From assembly GCF_003003795.1 (NCBI RefSeq), contig NZ_PVWK01000158.1:1-64000 (forward strand): a DNA stretch of 64,000 nt, in the 5' to 3' direction. The position numbers were made by a program, and so were the translations under genes. Shown here one piece after another: positions 1-64,000 of this stretch. Under the pieces are notes generated by a model. The model had not been told where the DNA came from. It saw only the letters and a program-made list of their open reading frames with translations, and made no database searches. Origin of the DNA: Stenomitos frigidus ULC18 (GTDB lineage: Bacteria > Cyanobacteriota > Cyanobacteriia > Leptolyngbyales > Leptolyngbyaceae). Numbering within the stretch: position 1 is the stretch's first letter; every line of letters starts with the position of its first letter.

Positions 1-66
1 TGGCGGTTTACGACAGCCGATGCACGCATCAAACTACAGCGACTTTACCCATCAACTGAAAATTGA
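1..66 (+). CDS. C-terminal end of an IS630-like transposase (partial)
   Basis: An open frame enters from the left edge and stops with TGA at 64-66. The last residues read WRFTTADARIKLQRLYPSTEN. This resembles the conserved C-terminal tail of cyanobacterial IS630-type transposases, which often end in a TADARIKL-x-x-LYP pattern; that match is from memory. Only 21 residues are visible, so integrity of the element cannot be judged. It sits about 100 bp before pstC, where many cyanobacteria carry pstS. Confidence 0.45.
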   Translation, partial: WRFTTADARIKLQRLYPSTEN

Positions 67-170
67 CAGACCACTAGCTCTAGACATCAGCTTCTCTCTT
101 TTATTGGTGCCAAACCTGTTTCAGGCTTTCTGCGATCGCTTGTTTGACTTTATTACTGAGTTGGTTATAT

Positions 171-1124
171 ATGGCTTCAACAAATCAGCCTTCTCCTATG
201 GCTTGGCAGCGCTCTAAAACATCGCGCTGGATTGATCAGGGTTTTGTTTGGGTTACGGCAGCCTTCGGCATTGGGGTTGCCTTGATACTGCTGGTGATCG
301 CCTTGAGAGTGGGGACTGATGCTATTCCAGCGATTCAGAAGTTTGGTCTCGGCTTTTTGACTACCAGTCGTTGGAGCGTCAACGACGAGGTTTTTGGTGC
401 TCTCACACAGATTTATGGCACTTTGGTGACATCGTTTATGGCGCTTTTGCTTGCGGTGCCGATCGGCATTGGTGTTGCCCTGTTTCTGAGTGAAGACTTT
501 CTGCCACAGCGTATCCAACAGCCGATCGTGTTTCTCGTTGAGCTGCTGGCTGCGATCCCTAGTGTGGTCTATGGGTTGTGGGCCATCTTTGTGCTGATTC
601 CCATTTTGAAGCCGATCGGTGATGGGCTCAATAGTACCTTAGGATGGCTTCCAATCTTCAGCACAGCACCATCGGGACCTGGCATTTATGTGGCGGGTAT
701 CATCCTTTCAATCATGATCCTGCCTATTATTGCTGCGATTTCCCGCGATGCCTTAACAGCGGTGCCTGCAGAATTGCGACAAGCAGCCTACGGGTTGGGT
801 GCAACCCGCTGGGAAACCATCTTTCAGATTATGCTGCCTGCTGCCTTCTCTGGCATTGTTGGTGGCATCATGCTGGCGCTAGGACGAGCCATGGGTGAGA
901 CGATGGCAGTCACGATGGTGATCGGTAATTCTGACACAATCAAGTCAGCTTCAATTTTGTCCCAAGGCTCGACTGTGGCTTCGCTTCTGGCCAACCAGTT
1001 CGCTGAAGCGGGTGGACTGCAAGTAGCTTCACTGATGTATGCAGCGCTTGTACTGTTTGCCTTGACGCTGGTTGTGAATGTTTTAGCTGAGATTATCGTG
1101 CGTCGCTTTAGCTTGAAGCTTTAG
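171..1124 (+). CDS. pstC: Phosphate ABC transporter permease PstC
   Basis: Inner-membrane permease of the high-affinity phosphate importer, pairing with PstA and driven by PstB. The 317-residue protein has six or so hydrophobic segments and a clear EAA-type cytoplasmic loop (ELRQAAYGLGATRWETIFQI) that contacts the ATPase. I chose ATG 171, which gives MASTNQPS; a TTG at 144 is also in frame but adds only nine residues. It is followed by pstA after 102 bp and pstB, in the usual pstCAB order. No pstS is visible upstream; an IS630-like transposase tail occupies that side. I saw no clear Pho box in the 100 bp before it. Confidence 0.95.
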   Translation: MASTNQPSPMAWQRSKTSRWIDQGFVWVTAAFGIGVALILLVIALRVGTDAIPAIQKFGLGFLTTSRWSVNDEVFGALTQIYGTLVTSFMALLLAVPIGIGVALFLSEDFLPQRIQQPIVFLVELLAAIPSVVYGLWAIFVLIPILKPIGDGLNSTLGWLPIFSTAPSGPGIYVAGIILSIMILPIIAAISRDALTAVPAELRQAAYGLGATRWETIFQIMLPAAFSGIVGGIMLALGRAMGETMAVTMVIGNSDTIKSASILSQGSTVASLLANQFAEAGGLQVASLMYAALVLFALTLVVNVLAEIIVRRFSLKL

Positions 1125-1226
1125 TGCGAGCCGTCAAAGGTTTTGGAATCAGATCTGCCTCAGTTTGATCTGAAGTAATGGGGCTAACGGAATCAATCGG
1201 TTGATAGGAGTTGAGAAAAGCTTAAG

Positions 1227-2165
1227 ATGACGAATCCAGACTTGGCGAATGACCCTTTAGCAGAGCGTAATATGAGGCGCGCTCCAACGTCACCCCGGAC
1301 GTTGTTTTCGTCGGTGATGACCGTCGTTGCCTGTGTCTGTGCCGCTATTGCCCTCGTTCCCTTAGTGGCAGTGCTTTCTTACGTGCTGATTAATGGCTTT
1401 GCACGGTTAGGTCCGGCTCTGTTCGTTCAGCTACCGCCTGCTCCTGGTCTTGCGGGTGGCGGCTTTGGTAATGCCTTTCTTGGTACCCTGACGACTGTCG
1501 GTATCTCTGCTGCTCTCAGTATTCCGTTTGGCGTGATGGCCGCCATCTACCTTTCGGAATTTGCCAGAGGCACGAAACTGGCAGATGTAATTGACTTTTT
1601 CACGAATGTTCTGAGTGGTGTGCCCTCGATCGTCGTTGGGGCTTTTGCCTACTCGCTGGTGGTGCTGGCAACGGGTCGGTTCTCAGCAGTGGCTGGCGGT
1701 ATCGCGCTGTCGGTGCTCATGTTGCCGACGATCGTGCGAACATCAGCGGAAGCGTTAGAAGCCGTGTCCAATGACTATCGGCAGGCAGCGGTTGGGCTTG
1801 GCGCAACACGGATTCAAACAACGTTGCAGATTGTTCTACCCGCGGCGATTCCATCCATCTTGACCGGGGTCATGCTAGCAGTGGCTCGTGCTGCGGGTGA
1901 AACTGCGCCTGTTCTCTTCACTGCCTCTTTTAGTCGTTACTGGAATTCGGGCTTGAGCTTAAATCCGGTCAATGTGAATCCTGCTACCTACCTCACGAAC
2001 GGTATTTGGGAGCCAACCGCTACAATGTCAAGGTTGGTGTTTGACTTTGCAACGGCTCCTTACAAAAACCAACAAGAGCTTGCGTGGGCTGGTTCGCTAG
2101 TGCTTGTGGCGTTAGTTTTGATCACTAGTATTCTTTCTCGGTGGATCACAAAACGGCGCAAGTAA
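1227..2165 (+). CDS. pstA: Phosphate ABC transporter permease PstA
   Basis: Second membrane permease of the Pst phosphate importer. The 312-residue sequence has a short polar N-terminus (to about residue 30), then hydrophobic segments, and the EAA loop DYRQAAVGLGATRIQTTLQI near residue 190. Length is a little above the family norm because of the N-terminal tail. It lies between pstC and pstB on the same strand and is probably co-transcribed with them, although 164 bp separate it from pstB. Confidence 0.95.
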   Translation: MTNPDLANDPLAERNMRRAPTSPRTLFSSVMTVVACVCAAIALVPLVAVLSYVLINGFARLGPALFVQLPPAPGLAGGGFGNAFLGTLTTVGISAALSIPFGVMAAIYLSEFARGTKLADVIDFFTNVLSGVPSIVVGAFAYSLVVLATGRFSAVAGGIALSVLMLPTIVRTSAEALEAVSNDYRQAAVGLGATRIQTTLQIVLPAAIPSILTGVMLAVARAAGETAPVLFTASFSRYWNSGLSLNPVNVNPATYLTNGIWEPTATMSRLVFDFATAPYKNQQELAWAGSLVLVALVLITSILSRWITKRRK

Positions 2166-2329
2166 CGTGTAAGAAAGCAGACAATTCTTGGCTACAGCAA
2201 TGTTGATGTGTTGAAAGTCTGCGATCGTCATTCTTGATTACTCCTCACCGTTTTGACGACGCTGTAACGCTTTAATTTTAGTGACTTCAAGTCTTATTGA
2301 AACAGTAACCACTCACCCCATCTAGATGT

Positions 2330-3139
2330 ATGACGACGAACATGCAGAGCACCGCCCGCCAGACTGAGACCATCTTTCGCACTCAAGATCTCAATATTTA
2401 CTACGGTAATTTTCTGGCAGTGAAGGATGTCTCAATCGAGATTGCAAAGAACAGCATTACGGCCTTTATTGGTCCCTCTGGCTGCGGCAAGAGCACGGTG
2501 CTCCGGTGCTTTAATCGCTTAAACGACCTTATTAAAACCTTTCATATTGACGGCAAGATCTTTTACCGGGATCAGGATCTTTACGCACCAGAAATTGACC
2601 CTGTAGAAGTACGACGCCAGATTGGGATGGTATTTCAAAAGCCGAATCCCTTTCCCAAGTCCATCTATGAAAATATTGCGTTTGGCCCTCGTCTGGTTGG
2701 CTATAAGGGCGATATGGATGAACTGGTAGAACGTGCGCTCAAGCAAGCCGCCCTTTGGGAAGACGTGAAGGATAAGCTTAATGCAATGGGGACTGATTTG
2801 TCGGGTGGACAGCAGCAGCGTCTCTGTATTGCTCGTGCTGTAGCGGTACAGCCTGATGTCATTTTGATGGATGAGCCGTGTGCGGCTCTTGACCCTATTT
2901 CTACCCTGAAGGTTGAGGATTTGCTGCAAGAGTTGAAAGAACGCTACACGATCGTGATTGTGACCCACAACATGCAGCAGGCATCGCGTGCATCAGATTT
3001 CACCGCCTTCTATAACGTTGAGGCGAATGCGAAAGGGCAGCGCACAGGCTACATCGTAGAATACGATCGTACTGAAGTCATCTTTCAGACTCCTCAGCAT
3101 CAAGCAACGCAAGAGTATGTTAGCGGTCGCTTCGGTTAA
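2330..3139 (+). CDS. pstB: Phosphate ABC transporter ATP-binding protein PstB
   Basis: ATPase that powers PstCA. All ABC motifs are present in 269 residues: Walker [10 protein letters not shown] (about 48-56), signature LSGGQQQR, Walker B VILMDEP followed by CAALDP, and the switch His in THN. The Walker B extension reads EPCAALDP rather than the more common EPTSALDP, with the catalytic Glu kept. The C-terminus ([16 protein letters not shown]) is typical of PstB. ATG 2330 is used; a second ATG four codons in is possible. Confidence 0.96.
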
Positions 3140-3402
3140 GACAAGCTCAAAAAACAGCTCAAAGAACCACGTTTCAGGGAGTCATTAGCAAGCAGCCCTG
3201 ATGCTTCAGTAAGGTTTGATGACTGGTTGCTGTTTCACCATGTAACGGCATGCCTGAATCAGGCTTGGAGTCGGTTTTATTGAATTACCCAAAGACAGCG
3301 CACCCTTCCGAAGGCCTATGATCCCTGCGCCTGATCGCGGTAGGATAAGTGATGTCTGCCACTTTAAAAGAAGGCTGAAACGTTATTTACTCCTCTTCGC
3401 GA

Positions 3403-3816
3403 ATGCTTATGAAGCGCTATCTATCAAGCTTTTTTTCCTTAGTCCTAGTCGTTTTGATCGGCTTGATGGGATTTGCCCCAGCCGCAAGAGCAGCCACAGC
3501 CCTGAGTGGAGACTATCGTCAGGATACGGCAGCAGTAGTTGATGCTCTGAGAACCTCCATTCAGCTACCGGATGATGCTCCTGACCGGAGCGCATTGCAA
3601 ACAGAAGCCCGTCAGTTGATCAACGATTTCACGGCGCGCTACAGACGTAACGGGTCTGTGGCAAAACTGACGTCTTACACTACCATGCGAACAGCATTAA
3701 ATTCGCTGGCAGGTCACTATAGCTCGTATCCAAATCGCCCTGTGCCTCAAAAGTTGCGCGATCGACTAGAGCAAGAGTTTAAGCAGATTGAGCTTTCCTT
3801 AAGCCGGGGTTCGTAA
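3403..3816 (+). CDS. psb27: Photosystem II assembly protein Psb27, without lipobox Cys
   Basis: Lumenal assembly and repair factor of photosystem II that binds CP43 before the oxygen-evolving cluster forms. The 137-residue protein has a signal peptide (about 1-30) and the Psb27 four-helix domain, with conserved stretches such as LSGDYRQDT, YRRNGS, TTMRTALNSLAGHYSSYPNRP and LEQEF. Most cyanobacterial Psb27 proteins are lipoproteins with a Cys after the hydrophobic core; here the corresponding place reads GLMGF and is followed by APAARA-AT, a signal peptidase I type site. A hairpin terminator follows directly. Confidence 0.93.
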   Translation: MLMKRYLSSFFSLVLVVLIGLMGFAPAARAATALSGDYRQDTAAVVDALRTSIQLPDDAPDRSALQTEARQLINDFTARYRRNGSVAKLTSYTTMRTALNSLAGHYSSYPNRPVPQKLRDRLEQEFKQIELSLSRGS

Positions 3817-3838
3817 TTCTAGTTTTGTTCTTGCTTGA

Positions 3839-3886
3839 AACGGCCTGAGAGAAGCGTGAGCCACGGATTCTTTCAGGCCGTTTTTT
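3839..3886 (+). terminator. Intrinsic terminator after psb27
   Basis: Arms AACGGCCTGA (3839-3848) and TCAGGCCGTT (3873-3882) pair perfectly and run into a six-T tract. It ends psb27 transcription just before the convergent adenosine-deaminase-like gene. Confidence 0.85.
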
Positions 3887-3902
3887 GGCGCTTAATTTGT
3901 CT

Positions 3903-4967
3903 TTAACGCTGAGCGATCTCATAGGCGTTAGCACTGTCTCTGTCGGATTCAACTTTAAGCAAGCCATTGAGCAATGAAGCCGGACGCTGTTGGTAGGGCC
4001 ATGCAAAGGCATGACGGAAAGCAGCATCCTGGCAGGCTTGCAGTTGCTCGAAATCGATAATGTTGTGAGTCAGCAGGTTTTCATACTCAAATGGCAGACG
4101 GACATTGTGTAGACCAGCGTTATCAGTGCAGATGGCAATGTCAACACCGGCATCAAAGCAGCGATCGAACACAAGCTTCAACTGCGAAATGTCGTCCAGA
4201 GTCCCCGTTTGTAAATAGGTTGTCGGACAGACTTCGAGGCATTGTCCGCGTTCGGCCACTTCTTTCAGCAAGTGGGGATGCTCTAACGGAATCTGGATGC
4301 CGTGCCCAATCCGCATCAGGTAAGGCAGTAGTTCGGGATAGGCGCCATCTCTCGTTTCATAAAGGTGCCCGGTGGTCTTCAGCCCCAACGAGCGCGCATA
4401 CGCATACAGCTCGACAAACTCGTCCAGACGTTCGCCATAGTGGTTGTCGCCGCCTGCCACATCGATCGCGCAGACATACTCTCGTGATTGTGCTGCTAGA
4501 TCGACGATCGCCCGGTTGACCGCGTAGGGTAAGCGAGAGTGCATACACAGAATTTGGCTGGTGACAATGGGGTATTCGTTGAGCTGACTCGCTTTACCTA
4601 CGATCGCAACAATCTCTGCCATCAAATCAATCCGCTGCGATTGCGTCAGATGATCAGGCGTTCTTAGGAAGGGCGTATAGCGTAACTCCAGATAAGCCAA
4701 ATTTTCAAAAATATAAGCGCCCCGCACGAGGCGGTAGATAAAGTAGGGCAACGCCTCTGCTGTTTGAACTGATTCCACCAATGTATGCAATTCTAAATAT
4801 TCATCTAGAGTGCTGCGAGGACGGGTGTAAAAATCTTCAAACTCAGGGTAAGCAGGAAAACGTTGCGCCAGGTCAGAATCATTACGTTGTAAATACCGCC
4901 ACAAAATCCGGGGGACAACAGAGCCTCCGAGGTGACGGTGTAGTTCAGCGTATAAAGCCACAAGCAC
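3903..4967 (-). CDS. Adenosine deaminase family protein
   Basis: Zinc-dependent amidohydrolase of the adenosine/AMP deaminase family, expected to convert adenosine (or a related aminopurine) to the keto form in purine salvage. Metal and catalytic residues are visible: HxH in AELHRHLGG (H10, H12), H201 with E204 in GHLYE (corresponding to HAGE), H222 in RIGHG and D282 in CTDN. The residue after the metal-binding Asp is Asn283, where classical adenosine deaminases have a second Asp that contacts the substrate, so the true substrate is uncertain. The start is GTG 4967, with another GTG two codons later; no ATG fits. It is divergent from purA. Confidence 0.82.
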   Translation of the reverse strand: MLVALYAELHRHLGGSVVPRILWRYLQRNDSDLAQRFPAYPEFEDFYTRPRSTLDEYLELHTLVESVQTAEALPYFIYRLVRGAYIFENLAYLELRYTPFLRTPDHLTQSQRIDLMAEIVAIVGKASQLNEYPIVTSQILCMHSRLPYAVNRAIVDLAAQSREYVCAIDVAGGDNHYGERLDEFVELYAYARSLGLKTTGHLYETRDGAYPELLPYLMRIGHGIQIPLEHPHLLKEVAERGQCLEVCPTTYLQTGTLDDISQLKLVFDRCFDAGVDIAICTDNAGLHNVRLPFEYENLLTHNIIDFEQLQACQDAAFRHAFAWPYQQRPASLLNGLLKVESDRDSANAYEIAQR

Positions 4968-5144
4968 CTCTTCAGGAATAAATTAAAGGGGTCAGAACGA
5001 AGTCAGTGGAAAAACAGTGGACCACAAAAACCATTTGTGATATCCTAGCGGACTCATTGAAGTCGAGCCATCTTGAAGCCTCAGCAAACTAAATTCAGCC
5101 ATCTCGCTGAGTGTTGCGGATCACTATTCTTTTAGTCTTTAGCA

Positions 5145-5174
5145 TTGACACCCGTGTACGCAGATGGTGATAAT
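5145..5174 (+). promoter_or_regulatory. Sigma70-type promoter of purA
   Basis: TTGACA (5145-5150), an 18-bp spacer and GATAAT (5169-5174) match the vegetative promoter consensus at 11 of 12 positions. A start about seven bases after the -10 box would give a leader of roughly 30 nt before the purA TTG codon. Confidence 0.65.
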
Positions 5175-5201
5175 GAATGTTTGTGCAAACTCTCGTACTG
5201 A

Positions 5202-6569
<1,368 letters not shown>

Positions 6570-6581
6570 ATTTGAAACGCT

Positions 6582-6629
6582 AAGGATGAAGGCCAAAGGA
6601 TAAAAATCCGTTACTTGGCCTTCATCCTT
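6582..6629. terminator. Perfect inverted repeat between purA and rplY
   Basis: Arms AAGGATGAAGGCCAA (6582-6596) and TTGGCCTTCATCCTT (6615-6629) are perfect 15-bp complements around an 18-nt loop. It probably folds in the purA 3' end. The sequence then runs into CCTTTAG heptamer copies, so it also belongs to the dispersed repeat class seen elsewhere in the window; there is no clean T tract. Confidence 0.6.
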
Positions 6630-6667
6630 TAGCCTTTAGCCTTTCCCTTTACTCCCCTTGACTCACT

Positions 6668-7291
6668 ATGGAACTTACGCTTGAATGTCAAACTCGCCCT
6701 GCTGGTAGCAAGGCAAATGCCCTCCGTCGTGCTGGCTTAATTCCCGCTGTGCTCTACGGTCACAAAGGCGCAGAATCGGTTTCGTTGACGGTTCCAGCCA
6801 AGAAGGCTGAACTGTTAGTACGCGATGCTTCAGTAAACAATACGCTCATTCAGGTAAACGTGCCTGAACTGCCCTGGAAGGGTAAGGCTCTGCTGCGAGA
6901 AGTGCATTCTCATCCCTGGCGCGGCTATGTCTATCACCTGAGCTTTTTCTCAGTTGGTTCTCAAGATTCACTGGATGTGGATGTGCCCATCCATCTGGTT
7001 GGCGAAGCGGCAGGCGTGAAAAATAGTGGTGGTTCGATCGACCAGGGCTTGACCGAGCTACATGTTCGTTGCGCGCCCGATCTCATTCCAGAAGTCATTG
7101 AAATTGATGTGACTGATCTGGACGTTGGTGACTCACTCCACGTTCACGAGCTTTCTCTGCCTGAAGGTGTCGTAGCACTGGGCGAGCCCGATCGTGTGGT
7201 TGTTACCGTTCTATTGCCATCAAGTGCTGTTGCCGCCGAGGCAGCAGCAGAAGAAGCAGCGGCAGCAGCAGCCTCTACCTCTGGGGCTTAA
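6668..7291 (+). CDS. rplY: 50S ribosomal protein L25 / Ctc type
   Basis: 5S rRNA-binding ribosomal protein of the two-domain (Ctc/TL5) form. The N-terminal domain (about 1-95) has RPAGSKANALRRAGLIPAVLYGHKG, and the C-terminal beta domain (about 100-185) has VPIHLVGEAAGVKNSGG and HVRCAPDLIPEVIEIDV. The tail from about residue 186 is low-complexity Ala/Glu. The 207-residue length fits long bacterial L25. A bidirectional terminator separates it from trpB. Confidence 0.93.
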   Translation: MELTLECQTRPAGSKANALRRAGLIPAVLYGHKGAESVSLTVPAKKAELLVRDASVNNTLIQVNVPELPWKGKALLREVHSHPWRGYVYHLSFFSVGSQDSLDVDVPIHLVGEAAGVKNSGGSIDQGLTELHVRCAPDLIPEVIEIDVTDLDVGDSLHVHELSLPEGVVALGEPDRVVVTVLLPSSAVAAEAAAEEAAAAAASTSGA

Positions 7292-7316
7292 ATGCGTCAG
7301 ATTGTACGACTCTTTT

Positions 7317-7353
7317 AAAAAAGGGCATCCATTCTGTAATGGATGCCCTTTTT
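7317..7353. terminator. Bidirectional intrinsic terminator
   Basis: AAAAAAGGGCATCCATT pairs perfectly with AATGGATGCCCTTTTT around a four-base CTGT loop. T tracts on both strands allow it to serve both rplY (plus) and the convergent trpB (minus). Confidence 0.92.
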
Positions 7354-7403
7354 AGTTATTAAAGCGTCAGACGACAGCACTTTGCAGCGTTCACCATCAT
7401 CCA

Positions 7404-8660
7404 TCAGGTGAAATTTAAGACTTTCGCTACTGTCTGTACATCTTTGTCGCCACGCCCAGAGCAGTTGATGACAATACGAGGATTGCCAGAAAGCTGAGGG
7501 CAGAGCATTTCAAGATAGGCGATCGCGTGTGCGGTTTCCAGCGCTGGAATAATGCCTTCTAGTTGCGATAACCGCTGAAAGGCTGCAAGGGCTTCTGCGT
7601 CGGTAATGCTGTAGTATTCCGCCCGACCTAAATCTTTGAGATAGCTGTGTTCCGGTCCTACACCGGGATAGTCCAAGCCGGCGCTGATGGAGTGCGCTTC
7701 TGTCACCTGACCATCGTCGTCTTGCAGCAGATAGCTCATGGCACCATGTAGTACACCCACTCGTCCTTGCGTTAGCGTTGCCGCGTGTTTTTCTGTATTT
7801 ACACCTTCGCCTGCTGCCTCTACACCAATCAAGCGAATCGTTGGCTCGTTGATGAATTCATGAAACAGACCGATCGCGTTGGAACCACCGCCCACGCACG
7901 CCAGCAAAATATCAGGCAAACCGCCCCATTTTTCCTGACATTGAGCGCGCGTTTCTTGCCCAATCACGGCGTGGAAATCTCGCACAATCATGGGATAGGG
8001 GTGAGGTCCAGCGACGGAACCCAGAATGTAGTGTGTGTTTTCTACATTTGTCACCCAATCCCGAATCGCTTCGGAGGTTGCATCCTTCAACGTACCAGTA
8101 CCGGCTGACACGGGCGACACCTCTGCACCCATAAGCCGCATCCGAAAGACGTTGAGCGCTTGCCGCTCCATGTCCTGGACGCCCATGTAGATGACACATT
8201 TCAGCCCAAAGCGCGCACAGACGGTTGCAGTAGCCACACCATGCTGCCCCGCACCTGTCTCCGCGATCACGCGCTGTTTACCCATGCGCTTTGCCAACAA
8301 TACCTGCGCCAGCGCATTGTTAATCTTATGAGCGCCCGTATGGTTCAAGTCTTCGCGCTTCAGATAAATTTGCGCCCCTGAACCATCGGGTCGTGCGTAG
8401 TGGGTAGTCAGCCGTTCGGCAAAATAGAGCGGACTGGGTCGCCCCACATAATCACGCAAAAGCCCCTGCAGTTCCTGCTGAAAGTCGGGATCGGTGCGGT
8501 ACTGGTAAAACGCTGTCTCCAATTCACTCAAGGCAGGCATTAAGGTTTCGGGAACATACTTGCCACCGAATTTGCCAAACCGCCCAAGTGCATCAGGACG
8601 ATTATGAGGTAAAGCGTTTGTCGTTTGCAGAAGACTGGCGGGGCGGGGCGTCGTAGTCAC
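7404..8660 (-). CDS. trpB: Tryptophan synthase beta chain
   Basis: PLP enzyme that condenses indole with serine in the last step of tryptophan synthesis. The N-terminus has [17 protein letters not shown], the PLP lysine is K112 in HKINNALAQ, and the phosphate-binding GGGSNAIG loop and the [10 protein letters not shown] region are present. Length 418 is normal for TrpB1. It stands alone here without trpA, as is common in cyanobacteria. Confidence 0.96.
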
Positions 8661-8747
8661 AAGCCTATAAGAATATGGAACATCCCTTATTATACGTCTG
8701 GGACTGTTAGGCTTTCAGCTGATGGCATAGATTGCACCTGTGCAAAA

Positions 8748-8783
8748 AAGAGAAAAACCGGGGTAGCGTTGGCTACCCCGGTT
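8748..8783 (-). terminator. Intrinsic terminator of the aldolase gene
   Basis: AACCGGGGTAGC (8756-8767) and GCTACCCCGGTT (8772-8783) form a perfect 12-bp stem with a four-base loop. Read on the minus strand it is followed by a T run (A run at 8753-8757), so it ends transcription of the class II aldolase. Confidence 0.9.
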
Positions 8784-8814
8784 CTTTTCGTTAGCGGATC
8801 GTCAGGCAGGAGGG

Positions 8815-9894
8815 TTATACACCGACAGCCTTCTTCGTCACAGCCGCTAGTTCGCCTTTGGCGTACTTAGCGGCGTATTCATCCAAGCCGATTTGCTTGA
8901 TCTTGCTGGCGTTGCCAGCGGTACCAAATTGCTGGTAGCGATCGGCGCAGACTTTTTGCATATACTTGATCGAAGGCTTCAGGAAGTGACGGGGATCGAA
9001 CTCCTTGGGATCCTTCGCCAACGCTTCGCGCACTGCAGCGGTTATTGCCAAACGGTTGTCGGTGTCAATGTTGACTTTCCGCACACCGCTCTTGATCCCC
9101 TTCTGAATTTCTTCAACGGGAACACCGTAGGTTTCAGGAATGGCACCACCGTACTGGTTGATGATTGCAATCAGGTCTTCGGGTACAGAAGAGGAGCCGT
9201 GCATCACCAGGTGGGTATTAGGCAGACGGCGGTGGATTTCTTCGATCCGGCTGATTGCCAAAATTTCGCCTGTGGGTTTGCGGGTGAACTTGTAAGCGCC
9301 GTGGCTGGTGCCGATCGCCACAGCCAGAGCATCCACCTGGGTTTGCTCCACGAATTCGACCGCTTCATCGGGATCGGTCAACAGTTGGTCGTGAGAGAGC
9401 GCACCCTCAAAGCCATGACCATCTTCTGCTTCGCCTTTACCGGTTTCTAAAGAACCCAGGCAACCTAATTCACCTTCGACGCTAACGCCGATCGCGTGAG
9501 CCACCTTGACCACTTCACGAGTCGTGTTGACGTTGTATTCGAAGCTAGCCGGAGTCTTAGCATCTGCCTCCAAGGAACCGTCCATCATGACGCTGCTGAA
9601 GCCGTTCTTCATGGCAGAGTAGCAGGTAGAGGGGGCATTACCGTGATCCTGGTGCATCACGATGGGAATGCCAGGATAGGTCTCGATCGCAGCCAAAATC
9701 AGGTGACGGAGGAAGTTCTCACCAGCGTACGTGCGTGCACCACGAGACGCTTGCAAGATCACAGGGCTATCGGTTTCATGAGCAGCATTCATGATTGCAC
9801 GAATCTGCTCCATATTATTGACGTTATAGGCAGGGATGCCGTAGCCATTCTCTGCTGCGTGATCGAGCAGCAGCCGCAGTGGTACGAGCGCCAT
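8815..9894 (-). CDS. fbaA: Fructose-bisphosphate aldolase, class II
   Basis: Zn-dependent aldolase that splits or forms fructose (and probably sedoheptulose) bisphosphate in glycolysis and the Calvin cycle. Visible motifs are IVMHQDHG with catalytic D83 and metal ligand H84, [29 protein letters not shown] and VNIDTDNR. The 359-residue length and GHGFEGAL insertion fit class IIB enzymes of cyanobacteria. A strong Shine-Dalgarno AGGAGG lies just before the ATG. A hairpin terminator follows. Confidence 0.96.
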
Positions 9895-10381
9895 AGACAG
9901 TCCTCCTGGTTATTGGTGATTAGCTTTTATAGTTCAGCTTAATTCTTACGATAATCTTAAGATACTTTTTGCTCCACATTGATCAAGATCTGACAGTTTA
10001 AGCCCAATTATGAGTATAAATCACTATTTAATTTACTTATGAGTCGCCATACTTCGGGTAAGTCAGGCAATAACTTGTTTGCTTGATCGCCGACTTCTCC
10101 AGAGAAGCGAATCCCGCCTAAACTTTTCTCCTAAGCTGGAAAGAGAACTGTTGCAAAAAGGGCGTTGCAACATTGCCTCCTTGCTCTTAATTTGAGGCAG
10201 AGTATGCAGTGATGTGATTGATCGCCTGCAGTACGGACGTTTTGGACATTATGCCAAATGCTCTTATAGCCCTTGCAGCGTTTCCTCACCTTGTTAAACC
10301 CTCTGCGACTCTAGTTTTAGTCGGCTGTTCCCTGTTAGCCTACAGTTCCGTCACTTAACCAAGCTCTGAATCAACTGAACG
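9895..10381. other. Intergenic region between divergent aldolase and oligopeptidase genes
   Basis: No convincing gene was found in these 487 bp. The part next to the aldolase is AT-rich and must hold its promoter on the minus strand. A short inverted repeat TGTTGCAA/TTGCAACA occurs near 10150-10172; no function can be assigned. Confidence 0.5.
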
Positions 10382-12448
10382 ATGGATCAAAATAGCACCG
10401 TGACTCCAATTGCATCACTACCACTCGCTGACAAACAGCCAAAGACTTTATCACTGCATGGGGACGATCGCGTCGACGACTACTTTTGGTTGCGTTACCG
10501 CGATGATCCTAAAACGATCGCCTACCTCGAAGCGGAGAACGCCTACACCGAAGCGATGATGGCGCATACAGAAGCGCTACAAACGACGTTATATGACGAG
10601 ATGCTTGCCCGCATCCAAGAAACAGATCTGTCAGTGCCCTACCGCAAGGGTAATTATTATTATTACTCCCGTACAGAAACAGGCAAGGCGTATCCTATCT
10701 ACTGCCGCAAAGCTGGCACTTTAGACGCACCGGAAGCCTTACTCCTAGACCAGAACGCCCTGGCAGAAGGACATGCGTTCTTTGATTTAGGTCTGTTTGC
10801 GGTGAGTCCTAATCACCAGATTCTGGCGTACTCAGTTGATACAACTGGGTCTGAGCGTTATACCCTATTGTTTTTGAATCTGGCGACAGGGCAGCTTTAT
10901 CCAGAGACGATTCTCGAAACAGGCTATGGGTTTGCGTGGGGTAACGATAACCAAACCGTGTTTTATACGTTGGTGGATGAAGCCAATCGTCCGTTTAAGC
11001 TGCTGCGACATCATCTAGGAAGTGCGGTTAGTGATGATGAATTGGTCTACCACGAAACGGATGAGTTCTACTACCTCACTGTGGGTAAAACGCGCAGCGA
11101 TGCCTACATTCTGTTAGAGCTGCAGAGCAAAATTACCTCCGAAATCCACTACCTGGATGCTAACCAACCAGAGGGTAAGTTTCAGGTCGTTCAGCCACGA
11201 TCGCCGGGGATCGAATATCAGGTTGAGCATCACAGCGATTCGTTCTACATCGTGACCAACGATGGCGCGCTCAATTTTAAGCTGATGCAAACGCCTGTGA
11301 CGGCTCCTGCGAAAGACCACTGGCGTCTAGTCATTCCTCATCGTGACGCGGTGCTGCTGGAGGGTGTGAGTGCCTTTGCGAAGCATCTGGTGATCTATGA
11401 ACGCGAGGCTGGGCTACCGACGATTCGCGTGCGTCAGCTTGCCAGTGGTGAGGAGCACTACATCGATTTTCCCGATCCAACTTACGACGTTGATGAGGGC
11501 AGCAACCCAGAGTTTGATACCGAAACGTTGCGATTCAACTACGCGTCTCTTGTCACACCCCGATCGGTCTTCGATTACAACCTGGAAACTCAAGAGCGGG
11601 AATTGAAGAAAGAAACGCCGGTGCTGGGTGGATACGATCGCCATCAGTACGCCAGCGAACGTCTGCTAGCAAAGGCAAGTGATGGTACGCAGGTACCGAT
11701 TTCGATCGTGTACAAGAAAGGGGTGGCGAAAAATGGCGCTAATCCGTTGCTGCTCACTGGTTATGGCTCCTATGGCTTCAGCTATCCAGCCACGTTTTCA
11801 TCCACTCGCTTATCGCTGTTAGAACGCGGTGCTGTGGTCGCGATCGCCCATATTCGTGGTGGTTCAGAAATGGGTCGTCAGTGGTACGAAGACGGAAAAT
11901 TCCTTAAAAAGAAAAATACGTTCACTGACTTCATTGCCTGCAGTGAGCATCTCATCGCGCAGGGGTGGACATCGGCTGCACATCTAGCGATTCAGGGCGG
12001 TAGCGCAGGCGGCCTGCTGATGGGTGCAGTGATTAACTTACGTCCTGATTTGTTCAAAGCGGTTGTCGCACACGTCCCGTTTGTGGATGTGGTGACCACC
12101 ATTTTGGACGATCATTTACCGCTTTCCGTCATCGAGCGGGAAGAATGGGGCGACCCAAACGACAAGACGTTCTACGCTTACATGAAGTCGTACTCGCCCT
12201 ACGACAACGTCGAAGCGAAGGGCTATCCCAATCTGTTGATTACAGGGGGGTTAAACGACTCTCGCGTGGCGTACTGGGAGCCTGCGAAGTGGACGGCAAA
12301 GCTGCGATCGCTCAAGACTGACCAAAACTGTCTGTTGCTCAAAACCAACATGGGCGCTGGACATGGCGGTGCCTCAGGGCGGTACGATAGCCTAAAAGAG
12401 ACCGCCTTTGAGTATGCGTTCCTTGTGGATCAGTGGGGGCTAGCTTAA
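10382..12448 (+). CDS. S9 family oligopeptidase (oligopeptidase B type)
   Basis: Cytosolic serine peptidase of the prolyl-oligopeptidase family, cutting short peptides. The 688 residues comprise an N-terminal beta-propeller (about 70-400) and a C-terminal alpha/beta hydrolase. The catalytic triad is visible as S541 in GGSAGG, D626 in GLNDSRV and H661 in GAGHGG. The GSYGFSYPATFSSTRLSLLERGAVVAIAHIRGG segment and the N-terminal YYYYSRTETGK favour the PtrB (oligopeptidase B) branch over prolyl oligopeptidase. No signal peptide is seen. Confidence 0.9.
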   Translation: MDQNSTVTPIASLPLADKQPKTLSLHGDDRVDDYFWLRYRDDPKTIAYLEAENAYTEAMMAHTEALQTTLYDEMLARIQETDLSVPYRKGNYYYYSRTETGKAYPIYCRKAGTLDAPEALLLDQNALAEGHAFFDLGLFAVSPNHQILAYSVDTTGSERYTLLFLNLATGQLYPETILETGYGFAWGNDNQTVFYTLVDEANRPFKLLRHHLGSAVSDDELVYHETDEFYYLTVGKTRSDAYILLELQSKITSEIHYLDANQPEGKFQVVQPRSPGIEYQVEHHSDSFYIVTNDGALNFKLMQTPVTAPAKDHWRLVIPHRDAVLLEGVSAFAKHLVIYEREAGLPTIRVRQLASGEEHYIDFPDPTYDVDEGSNPEFDTETLRFNYASLVTPRSVFDYNLETQERELKKETPVLGGYDRHQYASERLLAKASDGTQVPISIVYKKGVAKNGANPLLLTGYGSYGFSYPATFSSTRLSLLERGAVVAIAHIRGGSEMGRQWYEDGKFLKKKNTFTDFIACSEHLIAQGWTSAAHLAIQGGSAGGLLMGAVINLRPDLFKAVVAHVPFVDVVTTILDDHLPLSVIEREEWGDPNDKTFYAYMKSYSPYDNVEAKGYPNLLITGGLNDSRVAYWEPAKWTAKLRSLKTDQNCLLLKTNMGAGHGGASGRYDSLKETAFEYAFLVDQWGLA

Positions 12449-12500
12449 AAGCACAGGCTCAACAGGATCGTTCAACCGAAGCTGCTGCTTGAAGGTCAGC

Positions 12501-12716
12501 TTAGGGTCTAGGCTTGAGATAGACGATCGCTTGCCGCCAAACAATGGTGCTTTGGTCATACTGATCGACCATCGCCAGACAATCGCTATCTTGCCAACGG
12601 ACCTTCCCAGCCAACAAATCACCTGTCACAAGCTTGAGCTCAACCTCTGTCTCTTCCCGAATCAGATTCTGAATCTGACGTACGCTTGGTAGCCCGGTTT
12701 CTAGTTCAATCGCCAT
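12501..12716 (-). CDS. hfq: Cyanobacterial Hfq-family RNA-binding protein
   Basis: Sm-fold protein of the divergent cyanobacterial Hfq clade. The 71 residues match its pattern: GLPSVRQIQ at the start, E-V-E-L-K-L-V-T-G-D, a VRWQDSDCLAMVD second beta region and STIVWRQAIVYLKPR at the end. Cyanobacterial Hfq lacks the usual RNA-contact residues of the E. coli protein and is known in Synechocystis to work in motility through the type IV pilus base. It is head-to-head with dapF. Confidence 0.92.
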   Translation of the reverse strand: MAIELETGLPSVRQIQNLIREETEVELKLVTGDLLAGKVRWQDSDCLAMVDQYDQSTIVWRQAIVYLKPRP

Positions 12717-12735
12717 CGTAGTTATCCTTGCTTCT

Positions 12736-12760
12736 AAAGGCTAAGGGCTAAAGGCTAAAA
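12736..12760. repeat. Heptamer-like repeat (CTAAAGG type)
   Basis: AAGGCTAAGGGCTAAAGGCTAAAA is a short tandem array of the CTAAAGG/CCTTTAG unit. The same unit is seen at about 6627-6650, 21052-21072 and 54262-54275, always in gaps or inserts. Confidence 0.7.
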
Positions 12761-12883
12761 CGGAAATCAGAAAGTTCACAACTCCTGACTTTTTATCCTT
12801 TATCCTTCATCACTGATCATTTTCTTTTCCCCTTCTATCATTCCGCACCTGAGTCTTTTTCACACCACACATTTGCAGAATCT

Positions 12884-13720
12884 ATGGCAATGGAATTCAC
12901 CAAATACCACGGTTTGGGTAACGACTTCATTCTGATCGATAACCGTGCCTCAACAGAACCGCGTCTCACGCCAGAGGACGCCATCCAGTGGTGCGATCGG
13001 CATTTTGGCATCGGTGCAGATGGCGTGATCTTCGCTTTGCCAGGACAAGACGGCACCGATTACACCATGCGCATCTTCAACAACGACGGCTCTGAGCCTG
13101 AAATGTGCGGCAACGGCATTCGCTGTCTTGCCAAGTTTATTGCCGAGCTAGAGGGCCTTACGGCACCCCAGGCATACAAAATCCACACGCTGGGCGGACT
13201 AATTACACCCAAACTGGAAGCGAATGGCTTGGTCACGGTCGATATGGGCGAACCTCGTTTGCTGGCAGCCGAAATTCCCACAACGCTGACGGGAGCTGAC
13301 GAAAAAGTGGTGAATCAACCGCTGGAGGTCGCCGGAAAAACCTGGCAAGTCACCTGCGTTAACATGGGCAATCCTCACTGCGTCACTTTTGTAGACGATG
13401 TAGACGCGATTCCGCTGGAAACCCTGGGTTCTCAGTTTGAATGTCATTCCGTTTTTCTCAAGAAGATCAATACCGAGTTCATTCAGGTGGTGCGATCGGA
13501 TTACCTGAAAATGCGCGTCTGGGAACGAGGCGCTGGGATTACCCTGGCATGCGGTACAGGTGCATGTGCTTCACTGGTTGCGGGCGTGCTAAATGGTCTG
13601 TGCGATCGGCGCGCGACGGTTGAACTTCCCGGTGGCCCCTTGCAAATTGAATGGTCTGAAACGGACGATCGCCTCTATATGACAGGTCCCGCAGAGAAAG
13701 CGTTTGTGGGGACACGGTGA
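12884..13720 (+). CDS. dapF: Diaminopimelate epimerase
   Basis: Converts LL- to meso-diaminopimelate for lysine and peptidoglycan synthesis. The two catalytic thiols are present: C75 in EMCGNGIRC and C223 in [22 protein letters not shown] at the N-terminus and [10 protein letters not shown] in the middle are family signatures. Length 278 is normal. ATG 12884 is used; a second ATG two codons downstream is equally possible. Confidence 0.96.
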
Positions 13721-13833
13721 GGTGGAGCGATTTGCTAGGAGCCACTATGCGATCGCACAATAGTTGGCTGGTTGGTAAGGAGCGTTTCTAGAGCCTGTGC
13801 TGCTTGAACGCGAGCGTCTCGCTCGCACTGTTT

Positions 13834-14306
13834 TCAATGGAAGAGATGACTCCAAGCATAGGGATAGACTTCTGAAGGTTTAACAAGATAAGCTGCCACT
13901 GGATTTTGATCGATAGATGTCACAGTGGAGTGGAAATGACGATCGCTCAAAATGAGCCTGTCATGGCGACCATCTTGCCATAAGCCGATGTGAGGCATCA
14001 CAAGTGGAACTTGCCTTGCACTGAAGCCTTTAATACTATGCAAGATGCTGCCGATCGTCCAAAATTTTCCTGTATCTTTTAGCCACGGTTGAATTAACAA
14101 ATTCACGTGGTCGAGCATAATAACACCCGCAAAAATGGTGTACCGCTCCCCATGAAAATATTGACAAGCTTCCATTACAACCTGCTGTGCTGCAAAAGTT
14201 AGCTCCAGCCGTTCCCAGGTACAAAAGGTAACAAAATAGATCGAGCATATAACCGATCGACAACCAGCCAGAACGGTGCCTTTATCCTCATAAAATTCCC
14301 ATCAAC
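13834..14306 (-). pseudogene. REP-associated tyrosine transposase (Y1/IS200-like), inactivated
   Basis: The minus-strand frame is open from 14306 to the stop at 13834 and covers the whole Y1-transposase domain: YFVTFCTWERLEL, the metal-binding motif region, a WQDGRHDRLI segment and a C-terminal DQNPVAAYLVKPSEVYPYAWS. Three features say it is dead. The HUH motif reads MLDHVN where the family has MPDHVH, the catalytic Tyr of the YDR motif is His (HDR), and no ATG, GTG or TTG start exists before the internal ATG at 14175. It was probably a RayT-like, single-copy domesticated transposase that decayed. Confidence 0.8.
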
Positions 14307-14835
14307 TCATCGCAAGCGATCGTCTTTCTTCCCCACACCTGCCAACGACTTAACATCTCAGCCACCCTTGCTTTTGCTCGCTGATGCATCTTGACTTATC
14401 CTCCTGTTCCTCCTTTTTGGGTCAAGTTCACTGCTAACTGGGCAAAGCGACTCAACCAGGATACAGCTCGTTCAGGACGAGTAATGCTGCCTCACCTTTC
14501 ATTGCATGAGTTCCGAAGCTCTACAGAAGCTTGCAGCTTATCTACCCACAGGAAAGCTAATATGCGACAATTACCGCTTATTGTCGCTTCTGAGGGGATA
14601 AGAAGGTAGGAAGTCTGCTTATCTCTTGTTATCAGGTGTTTGCACGGCACAGCTAGTTCGATAAATTGGTATAGCGTAAAGTTCTTAATGGAACGAGAAC
14701 AAGAAGTAGGCTTTCAAACTTTCGGCGGGGTGATTGGTACTAGCTCCTTGATCTCGCTGAGTGGGCGCTAGGATATAGATGTGTAAATCACAATTTAGCA
14801 CCTAGTAAAACTGTTTTCTAGAAGGTTTTGCTCAA
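14307..14835. other. Intergenic region before the CHAT-TIR gene
   Basis: These 529 bp hold no gene I can support. A 72-residue open frame on the plus strand (14391-14609) has no recognisable feature. The last 150 bp become AT-rich and probably contain the promoter of the CHAT-TIR gene. Remnants of the neighbouring transposase's repeat ends could lie here but I cannot define any. Confidence 0.5.
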
Positions 14836-16485
14836 ATGCAGGCTGACAAATTGACAAAAAATCAGAAGAGTCTCTTGAACTGGGTGGTTCAAGAAGTTCG
14901 GGCTGGGAAATTAGATGAAGAAGAAATCTGGATTACTTGGAGTTTCAATGGAACAAGTATTGTGAATTATGAAGGTCACGCCCCTGAAATAAAAACAATT
15001 ACTCTCGATGCAATGCAAGAAAGCGGCTATCTTATTTGCGATCGTAGTCGAGAGCATCAATATAAATGTGCTTTGACTAATCGAGCTTATGAGATGGTTG
15101 ACTCTGAGTTTAGTCGTATGAATAAAATTAAAATTCTGTTTTTTGCAGCCGATCCAAGTGATGTTACCCGGCTACGCTTAGGGCAAGAATTACGAGATAT
15201 TAGAGAAAAGCTACAGCTTTCTAAGCAAAGAGATAGTTTTGTACTCGATTCACGAGAATCTGTTCGCCCAGGAGATATAACTCAAGCGATTCATGATGTT
15301 GCTCCTCAGATTGTTCATTTCTCTGGGCATGGCGCAAATACAGGCGAATTATGTTTTGAAAATGTTTTAGGAAAGGCGCAGTTAGTAGAACCTGACGCAT
15401 TAGCCGATCTTTTTGAATTAATTGCTGAAGAAGTTAGCTGCGTGGTCTTAAATGCTTGTTATTCAGAAACTCAAGCTAAAGCTATTTCAAAGCATATCCC
15501 TTTCGTTGTGGGGATGAATACAGCGATTGGAGACAAGGCTGCAATTACATTTGCTGTTGGTTTTTATAAAGCACTAGGAGCAGGTCGTTCATTCGAAAAA
15601 GCCTATAAATTTGCTCAAGTAGAGATGAAATTAGAGGGGATTTCAGAAAATCTTACCCCTGTTCTTTATATAAAAGATGATATAAGTTCTCCAGTTATGG
15701 CAGCGGAAACTCTCCAGCAGTCACAAGCTTTACTTACCCAAGTGCCTACATCTTCAAAAGAAGGTCAGAGTAGTAACCTTGAAGAAGTGCTTTTGGCGTA
15801 TTCTTCAGAAATCGTTACTCTTGAAGAGGCTATAAAAAGATTTGATGTGGCACCCATTATTAAACATTATGGCACTTGGGCTGTAACCACCTATGGAGTG
15901 GAATGCCTTTCCACATACTACTCAATTGAGATGAGTAGAGTTGATGAACTGGATTGGCTTGACCATATGCAGAGCAAAATTTGGACAAATATGCCTGATT
16001 TTGCAGGAGCATTATCATATGCGCGTGAGTTGAGCAAAATTCGACAGAGCTTTTCCATCTCTGGTAAAAACCTAAAAGTTTTTTTGTGTCATGGCAATGA
16101 AGATAAGCCTGCGGTGCGGCAAATCTATTACCGACTTTTAGCCTCTGGTATTGAGCCTTGGCTAGATGAAGAAAATTTGTTGCCTGGACAAGATAGGAAA
16201 TACGAAATTACAAGAGCAGTTCGTGCAAGTGATGTAGTTATAGTTTGTTTATCGAGCAGCTCAGTTAGTAAGTCTGGTTTTGTTCAGAAGGAAATTAAAT
16301 ATGCTCTTGACGTAGCTGATGAAAAGCCTGAAGGCTCTATTTTCCTCATACCCGCAAAACTAGAAGAATGCTCGCTTCCTGATCAACTGAGTGGAAAACA
16401 CTGGGTAGACCTTTTTCAAAAGCAAGGTTTTGATCGTTTGATCAGGTCTTTACAGGCTTGTGTTGCTCGCCAGCAACAACCTTAA
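14836..16485 (+). CDS. CHAT protease-TIR domain protein, candidate immune effector
   Basis: A 549-residue multidomain protein. Residues 1-90 look like a winged-helix-type module (LDAMQESGYL, then YKCALTNRAYEMVDS). Residues 95-280 form a CHAT (caspase-like) domain: H165 in HFSGHG and C208 in VVLNACYS are the catalytic dyad. Residues 310-405 are an unassigned linker domain rich in aromatic residues. Residues 411-540 are a TIR domain: KVFLCHGNEDK, BB-loop WLDEENLLPGQD and E486 in VQKEIKYAL, the place of the catalytic Glu of NAD-cleaving TIRs. No signal peptide or membrane segment. The gene is visibly AT-richer than its neighbours and lies between a dead transposase and a gene fragment, which suggests transfer. 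Function is inferred. Confidence 0.85.
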   Translation: MQADKLTKNQKSLLNWVVQEVRAGKLDEEEIWITWSFNGTSIVNYEGHAPEIKTITLDAMQESGYLICDRSREHQYKCALTNRAYEMVDSEFSRMNKIKILFFAADPSDVTRLRLGQELRDIREKLQLSKQRDSFVLDSRESVRPGDITQAIHDVAPQIVHFSGHGANTGELCFENVLGKAQLVEPDALADLFELIAEEVSCVVLNACYSETQAKAISKHIPFVVGMNTAIGDKAAITFAVGFYKALGAGRSFEKAYKFAQVEMKLEGISENLTPVLYIKDDISSPVMAAETLQQSQALLTQVPTSSKEGQSSNLEEVLLAYSSEIVTLEEAIKRFDVAPIIKHYGTWAVTTYGVECLSTYYSIEMSRVDELDWLDHMQSKIWTNMPDFAGALSYARELSKIRQSFSISGKNLKVFLCHGNEDKPAVRQIYYRLLASGIEPWLDEENLLPGQDRKYEITRAVRASDVVIVCLSSSSVSKSGFVQKEIKYALDVADEKPEGSIFLIPAKLEECSLPDQLSGKHWVDLFQKQGFDRLIRSLQACVARQQQP

Positions 16486-16756
16486 GCAACGACATTTGAA
16501 CTAAAGCTCACTGCCGCTCAGTTCAGCCATTACATTTACTGCCTACTGGGTTAAGCACAATACTCTCCATCACAAAGACAAGCGATCGCGTTGGCTCAAC
16601 GTTCTGATATTTTTTGTGGTAGTTGTGATCAAAACGCCAGACTCTCCGCTTTAGCTCAGCGTTGTACTCAAACCATTTGCGAACGCAATTGCTCATTGCT
16701 GTGAAGGAAAGAAGGCTGTGTTAAACAAAACGACACTTGAACAACGGCTGTAACGC

Positions 16757-17036
16757 TTGGAACAGCCGTTGCTGTTCAGCACAAGCTTGAAGAGAAGCCA
16801 GCCTCTATGGGCAACATTGACGCAGAGAAACAGCTTAGTAGTGGAGATCCCGAATGCTCAGTTGCAGTTAACCGAGGGGCAAACCTTTCGGCGCGAGAAT
16901 CCGGCTCCTGGGATTGCAGTTGTTGAAGTGAGTCAGAGTGCTGTCAACACAGTGCGCGTGACGGTGACTGGAGTGGATGACTTGCCAGACGAAACCGTTG
17001 TGCAGAGCCAGTCTGGGCTGTTACATCGCGCGTATA
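16757..17036 (+). pseudogene. Fragment of an AMIN-domain protein, perhaps a TonB-dependent receptor
   Basis: The plus frame reads SLVVEIPNAQLQLTEGQTF, then NPAPGIAVVEVSQ and NTVRVTVTG, a pattern I recognise as the AMIN domain found at the N-terminus of cyanobacterial TonB-dependent siderophore receptors and some amidases. Similarity stops after about residue 93 (17036), and the frame then runs out of register over the opposite-strand DUF3172 gene. There is no signal peptide, plug or barrel. I read it as a residual fragment. The starting TTG at 16757 is formal only. Confidence 0.6.
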
Positions 17037-17200
17037 TGATCCAGCCCATAACGTCAAACACCCAGTCGCCCGTTGGCGTTGTCACGACTTGGCTGATGAC
17101 GTTTCTCTACACCAAGCGAAGTGTAATTTTCTCCCCACCAAGAAATCGATTGAGTTGGTCGCGGGAAAACCGCTCACTGTGTTCCGAGAAAGGGGTCAAA

Positions 17201-17815
17201 TTAATATTTCTGGTTCTCTGGTTTTGGCGCTCCGCCTGTGCCCTGTTGATCCAGGAAGAGGTTTTTGGCAGCATCATTCTGATAAATACAGTCAATCTTG
17301 GGCGATCGCTCCAAGGCATCCGTAAACCCGAAGGTATTCATGCGGTTTTTGCAGTCACGCACCTGTTCAGACTTAACCAAGCCTTTTTGCTCTAAGATCG
17401 ACCAGTTATTGGTACGCAGCACGCATCCCGGTTGGGTGCTGGGCTGAGAGACATACACATTGAGTGGATTCAGCGTGACAAAAACGCGGGTATCCATTGT
17501 GATGGCGGCGGAACCAAACTGAGCACAGAGTTCAGCGTTGGGTGCTCGTTGACTCAGGTCAAGGTCAGTCACAATTTTGCCTGCACCAGAACTTGAAACC
17601 GAGCTAAAGCCAAGACCAATGCCAATACCGAGGATGAAAACACCTGCCAGCACTGCCAGAGCGGTTGCGTTAAAAAGAGACGCGATCGTTCCTTTTGCAG
17701 GCTTTTGCTTGGGGGCATCGGTCGCAGCATAGCTATCGTAATCACGATCGTAGTCGCGATCGACATCACGGTCGTAGCTAGAGCCTGAGTTCCTGGATTT
17801 ACGTTTCATAGTCAT
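17201..17815 (-). CDS. DUF3172 family membrane-anchored protein
   Basis: Cyanobacterial protein of unknown function. The 204 residues have a polar N-terminus with alternating Asp/Arg/Tyr (about 10-30), one hydrophobic segment (about 43-70), and then a conserved domain with AAITMDTRVFVTLNPLNVYVSQP, QPGCVLRTNNWSILEQ and NRMNTFGFT. Four Cys in the domain may form disulfides. I recall this as the DUF3172 family; the pattern is strong but the name is from memory. It ends over the AMIN fragment on the other strand. Confidence 0.8.
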   Translation of the reverse strand: MTMKRKSRNSGSSYDRDVDRDYDRDYDSYAATDAPKQKPAKGTIASLFNATALAVLAGVFILGIGIGLGFSSVSSSGAGKIVTDLDLSQRAPNAELCAQFGSAAITMDTRVFVTLNPLNVYVSQPSTQPGCVLRTNNWSILEQKGLVKSEQVRDCKNRMNTFGFTDALERSPKIDCIYQNDAAKNLFLDQQGTGGAPKPENQKY

Positions 17816-18049
17816 CTGACCCGGTTTGGAAAGCGTTAAAAAAGTGCCCTTCTTTTCTCAGTATGCCGCTAATGGGATGCGGTCTGAACAGAGAGAATTT
17901 TAGTGTTCTCTGGGCCTCACCTTAGCGTATTCTCACCCTCAACAGCAACAAGGAGCCTACAGGCGATCGTCCCGTATCTCCGACTCCAAAGCCGTCGCAG
18001 AAGCAAGCAAAGTGTCACAATAGTTGAGCGCTATCGATTAGTTAAGCTT

Positions 18050-18877
18050 GTGAGCCTTCAAACACGACTGCCGATCCATAAGTTTTCTTCAAGTTCTACG
18101 CTACAGACACTGTGGAGCGATTGCTTGACTGTTTTTTGGGGTGATTGGCTGGACTTACGCGTCCGGTTGGTGCAAGTGATCGCTTCTGGACTAGTGTCGC
18201 CATTAATTTACATCGTAGGTTTTGGTTTGGGCCTGGGGAGCGCGATGGATACGGCGATGAAGCCCTCGGCTGGAGCCAATTACCTACAGTTTATTCTGCC
18301 AGGTATGGTGGCGCTGTCATCAATGGTCATCAGCTTTGGTGGTACGACCTTTTCGATCTGCGGCGATCGCCTTTTTACCAAAACCTTTGAAGAAATGCTG
18401 TTAATGCCTGTGCATCCGCTAGCACTGCATCTTGGCAAGATGATGGCAGGCATCGTGCGAGGGATGCTAACAGCCGGATCGGTGATCTTGGTTGCTATTC
18501 TCTGCACGGGTAAGGTGTGGAGCTTTCTGAATCCACTTTTTCTGCTGGTGCTACTGCTCAACTGTGCGGTCTTTTCAGCGCTCGGCGTGATTGTTGGCTT
18601 AAATGTCAAGTCCCTGGAGAGCGTGGGCATCTACAACAACTTTGTAATCGTGCCGATGTCGTTCTTGGGAGCAACCTTTTTTGACCCCGTGACGCTGCCG
18701 ATCGCTCTGAAAGTTATTGTGTATCTGCTACCGCTCACTTACACCAGTCTGGGTCTACGGGCAGCAGCCTACCTGCCGCTTGCGCAGTTCCCCTGGTACG
18801 TTATTCCAGTGCTATTAGTGTCAGCGATCGTGCTGTCGGCGATCGGGGCGCGTCAGTTTTCGACTCAGCAAGATTGA
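18050..18877 (+). CDS. ABC-2 type transporter permease
   Basis: Membrane subunit of an ABC exporter of the NodJ/daunorubicin-resistance type. Six hydrophobic segments follow an N-terminal amphipathic stretch (LWSDCLTVFWGDWLDLRVRLVQ), and the central PGMVALSSM and LPLTYTSLGLR patterns are typical of the family. GTG 18050 gives a normal length near 275 residues; an open frame begins at GTG 17903 but the extra 49 residues look unlike a conserved N-terminus. No ATPase partner is adjacent, so the substrate is unknown. Confidence 0.82.
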   Translation: MSLQTRLPIHKFSSSSTLQTLWSDCLTVFWGDWLDLRVRLVQVIASGLVSPLIYIVGFGLGLGSAMDTAMKPSAGANYLQFILPGMVALSSMVISFGGTTFSICGDRLFTKTFEEMLLMPVHPLALHLGKMMAGIVRGMLTAGSVILVAILCTGKVWSFLNPLFLLVLLLNCAVFSALGVIVGLNVKSLESVGIYNNFVIVPMSFLGATFFDPVTLPIALKVIVYLLPLTYTSLGLRAAAYLPLAQFPWYVIPVLLVSAIVLSAIGARQFSTQQD

Positions 18878-18997
18878 GTAGCTAATAGCGGTCAGCTATC
18901 AGCTGTTAGCTTTAAATTTCACACTGGCTACTCATCTTACTGAGTTCGGTTGCTTGAAGACTACTGACCCTAGTTAACTGACAAAACATTCGTTGCT

Positions 18998-19107
18998 GGC
19001 GGTTGAAACTGCGCCTACAAGAGCAAAGTCTGCCTCCGCAGACTGAAACAGGATAGCTTTAACCCGCCTCAGCGGGTTTTGTTTCTGTAGCAGCAGTTTC
19101 AACCGCC
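18998..19107. mobile_element. MITE-like element with 15-bp terminal inverted repeats
   Basis: Ends GGCGGTTGAAACTGC (18998-19012) and GCAGTTTCAACCGCC (19093-19107) are perfect complements. Inside are two more stem-loops: GTCTGC-CTCC-GCAGAC and AACCCGC-CTCA-GCGGGTT. There is no coding capacity. It lies between the convergent permease and dnaA genes and could also act as a terminator for the permease. Confidence 0.7.
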
Positions 19108-19117
19108 GGGAGGAAAA

Positions 19118-19170
19118 GATTTGCTGATGACGGCTGATAGCTGATGGCTGATAGCTGATGGCTGACCGCT
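19118..19170. repeat. Short tandem heptamer-like repeats (GCTGATA/GCTGATG)
   Basis: GCTGATGACGGCTGATAGCT is followed by further GCTGATG-GCTGATA units up to GCTGACCGCT. Related copies on the other strand occur at 18880-18914. They sit directly after the dnaA stop codon. Confidence 0.8.
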
Positions 19171-19172
19171 CT

Positions 19173-20579
19173 TTACTTCCGCGTTTGACTAGCGTGGTTA
19201 ATCCGATCGCCCAACTGCCGTAGCGTTTGCGCCATGCTGGGATCATTTTCTTTGAGCTGAGCGATTTTGTCGCAGCTATACATAACAGTGGTATGGTCTT
19301 TGCCGCCGAACTCTTCGCCAATTTTGGGCAAGCTCAGGTCGGTGTGGTGCCGCATCAGGTACATGCCGATTTGGCGGGCGACGCTGATTTCGCGACGACG
19401 AGAGCTGCCTTTCAAGTCGTCTACAGAGACATCAAAGGTTTCGGCGATCGCTAGAATCACGGCTTCTGGTGAGGCTTCGACTTTCTCTACCGGGGGATTG
19501 AGCACTGGAGAAATATTCTCCACCGTCATGGGCAGCCCCGAAATAGAGATATAGGCAACTGCCCGAATCAGCGCCCCTTCCAGTTCGCGAATGTTGTTGG
19601 TGTAGCTAGACGCGATGTATTCAATGACTTCGCGGGGTAAACGCATATTTTCATATTCTGCTTTCTTTTGCAGAATGGCCATACGCGTTTCCAGGTCAGG
19701 AGGCTGAATGTCAGCGATTAAACCCATTGAGAAGCGAGAACACAGCCGTTCCTGAAGTCGCGGGATCTGGTTGGGTGGGCGATCGGAGGCCAGCACGACC
19801 TGCTTCCCGGTCTCATGCAAGGTATTGAAGGTGTGAAAAAACTCTTCTTGCGTATATTCCTTCCCTTCAATGAACTGGATGTCATCGACCAGCAGTACAT
19901 CAACGGCGCGATACCGCTCCTGAAAGCTCTGCCGACTGTCCTTACGAATGGCGGTAATCAGATCATTAGTGAACTGCTCGGTAGAGACGTAGACAATGCG
20001 CGAGGTGGAGCAAATTTCTAACCGATAATGCCCGATCGCTTGCATCAGGTGCGTTTTGCCTAGCCCAACCCCACCACACAGAAAGAGAGGATTGAACTCT
20101 CGTCCAGGCGATTCTGCGACTGCCAGTGAGGCTGCGTGAGCCATGCGGTTATTGGAGCCGACGACTAACCGCGAGAACACGTATTTAGAGTTCAAATCAC
20201 TCCGCGCACCGTTGCTACTGGAGGTGCTAGCGACTGCTTGAGGCTCTGGTGGCGCGTCTGAAAGGTTTGCCTGAGACGGCAGCGGCCAGAACATGTCTGG
20301 ATTATCGGTGGTGGCATCGTCACCTTGCGCGATCGTAATGTGAATGTCGATCGGGTGTCCCACGACTTCCTGCACCACTTCGGCGATCGTCTTGATGTAG
20401 TACTTCTGGAGCCAATTACGCGCAAAGGGATTAGGGGTGCGAATGACCAGACAATTGTCATCCAACTGCTCTGCGACTGCCGTTTTAATCCAGGTTTCAA
20501 AGGTAGGGCGACTGAGCTGAATCTGCAACCGTTCCAGCACCTGTGTCCAAAGGTTTTCAAGCGTAATTTCGACCACCAA
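19173..20579 (-). CDS. dnaA: Chromosomal replication initiator DnaA
   Basis: AAA+ initiator that melts the replication origin. The 468 residues carry domain I ([25 protein letters not shown]), a variable linker (about 95-130), the AAA+ core with Walker [11 protein letters not shown], Walker [10 protein letters not shown] and sensor region, and the C-terminal DNA-binding signature [14 protein letters not shown]. The first codon must be TTG 20579, GTG 20576 or GTC-adjacent; no ATG exists near the conserved N-terminus. No cluster of DnaA boxes was seen in the 476 bp upstream, and dnaN is not adjacent. Confidence 0.97.
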
Positions 20580-21056
20580 CCGTTACCCCTTGCCAATGAA
20601 TGGCGACATGAGACAAAGTGAACCGGAGATTCCGAATCCCTTGCCTGGGCTGCAATCATTGCACTGCCCTAAAATCGTTGTCCTGACCTAAGAAGATGCA
20701 CCGAAATTAGATTAATCGCAAGTCTAAAATGAGCAAATTGATCATCTGCTCAGACCGTCAGATTTAGCAATGTAGCTCTACATATAGCGTTTAGTTTAAT
20801 CAGTTGATTTACTAGTAGCGTATCAGATCCTGCCTTAGGACGATCGTGCCCCGTTTTACGAGTCCGTCCTGACCGTCAGATGGAAGCACACGAACCCCGA
20901 TCTGGCTACCCCTAACAGGAACAAAGTCAGAGTAGTCGAAGGCGAAAGCAGTCCCTCGATCGATTGGCAGAAGAGCAGTCTACCTGATTTTCCATAAGCG
21001 CGCGACTGCACTTAGACCATCTTTAGAATTTGGGTGAGGAGTTTTGAGTTTAGCCT
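20580..21056. other. Intergenic region upstream of dnaA
   Basis: These 477 bp contain no supported gene. I looked for TTATCCACA/TTTTCCACA-type DnaA boxes and found none, so this does not look like the replication origin. The right end carries three CCTTTAG heptamers (about 21050-21072) adjoining the RsbW-like gene. Confidence 0.5.
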
Positions 21057-21512
21057 TTAGCCTTTAGCCTTTCCCGCTTCCGCAGTCTGAACGGATTCAG
21101 GCAGGCTGGCTTCCATTTTGAGGCAGTTTTGTCCATCGACCTGAAGCTGATATTCGACACGATCCATCAGGCGATTCAAGATGAGCCAGCCGTAGCCGCC
21201 TTCTTGCATTAACTCTGGGGTGGGCTCCATGTAAGCAGCCACATCATAGCCAGTGCCGTGATCCCAAATTTCGAGGGCAATATCGCGTTCTTGCAATTCC
21301 AGCCGAATCAGCACGGGCAGTGCAGGCTGATCTTTGTGAGCATGACGCACCACGTTAGAGTATGCCTCGACCAGTACCAGCCGCAGACGATTCGATTGTC
21401 GGGGCCAATCGACGTGATTGCCCAGCTCGACTTCGAGACTGCCCAAGAGCCAATTTTCAACAATCGACAAAAACTTCAGGTCGCTAGGCACGTTAAGCTC
21501 AGTTCTCATCAA
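21057..21512 (-). CDS. RsbW-like serine kinase / anti-sigma ATPase
   Basis: GHKL-fold ATPase of the RsbW/SpoIIAB type (151 residues). The N-box LVEAYSNVVRHAHKD and G1 box EIWDHGTGYD are clear, and EGGYGWLILNRLMDRVEY supplies the later G motif. In partner-switch systems such proteins hold a sigma factor or phosphorylate a STAS antagonist. It begins immediately after the stop codon of the REC-GAF-PP2C gene with no gap, so the two are translated from one transcript. No STAS gene is next to it. Confidence 0.86.
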   Translation of the reverse strand: MMRTELNVPSDLKFLSIVENWLLGSLEVELGNHVDWPRQSNRLRLVLVEAYSNVVRHAHKDQPALPVLIRLELQERDIALEIWDHGTGYDVAAYMEPTPELMQEGGYGWLILNRLMDRVEYQLQVDGQNCLKMEASLPESVQTAEAGKAKG

Positions 21513-23216
21513 CTACAGAACCTCCAGAGAGAGAATAGTCTGGTCGTCTTCTTGAATCGTATTGTGCGATCGAATCCGTGAAAGCAAATGGCTCAGATCC
21601 AGCGGTGCATGTTCTTGCATCAGCATTTGCCATAAGCCAGCCTGCTGCAGCATTGAGGTGACCGTTGGAGGTGTCCCTGCACTGCCATTACCAGCAGTAG
21701 CGATCGTTGCTTCTGTAATGCCATCGCTGGTCAACAGCATGACCTCGCCTGAATTCAGCTCCACACGACCGGACGCCGCTTTCCAGTTAGGTAAAATGCC
21801 CAACGGTACGCCGCGCACCTTCAGATAATGCGGTTCGACAACGGATGATCCCTCAGCAGCGACCTGAGCGGCGACGTTGCGACTCGACCACACTAGGGGA
21901 TAGATGTGTCCAGCGTTTGCATAAACAAGCTGCCGGGTAGAGGGGTTGTAGCGTACCAGCACCATCGTGATGAAGCAGTTAGTGCTCACCAGATCCTCAG
22001 AAAGGCTGCGGTTTAAGTTTTGCATCACCAGATGTGGTTCGGGTGGTGATTCTTGAGAAAGCTCCCGCCGCAAGACTGAGATGGCGCTTGCCATAAAGAG
22101 CGCAGCAGGAACCCCTTTACCAGAGACATCGCCGACTGCCAACCAGATATCACCTTGAGGATGGGCATACACTTCAAAAAAGTCACCACCGACCTCACGA
22201 GCCGGGAAACAGCATGCCTGGACTTTCATCCCATCCAGATCGGGCAAGCTTTGGCGTAAGAGGTTGCCTTGAATCTGACGGGCCACAGCGAGCTCTGCCC
22301 GCATCTGCTCTGCCTGGTCTTGGGTGCGCTGATAAAGCTTTGCTTGCGACAGGGCAAGTGCTGCCTGGTCTGCCACACCTTGAATGAGCTCGATGTCTTC
22401 CACCGACCAGGGTTGATCGATCGCGTCACGATACAGTGAGAGCACCGCCAAAAACTCTTGCTGATAGACAAAGGGTACAACCAACTGAAAGCCCTTCTCA
22501 GAAACTGCTGGTGCCATCTGAATCTGACGCGTTTGCAAGGTCGCTTGAATGAGGGGATCATCCTGCGTGTCGCTTAGAGCCTGCTGCCCGTCTGGTTGTT
22601 CCTGCGTGCCTTTCTGATAGATGAATACCTCTGACATCAAGCGATCGCTCTCGACAGGACGCAGCACACAGTGGCTTGCAGCAAACGTTTGACCCAGCGT
22701 CTTGGCTACTGTATGCAGGATACTACCATAAGCCAATGATTCGCGAATCGCAGTGGTCATGGCATTAAAGAGCGATTCGCGCCGTAGAGCTCGTCGCAAT
22801 TCGTTGGTGCGCTGCTTCAAAACCTGGTAGGTTTCGGCGGCCTGCTGCACCACCCCCTTCAATTGGTCAGGGTTCCATGGCTTTGTGATGTATTTAAATA
22901 CTTTTCCAGCGTTGATGGCTTCTACTAAATCTTCGACATCGGTATAACCAGTCAACACGATGCGGATTGTGTCGGGGTAGCGATCGACCGTTTTACTCAG
23001 AAACTCTGTCCCCAGCATTTCGGGCATGCGCTGGTCTGAAATGATGATTGCCATTTCTCCCTGCTGCTCAAGGATTTGTAGTGCCGCGATCGCACTCTCA
23101 ACCGCGATCACCTCAAAATCACGCCGAAACGTGCGATAAAGCAGCGCAAGGTTGTCTGGCTCGTCATCAACCACCATTAATTTGAGCTTAATCCCCATTC
23201 CTTGAGCCATGCGCAT
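21513..23216 (-). CDS. Response regulator-GAF-PP2C (RsbU-like) phosphatase
   Basis: A 567-residue signalling protein. The receiver domain (about 12-130) has the DDE acid pocket, phosphoacceptor D61 in IISDQRMP, and the switch Lys in YITKPW. A GAF domain follows (about 155-300), then a coiled region and a SpoIIE/PP2C_2-type phosphatase (about 320-565) with VGGDFFEV and VGDVSGKGVPAALFM metal motifs and LLTSDGITEA. It is expected to dephosphorylate a STAS protein in response to a histidine kinase. It is the first gene of a pair with the RsbW-like kinase. Confidence 0.9.
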   Translation of the reverse strand: MRMAQGMGIKLKLMVVDDEPDNLALLYRTFRRDFEVIAVESAIAALQILEQQGEMAIIISDQRMPEMLGTEFLSKTVDRYPDTIRIVLTGYTDVEDLVEAINAGKVFKYITKPWNPDQLKGVVQQAAETYQVLKQRTNELRRALRRESLFNAMTTAIRESLAYGSILHTVAKTLGQTFAASHCVLRPVESDRLMSEVFIYQKGTQEQPDGQQALSDTQDDPLIQATLQTRQIQMAPAVSEKGFQLVVPFVYQQEFLAVLSLYRDAIDQPWSVEDIELIQGVADQAALALSQAKLYQRTQDQAEQMRAELAVARQIQGNLLRQSLPDLDGMKVQACCFPAREVGGDFFEVYAHPQGDIWLAVGDVSGKGVPAALFMASAISVLRRELSQESPPEPHLVMQNLNRSLSEDLVSTNCFITMVLVRYNPSTRQLVYANAGHIYPLVWSSRNVAAQVAAEGSSVVEPHYLKVRGVPLGILPNWKAASGRVELNSGEVMLLTSDGITEATIATAGNGSAGTPPTVTSMLQQAGLWQMLMQEHAPLDLSHLLSRIRSHNTIQEDDQTILSLEVL

Positions 23217-23373
23217 ACTCCACTGTTAAGCACAAGGATACCCTTGCGCCAAACCTAGCCAACAAACTGCTAGCGATACCTCTTCACTAGAGTAAAGTAC
23301 CGCGTCGGCGTTGGGCTGGATCAATTTGGGCGATACGGTCATAGGGACTTTATATGTAACGTCCCTATGACCC

Positions 23374-24033
23374 TCACAGCCTGCGGCGAAATTGATACGA
23401 TTCTGCTTTCGCGCCCCACACTTGCCTGCCTGCCGCGTCGAAGCCTCGATCCCACGTGTCCATACCAGACTGACGCAACACGATATGGTTCTTGATCCTC
23501 ACTGTGCCTCTTACATTAGCAGCGCAGCCATCGGCCGGTGTGTTACCAACATAGTCATCGCCGGAGTGTCGGAGGAAGACGTTGCAAACAACGGTACCCA
23601 TGTCTTCAGGTTTTACGGTGCGATCGGCAGGTAGTTTGTTGCAGAAGTTAACCCACGCAGCAGGATGAGCCGGCTTGAACGCGCGCGATCGCACGCTCTG
23701 GCTCATAGGGCTGGCGCTAAGCTGCAAAAAGCGCTGCCGATACGGTTTTGTTAACTCGTCAGCCAGCGCTTGCTCTTGATAAAGCATGATCATTTTGCTC
23801 TGCAAGGCGTTTTCATCCTCTGCCAGCGGAACCCGGCACGACGTCATGCGGACATTCGAGACCTTGGGGTTCACACTTGCCTGAGCGGCTGTATCCATCA
23901 CGCCCTCCAGCCGAGTAGCAACGGCTTCAACCTGCTGCTCCAAAGGCATCGGAGTGCCTGCAGGAGAACGCTGTACCATGATCAAAAGCAAAAGAGGCGT
24001 CAGCGCGATCGCGGCTCGGTACATCACAATCAA
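23374..24033 (-). CDS. CpcT/CpeT family protein with signal peptide
   Basis: Member of the phycobiliprotein chromophore lyase family CpcT/CpeT, which attach bilins to Cys155 of beta-subunits. The 219 residues include YRQRFLQL, DGCAANVRGTVRIKNHIVL and GMDTWDRGFDAAGRQVWGAK, which are strong family markers. The N-terminus is hydrophobic (about 5-22) with a likely signal cleavage near SPAG, so the protein is probably exported or membrane-attached, unlike the cytosolic phycobilisome lyases. Its role is therefore uncertain. No phycobilisome genes are nearby. Confidence 0.82.
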   Translation of the reverse strand: MIVMYRAAIALTPLLLLIMVQRSPAGTPMPLEQQVEAVATRLEGVMDTAAQASVNPKVSNVRMTSCRVPLAEDENALQSKMIMLYQEQALADELTKPYRQRFLQLSASPMSQSVRSRAFKPAHPAAWVNFCNKLPADRTVKPEDMGTVVCNVFLRHSGDDYVGNTPADGCAANVRGTVRIKNHIVLRQSGMDTWDRGFDAAGRQVWGAKAESYQFRRRL

Positions 24034-24096
24034 TCACCTGAAAACAAAGCGCGTTGGTTCTTGTCAAGATGCTATTGCGATGAGGGAACAGATGGT

Positions 24097-25044
24097 TCAC
24101 CCTCCCTGCGCAATCCAGTTATCTGCCTGCGCTAATTCAGCCTGCCAGGCCGCATAACCGTTCGCATTTAAGTGCAAACCATCTGTCGTCAACTCATGGC
24201 GCAGGTTGCCGTCTGCATCGGTGAATTGAGAATAGAGATCTAGAAAGATCGCCCCATCTTGTTTTGCGATCGCAGCCAGTCGTTGATTCAACCATCCAAT
24301 ACGGTTACCGGGAACCATTGTGGTTTTGGTGGGCAGAATGGATTGCACGATCACTTGAGCCTTTGGATGTGCTTGCTTTAGGCGGCGAACAATCAGGCGT
24401 AGATTCCACAAAATTTCGTTGTCGGTTGCGCCTTGCTTCAAGTCATTCACGCCAGCCATGACGTAAATCGCCTGAGGACGGGCAGCATCAAACGCTGGCA
24501 ACCGTTGCAGAATGCCACTGGTGTTTTCTCCAGAAATCGCCTGATTGAGCCAGAGTTGTCCGGTGGGAAGGCGATTGCTCGGAAACCAGAGGCTCAGCGA
24601 ATCTCCCACCATAATGGACAGGCGACGGTTGCCCTGCCCTCTAGTCGCGGCTTTTGCCTCTAACGCGAGTAGGGTGCGCCATTGCTTATAGCTAGGCTCG
24701 TTGGTTGCGCGTACCCAAATTTCACGGAAGCTATCGATCGGTAAGCGAGTGTAAAGCCGACCCGATCGAATGGCAGCAAAACGCTGCCAGTAAAGTTGGC
24801 TGCAAGAACTGGGCTGAGCCAGCATGGGCTGAGAAAATTCGGTCGCATCCTGCCTGGAGTCCGGTTGGACATTTGGCTTGAGCAATCTTTTAGGCTGGGA
24901 TACGTCCCCTAATACTTGATCCCGATCAGAGCGTTTTGCCTTCTGGTCTAGCGCTATTAAAGCGTTTCGTGGCGGTGCATTGATAGCAGCCTGTTGGGAT
25001 AAGCCCTTAGCCAATACGGTCGCCAACAGAGAAAGGTCAGTCAT
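24097..25044 (-). CDS. SGNH/GDSL-type hydrolase
   Basis: Probable esterase or lipase-like hydrolase. The catalytic core is in residues 140-312: block I IMVGDSLS with nucleophile S149, the G of GENTSG as block II, VMAGVNDL as block III, and D288 with H291 in DGLHLN as block V. The N-terminal 135 residues are not recognisable and contain no clear signal peptide. Length 315. It lies 63 bp upstream of the CpcT-like gene on the same strand. Confidence 0.82.
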   Translation of the reverse strand: MTDLSLLATVLAKGLSQQAAINAPPRNALIALDQKAKRSDRDQVLGDVSQPKRLLKPNVQPDSRQDATEFSQPMLAQPSSCSQLYWQRFAAIRSGRLYTRLPIDSFREIWVRATNEPSYKQWRTLLALEAKAATRGQGNRRLSIMVGDSLSLWFPSNRLPTGQLWLNQAISGENTSGILQRLPAFDAARPQAIYVMAGVNDLKQGATDNEILWNLRLIVRRLKQAHPKAQVIVQSILPTKTTMVPGNRIGWLNQRLAAIAKQDGAIFLDLYSQFTDADGNLRHELTTDGLHLNANGYAAWQAELAQADNWIAQGG

Positions 25045-25579
25045 GATCGTTGCAAGAAACTCATGCTTTTCTAGTCACGATCGCCTGACTGAATCAGGAA
25101 AGTTTTTGGCAAAATTGGCGTCATTAAAGCAAAATTTGCTTTGAGGGTGCAGTATCACAGTGGTTCTGCTGATCGGACACGCGCTCAAGTGCTTTGAAGC
25201 AAGCATTTTAAGTCAAAGGCCTCAAACAGCTGATTGATGTGATGGCTGACGGTTGCGAGCGCACTTAGACAACCAGGTTCGACTCCCCAGACTCGGTTCC
25301 CCTAAAGGGTTTAGAACCCGCAAAAGCAGGTTTTTGGTGTGACTGCGGTTTTAGTCACCAAGCAGAGCGATGTGTTAGGTAGCCTTCAAACTGCAACCAT
25401 AAATTTGTTTTACCCTCAAATATTTACGCTTTCGTCTCAACTAATGTGGCAAGCCACAGAGGTAAAATAAAAGCTCAATCAGTCTGTTTACGGCAGTCAG
25501 ATGCAAACTGCGTTATGAATCTTTTTTGCCTCAAAGGGCTATAGCTTGCTGACATCTAATTTTGATACTGGAGCTCAAA
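25045..25579. other. Long gap with a possible small RNA
   Basis: No protein gene is supported in these 535 bp. Around 25240-25335 is a structured patch: GGTTCGACTCC resembles a tRNA T-loop but lacks matching stems and a CCA end, and a terminator-like hairpin follows. The 150 bp before the next gene contain its promoter. Confidence 0.35.
25315..25335 (+). terminator. Terminator-like hairpin in a gene-free region
   Basis: AACCCGC and GCAGGTT pair with one C/A mismatch around an AAAA loop, followed by TTTTT. No gene ends here on the plus strand, so it may terminate a small RNA transcribed from about 25200. Confidence 0.4.
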
Positions 25580-25771
25580 ATGACGATCAACTGTGCTGAA
25601 GCTTGTGTAAAGGGATGTGTACTGGGCGACCAATGCCCAAACCTCGAATATAAAGCTAAAGCCGCTAAATTTATTAGCGAAACCTCATTGGATCAAATAT
25701 TAGAGATGGCAGAAAACGCTGTGCGGAAAAAGCGGATGGAACCACCTCAATGGATTCTACCTGAAGAGTAA
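25580..25771 (+). CDS. Small four-cysteine conserved protein
   Basis: A 63-residue protein not assigned to a named family. Its N-terminus carries C-x3-C-x3-C-x5-C (CAEACVKGCVLGDQC), a spacing that could bind a metal or an iron-sulfur cluster; the rest is helical and charged, ending in MEPPQWILPEE. ATG 25580 is chosen because GGAG lies six bases upstream (25570-25573); an in-frame start 18 bp earlier has no such site. A strong hairpin terminator follows, so it is a monocistronic gene. Confidence 0.7.
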   Translation: MTINCAEACVKGCVLGDQCPNLEYKAKAAKFISETSLDQILEMAENAVRKKRMEPPQWILPEE

Positions 25772-25801
25772 TATAGTTTAGTAGAAACATGCTTCAAAGG
25801 A

Positions 25802-25846
25802 TTCAGGTTCAGTAAGAGCAGGTATAACACTCTCACTGAACCTGAA
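25802..25846 (+). terminator. Hairpin terminator after the four-cysteine gene
   Basis: TTCAGGTTCAGT (25802-25813) pairs with ACTGAACCTGAA (25835-25846), with extra AGAG/CTCT pairing in the loop. The T tract is weak. Confidence 0.7.
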
Positions 25847-26007
25847 CGTTTACAGCTCTTCTAATAGTTGCCAAACAGCTTAAAAACTTGCTAAGCGCAA
25901 AAACTGTTCCACCCAAAGGTACATCGCTGAAGTCGCTTAAACTGGCGACATCGCTACAACAAATTGGCTCGTATCACCGCTAAGAGATTCACCACTAAGA
26001 CAATTGC

Positions 26008-26277
26008 TTAGACGGCACGACGAGTAAGCAGACTCCAAAGGAAAATAGCAACGATCGCGCCGATAACAGCCACTAAAATGCCTGGAATACTCAAGCTTGT
26101 AGCTGCTAGCTGCAATGTTCCAGTGTTGATCAAGCTAAACAAAGAGCCACCGACGAACGCACCGATAATACCTAGAACGATCGTACCGAGAATGCCACCG
26201 CCTTGAGGACCTGGATAAATCGCTTTCGCGATCGCACCAGCAATTAGACCCAACACGATCCAAGCAATAATGTTCAT
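26008..26277 (-). CDS. GlsB/YeaQ/YmgE family membrane protein
   Basis: Small stress-associated membrane protein (89 residues, transglycosylase-associated family). The Gly-rich pattern IIAWIVLGLIAGAIAKAIYPG, GGILGTIVLGIIGAFVGG and the final IVAIFLWSLL give three hydrophobic segments. The exact role of the family is unknown. Monocistronic. Confidence 0.92.
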   Translation of the reverse strand: MNIIAWIVLGLIAGAIAKAIYPGPQGGGILGTIVLGIIGAFVGGSLFSLINTGTLQLAATSLSIPGILVAVIGAIVAIFLWSLLTRRAV

Positions 26278-26486
26278 GGTTGTTTACCTAAGCCTTTAAA
26301 GTTGATGCAACCAAGTTATCAAGCTGCGTAGTACTAACCAATCTGCCGAAGGATATAACTCCTAACATACTGAAGGCATAGATAAACCTAACAAGGTCGA
26401 AAGATAGTCAATGCCCTTGTAGTAACGCTGCTAGAGGAACGCCAATTCCCCTTTTAGAACACGGCTCCCCGAACAGAGATTGATGG

Positions 26487-27506
26487 TTAACGATCCATGC
26501 CGTTGCCTGGTTCAAGCGTCTCTCGAATGCGATAAATTGGGCGTCCTTGCGATTCATGATAGGTGCGCATAAGCAGTTCTGCTAACAGTCCCACGCTGAA
26601 AAGTTGTACACCAGCCAAAATGAGCACCACGGCTAGAATCAAGAGCGGACGATTGCCGATGTCAACGCTGTAAGCAATTTTGAGCACCGTGAGATAGATT
26701 CCGATCGCAGTCCCAAGGGCAATTGAACCGACACCAAACAGCCCAAAGGCATGCATCGGCTTAGTCAGAAACTTGCGCATGAACCAAACCGTCAGCAAAT
26801 CCATAATGACCCGGAAGGTACGATCTAAGCCATATTTACTCTTGCCGAAACGACGAGCGTGATGGCGTACCGGAATTTCGGTAATTCTCGCGCCTTCAAT
26901 AAAAGCAAGAGCTGGCAGAAACCGATGCAATTCACCGTAGAGGTTCATGTCGGCAATGACTTCTGCCCGATAAGCCTTCAGTGAACAACCATAATCGTTC
27001 AACTTCACACCCGTCACACGGCTAATGAGCCAATTGGCAATTTTTGAGGGCAGTAATCGAGTGAGTGCTGCATCCTGTCGGTTTTTTCGCCAACCACTGA
27101 CGAGATCATAGCCCTCTTCTAGCTTTACCAGAAGGAGAGGAATATCGACGGGATCATTTTGCAGATCGCCGTCCAGGGTGACGATGACTTGTCCTCTAGC
27201 ACAGCTAAAGCCCGCTGCCATAGCTGCCGTTTGACCATAGTTGCGGCGTAAAATAACCGCCCGCAGGTCATTTCGAGCTTGCACCATCTGTTTGAGCAAG
27301 GTGCCAGAGTGATCGGTGGAACCATCATCAATACAAATGATTTCGTAGTGAAGCTGCTCTGACTGGAGGCTAGAGGCGATCGCCTCGACCAAATGAGGCA
27401 AGCTATCGTACTCGTTATGAATGGGCACAACGACAGAGACTTCAGGAACGAGCGAGGCATTGGAAGCGCGTATGAAGCTCTCGTCAGGGTGTAATGAAGT
27501 ACTCAT
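26487..27506 (-). CDS. Family 2 glycosyltransferase (GtrB/DPM-like)
   Basis: Membrane-anchored transferase expected to move a sugar from a nucleotide donor to a polyprenyl phosphate. The GT-A core has VVVPIHNEYDSL, IDDGSTDHS and the metal-binding LDGDLQND; the C-terminal part has two hydrophobic segments (about 225-310), as in GtrB and DPM1-type enzymes. ATG 27506 (MSTSLHP) is preferred over TTG 27524. Length about 339. Confidence 0.9.
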   Translation of the reverse strand: MSTSLHPDESFIRASNASLVPEVSVVVPIHNEYDSLPHLVEAIASSLQSEQLHYEIICIDDGSTDHSGTLLKQMVQARNDLRAVILRRNYGQTAAMAAGFSCARGQVIVTLDGDLQNDPVDIPLLLVKLEEGYDLVSGWRKNRQDAALTRLLPSKIANWLISRVTGVKLNDYGCSLKAYRAEVIADMNLYGELHRFLPALAFIEGARITEIPVRHHARRFGKSKYGLDRTFRVIMDLLTVWFMRKFLTKPMHAFGLFGVGSIALGTAIGIYLTVLKIAYSVDIGNRPLLILAVVLILAGVQLFSVGLLAELLMRTYHESQGRPIYRIRETLEPGNGMDR

Positions 27507-27577
27507 GGTCAATACCGATGGCAATGGAAAAGCGAGGCTGAAAGCACTGTATCAAAAAACGACCACTTCCATGAGCG

Positions 27578-28309
27578 TCATTGAGGCTGGTAACAGGCGA
27601 CAACGCGTCCTGCACCACGCAGTTGAGCATAGTAAGACTGACTCACGCGATCGCCCTCAGAAGACAAGCGATCGATGCCAATGCCATTCCGCCCTTGATC
27701 CTTACCGGAGCTATGGATGTAGGCGTTTTCTCCCAGGTACAACCCAACGTGAGTGGCTTTCGTGGGTGAGCCAAAGAACACTAGATCGCCAGGAAGCAAC
27801 TCGGAAGGCGCGATAGCCTGTGTGAAGGCTTCCTGCTGGTAAGCATCTCTGGGAAGCCAGATGCCCACTGAGGCAAACGCCGTTTGCACCAAACCCGAAC
27901 AGTCGTAGTTGGGACCAACAGTGCCGCCCCAAAGGTACTGGTTTGGCTGCGCCATCGCAGCCTGGGCAAAGGCGATCGCACCCTGCACCCTGTCTTTGAT
28001 TTCTGCTTCCGCAAAAGCACCCGCTCGGTAGGGCGACTCCGCTATATCTAACTGTTCGAGATCAGCGATCGCCAGCCAACCGGGGTAATCGTCTTCACAT
28101 AAACAGACTTCTAATGCACCCTGGATTGTTCCTTCTGTCGTTTCGTCCAGCAAACAAACAAGGCGTAAATAACGTCCTGCCGTTGCCTGTGTGACCAACC
28201 CTTGTAGCGCTGCAGACCCATAGAGATTCAAATTTGCCCCACACCGATACTGTGTGCGATCGGCTTTGGGAAGGGTCTGCTGAGCTTGTAAGTAGGCGAA
28301 GGAAACCAC
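27578..28309 (-). CDS. NlpC/P60 cysteine endopeptidase with SH3-like domain
   Basis: Cell-wall gamma-D-glutamyl-diamino acid endopeptidase. An N-terminal SH3b-like region (about 15-90) with ...RCGANLNLYGS precedes the NlpC/P60 domain (about 110-240). The catalytic triad is visible as C137 in YDCSGL, H187 in THVGLY and H199 in YIHSSG. No signal peptide is seen, which is also the case for the structurally known Anabaena homologue and suggests recycling of muropeptides in the cytosol. The start is GTG 28309. Confidence 0.9.
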   Translation of the reverse strand: MVSFAYLQAQQTLPKADRTQYRCGANLNLYGSAALQGLVTQATAGRYLRLVCLLDETTEGTIQGALEVCLCEDDYPGWLAIADLEQLDIAESPYRAGAFAEAEIKDRVQGAIAFAQAAMAQPNQYLWGGTVGPNYDCSGLVQTAFASVGIWLPRDAYQQEAFTQAIAPSELLPGDLVFFGSPTKATHVGLYLGENAYIHSSGKDQGRNGIGIDRLSSEGDRVSQSYYAQLRGAGRVVACYQPQ

Positions 28310-28699
28310 GAATGAGTTGTTGGTTGTGAGTTGCTAGAGAAAGCTGGGCGGTCATGGTCAGTGGTCAGACGTCAGGAGCTCCTCCCAATCCCCATTCCCC
28401 CAGATCTTCCATTTCCTCCGGATCAAGTTGGGCAGTTGGGAAGAATAGAGTGGTAGATGCACCCTGACATTGCCCCTGGCTTCGGCTGGGGGCATTTACT
28501 TTTTTGGGATAGCCTCCAAGGCGATAACAGACAGCAGTTTGCCGCTAAATGGCATACACATCATAAATCTAAGAGCTTCATTTTCAACCTTTTTCACGCC
28601 TGCCTTTCTCCTTCTGCCCTCTGCCTTCCTCCTTCTGTCTCCTAGCTAGAAGTGCGCTATCAAGTCCAGAATACAAGAGATGTGTCGGTGACTGGATGT

Positions 28700-29611
28700 G
28701 TGAATAGCGGTTGGACGTATCGAGAGCAGGTGGATCGATCGGCGCATGGCTTGACGGTTCTAGACTATTACACGCAGCGCTATCGTCACTCTAGTCGGGC
28801 TGAGTGGCAGCAACGCATTCAGTCAGGACAAGTGCTGCTCGATCAGGCAGAAACGACACCAGAGACGGGGCTGCTAGCAGGGCAGTGGCTAACCTACCAG
28901 CGACCGCCGTGGCAAGAGCCAGATGTGCCGTTGAACTTTGAAGTAATCTATGAGGACGCTGAACTGATGATGGTGGCAAAACCGTCTGGGCTGCCAGTAC
29001 TTCCTGGCGGTGGGTTTCTAGAGCACACGCTGCTCTGGCGGCTGCAGCAGCGCTATCCACAGACAACACCGCTACCGATTCATCGTTTGGGACGGGGTAC
29101 CTCTGGGTTAATGTTACTGGCGCGATCGCCCAAAGCTCGTGCCCATCTCAGTCAGCAACTCCGCGATCGCCAGATGCATAAAGTCTATCGAGCGCTGGCT
29201 CAGGGCAACTCGATGCCTGATTGCTTCTCCATCACGACCCCGATCGGGAAGCAAGCACATCCCGTTTTGGGCTATATCTATGCAGCGCATCCCCAAGGCG
29301 CAGTTGCACAAAGTGATTGTCAAGTGCTGCGCCGCGATGCTGAAACAGCGTTGCTTGAAGTAAGCATTCTGACGGGCAGACCGCACCAAATTCGCATTCA
29401 CCTAGCAGCCGCAGGGCATCCGCTCGTAGGCGATCCGCTGTACACGATCGGGGGTGTACCAATGACCGATCGCCCATCTGTCAACGGAAAGCTGGCCGTA
29501 CCCGGTGATTGTGGCTATCACCTGCATGCAATCCACTTAAGCTTTACACATCCCAACGGACAACTCATGACCTTTACCTGTCCCCCTCCGGCTGAGCTGC
29601 GGAACGATTAA
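28700..29611 (+). CDS. RluA-family pseudouridine synthase-like protein lacking the usual Asp
   Basis: Belongs by sequence to the RluA/RluD RNA pseudouridine synthases: GFEVIYEDAELMMVAKPSGLPV-like core, the motif II region, and TGRPHQIRIHLAAAGHPLVGDPLY. The catalytic aspartate of the canonical HRLDR motif is Gly here (HRLGRGTSG). An N-terminal S4-like region (about 30-85) precedes the core. GTG 28700 (VNSGWTYREQV) is preferred over GTG 28652 because the conserved N-terminus begins there. Activity cannot be assumed; I recall HRLGR variants in other cyanobacteria and in plants. Confidence 0.85.
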   Translation: MNSGWTYREQVDRSAHGLTVLDYYTQRYRHSSRAEWQQRIQSGQVLLDQAETTPETGLLAGQWLTYQRPPWQEPDVPLNFEVIYEDAELMMVAKPSGLPVLPGGGFLEHTLLWRLQQRYPQTTPLPIHRLGRGTSGLMLLARSPKARAHLSQQLRDRQMHKVYRALAQGNSMPDCFSITTPIGKQAHPVLGYIYAAHPQGAVAQSDCQVLRRDAETALLEVSILTGRPHQIRIHLAAAGHPLVGDPLYTIGGVPMTDRPSVNGKLAVPGDCGYHLHAIHLSFTHPNGQLMTFTCPPPAELRND

Positions 29612-30243
29612 AGCAGAGGGCATCGGACTAATTCCCTCCCGCTTCCTGCCTCCTGAGATTCACCTTAAAAGCCAACTTACATTTGAGCAATGCCTTACTG
29701 TTTAAAGGGTGGGCTTATTGGTTAGAAACGCTGACCATTTGGAACAATAGATTCGACAGGAATGAATTCGAAATAAAGTCAACCTTTATACAGAAAGCTA
29801 GTGCAGGGCAAGCAGATGAACAGGACGGCTGAAAAGTAGTTCCATCATGAACTTATGGAATCTTGATAACGAACACCACAATCACCACACAAGCCGCAAA
29901 AATTCTGTAGCCTTGAATATGGCTAGTTTCATGCAAAATCGTCGTTCGTAGACTGTTCCCTTCCTACTGTCAGACTGATCGTTTCACTAGACGTTGCCAC
30001 GATTCGCTGTCGGCGATTCGTCCAACACGCTTCTCAGACAATGCACGAAGGGGGGACGGTGGCTTGTTAACGCTAAAACTTGAGGCTGTTCAAACAATAT
30101 CCTCGGTGAGTTTGAATCTCTCTTCGTTTACTGTCTCTCCCAAAGTGCCTGCACAATGATGATCGCTCACAAATGCGTTCAAGAACGGCCTTGAGCGTCG
30201 CTATTCAAACACCTTGTCCCGTTACCCGAAATCTGTGGATCGA
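29612..30243. other. Gene-free region before the debranching-type enzyme
   Basis: About 630 bp without a supported gene. No tandem repeat, tRNA-like fold or strong hairpin was recognised. It probably holds the promoter and leader of the downstream gene. Confidence 0.5.
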
Positions 30244-32520
30244 ATGACACTAGAAACTCTTGAACTGATTGAACTCGACGGTCGAAAGTTTGCTCCCGCT
30301 GATCAGATCGCTACTACTGAATGGCCCTGTGTGCTGAGTGAGCGTCCCCATCCCATCCTGACACTGAAGGATGATGATCTCTTTTTACTGACCGACACAC
30401 TAGGCAACATTGGCGGTTGCATGGAAAACGATCGCAGCTCTAGCATGGGTTTGTTTTGCCGCGATACTCGCTTTCTGAGCCGTTTGGAACTGCAAATTGA
30501 GGGACGATCGCCCATTCTCTTGAGCAGCACGGCCGATAAAGGCTTCTTTCTGTCAGTGTTGTGCACCAATCCTCAAATCGACGATCGCATTCGCGCCGAA
30601 TCGATCGGTATCAAACGCGAACTCGTCCTTAACGGTGGTTTATTCGAGGAGATTGAGATCTCCAACTACACCACTGGTACGGTTAGTTTTGAAATGAGCC
30701 TCAGCTTTGATGCTGACTTCAAAGACCTCTTCGACATCCGGGGGTATGCTCGCGAAAACCACGGCAAACTGTTGCGGGTAGTGCCCTCCGAGTTGGCTAA
30801 TGCCGATCAGAGCGAAACGTTTGCTATGGACGGCGCTACGAGCCCGGTTGCCAAAGCCACAGAGATGACGCTGGCTTATAAAGGGTTAGACGGCTCGCTA
30901 ATGGAGTCGCGCATTTACTTCGTCCATCAGCAGCCCGACTTACTGAAAGGCTTTACAGCTGTTTGGCAGTTAACGATTCCATCTCACGAAACGTTGAAAG
31001 TGGGCTATCGCCTGCAAATGTTCAACAACAGCAGTGCTATTTCTGTCGTTAGCGCTCCGGTCACGCTGTCTCAGGCAAAAGCCGCTGAGCTGATGGAGGA
31101 GCAGACCTGGCGGCAACAGGTGACCCGGATTCGATCGGATAAGAGCACCTTTAACCAGATTATTGAGCGCGCAGAACAGGATATTTACTTGCTGCGACAG
31201 TCCTTTGGCAAAGGTAAAGCCCTGTCGGCTGGCGTGCCCTGGTTCTCGACGCTCTTTGGGCGCGATTCCATCATTGCGGCGTCTCAAGTGCTGATGCTCG
31301 ACCCCCAGATCGCCCGTGAAACGCTGATTATCCTGGCGCAGTATCAGGGCAAAAATGAAGATGAATGGCGTGATGAACAACCTGGCAAGATTCTACATGA
31401 GATTCGCTTTGGTGAAATGGCCCGCTGTCAGGAAATTCCACACACCCCTTACTACGGCACCGTTGATGCCACGCCGCTCTGGCTAATGCTCTATGCCGAG
31501 CACTTTGCCTGGACAGCCGATCGCGAAACCCTTGATCACCTGTGGTCTCATGCTCTAGCGGCCATGGATTGGATCGATCGCAACTGCAAAGAAACTGGCT
31601 ACCTGAGGTACTTACGCACGTCCCGACGTGGACTAGCCAACCAGGGCTGGAAAGATTCGGGCGACTGCATCATCAACCGACGTGGGCACCTGGCAGAAGG
31701 TGCGATCGCCCTCTGTGAAGTGCAGGCATACGTCTACGCGGCAAAAATTCGGCTGGCACAAATTGCCCGTATGAAAAAGCGCATTGACTTAGCCGATCGC
31801 TGGGAGGATGAAGCCAAAGACCTCAAGGTTCGGTTTAACCGCGATTTCTGGATGGAAGATCAGGATTTTTGCGCGTTGGCACTAGATGGGGATGGCAAGC
31901 CCGTCGACAGCATTACGTCTAATCCTGGGCATTGCCTCAATCTGGGCATCTTCACACCCGAAAAAGCTTACAGCGTTGCCGAACGCCTGCGAGCACCGGA
32001 TATGTTCAACGGCTGGGGCATTCGCACCCTCAGCAGCCTGTCTCCTGCTTATAACCCAATGGGCTACCACATTGGCTCTGTGTGGCCTCACGATAATGCT
32101 ATGACTGCGATCGGGCTACGATCGCTCGGTCTCATTGACCAGGCGCTTGAAGTTGCCAAAGGCATTCTGGATATGACGAAACGCCAGCCTTATCAGCGGC
32201 CTCCAGAGCTGTTTTGCGGCTACGAACGTACTGGAGATAACGATCCGGTTCAGTATCCGGTGGCTTGCTCACCGCAAGCGTGGGCAACCGGCAGCGTCTT
32301 TCAGCTCCTCCAGATGATCGTCAACCTTGTACCAGACGCTCCCAATAACCACCTCCGCATTATCGATCCTGCCCTGCCAGAATCGATTAACTACCTTGCT
32401 CTGCAAAATCTCCGCGTCGGACCAACGCTGTTGGATCTGGAGTTTGAGCGATCGGGTTCTAGCACTGCCTGCCGTGTTTCCAAAAAACGCGGCAATCTGC
32501 GCGTAGTGATTGAAGCGTAG
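30244..32520 (+). CDS. Amylo-alpha-1,6-glucosidase / glycogen debranching-type enzyme
   Basis: Cytosolic carbohydrate-active protein with an N-terminal beta domain (about 30-250, GDE_N-like: RDTRFLSRLEL, SNYTTGTVSFEMSLSFDADFKDLFDIRG) and a C-terminal alpha/alpha-barrel with GVPWFSTLFGRDSIIAA, PGKILHEIRFGEMA and NQGWKDSGDCI. This architecture is found in bacterial amylo-alpha-1,6-glucosidase family proteins; the exact substrate is not certain. ATG 30244 gives MTLETLEL; an in-frame start at 30214 is less likely. 758 residues. Confidence 0.88.
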   Translation: MTLETLELIELDGRKFAPADQIATTEWPCVLSERPHPILTLKDDDLFLLTDTLGNIGGCMENDRSSSMGLFCRDTRFLSRLELQIEGRSPILLSSTADKGFFLSVLCTNPQIDDRIRAESIGIKRELVLNGGLFEEIEISNYTTGTVSFEMSLSFDADFKDLFDIRGYARENHGKLLRVVPSELANADQSETFAMDGATSPVAKATEMTLAYKGLDGSLMESRIYFVHQQPDLLKGFTAVWQLTIPSHETLKVGYRLQMFNNSSAISVVSAPVTLSQAKAAELMEEQTWRQQVTRIRSDKSTFNQIIERAEQDIYLLRQSFGKGKALSAGVPWFSTLFGRDSIIAASQVLMLDPQIARETLIILAQYQGKNEDEWRDEQPGKILHEIRFGEMARCQEIPHTPYYGTVDATPLWLMLYAEHFAWTADRETLDHLWSHALAAMDWIDRNCKETGYLRYLRTSRRGLANQGWKDSGDCIINRRGHLAEGAIALCEVQAYVYAAKIRLAQIARMKKRIDLADRWEDEAKDLKVRFNRDFWMEDQDFCALALDGDGKPVDSITSNPGHCLNLGIFTPEKAYSVAERLRAPDMFNGWGIRTLSSLSPAYNPMGYHIGSVWPHDNAMTAIGLRSLGLIDQALEVAKGILDMTKRQPYQRPPELFCGYERTGDNDPVQYPVACSPQAWATGSVFQLLQMIVNLVPDAPNNHLRIIDPALPESINYLALQNLRVGPTLLDLEFERSGSSTACRVSKKRGNLRVVIEA

Positions 32521-32683
32521 ATGAGTCAAGCAGTCGGCTGCAAGCTGAGTTGGATGGAATCGGCTCACCGAACTCAGCCTGCCAGTCGAACTTGCAGCTT
32601 GTGATGAAAGAAGCGTTAGGCTACCACGACATAAAAATCAATCTTTATTAGTGTAAAAGTACTGGACAGGCTGCGATTTTGAT

Positions 32684-32697
32684 GGTACAAGTGTTCT
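32684..32697 (+). promoter_or_regulatory. LexA operator upstream of lexA
   Basis: GGTACAAGTGTTCT matches the cyanobacterial LexA box RGTACNNNDGTWCB at every defined position. It ends 27 bp before the lexA start codon, a place expected to block transcription, so lexA is probably autoregulated. Confidence 0.8.
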
Positions 32698-32724
32698 AAG
32701 TACTGCGATCGTTTAATTACTGCT

Positions 32725-33339
32725 ATGGAAACCCTTACTGACGCCCAACAAGAGCTCTATGACTGGTTAGTGGGCTACATTCGTGAGTACCAGCATTCGC
32801 CTTCCATTCGGCAGATGATGAAAGCAATGGGCTTGAAGTCTCCAGCTCCCGTCCAAAGCCGTCTAGAACACTTGCGGACGAAGGGCTACATCGACTGGAA
32901 TGAGGGTAAAGCCCGCACCATTCGTCTCACCCAGGCATCCTCTCCCGGCGTGCCTATTTTGGGTGCGATCGCAGCAGGTGGCCTGGTAGAAACCTTTGTA
33001 GAAACGGAGGTTGAGCATCTCGACTTCTCCAATATGCTGCTGAATCCCCGCTTTTTTGCTTTACGGGTACGTGGGCAGAGCATGATTGAGGCACTCATTG
33101 ATGACGGGGATGTCGTGATCATGCAGCCGATTTCTGACCCCAAAGCACTGAAGAACGGCACGATCGTGGCAGCCAGAGTGGAAGGCCAAACGACCCTCAA
33201 ATACTTTCACCGCAAAGGCAGTAGAGTCGTTTTGCAGCCCGGTAATCCTGATGCAGAGGCTTATCCGCCTATTGAAGTGCCAGCGAAGGATATTGACGTC
33301 CAGGGCATTCTAGTTGGCGTTTGGCGAGAAAAGCTGTAG
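32725..33339 (+). CDS. lexA: LexA repressor
   Basis: SOS-type transcriptional repressor (204 residues). The winged-helix DNA-binding domain is at 1-70 (SPSIRQMMKAMGLKSPAPVQSRLEHLRTKGYI). The self-cleavage site is kept as A84-G85 in AIAAGG, and the catalytic Ser-Lys pair as S119 in RGQSM and K159 in TTLKYF. These residues are partly missing in Synechocystis LexA, so here the protein should still be RecA-responsive. A consensus LexA box lies directly upstream. Confidence 0.96.
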   Translation: METLTDAQQELYDWLVGYIREYQHSPSIRQMMKAMGLKSPAPVQSRLEHLRTKGYIDWNEGKARTIRLTQASSPGVPILGAIAAGGLVETFVETEVEHLDFSNMLLNPRFFALRVRGQSMIEALIDDGDVVIMQPISDPKALKNGTIVAARVEGQTTLKYFHRKGSRVVLQPGNPDAEAYPPIEVPAKDIDVQGILVGVWREKL

Positions 33340-33430
33340 TCACGTTTGCGCTGACTGAGAATACGGGGAATGCGGTAAGTCTATGGCATGATGGCTGAAT
33401 GCTAAGCGCAGCGCTCAGTTTGGTGAGTGT

Positions 33431-34816
33431 TTGGATTCAGCCGTGAAAGCCTCTCAATCGTTCTTACAAGTCTTTCAGAGTCGCAAGATGGCGGCAATTT
33501 TGCTGCTGGGATTTGCCTCTGGGTTGCCGTTTGCGCTGACCGACGATGCGTTTCGCGCCTGGATGACCAAAGCAGGGCTAAGCCTCAGCACGATCGGCTG
33601 GTTTAGTTTGGTCAGCCTCCCATATTCGCTCAAGTTTATCTGGTCACCGCTGCTCGATCGCTTTGTGCCACCCTTCTTAGGACGCAGGCGTGGCTGGATG
33701 GTACTGGCACAAATAGGGCTCATCGCTGGCATTGTGGCGATCGCGCTGCAGATGGGTGTGATTGCAACTCTAGACCCACAGCAGCTAACCTTCAACTTGC
33801 AACTGCTGGCGCTCACGGCTTTGGGGGTTGCTCTGTTGAGCGCTACGCAAGATATTGCGATCGATGCTTACCGTGCCGATGTGGTGTCAGAGCGGGAAGT
33901 GGGCGCTGGCGCGTCCATGACCATTTTGGGTTATCGCTTAGCGCTATTGCTGACGGGTTGGATTGCCTTTAATCTGGCCGATCGCATTACCTGGCCTTGG
34001 GTTTATGGATTAATGGCGTTACTAATGGGTGCTGGACTGCTGACATCCTTTTGGGCACCAGAACCGGTGGAGCGCGATCGACCGCCCGAATCGTTGCGTC
34101 AAGCGGTTGTACTACCCTTTCTAGAATTTTTTCGACGCCTGGGCTGGCAGCAAGCACTTTTTACCTTAATCTTCATCATTCTGTTCAAGCTCGGCGATGC
34201 GATGGTCGCCAAAATGGCAGTACCATTCCTTGGGGGCAAGGGACTTGGTTTTGCCGATGCCGATATCGGCAATATTCGTCAGGGCATGGGGCTCATTGCC
34301 ACGATCGTCGGTAGCCTCACAGGTGGAGCGGTGCTGAGCAAGCTTGGCATTAATCGATCGCTGTGGGCTTTTGGTGGACTGCAAGCCCTCAGCAACCTGG
34401 GTTACTACTTTCTAGCCGTAGTGGGCAAAAACTATCCGTCTATGGTTGCCGCCATTAACGTTGAAAATTTCTGTGGCGGGTTAGGCACGGCTGGTTTTTT
34501 GGGCTTTCTGATGAGTCTTTGCAACCCCCGTTTCTCAGCCACTCAGTTTGCGCTGCTGTCTAGCTTGATGGCAGTGGGTAGAGATTTACTGGCAGGTCCC
34601 GCCAGTGGTGAACTGGCACAACGGCTCCAGCCCTTTATCCAGGCACATGCAGAGACCTTTGGTACGTTGTATCTAGCAGGTGCAACCCAACAGGGATGGG
34701 CATTGTTCTTCCTCATCACGCTGGTGGCATCGCTGCCGGGTCTGTTGCTGCTACCGCTCTTTGCACCCTGGAATGGCACACGATCAAATTTTGCAAATTT
34801 GCATGATGAGAATTAA
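33431..34816 (+). CDS. AmpG-like MFS permease
   Basis: Inner-membrane carrier of the AmpG (muropeptide) branch of the major facilitator superfamily. About 12 hydrophobic segments; ASGLPFALTDDAFRAWM, SLPYSLKFIWSPLLDRF and SATQDIAIDAYRADVV are AmpG signatures. 461 residues from TTG 33431; GTG 33443 is an alternative. Expected substrates are anhydromuropeptides from wall turnover, but this is by family only. Confidence 0.88.
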   Translation: MDSAVKASQSFLQVFQSRKMAAILLLGFASGLPFALTDDAFRAWMTKAGLSLSTIGWFSLVSLPYSLKFIWSPLLDRFVPPFLGRRRGWMVLAQIGLIAGIVAIALQMGVIATLDPQQLTFNLQLLALTALGVALLSATQDIAIDAYRADVVSEREVGAGASMTILGYRLALLLTGWIAFNLADRITWPWVYGLMALLMGAGLLTSFWAPEPVERDRPPESLRQAVVLPFLEFFRRLGWQQALFTLIFIILFKLGDAMVAKMAVPFLGGKGLGFADADIGNIRQGMGLIATIVGSLTGGAVLSKLGINRSLWAFGGLQALSNLGYYFLAVVGKNYPSMVAAINVENFCGGLGTAGFLGFLMSLCNPRFSATQFALLSSLMAVGRDLLAGPASGELAQRLQPFIQAHAETFGTLYLAGATQQGWALFFLITLVASLPGLLLLPLFAPWNGTRSNFANLHDEN

Positions 34817-34914
34817 CGATGTCGCGTTACGATAAATGATAGGAACTTCATAAATCTTGAGTGAAGTCTCAGAATTTTCTACTCCAATTAAATACTATTC
34901 ATACGGCTAGGTTC

Positions 34915-35151
34915 ATGGCGTTCTTCAGGCAGTACATTGCTCCCATTTTTATCTTTCTGATCTTCTTTGTGGCGCTAGCAGCCGTTAGTGCCCGTATCTT
35001 CCTGCCTTCTGATATGGCGGCTCCTGCGCCTGTTAGTGAAGTGAGCCCGCAGAATGTGTTAGAGCCCAGCACAGAATCCGTTGCGGGTCTGCCCCCAGCA
35101 CTTGCAGCGCTAGTGAAGGGTTTGCCTGACGACCCTGCACTGTTTCAGTAG
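34915..35151 (+). CDS. Small single-pass membrane protein, unrecognised
   Basis: A 78-residue protein with one strongly hydrophobic segment (about 6-27: YIAPIFIFLIFFVALAAVSA) followed by a Pro/Ser/Ala-rich, acidic tail (VSPQNVLEPSTESVAG). I do not recognise a family. ATG 34915 places the start directly before the membrane segment; the frame is open from GTG 34861. Confidence 0.55.
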   Translation: MAFFRQYIAPIFIFLIFFVALAAVSARIFLPSDMAAPAPVSEVSPQNVLEPSTESVAGLPPALAALVKGLPDDPALFQ

Positions 35152-35235
35152 CTTAAATGGCTTTCGTAGTGCTCAGAAGATGCTGTTTATTGCTGCTTAA
35201 CGGTCATTAATGTTAACCATCGGATAGCCGTCTCT

Positions 35236-35736
35236 TTGTCGCACCAACTGCCTGATGGTTATAGCTTGCACGTGGGTTCGAGTCTTGATCGACCACTGCT
35301 GCTTAAGTTCATGCAGCGAACCTATCAAGAGTTGGAAACAGCAGATGGCTACGCGCATCTGGCAAAAACGATCGATCAATATTTGTCCAACGAAACGCCT
35401 CTCTGGTGGGTCGCTGCTGTCGATCGCTCAGAAAATTTGCTCAAGCTACCGTCAAGTCGATCATCCCAGTCAGTTGCTTGCCTCTGGTTAGGTACGGCAA
35501 TCGACCAATTGCACGGCGATCGCCATGCTCATATCTTTTTACTTTACGTACTCCCACAGCATCGACGTCGGGGCATTGGTAAAGCACTTATGCTTCATGC
35601 CGAAGCCTGGGCAAAAGAGAGGGGCGATCGCCAAATCGGGCTACAGGTTTTTCAATCGAATCACGCCGCACGCAATCTGTACGATAGCTTAGGTTTTGGC
35701 ACTCAGTCACTGTGGATGGTAAAGCCTTTGAGGTAG
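35236..35736 (+). CDS. GNAT family N-acetyltransferase
   Basis: Acetyl-CoA-dependent transferase of unknown substrate. The 166 residues end in a typical GNAT core: IFLLYVLPQHRRRGIGKALMLHAEAWAKERG (acetyl-CoA loop R-R-x-G-I-G) and NHAARNLYDSLGF. The start is TTG 35236; ATG is not available before the N-terminal helix. It converges on plsC. Confidence 0.88.
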   Translation: MSHQLPDGYSLHVGSSLDRPLLLKFMQRTYQELETADGYAHLAKTIDQYLSNETPLWWVAAVDRSENLLKLPSSRSSQSVACLWLGTAIDQLHGDRHAHIFLLYVLPQHRRRGIGKALMLHAEAWAKERGDRQIGLQVFQSNHAARNLYDSLGFGTQSLWMVKPLR

Positions 35737-35785
35737 CGCCCAGGAACCCGGTTTCAAGCAGCATTCTCACAATCGGCCCAACGCT

Positions 35786-36475
35786 CTACGCCCTTACTTT
35801 TTTCAAACTTTTGAATAGCGCTTTTTCCAGTGCCTCTGTGATCGCTTGAGCCGTTTCTTTATCGCTGCTTTGTTGATAGTCAGCAGCATAGAGGGGCGGG
35901 CTAATCGTGATTGTGATGTGCGATCGCCAGACGGGTGTTGGTTCATAGTGGATGGCAATGGGCACGATCGGAATGTGTAGCGGCTCTGATGATAAGGCCT
36001 CTGCCTGCAACACCAGACGCGCTAAGCCAGGTTTGAGTGGACGTACAGGTTGGTCGCGAACGATGCCTCCTTCAGGAAACAGCATCAGTTTTTTTCCCCT
36101 TTTTAGGAGTGCGATCGCATAGCGAAAGCTGGCGATTTTAGGATGGTTCACATCAACCGGAAACGCACCTAGTCGAGGTAGTAACCAGCCTTGCCAGCCA
36201 GAAAACTGATTAGCATTCGTCATAAACCAGAGCGGTTCGACACTCAGCAGTGCCAGCACAACCGGGTCCCAACGACTGTAATGTTTAGGTGCCAGCACCA
36301 TCGCTCCCTGAGTTGGCAGATGCTTGCTACCTTCAATCACGATCGAACCGAAAAAAAGGCTCAAGAACAAACGGTGAAGGGGCAACAGCAGCCAGTAAAG
36401 CCAGGGCTTAACCGATGTATGAACCGGTGGCTCGGATCCAGCCCGTAAATCTGATCTAGCTTGTGGAGTAGACAT
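35786..36475 (-). CDS. plsC: 1-acylglycerol-3-phosphate acyltransferase PlsC family
   Basis: Membrane-associated acyltransferase that makes phosphatidic acid. The H-x4-D motif is seen as HYSRWD near residue 64, and the FPEGG motif (family FPEGT) near residue 128; FPVDVNH and PIVPIAIHY follow. A hydrophobic segment lies at about 25-45. The ATG at 36475 is the only usable start before the HYSRWD motif and touches the end of a MITE, so the native leader of the gene has been replaced. Confidence 0.88.
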   Translation of the reverse strand: MSTPQARSDLRAGSEPPVHTSVKPWLYWLLLPLHRLFLSLFFGSIVIEGSKHLPTQGAMVLAPKHYSRWDPVVLALLSVEPLWFMTNANQFSGWQGWLLPRLGAFPVDVNHPKIASFRYAIALLKRGKKLMLFPEGGIVRDQPVRPLKPGLARLVLQAEALSSEPLHIPIVPIAIHYEPTPVWRSHITITISPPLYAADYQQSSDKETAQAITEALEKALFKSLKKVRA

Positions 36476-36476
36476 A

Positions 36477-36602
36477 GGGGCTGTAAAGAAATAACGTCAT
36501 GGACTGTAGCGGTCAGCCGTCAGCGGTCAGCCATTAGAGAAAAGCTGACCGCTGATAGCTGATAGCTAATCCAAACGTATGCAGTTATTTTTTAACAAGT
36601 CC
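36477..36602. mobile_element. MITE, copy 1, with ATA target duplication
   Basis: Ends GGGGCTGTAAAGAAATAAC (left) and the complement of GGACTTGTTAAAAAATAAC (right) form imperfect terminal inverted repeats of 19 bp. ATA flanks both sides (36474-36476, 36603-36605). The interior is a hairpin made of GCGGTCAGCC/GCTGACCGC heptamer repeats. Same element as 41432-41556. No coding capacity. Confidence 0.82.
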
Positions 36603-36732
36603 ATAGCGCCATGAAGGAAGCTTTGAGTTTATGCTGACCATAGGCGGTTGAGCGGCCTTCGGCTTAAGCTCAGGTCGAACGCTCACGTTGAAGCCTGACC
36701 GTTGACTACTTGCTTACTGACTACTGACCATA

Positions 36733-38205
36733 TCAGGGGTTACTCACCGTTTTCACCGTTAAAACCTGAGGCGGCGTTGAGTCGGGCGGGTAAAGAAAGT
36801 CTAGCTGGACGAGTCGGTGATCGCCTTTTGGCATGGTCAGCGAAATCAAGGGTTCGCCCTCTTGCCCGCGCTGGAGAATCAGGTGAATATACCGCGTCTG
36901 GGGTGCGCCGCGATCGTCGGTATAGCGCAATCGTACCGGGCCACGAAAGAAAATGCGGTCTTCGGGTGGCGTGAAAAACAGTAGCCCACCCTTGGCTCGA
37001 TCTTCCTTTAAGGGAGTCTGGATGGCTACAGTCACTGTTTGGCGCTGCCCGGTGGCATTGTGTAATGGTAGCGTCAGGCTGTACTGAATGCCATAGTTGC
37101 CGTGCGCCTGGTAAGCCGTATCAGGGTAGCGTACCAGCAAGGAGGCACTCTGCACTTGCCCCGTCCCAAACGTACCTTGATAAAGCGTGCTCAGCCCGTA
37201 GGAGAAGGCACGTCCCCGCTTAGGAATGCTCAGCGAATCAGCCTTAGGGCTATCAGTTAAGTTTGCTTTCCACTCAGATCCCAGGGCGACACCCGAAACC
37301 CGTCCGTAGATTACCCGTGCGTAGTCTTTCAGCCGCTCGATCGGCGTTGGCGCAATATCACGGGGTCCTGCTAAATTGCCGTTAACGAGCAAGTTTTGCC
37401 ATTCTTCTAAGGTAGGGCTACGTTCCGTTTTGTCAGGATTGAGCGGCGCAAACATAGCCAAACTAGCCATGTAAATAGGTCCACTGCTCCTGAGCCGCAG
37501 TAAAGTCGAGCGACCGTTAGACGACGGCGTGACATTGCCAACAGGGATAGGCAGATTCATCAGCATCCAGCTTTGGCGGGGTGGAATGACCATCACAGCA
37601 GGCCAATTCCCCTGTCGTCGCCCACGCAGCACATCGTTGACCGTGCGGCTTCCAGGGCCGGCATAGACTCTGCCAGTTGGATCGTCTACGTAAGAGGGCA
37701 ACTCCACAAACAGCGCATCGGGGCGCGTGAGATAGCTTGCACCCTGCAGAATGTCGATCGTCACAGGCTGATACGTCGGGTTATACACAAGCACACCCTG
37801 AAAGAGCGTGCGCGTATCATTCAAGCCTTTTGTTCTTGCGATATGGTGAGAAAATAAGTCAAACCGACCCTGGAAAGGAAAGTTTAGATGCGCCGAAGCG
37901 ACGGCTTTACCCTCTGGCGGGAAGGTCGATAGCAAGATGCCGTCGGTTTGTACTAACTCCGGGCTGTTACTATTAAAAACCGGGACGGTATCCAGTTGTC
38001 CGGGCAAGACGCGAAGTTCTTGAGGCTCAAACACTTCTTGACGCGGAAGCAATTCCTGAGGCGGTAAACGCTGCTCCTGAAATGGCACAATTTCTTGCGC
38101 GGGTGGTACTTTCGATGGCGTCGAGTTTGGTACTGAAGGCGATGGTAATGGGATCGGAGCCGCGATCGTCTGCGCGAGAGTGAAGAGCGATAACAATGAA
38201 AACAT
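36733..38205 (-). CDS. DUF3370 family secreted protein
   Basis: Cyanobacterial protein of unknown function, 490 residues. A signal peptide is likely at 1-16 (MFSLLSLFTLAQTIAA), followed by a Pro/Gln/Glu-rich linker with PPQELLPRQEVFEPQE repeats (about 17-70), and then a long beta-rich domain (LPGQLDTVPVFNSNSPELVQTDGILLSTFPPEGKAV, TLFQGVLVYNPTYQPVTIDILQGASYLT, GNWPAVMVIPPRQSWMLMNLPI). I recall this as DUF3370. Probably periplasmic or outer surface. Confidence 0.8.
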   Translation of the reverse strand: MFSLLSLFTLAQTIAAPIPLPSPSVPNSTPSKVPPAQEIVPFQEQRLPPQELLPRQEVFEPQELRVLPGQLDTVPVFNSNSPELVQTDGILLSTFPPEGKAVASAHLNFPFQGRFDLFSHHIARTKGLNDTRTLFQGVLVYNPTYQPVTIDILQGASYLTRPDALFVELPSYVDDPTGRVYAGPGSRTVNDVLRGRRQGNWPAVMVIPPRQSWMLMNLPIPVGNVTPSSNGRSTLLRLRSSGPIYMASLAMFAPLNPDKTERSPTLEEWQNLLVNGNLAGPRDIAPTPIERLKDYARVIYGRVSGVALGSEWKANLTDSPKADSLSIPKRGRAFSYGLSTLYQGTFGTGQVQSASLLVRYPDTAYQAHGNYGIQYSLTLPLHNATGQRQTVTVAIQTPLKEDRAKGGLLFFTPPEDRIFFRGPVRLRYTDDRGAPQTRYIHLILQRGQEGEPLISLTMPKGDHRLVQLDFLYPPDSTPPQVLTVKTVSNP

Positions 38206-38605
38206 CAGTAAACCCGAAACAATCTTACAGCAAAGGTATTAACTGGCAAAGGCACAAGAGAATCGGGCTTTGTGACCCGATCGCGGTAGATAAACGCCAA
38301 GAGAGCAGTCTGTTCAACAAACAATACGAGATGACATTACTTGGCTAAAAAATGAGACTTCAGGTAGTAAGGATGACATGAGCAGGATGTACGCTACAAC
38401 ACCTGAGCTTCTTATACACACAACATTTACTTAGGAGCCGCTAAATCATGCACTAGGTTCAAAACCGTGATCGATAATACGCCAATCAGAGACTATCGTC
38501 AGGAGCTTTAACAGTTTCTCTTTAAGCGCGAATCCTGACAAGCAGTTACCCACCCTGAACAGAGTAAGCATTTTAGCCGATCAGACCGAGCAAACTGCGA
38601 CATTA
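38206..38605. other. Divergent intergenic region, DUF3370 / MORN gene
   Basis: 400 bp without a supported gene; it must hold both divergent promoters. No repeat or clear operator was recognised. Confidence 0.5.
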
Positions 38606-39391
38606 ATGCAACATTTTGCACAGCTCTTTGAGGAGAGAATTTTGTTTGAACATGTTCCGGCTTTCCGTTTGAGCCTCATGATACTGACCGCGGTTAGTAT
38701 CACTAGCTTAAGTTATGTCCGTGATGCCCTCTTTGCACCCGCGATCGCACAAGCAACTGAATCGGGCAATTACTGTCAAGGGCGATCGCGTGATGGCTTA
38801 ATTAACGGCAAAGCCGTCTGCACGTTTCCCAGTGGCAATCGTTATGAAGGTGACCTACACGATAGTAGGCGGCAGGGCAAAGGAACCTTTAGTTTTGCCA
38901 ACGGCGCTCGCTGCGATGGTGAATTTAAAAATGATTTACTCAATGGCAAAGGAATCTGCATTTTTCCGAGCGGGAACCGTTATGAAGGCGAGTTTCGTGA
39001 CGGCAATCGTGACGGTAAGGGCACCTTTAGTTTTGCTGACGGCAGTCGTTGTAGCGGTGAGTTTCGAAACAATTTGCTCAATGGAAATGGCGTTTGCACG
39101 TTTCCTGGTGGAAACCGCTTTGAAGGCAACTTTCAGGACAGTCGTCGCCAGGGCAAGGGCGTGTTTACCTTCGCCAACGGCATTCGTTGCGAAGGGGACT
39201 TTCGCAATGAAGTGCTGAATGGCTTTGGCACTTGCACCTTCCCTAGTGGTAACCGCTATGAGGGTGAGTTTCGCGACGGCAGACCCAATGGCAGAGGTAC
39301 TTACATTTTTGCTGATGACACTCGCATTGAAGGTGTTTGGCGAGACGGCAAGTATTTCAAAACCCCTAAAAATGGGCGGTTGCAAAGCTGA
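38606..39391 (+). CDS. MORN-repeat protein with eight repeats
   Basis: A 261-residue protein with a hydrophobic N-terminal region (about 20-50, likely signal or anchor, ending ...PAIAQA). From 38807 to 39358 there are eight 23-residue MORN repeats that alternate between two kinds: odd ones read xCxFPSGNRYEGxFxD, even ones TFxFANGxRCxGxFxN. Each pair thus has two Cys in fixed places. MORN repeats often mediate lipid or protein contacts; the function here is unknown. Confidence 0.88.
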   Translation: MQHFAQLFEERILFEHVPAFRLSLMILTAVSITSLSYVRDALFAPAIAQATESGNYCQGRSRDGLINGKAVCTFPSGNRYEGDLHDSRRQGKGTFSFANGARCDGEFKNDLLNGKGICIFPSGNRYEGEFRDGNRDGKGTFSFADGSRCSGEFRNNLLNGNGVCTFPGGNRFEGNFQDSRRQGKGVFTFANGIRCEGDFRNEVLNGFGTCTFPSGNRYEGEFRDGRPNGRGTYIFADDTRIEGVWRDGKYFKTPKNGRLQS

Positions 39392-39541
39392 GTCAGGGCA
39401 CCTGTTTTTTTCCTTGAGAGTTTTTGCGTTTTCTGAAGCGTCCCGTCTCAATTATTGCTCTTTGTAAGGATCGCTGTATCTCACAGCACATCTTCCCTTA
39501 GACTAAATTGTCTTCAGCCTTTAAGCATCTTAGGTAAACAC

Positions 39542-39856
39542 ATGCCACACCTTTCCTGGCACGATTATTTAACGATTCTTTCGTTCTTTGCGTCGATCGT
39601 GGGTATAGCGCTTCTCTTTAAAGGTAGTCAGGCACATGAGAGCGACTGGGAAACTACCGATCGCGTATTAATGTTAATGACTTTTACCTATTGGCTAGTT
39701 TACTGCGTGACCGCTGGCTTACAGCAGTTTATTTTGCCCCAGTGGGAGGTACTGCTATGGAGCGTGAAGCTAACAGGTGTGCTTGCTTATTTGCTAACAG
39801 CAGCTTGTGTGCTCAGCTTACCCCTGCATCGCGTTTCCATACGCCAACCGGAGTAG
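39542..39856 (+). CDS. Small three-helix membrane protein, unrecognised
   Basis: About 104 residues from ATG 39542 (MPHLSWHDYLTIL). Three hydrophobic segments are seen (about 8-25, 42-65, 72-93). The frame is open from 39455, but the earlier part is not protein-like. I do not recognise a family. It lies downstream of the MORN gene on the same strand, 150 bp away. Confidence 0.6.
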   Translation: MPHLSWHDYLTILSFFASIVGIALLFKGSQAHESDWETTDRVLMLMTFTYWLVYCVTAGLQQFILPQWEVLLWSVKLTGVLAYLLTAACVLSLPLHRVSIRQPE

Positions 39857-39935
39857 TACGTGTTGATTGGTTAAAGGGTGGTATTAGTTGTTGGTTAAAA
39901 GTCGTTTGAGACCGTAAATAACTAACAACTAAGCC

Positions 39936-40439
39936 TTAATTTTGCTTGTGGCTCAGATCGGCTAAGAGTTCGATCGTGCTCATACGAAAACCACAAGACT
40001 GGAACAATCGTCGGGCGGCCTCATTGGCAACAGCGGTCTCTCGTCGAACCTGTGCAATCCCTTTGTCCCGAAAGGCCTGTAATGCCCGTTCGACGAGTGG
40101 CCGCCCCAACCCTAATTGAGGATGAGTGGGCTCTACCGAGAGATCGTGAATGAAGCCAAATGCTTGAAGTCGATAAATGGGGATTTCTGCTTCGATCGTA
40201 GCAACGAGAAAAGCTACGAGCTCAACCACTTGATCACGATCGCCTGGTTCTCGCTCAGCCACCAAGAAAATACTTCGATCGCTGGCTGCCTGCTGCGCTA
40301 AGCAGCGTCTGTAGCGCTCAGCGGGATTGGGCAAAAAACCGTATTTGGCAGCATCCCACACCTCGTGCAGAGCGCAGATTTGAGCCACCATGGGCAGCAC
40401 TGCAGGCACATCAGCAGGAGTGGCGGGTCGAATTTGCAT
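39936..40439 (-). CDS. GNAT family N-acetyltransferase
   Basis: 167 residues. The N-terminus IRPATPADVPAVLPMV and the acetyl-CoA site HPQLGLGRPLVERAL with NEAARRLFQSCGFRMS are typical GNAT elements. Substrate unknown. It follows the DUF2103-like gene by ten bases on the same strand, so the two are likely co-transcribed. Confidence 0.88.
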   Translation of the reverse strand: MQIRPATPADVPAVLPMVAQICALHEVWDAAKYGFLPNPAERYRRCLAQQAASDRSIFLVAEREPGDRDQVVELVAFLVATIEAEIPIYRLQAFGFIHDLSVEPTHPQLGLGRPLVERALQAFRDKGIAQVRRETAVANEAARRLFQSCGFRMSTIELLADLSHKQN

Positions 40440-40448
40440 GACGATTCG

Positions 40449-40745
40449 CTACCGATGTTTGATCACGTGGTCAATCGCCGCTTCGAGCTGATCTTGCAGC
40501 AAGGTAGTCAAAATGAAGACTTCCTGCACTGTCTTGCCTTGTCGTGCGATCACCTTAAAGCCACCGCGAATGGGTACCGATATTTTGAGCACCATTTTGG
40601 GCGCGTGAGAGCGCACTGGGCCAATTACCCCCGGGGTGATCGTCTGAATGCCTTCCTGACGGATTAAGCGTTCCAGAAGCGGAATCAGTCCAGGGATATG
40701 GGTGGAGTGATTGAGGACAAGTCTGCCGCCTTGAGAACTGCTCAT
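40449..40745 (-). CDS. DUF2103-like conserved protein
   Basis: 98 residues, cytosolic. Conserved-looking stretches are RLVLNHSTHIPGLIPLLERL, ITPGVIGPVRSH and LKISVPIRGGFKVIARQGKTVQEVFILT. I recall this as DUF2103, annotated in databases as a predicted metal-binding protein; the His residues near the N-terminus would fit, but this is from memory. First gene of a pair with the GNAT protein. Confidence 0.7.
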   Translation of the reverse strand: MSSSQGGRLVLNHSTHIPGLIPLLERLIRQEGIQTITPGVIGPVRSHAPKMVLKISVPIRGGFKVIARQGKTVQEVFILTTLLQDQLEAAIDHVIKHR

Positions 40746-40931
40746 GGGAAGGGTGAAAAAGGTTAGGATGTCGTTCTTACAGGTTGATTGAGCGGTTCTT
40801 GAGTGCGTTCTGCAGCCTGCGTTGCTCTTGAGACTTTGGTTTAACGGAAGCGATCGGCCGTTAGTCGTTAGCCGTTGAAAGCCAATCCAGACCTCAACAT
40901 TGATCGCTGCAGACTCATCGCCACAACAAAG

Positions 40932-41258
40932 CTAAGCCGCCTCCAAGGGAGCCATTGTCAAGCCTTCCATGCCAAGCTGCATGTGGTAGAGTTCTGCCTG
41001 TTCTTGAGGCCCAACCCAAACGATCGCCTGTCCTTCAAAGTGAATCTGGTTCGTCAGTTCCCAAGCACGATCGGGTGTCATCCCTGGAATATGTTCTAGA
41101 AGACTTTCAGACACATGCTGGAAGGTGTTGAAATCATCATTAAGCACAATGATTTTGAAATTAGGGTAATGCTGGCGAGTCACTTCGCTCGATCGTGAAG
41201 GAGCCACCGTTGGCGCAGCGGCTATTGCAGAGAGAACCGCCGAGTGAGTCATAGCCAT
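40932..41258 (-). CDS. clpS: ClpS-family protease adaptor
   Basis: Adaptor that delivers N-degron substrates to the Clp protease. The core (about 32-108) reads FKIIVLNDDFNTFQHVSESLLEHIPGM, TNQIHFEGQAIVWVGPQEQAELYHMQL; the NDDFNTF motif lies in the substrate pocket. ATG 41258 (MAMTHSAVL) is preferred to the longer open frame at 41294. Cyanobacteria usually have two ClpS paralogues and I cannot say which this is. Confidence 0.9.
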   Translation of the reverse strand: MAMTHSAVLSAIAAAPTVAPSRSSEVTRQHYPNFKIIVLNDDFNTFQHVSESLLEHIPGMTPDRAWELTNQIHFEGQAIVWVGPQEQAELYHMQLGMEGLTMAPLEAA

Positions 41259-41431
41259 AGAGAATTTACCAAAAAAGCACCAGCCACTAGCCACTAGCAG
41301 CGTTTATGTTTTTATCCTAACCCAGTGGTTCGCTTCCAAACGTGCAAATTGCTGAGCCGATGATCAAGCGTTGGTCTACACGGAGAAAGGCTCGTTAAGA
41401 CGCTTGGACCTAGTACTGAATGCCTGTCTAA

Positions 41432-41556
41432 GGGGCTGTAAAGAAATAACGTCATAGTTTTAAGCGTTCAGCCGTTAGCTATCAGCTGTCAGCTTTTCTC
41501 TAATTGCTGAACGCTGATCGCTCAGCCAAAATGTGCAGTTATTTTTTGACAAGTCC
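41432..41556. mobile_element. MITE, copy 2, with TAA target duplication
   Basis: Same ends as the element at 36477: GGGGCTGTAAAGAAATAAC at the left and GCAGTTATTTTTTGACAAGTCC at its right (given in part). TAA flanks both sides (41429-41431 and 41557-41559). The interior again is a hairpin of GTTCAGC/GCTGAAC-type heptamer repeats, but with a different sequence from copy 1. Confidence 0.82.
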
Positions 41557-41636
41557 TAAGGTTGCTGGTGAGACTAGCGCCTTGGCTTGTAACCGCCAGC
41601 TATCAGCTTTGCTCCGCCCGTTAAGGTCTGAGCGCT

Positions 41637-43400
41637 TTAGACCCGTTGACGTGAGAACAGCACCATGATCGCTCCCAAGCTCACTAGTAATGGAGTGAGC
41701 CAATCGCCCCAGCGGACATACAGTGTCTGTGTCTGACGGCGAAAAATGGTTGCTACATGGGTTTGATAGGTATGTGGTTGCGATCGCCACTCTACATGAC
41801 CATGAGGAGTAACAAAGCCAGAATAGCCTGTGTTGGTGGCACGGACTGCCCAGCGATCGGTCTCGATGGCTCGCATAATGTCTTGCGCCTGGTGCTGCGC
41901 CATCAGCACTTCGCTGTAAGGGTCCAGGTTCGATGCGGTCAAGATGAACTGTCCCCCTGCTGCTGCCTGCGATCGAAACACTTCAGGGAACGCAGAATCG
42001 TAGCAAATGCTGGCGATCGCCCGTCCAAACGGCGTCTCAAACTGTTGTCGGAAGGCTCCTGGTTGTCCATTCTCCGTAATCGGGGAGAGAATGCTGATCA
42101 TGCCCCCCAGAAGGTTCTGAAAGGGAATATATTCACCTAACGGCACAAGCTTAATTTTGTCGTAACGGCTTGCGGTAGTGCCATCACTGGCAATAGCCAC
42201 CAAGCTACGAGCAATGCCACCGTTCTGTGCTGTAAAGGTTCCCAGCCAAAGCAGAGTGCCGCGCTCCAACACCGCTTGATAGAGGGGGCTACGGAGCCTA
42301 TTCGATTCATTCCACAAAAACGGCAAAGCGCCCTCTGGTGTAAGCACGGCATCTACACCCTCAGCAACCAACGTCTCATAGCCATTGGTATACCCCTTGG
42401 TTGCTTTCTGAATACCCTCACTCCCTAATTTGATGCGCGTAGGCACATTGCCTTGAATGATGCCCACCTTAAGCGCTGCTCCATTTGTCGATGACAGTGA
42501 ACGGGCGTAGAGTGCATAACCCAGCAAATGCACAGCAATGAGGAGTATGGCAGCGAAGGATAGCAGGGTAACGGCTTTGAGTTTTGAGTTTTGAGTAGTG
42601 CTTGGCGCCGCTACGCTAGAGAGTTTTGAGTTTTGAGTAGTGCTAGAGAGTTTTGAGGTTTGAGTGGTTAACGGCTGACGGCTGACGGCTGACAGCTGAT
42701 AGCTCATCCACACCTCAGCTAACAGCCCATTAACAGCCACGATCGCCGCTGTCACTCCAGAGGTGCCAGAGAGTTGACCCAGATGCAATAAGGCCAGGTT
42801 GCCTGGACTTTGAGTGTAAGCAAGTGACGTCCAACCCAGCGGACCCAAACTCCAAAACCATTCCAGACCACACCAAAGCGCGGTGCCCACCAACACTCTG
42901 CGAAGCGAAGCAAACGGTAATGGAAAGCGATGAAGATCCAGGGCTAGAGGATGAAGGAGGCAAAAAGGGGGCTTGTGCTCGATCGCCTGGCCTTCATTAC
43001 TAAAACCTTCGAGCTGTTGTAGAAGCCATGCCCAAACGATGACTAGCGCTGCGCCCCAAAGTGTGATGAAGCCCCAACAGAAAAGCACGATCGCGATGCT
43101 TGCCAGCCACGGTACGCCCAGCCAGGTCAATGGGTGCAGCCCTGTAATCCAGGAAAGCGCCAGTCCGTGATAGCCTATGCCCCATGCAAGGGCAAGAAGA
43201 ACTGGCGTCATCCATTTACCCTTTATGCTCCGCTCTGTAATCAGTACCCATAGCGGCGCTAACGCGACCCATGCCAGTGGAAACAGATTGAGTGGGGCGG
43301 GCGCTAAGCCCATCAAGAGACCGCTCCCAACCGCGATCGTCAGAGGCAATAGGTTGGAGCGGAACGAAGCGGGACGATCGCCCCGCAAAGGGTGCCACAT
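41637..43400 (-). CDS. lnt: Apolipoprotein N-acyltransferase
   Basis: Inner-membrane enzyme that adds the third acyl chain to lipoproteins. The N-terminal half has about six hydrophobic segments; the C-terminal half is a nitrilase-like domain with catalytic Glu in LTPEGALPF, Lys in YDKIKLVPLGEYIPF and Cys in ICYDSAFPE. ATG 43400 (MWHPLRGD) is used. Between membrane segments, at about residues 230-276, the protein holds low-complexity repeats (TTQNSKLSS twice) encoded by the dispersed repeats of this genome. The frame stays open, so the enzyme may still work. Confidence 0.92.
   Translation of the reverse strand: MWHPLRGDRPASFRSNLLPLTIAVGSGLLMGLAPAPLNLFPLAWVALAPLWVLITERSIKGKWMTPVLLALAWGIGYHGLALSWITGLHPLTWLGVPWLASIAIVLFCWGFITLWGAALVIVWAWLLQQLEGFSNEGQAIEHKPPFCLLHPLALDLHRFPLPFASLRRVLVGTALWCGLEWFWSLGPLGWTSLAYTQSPGNLALLHLGQLSGTSGVTAAIVAVNGLLAEVWMSYQLSAVSRQPLTTQTSKLSSTTQNSKLSSVAAPSTTQNSKLKAVTLLSFAAILLIAVHLLGYALYARSLSSTNGAALKVGIIQGNVPTRIKLGSEGIQKATKGYTNGYETLVAEGVDAVLTPEGALPFLWNESNRLRSPLYQAVLERGTLLWLGTFTAQNGGIARSLVAIASDGTTASRYDKIKLVPLGEYIPFQNLLGGMISILSPITENGQPGAFRQQFETPFGRAIASICYDSAFPEVFRSQAAAGGQFILTASNLDPYSEVLMAQHQAQDIMRAIETDRWAVRATNTGYSGFVTPHGHVEWRSQPHTYQTHVATIFRRQTQTLYVRWGDWLTPLLVSLGAIMVLFSRQRV
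42576..42712. repeat. Dispersed repeat block inside lnt
   Basis: TTTTGAGTTTTGAGTAGTGC occurs here with GAGAGTTTTGAG copies and a GCTGACG/GCTGATA heptamer array. The same GAGTTTTGAGTAGCGCTT sequence occurs in the gap at 54778-54835. The insert keeps the lnt reading frame. Confidence 0.85.
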
Positions 43401-43663
43401 TTTGAACCTTCTACATCTGTTTAAGCACAATCACCACCATACCAAGACGCTTAGATTTGGTCGTCAATCTCGGTTGGGGAGACATAAACCCCATCCATGT
43501 TGAGACCCGGAGTTTTTGAGCATAGTCTAACGGAGTTTGAAGATCCTAACGGGCAGGCTTTCCAGCCATATTTTCGAAACTACGGTTTTCAAGCTGGACG
43601 AGGTATAGATTCAGGATTAATGCCCTAGAATAGGAAAGCTGTCAAAATAAACCATCCACTGCT

Positions 43664-43843
43664 ATGGCTGTTCCTAAGAAGAAAACCTCTAGCTCCAAGC
43701 GCGATCAGCGTAAAGCCACCTGGAAGCGTAAAGCAAACCTGCAGGCGCAACGGGCGCTGTCGATCGGCAAGTCGATCCTGACTGGGCGTGCTGAAGGCTT
43801 TATCTATCCACAAGCTGATGCTGAAGACGAAGAAGAGTCGTAA
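43664..43843 (+). CDS. rpmF: 50S ribosomal protein L32
   Basis: A 59-residue ribosomal protein. It starts [20 protein letters not shown] after the Met, followed by [19 protein letters not shown] and an acidic tail DAEDEEES. This is the cyanobacterial L32 pattern, without the zinc-binding Cys pairs found in some bacteria. It lies 34 bp before the sulfite-oxidase-like gene on the same strand. Confidence 0.94.
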
Positions 43844-43877
43844 CGTACGCAAAACTCTACTAAAGCCATAGGTTGCC

Positions 43878-44471
43878 ATGCTGGGAAAGTTTTTTCAGAA
43901 ACCAGATCCAGAGCTACAAGATCGCGTCCCGCCCGGTCAGCATCTCGCTAAAGGCTTTCCAGTCCTAACGTATGGTGAAACGCCTCTCGTTCAGTCCAAT
44001 GACTGGCAACTGCGTGTATGGGGCTTGGCAACGCCAGTTATTTTTAGCTGGGATGACCTGATGTCAATGCCGCAAAGTAGCTTTACGGCTGATTTTCATT
44101 GTGTTACAACCTGGTCAAAGCTGGATGTGCAATGGACAGGCGTTAAAGTGACTGATTTTATGCGCCATGTGGAGCTTGACCCCAAGGCAGTGCATCTGAT
44201 GGAGCATTGCTACGGTGGGTACACAACCAACATTGCGATCGACGATTTTTTGCGCGAAGAGAACTTTTTCGCGCACACACTTTTTGGTGAGCCACTCCCG
44301 GCGGAACACGGTGGGCCCTTGCGGTTAGTCGTGCCCCATTTATATGCCTGGAAAAGCGCTAAGTGGCTCAACGGTCTGGAGTTTCTCGACCATGAAGCGT
44401 TAGGCTTTTGGGAACGCAATGGCTACCATCGGCGCGGTGAGCCGTGGGCTGAAGAACGCTACAGCAATTGA
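43878..44471 (+). CDS. Sulfite oxidase-like molybdopterin oxidoreductase
   Basis: Molybdopterin-binding protein of the sulfite oxidase/MsrP fold, 197 residues. C75 in ADFHCVTTWSKLDVQWTGV is the expected molybdenum ligand, and the domain continues through EHCYGGYTTNI, EHGGPLRLVVPHLYAWKSAKWLNGLEF. There is no Tat or other signal peptide and no dimerisation or heme domain, so it is a minimal, probably cytosolic member. Substrate unknown. A moaA gene for the cofactor lies 17 kb away. Confidence 0.88.
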   Translation: MLGKFFQKPDPELQDRVPPGQHLAKGFPVLTYGETPLVQSNDWQLRVWGLATPVIFSWDDLMSMPQSSFTADFHCVTTWSKLDVQWTGVKVTDFMRHVELDPKAVHLMEHCYGGYTTNIAIDDFLREENFFAHTLFGEPLPAEHGGPLRLVVPHLYAWKSAKWLNGLEFLDHEALGFWERNGYHRRGEPWAEERYSN

Positions 44472-44514
44472 CGGTAGTGGTTAAGAACGAACCGTCGTGT
44501 TTCAAGTAAGTGGT

Positions 44515-44560
44515 GCATAAACTGTAAACTCGCTATCGATAGCGAGTTTACAGTTTATGC
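44515..44560. terminator. 46-bp perfect palindrome between convergent genes
   Basis: Positions 44515-44537 are the exact reverse complement of 44538-44560, with no loop and ATCGAT at the centre. It contains the stop codon of the minus-strand kinase gene (44555-44557) and follows the plus-strand sulfite-oxidase-like gene, so it can act as a terminator hairpin for both. Confidence 0.8.
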
Positions 44561-45706
44561 TTGCATTGGCAGACAGACGGTAAAGACGCTGCCTTTGCCA
44601 ACGTCTGACGTGAGGTAAATCTGCCCCTGATGAGCTTCAACGATTTGGCGCGAGAGGTGTAGCCCTAAACCGCTACCAGCGCGCCTGTGGCTACCAGTAA
44701 TAAAACTTTCAAACAGCTTGGGCTGGTCAGCGATCGGAATACCAGGCCCCGTATCAGCGATCTCCAGGACGATCGCGCTCTTCTGGTTGGAGGTTGTCAA
44801 ACGCGCGGTGACAGAACCCGCATCAGTGAACTTAAGCGCATTACCCAGCAGATTAGTAAGAACACGCCGCAACTCGATCCGATCGCCCATCACGAGACCT
44901 GAGGTATGACTGTTCTGTAGAGCCGATTGATCGAGCGTTAGCGTCAGTTTTTTTTCGATCGCGAGTGGTTGTAATTCATCAATGACCGTTTCTGCAAGTT
45001 CCGACAGTTTGACCGATGTAAAATTGAGTGTCTTCCGTCCGGCTTCGTAGCGGTAAACTTCCAGTAACAGATTCACCATCGTCAGCAGATTTTGATTACT
45101 GCGAATCATCGTACCGATGGCTTCACCCATTGCAGGTGGTGGTTCGCCCAGCGCTCCTTGCTGAAACAGGGTTAACATGCGATCGGCGGCAACCAACGGT
45201 GTTCGCAGATCATGCGTCAGACGAGAGACAAAATCCTCACGCTGGCGGGCAATCAAGTCGCGCTCATCGACACTATGCTTGAGACGTAGCAACGATCGTA
45301 CCCGTGCGACGAGTTCATCAAATTCAACGGGTTTACGAATAAAATCATCCGCGCCAATATCTAACCCACGCACAACGCTAGGTTGATCATGAGCCGTGAT
45401 CAATAAGATTGGTAGAAACGGCAGATCGGTATTCTGGCGAATGCGACGCGTTACTTCATACCCATCCATACCTGGCATCATCACGTCTAGCAGCAGCAAA
45501 TCGGGCGGAGTCGCCTCAATGTAGTTGAGTGCTGCACTACCGCTACTCGCGACATCAATGTGATAGCCCTCTTGCTGCAACAGCGTCTGAATCAAAAAAC
45601 AATTATCAGGCAAATCGTCCACAACCAAAATGCGATCGACTCTAACGGAACGAGGCGAGAGCGGCTGGTTCATATTGATCGATCGGGGCGAAAGGGATGG
45701 ACTCAT
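44555..45706 (-). CDS. Hybrid response regulator-histidine kinase
   Basis: Soluble two-component protein with order REC-HisKA-HATPase. From ATG 45706 (MSPSLSPRS) phosphoacceptor D74 lies in LLLLDVMMPG and the autophosphorylated H165 in SRLTHDLRTP. N-box (LGNALKF), G1 (DTGPGIPI) and G2 (GSGLGLHLSRQIVEAH) follow. There is no sensor or membrane domain, so it probably acts within a phosphorelay. The frame is open from TTG 45751; ATG 45673 is another candidate. No cognate regulator is adjacent. Confidence 0.9.
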   Translation of the reverse strand: MSPSLSPRSINMNQPLSPRSVRVDRILVVDDLPDNCFLIQTLLQQEGYHIDVASSGSAALNYIEATPPDLLLLDVMMPGMDGYEVTRRIRQNTDLPFLPILLITAHDQPSVVRGLDIGADDFIRKPVEFDELVARVRSLLRLKHSVDERDLIARQREDFVSRLTHDLRTPLVAADRMLTLFQQGALGEPPPAMGEAIGTMIRSNQNLLTMVNLLLEVYRYEAGRKTLNFTSVKLSELAETVIDELQPLAIEKKLTLTLDQSALQNSHTSGLVMGDRIELRRVLTNLLGNALKFTDAGSVTARLTTSNQKSAIVLEIADTGPGIPIADQPKLFESFITGSHRRAGSGLGLHLSRQIVEAHQGQIYLTSDVGKGSVFTVCLPMQA

Positions 45707-46034
45707 CGGTGTAGGACAAACGATAGCGACAGACAAACTCAACTCAAACAAGATTTAAGCAAGATCATGCTGCTGCAATGCGCCGTTCGGGATCATGGCC
45801 TTAGCGACAAAGCGTTACATATACAGTGGCACAATTTTATACGCTGACACCTTTATGCACGTCACTCTCAGGAGAGATTTTCTGGTATGGGTCATACGCT
45901 AAACCAAGACAAGAGACGTTAAATCTAGCAGCGAGATTCTGTTGACCCATGAGAAATCCAGCTAAGATAAGTAAGCTGATTTAATTTCTTCAACAACTTC
46001 AATTAGCGTATCCCTAAATCTGGCGGCTTGGCTG

Positions 46035-46538
46035 GTGAATGCAGAGAGAGCGAGACGTGAGGTAGCGCTTACGGATACAGACAAGCATGGCGATCGCTCA
46101 CAGTCCCTTGCCGACCCGGCACTGCCTGACGAACTTCCCTTTATGCTGCCCTTAGCGCCCCTGGCTGTGATGTCCATTCAGCAGTTACCGCCTGCTGCCC
46201 TGGCATACCTGGGAGACGCTGTTTACGAACTCTATGTTCGACGTTTTTATCTCCTACCACCTAAACGGCTTCAGTCCTATCACAGTCAAGTTGTGGCTCA
46301 AGTGAGGGCAGAGCGGCAGGCAGACCATTTGCGATCGCTCATGCCGTCCTTAACAGAGACCGAGTTGGAATTTGTGAAGCGTGGGCGCAATGCGGCAACC
46401 GGACGCCCCAAGCGAGTTGATCTCAGCGTTTACCAGCAGGCAACAAGCCTAGAAACCCTGATCGGCTACCTTTATCTCACTAACCCACAGCGCTTGGTAC
46501 AGCTGTTAGCACAACTAGAGTTTGACCGACCCATTTAG
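46035..46538 (+). CDS. mrnC: Mini-ribonuclease III
   Basis: RNase III-like protein without dsRNA-binding domain, which in Bacillus matures 23S rRNA ends. The domain has [22 protein letters not shown] with the catalytic Asp, and [33 protein letters not shown]. The N-terminal 45 residues are variable and ATG 46170 (MSIQQLPP) is a serious alternative to GTG 46035. It is followed by rlmB after 38 bp, so the two 23S rRNA genes likely form an operon. Confidence 0.9.
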
Positions 46539-46576
46539 GACATTCAGTCTTATTCGCTTACTTCTTCCGTAACATC

Positions 46577-47857
46577 ATGGCTGCTAAAAAACGTAACGAC
46601 GATCCCCAAGAACGCTCTCTGCCGACTCGCTCTGCGAAACCCCGCATTAAACCAGTGGGATCAAAAGGGCGCTCTCAACCCATTAAAGCTGGTAAGCCAC
46701 GACTGTCGCGTGAAGTAAGTATCGATTTTCAAGCCGGCAAACCACGTCCAGCACGCAAAACCAGCGCTGATTCCAAGACTACTGATTTCAGCTCTGATCG
46801 CCATTCTGCTAGACCACGAGTGAGGAGAGCCAGTAGCGATCGCCAGTCCGGCGTACCAAAACCTTCACGAGAGTCAAATTCTGACTTTAGAGCTGATAGC
46901 CCACGCCCTTCGCGAGACGCTGGTGCAGCTTCGTCGCATCGACGTTCGGGGCATGCTCGCTACGAACGATCGTCCCAAACACGCCAGCCACGATCGCTAC
47001 CACCGGTAGGATCGAAGCCACATTCTGAAACAGGGCAAGATCCCGCGATCGCGACGCCAACGTCTTTTGAAGAAGCCGATTTGATCTACGGTCGCCATCC
47101 GGTTCTAGCAGCACTCGAAAGTGAGCGATCGCTCAACCGCATCTGGATTACAGCTAAGCTCCGCTACGATCACCGCTTTCACGATCTCTTGTCTCAGGCA
47201 AAAGCTAACGGCACTGTCATTGATGAAGTGGAACCACAGCGGTTAGACCAACTCACCTTTAGAGCAAATCATCAAGGCGTTGTCGCACAAGTTGCACCCC
47301 ATGCTTATATTGATTTGCAAGATTTGATCGCGCAGGCGAAAGCTGCTTCTGATCAGCCAGTCATTATCGTTGCCGACAGTATTACCGATCCTCATAATCT
47401 GGGTGCCATTATTCGGACGGCAGAAGCCATAGGCGCACAGGGTCTGGTGATCCCCCAACGGCGAGCAGTCGGCGTCACTTCAACTGTTGTCAAGGTGGCC
47501 GCTGGGGCGCTCGAAACGTTCTCAGTCTCACGCGTTGTCAATCTGGGTCGCGCGTTAGAAGAGCTAAAAACTGCTGGCTTTTGGATCTATGGCACTGCTA
47601 GCAGCGGCAGCCAAGCGCTGCCTACCGTGCAGTTCACAGGGCCTGTTGTGCTGGTTGTTGGGGCAGAAGGCGATGGGCTGAGTATGCTAACTCAGCGCGC
47701 TTGCGATAGCCTGGTTTCGATTCCCTTAAGCGGCACTACTCCCAGTCTGAATGCGTCTGTTGCCACAGGGATGGCACTTTATGAAATCTTTCGTCAGCGC
47801 TGGTCGAATACACTGCACCTGGATACAGTGGAGAAGGCGATGCGGTTGAAAAAGTGA
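46577..47857 (+). CDS. rlmB: 23S rRNA 2'-O-methyltransferase RlmB (TrmH family)
   Basis: SPOUT-fold methyltransferase expected to modify G2251 of 23S rRNA. Residues 168-426 hold the enzyme: [54 protein letters not shown] and [15 protein letters not shown]. Residues 1-165 are an unusually long basic, Ser/Arg/Pro-rich disordered tail with loose repeats (GKPRLSR, GKPRPAR, DSPRPSR), likely to contact RNA. It is downstream of mrnC. Confidence 0.93.
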
Positions 47858-47867
47858 GCCGTAGGTA

Positions 47868-47917
47868 GTATACAAAGTATACAAAGTGTAAAGAATTAGT
47901 TACAATCCTGTTACATA
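47868..47917 (+). promoter_or_regulatory. Operator-like repeats upstream of the DUF1816 gene
   Basis: Two signals lie 50-100 bp before the start. GTATACAAAGTATAC (47868-47882) is a perfect inverted repeat. GTTACAATCCTGTTACATA (47899-47917) is a direct repeat with 11-bp period, close to the RpaB-binding HLR1 motif of cyanobacteria but with a three-base rather than two-base spacer. Confidence 0.5.
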
Positions 47918-47968
47918 GGGTTGTGACCAGCTACTTGCTAACCCATTAATAAATCTGCAGAGACATTA

Positions 47969-48253
47969 ATGAACGATCTTTTGGCAAATCTACTCAATCT
48001 GTTTGGGTTCGCTTGGTGGGTTGAAGTCATGACAGAAACGCCCCCTTGTACCTACTACTTTGGCCCGTTCATGAGCGCTAAGGCGGCTGATGCTTCCAAG
48101 AGTGGCTATGTAGAAGATTTGGAACAAGAGTGTGCGCAGGGCATCAAGGTGACATTGAAGCGCTTCAAACCTACTAGATTAACGGTTGCTGATGACCTGG
48201 GGGAGAAATCTAGCCAGGGAATCACGCGCACGCTGCGCGGTCAGCTTCAGTAG
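47969..48253 (+). CDS. DUF1816 family protein
   Basis: A 94-residue cyanobacterial protein. WWVEVMTETPPCTYYFGPFMSAKAADASKSGYVEDLEQE is the conserved core, followed by a basic RFKPTRLT segment. I recall this as DUF1816. Function unknown; related sequences sometimes accompany phycobilisome genes, but not here. The upstream repeats suggest specific regulation. Confidence 0.82.
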   Translation: MNDLLANLLNLFGFAWWVEVMTETPPCTYYFGPFMSAKAADASKSGYVEDLEQECAQGIKVTLKRFKPTRLTVADDLGEKSSQGITRTLRGQLQ

Positions 48254-48302
48254 AGTCTCTGGCTTCACCCATACGCGATTGTCTGCAACGAAGCGTGAGC
48301 AA

Positions 48303-50156
48303 CTAAGGTGTGCTTTCGCCTAGTCTTTCGATCGCCTCTACCAAAAACCAATTGCCAGCCGTATTGAGTTTGCCTGATGCGCTTATTGGCTGCTCTGGTG
48401 GCACTGTAGCCAGTTGTTCATTGATTAGTGGATCAAGAGTGACCAGATCCAGTGTCAGATTTTTAAGTGTGGACGGCTCCTCCACTACCATTGTGTAAGC
48501 TTGATCCCCCGCGTGACGGAAAACGCCAGCTACGGTTTGCGTTGTCGCTACACCAGTAGGCCGGGCATGAGTCGATGGAGTCGATCGTGCAACGTCTCTG
48601 CGTCGAGTGGGGCAGTTTCCACTGGCAGGATATGCTTCTGGTTGATCCAGGTAATAGCGCTGCCAATACAGCCAATCAGCATGGTAAACAGGCACGTTAA
48701 ACAAAGGGATCACAGCCGTTGGCGCAATGGGATCGTTCAACAAGGCTTCCTGGAGCGATCGCACAGCCAAAGCACGTGGCTCACAACCTTGCTCAACGCA
48801 AAGCGCTGCCGCCATGCCTGCCGCCTGCCCGATCCCCAAGACCAGTGGCTGCAGACGCGTGGCACCATTCGCCATGTGGGAAACGGAGATATTTTTCTCG
48901 CAAACGAGTAAGCCATCCAGGTTGGCAGGCACCAACGCGCGATAGGGAATCGTGAACGGAGTGCCCGTCCAGCGTCCACCCCAGCGCATCGACTTTGGTT
49001 TCAACGTGATGTCGCCACTAGGGTAATGGTGATCGTTGGCATAATTGCCGATCGCGATCGCATCACAGATCACCTCTGCCTGAGTACAGCCTTGCCCAGA
49101 AACGGCGATCGGTAATGGTGCCACACTTCCTTGGCTGATTGGGAGCAGATCCTGCTCCCGCACGGTTGTCAGGCCGCACAAGCGCCGACTTTCTCGATAA
49201 TACGGATGCAAGGCATACGCACCACCACCGAGGCTTGCTTCTCTCGTCTCCTGCAATGGAAAAACATCCTTCGCTACCCCATAGCGACGACCCAACTGCT
49301 GCTGAATGAAGCGGGCGAAACTTTGCGTGTGCCACAGTGCTTCCTGCAGAAACTCTCCCCGCTGCTCGGCTGACAGTAGACGCTCAACACCCTCACCATA
49401 ATCATTGCCGTGGATCGGCCAGTTGATCATAAAGCGGTTTCCTGGTAAGCGTCCGTAGTTGAGAAAGCGATCGCCTCCGTAGTTGTCCCATGCGCCTGCA
49501 AAGCGATCGGGATCATCCTTGGGTGGAGCCGGAATCTCTGGAGCCGTTTCACCCTTGCCGTAATCCTGCATCACAACGACCCAGGTTGGAGCCTGTACGG
49601 GATACTGCTGCGTTAATGGGCTGGAAGCGACAGGCGCGCTGGGTTCATCAAACTCCGCTTGTAACTCCCAACCCCAGCGGTGCGGCACATCACCGAGAGC
49701 TAGCAAATCTCCCAACTCTGTGCCATCGAGGGTAATTTTGGCGCGGATCGTAAATGCTTGAAACCGTACGCCAACGACGCGGTTCTCTTGAACGAGAACT
49801 GCTTCTGGTGTTTGTCCAGGAAGCCACTGTAGATAAGGCAATGCCGCCGCCCAGTCTGCAAAAACCTGAGCGCCAAGACGAGGATCATAGGTGAAGAAAC
49901 TGACCCAACCGTGATCCAAGCCATCTGGCTGTCGTTGCTGCAGTGCACGTAAAAAGGCTCCCCATAACCCCGTTTGTAACGTGACCAATTCATTGCCATC
50001 TGGTGCCGACACACCTGCACTCGTTAGCATGCCGCCTAGCCAGTCAAACTCGCTGACGAGAATAGTCTTCGCTCCCCGTCGCGCTGCCTGAATCGCTGCG
50101 GCTGTACCACCCGTGCCGCCACCCACCACTAAGACATCCGCTATCAGTTCTTGCAT
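48303..50156 (-). CDS. FAD-dependent oxidoreductase
   Basis: 617-residue flavoprotein. The N-terminal Rossmann motif is VLVVGGGTGGTAAAIQAARRGAKTILV, followed by GGMLTSAGVSAPDGNEL, and a C-terminal FAD segment GLLVCEKNISVSHMANGATRLQPLVLGIGQAAGMAAALCVEQG. This belongs to the FAD_oxidored family of unknown substrate. After about residue 500 the protein has an extra C-terminal beta-rich region that I do not recognise. No signal peptide. Confidence 0.85.
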   Translation of the reverse strand: MQELIADVLVVGGGTGGTAAAIQAARRGAKTILVSEFDWLGGMLTSAGVSAPDGNELVTLQTGLWGAFLRALQQRQPDGLDHGWVSFFTYDPRLGAQVFADWAAALPYLQWLPGQTPEAVLVQENRVVGVRFQAFTIRAKITLDGTELGDLLALGDVPHRWGWELQAEFDEPSAPVASSPLTQQYPVQAPTWVVVMQDYGKGETAPEIPAPPKDDPDRFAGAWDNYGGDRFLNYGRLPGNRFMINWPIHGNDYGEGVERLLSAEQRGEFLQEALWHTQSFARFIQQQLGRRYGVAKDVFPLQETREASLGGGAYALHPYYRESRRLCGLTTVREQDLLPISQGSVAPLPIAVSGQGCTQAEVICDAIAIGNYANDHHYPSGDITLKPKSMRWGGRWTGTPFTIPYRALVPANLDGLLVCEKNISVSHMANGATRLQPLVLGIGQAAGMAAALCVEQGCEPRALAVRSLQEALLNDPIAPTAVIPLFNVPVYHADWLYWQRYYLDQPEAYPASGNCPTRRRDVARSTPSTHARPTGVATTQTVAGVFRHAGDQAYTMVVEEPSTLKNLTLDLVTLDPLINEQLATVPPEQPISASGKLNTAGNWFLVEAIERLGESTP

Positions 50157-50254
50157 TTCCTGGCGATAAAAAACAACCTTAATGTGGCAAGCTGCCTTGG
50201 CGTCGCTGCTCTCTTTTCTGGTGCAAGCTTGTTAGCGATCGTACGCTCTACGTT

Positions 50255-50406
50255 ATACCAAATCTTGCAATAAACACTACAGATACGCTCTCACCCTAAA
50301 TCCCTCTCCCACAGGAGAGGGACTTTGAATCCGGCTCTCTTCTCCCCTTGGGAGAAGGGTTGGGGATGAGGGCAAGATCTGTAGCCTTTACTAATTGATT
50401 TGGTAT
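50255..50406. mobile_element. MITE-like element with ATACCAAATC ends
   Basis: ATACCAAATC (50255-50264) and GATTTGGTAT (50397-50406) are exact inverted ends; similarity extends inward with gaps to CTACAGAT/ATCTGTAG. The interior has two stem-loops, CCCTCTCC-CACA-GGAGAGGG and CTTCTCCCCTTGGGAGAAG. No coding capacity. The interior sequence is of a kind I have often seen dispersed in cyanobacterial genomes. Confidence 0.75.
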
Positions 50407-50653
50407 TACCTCTTCATGCCAGCTAGAGAACAGCAAGGCTCACCAGGCAGAAGCATTACAGCCATTCAGATTTAGAGAACTGATACAGTCTCTATGAAAG
50501 CGCACCGCTCCTTGAGGAAAAAGGGATTTCCTTGTATTCCTTGTAAAAGAAGCCTGAGGGATGGTTGCTCAACAGACGTTGCGCGAACAAGATCCCACAT
50601 TCATACTGCGTCAGTCCTGATCCATGAGTCCTAGCACTATAGGCTCTGATCGA

Positions 50654-51265
50654 TTAGGTTTGCTCACTCGCTGCTGAAGCGCTACCGGGCAAAACTGTGT
50701 CTTCTGCCGCCGCACTCTTGAGCATCGCAGCAGAAAGAGTCGGGCTAGAAGCGGCACCCAGATGATTGCCGTAAGGGTCTGCACTGACACCCTTCACCTG
50801 CTTCATGAGGCTCGCCATCTCCAGAGCGCTCATAGCGTAATTCCAACCCAGATTACTCTTAATGCCAGCTCGTTCCAGCGCTTGCTGCATTGTATCGGTT
50901 GTCAGTACACCAAAGATGACGGGTACCCCTGTCTGGAAGCCTGTTGCAGCAATTCCTTTGGACACTTCCGCCGCCACGTAATCGAAATGAGGCGTTTGGC
51001 CCTTAATGATGGCACCGAGGCAAATAATGGCATCGTAGCGATTCGACAGGGCGAGCTGGCGAGCAACGAGAGGTACTTCAAAGCTACCCGGAACCCAGGC
51101 GTAGTCCACTTGCGTACCATTTGGATCGGTATCAACACCGTGACGCTTGAGGCAATCCTGGCAGCCTTCCAGAAGCTTACTGGTGACTAGGTCATTAAAG
51201 CGACCGATGACGATCGCAAAGCGCATCTGGTTTGTCTGAGTGAATGTTCCTTCAAAAACTGCCAT
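50654..51265 (-). CDS. ribH: 6,7-dimethyl-8-ribityllumazine synthase
   Basis: Penultimate enzyme of riboflavin synthesis. Signatures are [52 protein letters not shown] (with the catalytic His) and [16 protein letters not shown]. The protein has 203 residues, about 40 more than the core; the extra C-terminal tail is Ala/Ser-rich. psbZ lies 130 bp upstream on the same strand. Confidence 0.95.
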
Positions 51266-51398
51266 TTCTGCTTACTGTTAGGTTAAAGATCTTCCCCATC
51301 AGCTTAAAGCGCATAAAACAATCACCTCTAGCTGATGGGGCGTATGCTGATCTTAAGTCAGTGTTTTTATTGTGGAGCGATTGGCAAAGGAGACAAGC

Positions 51399-51587
51399 TT
51401 ACACAACCAGGTAGTTTAGTCCTCCCACTAGCAACACCAACAAGGTCCATGCAGCAGAACCAAGAAAGATGAGCCGCTTCGATTGATCCCAGCCTTGTGG
51501 TGTTGCCAGAGCGACAGGAGCGCCCACAACCAGCACAAATGACAGGATGACTAGAGCAGCCAGGGAAATCTGGAAGACGATGGTCAT
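51399..51587 (-). CDS. psbZ: Photosystem II protein PsbZ
   Basis: Two-helix photosystem II core subunit, 62 residues. It reads [20 protein letters not shown], then [30 protein letters not shown], the conserved PsbZ (Ycf9) sequence; the lumenal or stromal loop PQGWDQSK is typical. It precedes ribH. Confidence 0.96.
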
Positions 51588-51698
51588 AATTTCCGCTTCT
51601 CCGATACAGCGATAGATTAGGCAAAAAGGGCATTAATGCTGGCGATCGCACTCATCCCCAATTAGTAAGCTATCAGAAAACTGTACCCATCTGATGGA

Positions 51699-54600
51699 AT
51701 GAATCTCATCCTTTGCCACACGACTGCTGATTTCGACACGCTGGGTGCTGCCGTTGGCTTGACGCGGTTACAACCTGGAGCGCGCATCGTCCTGGCGGGT
51801 GGGGCACATCCCGCTGTACGCGATTTTCTAGCACTCCATCGTGATGAGTATGCGCTGATGGAGAGACGAGCGGTCAACCCAGAACAGATTCAGGCGATTG
51901 CAGTCGTCGATACTCAGTTTCGCGATCGGCTAGGAAAAACGGCAGAGTGGCTCGATTTGCCCAACGTTGCCCTTTCAGTCTATGACCATCATTTGGGTGC
52001 CGAGTCGGATCTTCCCACCGCGCAACGTCAGGTGGAAGCAGTTGGTGCAACCACCACCTTGATTGTGGAGCACCTTCAGGCGCAGCAAGTCACGCTCACG
52101 ATCGCTGAAGCCACGGTAATGGCGTTGGGCATTCACGTCGATACGGGCTCGCTGACGTTTGACCAGACGACCGCTCGCGATGCTAGAGCGCTGGCATGGT
52201 TGATGGAACACGGAGCCAGTTTACGGGCGATCGCTCAGTATGCCAATCCTGGTTTGACTCCCGACCTGCAGCCGTTGCTCACAACCGCTCTGGAGTCTCT
52301 GCAGACAGAGACGGTACACGGCAGGACGATCGGCTGGGTGATGCTGACACTAGACAGCTTTGTGCCAGGTTTATCGAGTTTGGCGTCGCACCTCATGAGT
52401 CTGACCGATATCGACGCACTGCTGCTGGCGGCACACTACTGCAAGCATGGCGACTGTCATACCCACCCTTACGAGAGTGACGCAAGCGCTTTAACGGTGA
52501 TTGGGCGATCGCGCTTGGATGGTACGAACCTGGACGAGCTCTTCAGTGCGATCGGCGGTGGAGGACATCCGCGTGCGGCTTCAGTGAATCTACACGCGGT
52601 TGAGCCTCAGGAGACACTGCTGCAACTGGTAGCTCAATTCAAAGCACAAATCCCTCACCCCCCAGTGGCAAGGGATTTGATGTCATCACCTGTGCGAACC
52701 ATTCGTCCCGACACCACGATCGAGGCAGCACAGCGCTTGTTACTGCGCTATGGGCACTCAGGCTTATCAGTAGTAGACGCTGACGGACGGCTCATCGGCA
52801 TCATTTCGCGTCGTGACCTGGATATTGCCCTGCATCATGGCTTCAGCCAAGCTCCCGTCAAAGGTTACATGACTACTAACCTTAAAACCGTCACGCCTCA
52901 AACCTCTCTACCAGATATCGAGTCGCTGATGGTGACCTATGACATCGGTCGTCTACCCGTATTGGATCAGGACTCACTAGTGGGTATTGTCACGCGCACG
53001 GATGTTTTGCGACAGTTGCACAATCAGGCGAGGAGTGAGCAAGAGAGGAGTAAGGGGACAAGAGACGCTGGCTCATCCTCTACCTCGCCCAACGACAGCC
53101 AGCTAGACTCCTCACTTTTCTCTTCCAACTTACTCCTCACCCCTCACTCCACCGCCAAGCGGAAGCAAGCTAGACTCCTCACTGCCCTTCGTCAATGTCT
53201 CAAGCCTGAACTGTGGCAATTGCTGTCAGCAGCAGCAACGGAAGCCGAACAACGGGGATGGCACCTGTATCTGGTGGGTGGCGCAGTACGGGATTTGCTG
53301 CTAACGATCGCTGCAGGGCAAGTCGCGGCGGGTCAAGCAACGACGGGCACACTCCTGCTAGAGGATGTGGATTTGGTTGTTGATGGCTTTCATCAGGCAG
53401 CGACTGTTGGCGCTGGCGTGGAGATGGCGCGATCGCTGCAAACGCTCTATCCCGATGCACGTTTAGAGGTTCATGGTAAGTTTCAGACTGCCGCGTTACT
53501 TTGGCACAACGACCCATTATTCAAATCGCTTTGGGTCGATCTGGCGACTGCACGCACTGAGTTTTACCCCTATCCGGCTGCCAATCCAGAGGTGGAAGCC
53601 AGCTCTATCCGTCAGGATCTGTATCGCCGCGACTTCACCATCAACGCCATGGCAATTCGTCTGACAGAGCCACATCCAGGCGAATTGCTCGACTTTTTTG
53701 GTGGCGAACTCGACCTGCAAGCAAAACAAATCCGCGTTCTCCACGCCAACAGTTTTATCGAAGATCCCACCCGAATCTACCGCGCTGTCAGATTTGCTGT
53801 ACGGTTAGGCTTCCAGCTTGACGCTCAGACAGAAGGCTATATTCGCTATGCGATCGACAGTGGCATCTATGCCCACATTCAAGCGATCGACAGTCAAGCG
53901 ACTCACATTCAAACCGATCGACAGTCCGACGCTCCCCTGACTGCCCCTGCGCTACAAACTCGCCTCAAAGCAGAACTCAAATACATTCTCCAATCGCCCT
54001 ACTGGGAACCCGCCTTACAAAAGCTGTCCGCTCTAGACGCCTTGCAGTGCATTCACCTAACGTTGACGATGGATGAAACGTTGTGGCGGCAATTGCGGTT
54101 GGTCGATCGTGCCCTGAGGCGGTTGAGGAGTGAGCGGTCAGCGGTCAGCGGTCAGGAGGCAGGAGACAGAAGACAGGAATCGGCGAGTTCAGTCGAGTCA
54201 CCGTTAGATTCGACTCAAAACGTTAGCCCACCACACAGCGGAAGCAAGCTACAGCCTTCAGCCTTTAGCCTTACGGCCCTTCCTCCTCTGTGGTTGATTC
54301 GGCTCGAAGTCTTGCTGGCACAGCTTGCACCGATGCATCGTGGCGCCGTTGCTGCCAACCTCCAGCTACCGGCTGACAGTCTCCATCGCTTGCAGCAGCT
54401 AGACAGTGTCCAAACGACCTTGACAACGGCTCTACCCCATTGCGATCGCCCCAGTCAGGTTATTCAACTACTCAAGCCGTATGATCCACTGCTATTAACG
54501 TTTATTGCTCTTCGTAGTCGGTCTGATCTGCAACAGGCTGACAGGGCAGCATCACCTCGCCGTAAACTTTGGCGCTATCTCACTTGTTGGTATGCTCTCA

Positions 54601-54776
54601 AACCACTTCTAGACGGTAACGATCTAAAGGCACTCGGTTACAAACCGGGGCCACAGTTTAAAGCCATCTTGGAAGCGCTGACGGCTGCGACTGTAGATAG
54701 CGTGATTCATACCCGGTCTGAAGCAGAATCATTTGTAGCCGATCGGTTTGCTCAGGAGAAAGACAAGGGGCGTTAA
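51699..54776 (+). CDS. DHH-CBS-tRNA nucleotidyltransferase fusion (CCA/A-adding type)
   Basis: 1025-residue fusion. Residues 1-315 are a DHH/DHHA1 phosphoesterase (ADFDTLGA, VVDTQFRD, D96-H97-H98, GGGGHPRAAS). Residues 320-444 are two CBS domains. Residues 500-1025 are a class II nucleotidyltransferase: LVGGAVRDLLL, catalytic carboxylates in LEDVDLVVDG, RRDFTINAMAIRL and DPTRIYRAVRFAVRLGF. This architecture is known in cyanobacteria and some other bacteria as A-adding or CC-adding enzymes; the sequence alone does not tell me which. Two low-complexity inserts (about residues 446-495 and 810-863) are encoded by dispersed repeats. Confidence 0.9.
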   Translation: MNLILCHTTADFDTLGAAVGLTRLQPGARIVLAGGAHPAVRDFLALHRDEYALMERRAVNPEQIQAIAVVDTQFRDRLGKTAEWLDLPNVALSVYDHHLGAESDLPTAQRQVEAVGATTTLIVEHLQAQQVTLTIAEATVMALGIHVDTGSLTFDQTTARDARALAWLMEHGASLRAIAQYANPGLTPDLQPLLTTALESLQTETVHGRTIGWVMLTLDSFVPGLSSLASHLMSLTDIDALLLAAHYCKHGDCHTHPYESDASALTVIGRSRLDGTNLDELFSAIGGGGHPRAASVNLHAVEPQETLLQLVAQFKAQIPHPPVARDLMSSPVRTIRPDTTIEAAQRLLLRYGHSGLSVVDADGRLIGIISRRDLDIALHHGFSQAPVKGYMTTNLKTVTPQTSLPDIESLMVTYDIGRLPVLDQDSLVGIVTRTDVLRQLHNQARSEQERSKGTRDAGSSSTSPNDSQLDSSLFSSNLLLTPHSTAKRKQARLLTALRQCLKPELWQLLSAAATEAEQRGWHLYLVGGAVRDLLLTIAAGQVAAGQATTGTLLLEDVDLVVDGFHQAATVGAGVEMARSLQTLYPDARLEVHGKFQTAALLWHNDPLFKSLWVDLATARTEFYPYPAANPEVEASSIRQDLYRRDFTINAMAIRLTEPHPGELLDFFGGELDLQAKQIRVLHANSFIEDPTRIYRAVRFAVRLGFQLDAQTEGYIRYAIDSGIYAHIQAIDSQATHIQTDRQSDAPLTAPALQTRLKAELKYILQSPYWEPALQKLSALDALQCIHLTLTMDETLWRQLRLVDRALRRLRSERSAVSGQEAGDRRQESASSVESPLDSTQNVSPPHSGSKLQPSAFSLTALPPLWLIRLEVLLAQLAPMHRGAVAANLQLPADSLHRLQQLDSVQTTLTTALPHCDRPSQVIQLLKPYDPLLLTFIALRSRSDLQQADRAASPRRKLWRYLTCWYALKPLLDGNDLKALGYKPGPQFKAILEALTAATVDSVIHTRSEAESFVADRFAQEKDKGR
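53030..53185. repeat. Dispersed repeat insert 1 in the nucleotidyltransferase gene
   Basis: GAGGAGTGAGCAAGAGAGG and later TTACTCCTCACCCCTCACTCC are opposing copies of a GAGGAGTGAG unit, followed by CGCCAAGCGGAAGCAAGCTA. The insert lies between CBS2 and the transferase core. Confidence 0.75.
54127..54283. repeat. Dispersed repeat insert 2 in the nucleotidyltransferase gene
   Basis: GAGCGGTCAGCGGTCAGCGG is followed by AGGAGGCAGGAGACAGAAGA-type sequence, AGCGGAAGCAAGCTACAGCC and CTTCAGCCTTTAGCC. All parts recur elsewhere in gaps of the window. Confidence 0.78.
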
Positions 54777-54777
54777 G

Positions 54778-54835
54778 AAGTTTTGAGTTTTGAGTAGCGC
54801 TTTGCGCCGACAAGCTAGAGAATTTTGAGTTCCTC
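54778..54835. repeat. Intergenic copy of the GAGTTTTGAGTAG repeat
   Basis: GAAGTTTTGAGTTTTGAGTA then GCGCTTTGCGCCGACAAGCTAGAGAATTTTGAG resembles the block inside lnt closely (there GTGCTTGGCGCCGCTACGC). It lies between the nucleotidyltransferase and kinase genes. Confidence 0.8.
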
Positions 54836-54975
54836 CCACGCTTTTCTGCCTTTTTTCCACTCCCGTTGCGCCCCACTGGTCACTGCCTCAGCTTCCCCAT
54901 TCCCGACTCCCCACGTCCCCTCTCTAGCCTCAGGTCACTGCGAGGCGTTAGCATGGTCACGACCCTTGGGAGCGA

Positions 54976-56445
54976 ATGCCCATGAACCTGACTGCTGGTA
55001 CGGCGCTGCAAAATGGCAAGTATATCCTCCAAAATCTGTTGGGGCAGAGTACTCTGGGGATCACTTTTAGGGCTATTCAAGCACCATCGAACCAGTCCGT
55101 TGTGCTGAAGACATTGCAGATTCAGCCGCAAACTGATAGCGCTCATTGGAAGCGACGGTTTGTGGAAGAGGCGCGGCGGGTTGCACAATGTCAGCATCCT
55201 GGTCTAGCGAGAGTCTTGGAGGTGTTTGAGGAGTCTGGGCTACCGTGCGTGGTGATGGATTATGTCGCAGGTCAGACATTGGCAGAATATGTGCGATCGC
55301 GAGCACCATTGCCAGAATTAGAGGCTGTGCAGTACGTCCGGCAAGCGGGTGCAGCGCTTAGTGTGCTGCACCGTCAGGGGTTACTCCATCGGGATGTCAA
55401 GCCAGAAAACCTGGTGCGTCCAAAAGGTGCTTCGTTTGTAGTGCTGGTGGGTTTTGGCATGGCGCATTATGCAGTGCTGGGGGTGCCAGATCGCGCAGAG
55501 TCTTTGTCACCGTATGCAGCGATCGAATTGCATCAACGGCAGGTCAACCTGACAACTGCCACCGACATTTATGGCCTTGTATCAGCGCTATATTTTTTAG
55601 TCACGGGGCAGGCACCCATGACAGCATCGCGCCGTCATCAGTCAGCGTTGATCCCGCCACGCCAACTGCAGCCACAACTGAGTACCGCGATCGAACAGGC
55701 CATTCTCAGCGGCATGGCGATCAATCCACAAGATCGGCCTCAGACGATCGCTGACTGGTTTGCACTCTTACCAGTGCATCAACCGCTGCCTGCTGTGCAA
55801 GGGTTAACGAATGGGGGCGAACCGCGCGCTGCGATCGACTTGTCACGTACAGGCGCAGCATCGAATGGCTCTAGCCACCCCACAGGGCCGCCAACTGCGC
55901 CGCCAACTCCAGCCCCGCAAGCTCCAACAGCTGTAACTCAGACTACTCAAAGTATTGCGCCTTCACAATGGTCTGCTGCTAGCCCTGTTCCGACGTCCAA
56001 AAGTCGGTTGCCGAAAGCGTTGATGATGACAGCGGCGATCGCGATCGCCTTTGGTGCCGGTTTAGGGTTGGCGTTACGCTTTAGCGCGGCTCACGGGATT
56101 GGTCCCACGTTCTTTCAAACCAACCAAGACTTTCCACCCGTGCAGAATTGGCCGCTACAAGCCGCTCCCGCTGATTTTTCGACAGCGCCGCCCCTGCCTG
56201 AACCCCCTCCCATGCGCAGTCTTACTCCAGAGCGCCCTCTAACAATCCAGCCAGCGCCACGCCCATCACCAACGCAACCGAAACCAACCCCCTCGCCAAC
56301 AGCACCGATCGAGGCAACTCCAACCCCTACGCTTAGCCCATTCATCCCCGCTGTACCACCATCACCACTCCCTAGCCCAGCACTGCCGACTAACCCAGCG
56401 CCACGCCCAGCAACGTCTGTACAACCGCCAGTGCCTCCAGGTTAA
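54976..56445 (+). CDS. Ser/Thr protein kinase-like protein lacking the DFG Asp
   Basis: 489 residues: kinase domain (about 15-265), Pro/Ala-rich linker, one membrane segment (about 345-365), and a long Pro-rich extracytoplasmic tail. The VAIK-type Lys is K45, and H138-R139-D140 with K142 and N145 (HRDVKPEN) are intact, but the metal-binding DFG motif reads G159-F160-G161. The glycine loop is also weak (GQSTLG). It may be a pseudokinase or have low activity. An ABC1-family protein and a PP2C phosphatase follow on the same strand. Confidence 0.86.
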   Translation: MPMNLTAGTALQNGKYILQNLLGQSTLGITFRAIQAPSNQSVVLKTLQIQPQTDSAHWKRRFVEEARRVAQCQHPGLARVLEVFEESGLPCVVMDYVAGQTLAEYVRSRAPLPELEAVQYVRQAGAALSVLHRQGLLHRDVKPENLVRPKGASFVVLVGFGMAHYAVLGVPDRAESLSPYAAIELHQRQVNLTTATDIYGLVSALYFLVTGQAPMTASRRHQSALIPPRQLQPQLSTAIEQAILSGMAINPQDRPQTIADWFALLPVHQPLPAVQGLTNGGEPRAAIDLSRTGAASNGSSHPTGPPTAPPTPAPQAPTAVTQTTQSIAPSQWSAASPVPTSKSRLPKALMMTAAIAIAFGAGLGLALRFSAAHGIGPTFFQTNQDFPPVQNWPLQAAPADFSTAPPLPEPPPMRSLTPERPLTIQPAPRPSPTQPKPTPSPTAPIEATPTPTLSPFIPAVPPSPLPSPALPTNPAPRPATSVQPPVPPG

Positions 56446-56668
56446 CTGTTGCGACAGGTACAAGAGACTTGAAAGAAACCGGGTTTCTAGACGCTATCTG
56501 AAGACACAACAGGCCGTTCCCCGTACAGCAACCCGTTTCTACACCAAGCTCATCGACCCGGCAGGAACCTTGAAATCAGCCCGTCCCTTGCTGTGCAAAA
56601 TAGCTGTCTACTAGATCGGCAGGCTATAATTTTGGATAAACGCAACAGTTTTCTAGCAGAGAGTTCCC

Positions 56669-56995
56669 ATGAGTAGTCCCTTTGATGCTTTCTTTATTGG
56701 CAGAGCGCTGGCTGAAGCTGTTTATGAGCAAACAGAGCGCGTGTTGACAGACACCTTAAGCGAATTGGGTAAATTTGATGCAGAGCAGCGAGAGCGTTTG
56801 CGTCAGTTTACAGAGGATGTGCTGGCACGAGCCCAGCGGGAAGCAGAGGCCGCAAAACAGGGGCGGACAACCACCGCGATCGTGCCCCTTGGTACTCAAC
56901 CAACCGATTTGCAAGCCACGATCGATGATCTGCGGGCAGAGGTTGCCCAACTCCGATCGGAGCTAAAGCGCTATCGCAGCAATAGTCCAGCTTAA
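56669..56995 (+). CDS. Small conserved coiled-coil protein
   Basis: 108 residues, cytosolic or membrane-peripheral. The N-terminal half AFFIGRALAEAVYEQTERVLTDTLSELGKFDAEQRERLRQFTEDV looks strongly conserved and resembles a family shared by cyanobacteria and chloroplasts, as I recall (DUF6825-like, Synechocystis slr0575). The C-terminal part (about 75-103) is a coiled coil (DLRAEVAQLRSELKRY). Function unknown. Confidence 0.75.
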   Translation: MSSPFDAFFIGRALAEAVYEQTERVLTDTLSELGKFDAEQRERLRQFTEDVLARAQREAEAAKQGRTTTAIVPLGTQPTDLQATIDDLRAEVAQLRSELKRYRSNSPA

Positions 56996-57078
56996 GCGCC
57001 AACGTTTTTAAAGCAGACTTCGTTCTGATAAATCAGTTACACTCAGTTACAATTAAGAACAAAGATTTAGGAATTCGA

Positions 57079-59136
57079 GTGTCTGTTTCTTCCCACGACT
57101 CCGACCCCTCTAAGCAATCTGCGGAGCCTGTAGAGGGTGAAAACTCGCGCCCAAAGGGTGTAGGTGCCTCTACTGGTCATCGGGTGCCAGGTTATTCTCT
57201 TGATCAGCCCAGTCATGTCAATGGTAAGGTTGCGCCAACTCATATTGGCGATCGTCTAACTGAGCGAGTCGATGTATCAACCTCGATTAACTCTACGCCC
57301 TTCGCAAAACCGTTAGAGCCTTTCGGCGAGCAAGCTCGTGAGCCGGTAGCCGCTGAAGAAGCTGTGGCTGAGCGCTATGAGTCAGCGGCTAAAAAAGCTG
57401 GACGCTCACGTTCTGAACCGCCTCTTGGACAGGGCAATCGCAACTCAAAGCCGAAACCTTATGGCGATAAGTCATACCGCTGGAGTCGTGAAAACTATTC
57501 TCGTCTGGGTCGTACTTACGATATTCAATCGTTTGTCTGGTTGCTGCTCTTTTCGCAATGGCTTTATAAAAAGCCCTGGAGTTACCCCGGTGGCATGACC
57601 GAGGAAAAGCAGAAAGTACGTCGTCGCAGTCAGGCGATTTGGATTCGGGATACCCTGCTGGATTTGGGGCCAACCTTTATTAAAGTAGGTCAACTATTCT
57701 CCACTCGTGCTGACCTCTTTCCGACCGAGTATGTTGAAGAGCTGTCTAAATTGCAAGACAGAGTGCCAGCCTTCAGCTACGAGCAGGCAAAAGCCATTAT
57801 TGAGCAAGATTTTGGGAAGCCCATCCAGGAGCTCTACCGCAGCTTTGACCCAATTCCTTTGGCGGCTGCCAGTTTAGGTCAGGTGCATCGAGCGCAGCTT
57901 CACTCTGGTGAAGAAGTTGTGGTCAAAGTGCAGCGTCCTGGCTTAATCAAGCTGTTCAAGATCGATTTAGCGATTTTGAAAGGCATTACTCGCTACTTTC
58001 AAAACCATCCTGAATGGGGCAAAGGTCGCGACTGGTTGGGTATTTACGACGAATGCTGCAAGATTCTCTATGAGGAGGTGGATTACCTCAACGAGGGGCG
58101 CAACGCAGACACATTTCGACGTAATTTTCGGCAAGAGGATTGGGTCTATGTGCCGCGCGTCTACTGGCGCTATGCGTCGCCAAGAGTGTTGACGCTGGAA
58201 TATCTTCCAGGCATTAAAATCAGCCACTATGAAGCGTTGGAAGCGGCTGGGCTCGATCGCAAAGCCCTGGCTCAAATGGGTGCAAAAGCGTATTTACACC
58301 AGCTGCTAAACGATGGGTTTTTTCATGCCGATCCTCATCCCGGCAATATTGCAGTGAATCCTGACGGTTCACTGATTTTCTATGATTTCGGCATGATGGG
58401 TCAGGTGTCGATCCTCACTCGCGAGAAGCTACTGGAAGTCTTTTTTGGTGTGGCTCAAAAAGATGGCGATCGCGTGGTGGCATCGCTGGTCGAATTGGGT
58501 GCACTGGCTCAAACGGACGATATGGGGCCAGTACGGCGATCAGTGCAGTTCATGCTGGACAACTTCATGGACAAGCCGTTCGAGAACCAGTCGGTGAGCG
58601 CTATTAGCGACGATTTATACGAAATTGCTTACGGGCAACCCTTTCGGTTTCCCGCGACCTTTACATTTGTGATGCGTGCGTTTTCGACCCTGGAAGGCGT
58701 CGGTAAGGGTCTCGATCCAGACTTCAACTTTATGGAGGTTGCAAAACCTTTTGCAATGCAGATTATGGCAAACGGAAATCCTTCGTCAGATGCAAATAGC
58801 ATCTTGAGCGAGTTCGGTCGGCAGGCGGCTCAAGTCAGCAGTACCGCGCTGGGGCTACCGCGTCGCATTGAAGACGCTCTAGACAAACTGGAGCGGGGTG
58901 ATGTCCGCGTTCGAGTACGATCGATTGAGACAGATCGGATTCTCCGACGCCTCAGTGGCGTTAATATGGGGACTAATTACACGCTGCTAGTGTGTGCGTT
59001 TACTCTTTCGGCAACAATTTTACTCTCAACTGGTCACGTCTGGTGGGCACTCATACCTACGATTGCGGCCATTGCTGCTGCGATCGCCTTCATCCGACTA
59101 ATGATGCGCCTCGATCGTTCTGAGCGCATGCCATAA
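57079..59136 (+). CDS. ABC1/AarF/UbiB-family atypical kinase
   Basis: 685-residue member of the UbiB family, which supports prenylquinone synthesis or lipid handling. The N-terminal 130 residues are disordered and polar. The kinase-like core has the KxGQ motif (LGPTFIKVGQLFSTRADLFP), A-rich loop ASLGQVHRAQL, ion-pair Lys in VVVKVQRPG, FHADPHPGNIAV and FYDFGMMG. Two C-terminal membrane segments are seen (about 630-675). The start is GTG 57079; a later start within the disordered tail cannot be excluded. Confidence 0.92.
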   Translation: MSVSSHDSDPSKQSAEPVEGENSRPKGVGASTGHRVPGYSLDQPSHVNGKVAPTHIGDRLTERVDVSTSINSTPFAKPLEPFGEQAREPVAAEEAVAERYESAAKKAGRSRSEPPLGQGNRNSKPKPYGDKSYRWSRENYSRLGRTYDIQSFVWLLLFSQWLYKKPWSYPGGMTEEKQKVRRRSQAIWIRDTLLDLGPTFIKVGQLFSTRADLFPTEYVEELSKLQDRVPAFSYEQAKAIIEQDFGKPIQELYRSFDPIPLAAASLGQVHRAQLHSGEEVVVKVQRPGLIKLFKIDLAILKGITRYFQNHPEWGKGRDWLGIYDECCKILYEEVDYLNEGRNADTFRRNFRQEDWVYVPRVYWRYASPRVLTLEYLPGIKISHYEALEAAGLDRKALAQMGAKAYLHQLLNDGFFHADPHPGNIAVNPDGSLIFYDFGMMGQVSILTREKLLEVFFGVAQKDGDRVVASLVELGALAQTDDMGPVRRSVQFMLDNFMDKPFENQSVSAISDDLYEIAYGQPFRFPATFTFVMRAFSTLEGVGKGLDPDFNFMEVAKPFAMQIMANGNPSSDANSILSEFGRQAAQVSSTALGLPRRIEDALDKLERGDVRVRVRSIETDRILRRLSGVNMGTNYTLLVCAFTLSATILLSTGHVWWALIPTIAAIAAAIAFIRLMMRLDRSERMP

Positions 59137-59189
59137 TGAGGCCTCTCGCCTTCACCTGCAATGGTCACTGACGAAAGCACAGTTCATCT

Positions 59190-59933
59190 ATGAAACGCCT
59201 TTTCACGGGTCTTACGGATGTGGGGCTTCTGCGTTCTGTGAACCAGGATGCTTATTACATTGACGTGGATGGGCGCTTCTTCGTGGTGGCTGACGGCATG
59301 GGTGGACATGCTGGTGGGCAAGAAGCGAGCCGTCTAGCAACACAAGCGATTCAAGCTCATTTACTGGACTATTGGGAGTCTGCTGAGAGTTCACGAGCGC
59401 TGCTGGAAGGTGCATTCTTTAAAGCCAACCAGGCGATTTTGGCCGATCAGCGTCGTCACCCAGAGCGATCTGATATGGGCACCACTGCTGTCGCCATCAT
59501 CTTTCGGGATGAACAACCCTGCTGCGCTCATATCGGCGATTCGCGACTCTACAGGTTGCGCGGCGCGAAATTAGAACAGATCACTGAGGATCATACCTGG
59601 GTTGCACGGGCGATGAAAATTGGTGAGATTACACCTGATCAAGCACGGGTTCACCCTTGGCGACATGTACTGTCGCAATGTTTAGGACGTGAAGACCTCC
59701 ATCAAATTGATGTCCAGGCGCTTTCAGTGCAGGGTGGCGATCGCCTGCTGTTGTGTAGCGATGGTTTGACTGAAGAACTCTCTGATCAACTGATTGCGTC
59801 ACATTTGAAATCCATTCGTGCGTGTGATCGCGCCGCGATCGCGCTCATTGACGCTGCTAAGAACCACGGCGGACGCGATAATATCACGGTGGTCATTGTG
59901 GCAATTGATAGCCTGCAGCACCGCGATAGCTGA
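59190..59933 (+). CDS. PP2C-type protein Ser/Thr phosphatase
   Basis: 247-residue bacterial PPM phosphatase. All metal-binding motifs are present: GLLRSVNQDA, VADGMGGHAGG, GTTAVAI, HIGDSRLYRL, LLLCSDGLTEEL and GRDNITVVIV. It opposes Ser/Thr kinases. It lies 53 bp after the ABC1-family gene and 2.7 kb after the kinase-like gene, which suggests shared function. Confidence 0.95.
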   Translation: MKRLFTGLTDVGLLRSVNQDAYYIDVDGRFFVVADGMGGHAGGQEASRLATQAIQAHLLDYWESAESSRALLEGAFFKANQAILADQRRHPERSDMGTTAVAIIFRDEQPCCAHIGDSRLYRLRGAKLEQITEDHTWVARAMKIGEITPDQARVHPWRHVLSQCLGREDLHQIDVQALSVQGGDRLLLCSDGLTEELSDQLIASHLKSIRACDRAAIALIDAAKNHGGRDNITVVIVAIDSLQHRDS

Positions 59934-60083
59934 AGCCGTAGAGATAAAATGTCTGCCTGATGGATGGTGTCGTTGACGGCTGCAATCTTTACGCTGCAAA
60001 AGGCTGTCTAGCCAAAACGAGCGGCTGTAGCATCGTTAGACGAAGCAATTCGTTTACCATTTACTGAAGTCATTCATTTCAGC

Positions 60084-61784
60084 ATGTTGAGAGCAGTGAG
60101 GCTGAATTCGATCGCACCTGAATCTTTCTCAGAACAACCGCATGGGTTGGTAGCAACGGCACCGATCGCGCCATCACCATCCCCGATCGCAGCAAAGCAG
60201 GCGATTCGAACCAGTCTGCGGGCATCAACCCTGGATGGTGTGTTTGCGGCTGTTTTCTCGACCATCACGAGTGGGGTCTTACTCAGCAATTTTTTGGTGG
60301 AACTGCACGCCAGCCCGACGGAAATTGGGTTACTGTCGTCGATTCCTATGGTGGCAAACCTGATTCAGCCACTAGGCGCGTTTCTGGGCGATCGGGTGAA
60401 TAGCCGTCACAACTACTGCCTTTGGGTGTATGCACCGTCTCGCCTGCTGTGGCTCGTCCTGGTAGCAGGCATTGCCTTTGCTCACTGGTGGCACGTAGAA
60501 GCGCAGAGATTGGTTTGGTGGACGCTGGCGATCGTGTGCCTCACCCATTTTATTGGAGCCTTAGGCAGTGCGGTCTGGCTGAGTTGGCTTGCGGCTTTGG
60601 TGCCACGCCGTCTCCGAGGGCGCTATTTTGGCATTCGCAACAGTGCGGCTAGTCTCACAAATTTACTCTGCGTACCGCTGCTAGGTTTAGCAGTATCGGC
60701 GTTTCCCGGTGGCTCGCTGCAAGCCTTTGGGGTTGTACTGCTGTTGGGCGTTGTAGCAGGCATCATCAGTTTAGGCTTTCAATTTTTGATGGTGGATGTG
60801 AATCCGCAAAGGCAGCAGGAGGAGGAAGGGAGTGGGGAGTGGGGAGTGGGGAGTCGGGAGTCGGGCAGCCGTCAGCCGTCAACCGTCAGCGGTCAGGAAA
60901 CAGCAAACAGTGCGCCGTTGGTGATTAACCCTATTGGCTTTACAGGCGAAGCCGCAGACACTGACGGTAGAAGCCGTCAGGCATTGATAACGGATGATAG
61001 CCAGAATCCGCACCTTATATCACTCTCTACGCCCTACGCCCTACCGCCTTTTCTAAGAGACAAAAACTTTCTCTTCTTCTTGCTGTATTTCAGTGGGTGG
61101 ATGTTTGCGGTGAACTTGAGTGCGCCGTTTTTCAATTTGTATATGTTGGATAACCTGGCGATCGATGTCAGTTGGGTCACGATCTATACCAGCCTGCAAG
61201 CAGGGGCGACGCTGGTGATGCTAGTGGTCTGGGGCAGGCTTGCCGATCGGGTAGGCAATCGTCCCATTCTGCTTGCGGTTGGTATTTTGGTAGCAGTGAC
61301 GCCGCTCTTTTGGCTGGGCACAGGCGCTAACACGCTGTCTGTTTGGCTCTGGCTACCTTTGCTGCATGTGATCGCAGGAGCAACTTGGGCCGCGATCGAC
61401 CTCTGCAATAACAATCTTCAACTGGGCGTTGCGCCTGTACAACAGCAGGCATCCTACTTCGCCGTAGCCGCCGCGATCGCAGGGATCAGCGGTGCGTTGG
61501 GGACAACAGTTGGGGGTTTTCTGGCAGAATTTGCAGACTATGGCGGCATTCCGGGGTTGTTTGCACTGTCGGCGATCGTCCGGTTAGTCGCACTTCTGCC
61601 GTTAGTGCTGGTACACGAGCAGCGGGGACAATCGCTCCATCAAATGATGCAAGTACTTTTTCCATCCAAAGCAGCGCCCGCCTTAGAAACTGTGCCCGCT
61701 TACAGTCAGGCAGTGCTGTTGAAAGCCCAATTGGACGATGCGACACATTGCACAGTTGACAAATCCGTCACAATGGAAGAATGA
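60084..61784 (+). CDS. MFS transporter
   Basis: 566-residue carrier with about 11-12 hydrophobic segments in two halves. [38 protein letters not shown] resembles MFS motif A and surroundings, with a second copy in [14 protein letters not shown]. The central cytosolic loop (about residues 244-325) is enlarged by repeat-derived sequence ([19 protein letters not shown]). Substrate unknown. The stop codon overlaps the moaA start by four bases (ATGA), so the two are translationally coupled. Confidence 0.88.
60815..60900. repeat. Dispersed repeat insert in the MFS gene
   Basis: Tandem GGGGAGT units (about 60830-60865) are followed by CAGCCGTCAGCCGTCAACCG and GTCAGCGGTCAGG heptamers. These are the same classes as in intergenic regions; the reading frame is kept. 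Confidence 0.82.
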
Positions 61785-62767
61785 ACCAGGTTGACTATCT
61801 CCGCATTAGCCTCGTCGATCGCTGCAACTTCCGCTGCCAGTACTGCATGCCAGAAGGTGCCGATCTCACCTATGCTCTACAGCAAAACTTGCTCACGCAG
61901 GACGAACTGTTGCTGCTCTTGCATGAAGTGTTTATACCAGTGGGATTTACTCGCTTCCGCTTGACGGGCGGTGAGCCGCTGATTCGTCCTGGCATAGTGG
62001 ATATTGTGCGGGCGATCGCGCAGTTTCCCGAAACAAAAGACCTATCCATGACGACGAATGCCTTCTTGCTGGCAGGCATGGCGCAAGAACTGTATGACGC
62101 AGGCTTACGGCGCATTAATATCAGCCTGGACTCGCTGCAACCAGATGTGTTCGATGCCATTATTGGGCATCACGGACGATCTCGCTGGCAGCAAGTATGG
62201 GACGGCATCCAGGAAGCGTATCGAGTCGGCTTCAGCCCCTTGAAGCTTAACGTAGTGGTGATTCCTGGTGTGAATGATCAGGAAGTGTTGGATTTGGCAG
62301 CGCTTAGCATTGATCGCGAGTGGCACGTGCGGTTCATCGAATTTATGCCGATCGGCAACGATTATCTGTTTAGCGATCGCGGTTGGGTGAGTTCCGAAGA
62401 GTTACGACAACGCATTCGCGATCGCTGGGGACTGACGGATGGACAGGTGCGCGGTAACGGTCCCGCTGACGTGTTCAAAATTCCGGGTGCGAAAGGAACG
62501 CTCGGCTTTATTAGCCAAATGTCCGAATGCTTCTGCGATCGCTGCAACCGGATGCGCTTCTCTGCCGATGGCTGGCTGCGTCCGTGCCTGCTCAATGAAA
62601 CGGGTCAGCTTGATTTGAAAGCAGGATTGCGATCGGGCGTTCCCCTCCACGAACTCCGACAACAAGTGCGTGACCTGCTGATGCTTAAACCCGAAATCAA
62701 CTACAAAGAACGCGATTCTGGCACCACAGGCACCTACAGCCGCACCATGTCTCAAATCGGTGGATGA
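61781..62767 (+). CDS. moaA: GTP 3',8-cyclase MoaA
   Basis: Radical SAM enzyme for the first step of molybdenum cofactor synthesis. The SAM cluster motif is CNFRCQYC near residue 17, GGEPL follows, and the C-terminal cluster Cys are in [23 protein letters not shown]. Length 328 fits. It overlaps the MFS gene by four bases. A molybdopterin protein of the sulfite-oxidase type is encoded at 43878. Confidence 0.96.
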
Positions 62768-62829
62768 GTGATTAAGTCGTTGATTGAAAGGGAAAATTAA
62801 ACACTGTAGAGCGTTCAGGAGCATCAGCC

Positions 62830-63003
62830 ATTCCTACAGCAGCACAAACTCTGGAATGTTTTAGCGTCTGCTACAGTTTAACCAAGATGTATTTGCCCAT
62901 TTACATCGTTCGCATTGACGAGCGGACAGGGGATATCTTCATCTTGGCGGGTGAAGAGACGATTGTTTTGATTAACCGTGACGGTAAAAGGACATTCCCA
63001 TGA
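62830..63003 (+). CDS. DUF6888-like small protein, probable ATT start
   Basis: The first half of a 57-residue small protein with IPTAAQTLECFSVCYSLT, then MYLPIYIVRIDERTGDIF and ILAGEETIVLI. I recall this as the DUF6888 family, whose members start PT-x-AQ. No ATG, GTG or TTG exists before the internal ATG 62887, which would cut away the conserved N-terminus. ATT 62830 has AGGAG (62817-62821) eight bases upstream. The stop overlaps the next start as ATGA (63000-63003). If ATG 62887 is used, the product is 38 residues. Confidence 0.75.
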   Translation: MPTAAQTLECFSVCYSLTKMYLPIYIVRIDERTGDIFILAGEETIVLINRDGKRTFP

Positions 63004-63215
63004 GCCAACCCAATTTTCAAGAGATGAATCGGAAACAGTTGTTGTCCTATGTCTTTGACCATCGGGACGATCAAGACGCATTTTATGCCTTAATGGACAA
63101 ACTGACGGCGGCACCCCCCTTGGCAACAATGCCTCCCGCAAATGGACGGGATGAAACCGAGGAACTGCGAAAAATTCTGGATGACATTCGCAAAAAGCGC
63201 CAGCAGGAAGAGTGA
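63000..63215 (+). CDS. DUF6887-like small protein
   Basis: 71 residues, charged. NFQEMNRKQLLSYVFDHRDDQDAFYALMDKL is the conserved part, followed by a Pro-rich stretch and ETEELRKILDDIRKKRQQEE. I recall this as DUF6887, a family regularly encoded next to DUF6888 in cyanobacteria. The pair overlaps by four bases, as do many two-gene modules, but I see no specific sign of toxin-antitoxin function. Confidence 0.8.
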   Translation: MSQPNFQEMNRKQLLSYVFDHRDDQDAFYALMDKLTAAPPLATMPPANGRDETEELRKILDDIRKKRQQEE

Positions 63216-63285
63216 GCACGGTTATCGGGACTTACGCAGAAACTAAATATCCTTACTGTCTAAAGAGCTTGCTTTAAAGCGATCA

Positions 63286-63873
63286 GTGATTGATCAACCC
63301 TGGTTTGACCTTGAAGCACCAATTATTCCTGGGCTTTCTGCAGCGGGTTTTTCACTAGGAATGAATTTAAGGGAACTTGATCACGTTTTAGCTGCTGCTA
63401 AGATAGAGGAGATCTGCCCAGGCTTCAACTGCTTTAAAGAAGTCAAAAGTTGTAGTGAGATTCTGTACGTTAAAAACACATATCTGTCTTCGTTGTATTA
63501 CAGAAATGGTACGGTACGACTTGATTTCAACAGTTGCGGCGAACTCTACTGGATATTCTTATTCGCTGGTTATTGTGGCTCCTTTGGCTTAATTAAAATT
63601 GGCAGTTCAATGCATGAAGTGCAAGAGCAAATGCCGATTTTTTATGATGATAGCGATGAGATGTTCTATCCGGATCGAGAAGTTAAGCCAGACGTACCAG
63701 ATGGAATTGCCTTTATTGCATTAGAGGAGCCGGATGAGCATAGCCAACAATGGCAGGTTCTGGGATTTAGTATTCATGACTATGAACATGAGCGCTTTTC
63801 AATCGCCAGAAACGATATTTTGCAGCAGTATCTAAACCGTCCGGCTGCACACGAGCTCTATCAAGGTCGTTAA
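63286..63873 (+). CDS. Unrecognised 195-residue protein
   Basis: Cytosolic-looking acidic protein without signal peptide. Visible features are an N-terminal GLSAAGFSLGMNLRELDHVL segment, which resembles bacterial proteins of the 'G-IxLGM' SmpA/immunity-like type only loosely, and SFGLIKIGSSMHEVQEQM, an echo of the same pattern. This suggests two related halves. Codons are more AT-rich than neighbours. The start is GTG 63286. No family is assigned. Confidence 0.6.
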   Translation: MIDQPWFDLEAPIIPGLSAAGFSLGMNLRELDHVLAAAKIEEICPGFNCFKEVKSCSEILYVKNTYLSSLYYRNGTVRLDFNSCGELYWIFLFAGYCGSFGLIKIGSSMHEVQEQMPIFYDDSDEMFYPDREVKPDVPDGIAFIALEEPDEHSQQWQVLGFSIHDYEHERFSIARNDILQQYLNRPAAHELYQGR

Positions 63874-64000
63874 TTGAATCCGGCAGATTTCTAACTGTTG
63901 GTGAAAATATCACAGCATGGTTGGTCTTTCTGTAGGCTTGCGATCGCACCTTCAATGACACAACTACTAACCTTCTATCAATGCTGGAATTCTATACGGC

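Follow-up and report, generated by a model that had tools for sequence, protein, structure and literature searches.

In Stenomitos frigidus ULC18, the gene that leads a conserved two-gene module and encodes a protein of the DUF6888 family appears to begin with ATT. We propose, with a probability that we put at about 0.88, that Shine–Dalgarno (SD)-directed initiation at this AUU codon (position 62830 of the window, the whole 64 000-nt stretch of DNA analysed here) throttles the gene. AUU starts are already known elsewhere; what would be new, judging from sequence comparison, is such a start as a family-wide trait in a conserved gene pair. The features concerned are the following.

61781–62767, forward strand: moaA-like gene (radical SAM / Mob_synth_C, by Pfam), upstream of the DUF6888 gene
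62817–62821, forward strand: SD sequence AGGAG, 8 nt before the ATT, present in all five genus orthologues
62828–62829, forward strand: di-pyrimidine CC at –2/–1, a feature of AUU-type starts in the DUF6888 family
62830–62832, forward strand: ATT, putative start codon (from genus orthologues, the contrast between synonymous and non-synonymous differences, and the family survey)
62830–63003, forward strand: DUF6888 gene, 57 codons plus TGA (Pfam PF21828; predicted fold)
62887–62889, forward strand: internal ATG, the first canonical in-frame codon, rejected as start
63000–63215, forward strand: DUF6887 gene, ATG start (PF21826, E 3.4e-19)

The ATT codon at 62830 and its genus orthologues

The open frame that holds the gene (62788–63003, forward strand) begins after a TGA at 62785–62787. 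A preliminary description of this DNA had claimed that no ATG, GTG or TTG precedes the ATG at 62887 in frame, and that a family-like N-terminus is nonetheless encoded there. Both statements hold: none of the three codons is present in frame from 62788 to 62886, and the frame reads ...SGASA-I-PTAAQTLECF..., where I is the ATT at 62830–62832. The product matches PF21828 over profile positions 2–53 of 55 with a score of 90.4 bits, where the cut-off is 27 (E 6.5e-26), and the match starts at the proline directly after the ATT. The distance of eight bases from AGGAG to ATT was also correctly described, the gap being 62822–62829.

Among the matches listed, four of the six other genus genomes searched have a DUF6888 orthologue, at 79–94% identity (the listing gives best matches, and 20 further places from it were read). 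Comparison of the start codon across orthologues, a check that the preliminary description had proposed, gave ATT in 5/5 genus members, the window included; one of them, L043, carries a 6-nt insert that yields ATT CCT ATT CCT. Because four orthologues from other assemblies have the ATT, a sequencing error at 62830 is very unlikely. The moaA-like gene is also found upstream in three of the four other genus orthologue loci.

Codon differences were counted pairwise among the four orthologues that align without a gap (the window, L040, L041 and L042). The ratio of synonymous to non-synonymous differences is 5:33 in the 14 codons before the ATT, 11:6 from the ATT to the internal ATG, and 45:11 from the internal ATG onward. 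When L043 is added, the second figure weakens to 29:27 and the third to 100:38; these inclusive counts cover the two downstream stretches, and the upstream 5:33 refers to the four gap-free orthologues. Protein-type constraint thus seems, from these comparisons, to begin at the ATT. Together with orthologue conservation, SD spacing and the family pattern described below, this onset argues for ATT as the start codon, as first suggested.

The ATG at 62887 has in its favor that it is the first in-frame ATG, GTG or TTG, and translation from it would make the upstream similarity a non-coding relic or a 5′ leader. We give this reading very little chance. The stretch from the ATT to 62886 is more protein-constrained (11:6) than the one preceding it (5:33), and it holds P2, T3 and Q6, which are near-invariant in the family, as well as a predicted helix (residues 4–19) that an AlphaFold2 model with a mean pLDDT of 96.7 places ahead of three strands. 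In that model, a start at codon 20 is predicted to remove the whole helix along with the three residues. No SD-like 4-mer is present in the 20 bases checked upstream of this ATG, and of the 57 family members that have no canonical upstream start, only 12 have an ATG at the corresponding position. On the grounds of the missing SD-like 4-mer and the deleted helix, we rejected it as the start.

Several further observations concern the surroundings. No sigma-70-like promoter was found in 61700–63400, and the leader (62790–62870) folds no better than shuffled sequences (z 0.09). A 195-codon open frame with a GTG start lies at 63286–63873; it matched nothing in Pfam at E 0.01. The same genome has four more DUF6888 copies, on contigs C72, C1, C92 and C105 (L037, L036, L038 and L005), whose start types are an ATT preceded three codons earlier by an in-frame GTG, an ATT with CTG right after it, an ATG, and a TTG.

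Probable AUU-type starts across the DUF6888 family

Of 386 genomes sampled from the cyanobacterial phylum, at least 69 contain PF21828, with up to 14 matches per genome among the matches listed. The listing gives best matches, and all listed places were read except G233:C1:2861003-2861179, whose score is close to that of its neighbour. Our first set contained 148 distinct homologues, from which exact duplicates and three profile rows beginning past profile position 3 (L157, L139, and one of the two for the broken copy L050) had been dropped; a held-out set contained 53 previously unseen homologues, taken from among the lower-scoring entries of that listing. Codon 0 denotes the codon directly before the conserved P-T motif, and AUU-type denotes ATT, ATC, ATA or CTG.

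ATG, GTG or TTG stands directly before the P-T motif in 39 of the 148 first-set members, one codon up in 15, and only farther up in 47; the other 47 have no canonical start before an in-frame stop. An AUU-type codon occupies codon 0 or –1 in 46 of these 47 (including two that look broken, L110 with a TGA after the ATT and L050 with a frame change), and the last, L129, has ATT at –2. Ten of the 53 held-out members have no canonical start, and six of them have an AUU-type codon at 0 or –1. Three near-identical sequences (L204, L206 and L217) share with L129 an ATT at –2, which brings the held-out total to 9/10, three of them only via ATT one codon farther up, a position that entered the criterion only once L129 had turned out to carry its ATT at –2. 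The tenth, L213, has no AUU-type codon and carries an out-of-frame ATG.

For the pooled sets, 57/201 members have no canonical in-frame start, and 56 of these 57 have an AUU-type codon within the three codons before P-T, against a background of 82/456 (18%) for three-codon windows elsewhere in these sequences. After clustering, 28/29 fit at 70% identity and 7/8 at 50%. By first matching position, the codon is ATT in 44/57. Isoleucine codons at the start (ATT 37, ATA 4, ATC 3) are distributed differently from internal ones (126/50/84 in the same order), with a Fisher p of 7e-6 that is indicative, as the sequences are related. In-frame ATG is absent from the 56 codons read in 19 of the 57, and any canonical codon is absent from the first 20 codons in 14. 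A further 18/201 members with ATT at codon 0 are ambiguous because an in-frame canonical codon exists farther up, which in seven of them is a GTG three codons up. Many relatives carry ATG or TTG at the start position, and AUU is therefore not needed by the family. Taken as a whole, sequence comparison strongly supports the ATT start, and as a trait shared by much of the DUF6888 family it is no single oddity; the presumptive ATT start in the window is no chance mutation, having been kept over the genus orthologues and, along with the SD and the –2/–1 pyrimidines, over much of the family.

The SD varies along with the start codon. With a match of at least 4 nt at 5–10 nt from the start as criterion, an SD precedes 23/27 AUU-type starts at codon 0 and 17/19 at codon –1 in the first set, compared with 82/916 random ATT triplets as background, 1/15, 2/14 and 0/11 in the AUG-type groups, and 11/22 for TTG; AUU- and AUG-type members cluster on a tree, and so these tallies are not independent per gene. 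The clustering involves 7 changes and only 2 supported independent pairs, on a tree of 121 rows (rows more than 90% identical and short rows left out) that has few columns and little support. Among held-out members an SD is found in 9/9 of the AUU type and 5/25 of the AUG type, and L227 is an AUG-type member with a perfect SD. Spacing for codon-0 AUU-type starts has its mode at 8 nt (16 of the 25 having an SD). Pyrimidines occupy both –2 and –1 in 46/56 AUU-type, 3/64 AUG-type and 12/33 TTG/GTG-type members. The 16S 3′ end TGGATCACCTCCTTT was matched exactly in one genus member (G002) and was not found in the assembly of the window's own genome. In cyanobacteria, according to a passage of PMC5397173, SD genes make up a small fraction.

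These data bear on two other readings. Ribosomes might arrive by frameshift or read-through from a start farther upstream or in another frame, so that the isoleucine would be internal; canonical codons do lie upstream in some relatives, either in frame or out of it. We regard this as highly improbable, since many members have an in-frame stop 1–5 codons upstream, the 14 codons before the ATT in the genus orthologues lack protein-type constraint, and SD spacing peaks 8 nt from codon-0 AUU-type starts. Slighter still is the chance that the gene is decaying, its ATG mutated to ATT and its product lost or trivial. A gene most simply loses its ATG by mutation of the start codon, and relatives that are broken (L050) or carry stops (L110, L119 and L135) occur. 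Yet the ATT and SD are kept in 5/5 orthologues, the differences among the four gap-free ones are of purifying type, and 56/57 relatives without a canonical start are AUU-type even though a switch from AUG to AUU is a very rare event (1 of 61 358 ancestral AUG starts, in the figure given by a passage of PMC5622118).

The survey also yielded observations of separate interest. Four DUF6888 copies (L050, L110, L119 and L135) are apparently broken by a frame change or in-frame stop. The TTG before P-T is directly preceded by ATT or ATC in 7/22 members (L026, L066, L082, L149 and relatives), and L061, a close relative of TTG members, reads ATT TTA; from these sequences, the true start of those TTG members may be ATT rather than TTG. 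No AUU type was found at the best place of each of four plasmid records (five places in total).

The partner gene DUF6887 and initiation factor IF3

DUF6887 is the downstream partner in 144/148 DUF6888 loci. In the window its ATG overlaps the DUF6888 stop as ATGA, and a 4-nt overlap is found in 84/144 pairs. As a control, we took the canonical codon nearest the DUF6887 profile start, from three codons inside to the upstream stop: one is available in 144/144 (133 ATG, 10 GTG and 1 TTG), a count that concerns availability, use of that start being a separate matter. The main infC gene has in-frame ATG and GTG at its start in 7/7 genomes of the genus; the AUU of DUF6888 was therefore not carried over from infC, which we ruled out as a local precedent.

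We also surveyed a second IF3 (infC-like) paralogue at 19 distinct cyanobacterial loci (L189, L190, L195–L198, L254–L258 and L260–L267). ATC lies at, or at most one codon from, the apparent start in 17 of the 19, two of which (L195 and L262) have ATT just before the ATC, and by eye it generally follows a GAGG- or GGAG-like stretch. In 12 of the 19 loci the upstream sequence lacks a canonical in-frame start, and 11 of those 12 have the ATC; L265 and L267 do not fit this layout. The arrangement resembles that of DUF6888 in having an SD-like stretch followed by a non-canonical codon, and differs from it in that the codon is AUC rather than AUU and the product is an initiation factor. No report of this second copy was found in the open-licence literature. 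Since only one IF3 match was found in the genome that contains the window, the DUF6888 gene there does not require the paralogue.

It is conceivable, if rather doubtful, that many DUF6888 copies and the second IF3 paralogue belong to a cyanobacterial gene set with a shared initiation architecture that is co-tuned toward non-AUG starts by IF3 stringency. That architecture, an equally tentative proposal, would consist of GAGG or AGGAG, about 8 nt, pyrimidines at –2/–1, and AUU or AUC. If true, the level of IF3 or its paralogue would set the DUF6888 dose from many scattered modules.

Predicted structure, known AUU starts and the proposed brake

Fold and profile searches gave little indication of function. 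The DUF6888 model had no match in PDB or BFVD at E 0.001, and the DUF6888 sequence profile had none in the PDB up to E 10. The best viral structure match was an 82-residue uncharacterised protein of Gordonia phage OneUp (E 0.036, TM-score 0.90 over the query), which is uninformative as to function. VIA-align 2 returned Z up to 6.3 in rows unrelated to one another; likenesses to the MotA DNA-binding domain (Z 5.8, rmsd 1.8, 55 aligned) and to the RnlA toxin (Z 5.1, rmsd 3.0, 55 aligned) were too weak to assign a function. For DUF6887 (model pLDDT 76), the fold search gave nothing useful, and the 12 profile matches in the PDB, the best at E 0.0046 to an S100-A4 fusion, were taken for chance. No family of the PADLOC defence library matched, and PHROGs gave one weak match (E 0.27). 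DUF6888 and DUF6887 are two small, adjacent and overlapping genes, as in toxin–antitoxin pairs, and their patchy occurrence in many copies is likewise reminiscent of such modules, although no sequence similarity backs the analogy. Our guess would be a toxin–antitoxin-like or regulatory pair whose first protein needs to be scarce.

Under the proposed mechanism, translation of DUF6888 would start at AUU 62830 with initiator Met-tRNA, the ribosome being positioned by the AGGAG 8 nt upstream. IF3 rejects AUU starts, and initiation at this weak codon would be inefficient and probably IF3-sensitive. DUF6888 would then be made in small amounts, and the overlapping, AUG-started DUF6887 at a higher or separately set level. 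We infer, that is, an initiator tRNA that decodes AUU as Met, weak initiation, modulation by IF3, and a DUF6888 protein scarcer than DUF6887.

The E. coli gene for IF3, infC, has an AUU start with IF3 feedback; a 1996 paper by Sacerdot is among the references of PMC8557916. Like DUF6888 it has a conserved AUU start at which initiation is probably limited; unlike infC, DUF6888 (PF21828) does not encode IF3, so direct autoregulation does not apply. The preliminary description had called ATT initiation rare and known mainly from infC. Its rarity stands; the restriction to infC does not, given reports on pcnB, S. aureus cvfC1 and some genes of Nostoc sp. PCC 7120. The AUU start of E. coli pcnB, the subject of a paper among the references of PMC13009471, limits expression, as we propose for DUF6888, although pcnB is a single gene of known function and DUF6888 a multi-copy family. 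PMC13009471 itself gives S. aureus cvfC1 an AUU and ccpN an AUA start, both with strong SDs, and reporters yielding ∼10% of AUG output in poor medium. Like DUF6888, cvfC1 encodes a small protein (61 aa), is the first gene of its operon, and has a strong SD and a conserved AUU; cvfC1 and ccpN differ in being other, Firmicutes proteins with experimentally mapped starts, whereas the DUF6888 start comes from comparison. AUU-type starts in a cyanobacterium are documented by peptides for Nostoc sp. PCC 7120, where proteogenomics, in the account taken from PMC8557916, assigned ATA/ATT starts to eight revised genes and ATA to two novel ones. With the conserved-AUU-start class (infC, pcnB and cvfC1), the window's DUF6888 gene shares the lack of a canonical start, conservation among orthologues, and a strong SD at matching spacing. 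In the open-licence literature, neither the name DUF6888 nor DUF6887 was found, nor any report of an AUU start for the DUF6888 family; a search there for ATT start codons in cyanobacteria yielded only a plastid genome paper and otherwise nothing relevant by title.

AUU starts are commonly viewed as exceptional, with few examples known. In this one phylum, much of a multi-copy family seems to be AUU-started, with the SD and flanking bases varying alongside the codon, which offers tens of natural test cases for the mechanics of AUU initiation. Gene finders restricted to ATG, GTG and TTG would miss or truncate such genes. For the biology of the family, the ATT start suggests a built-in brake on DUF6888 production, and points to a protein pair whose first member may be kept scarce by the cell.
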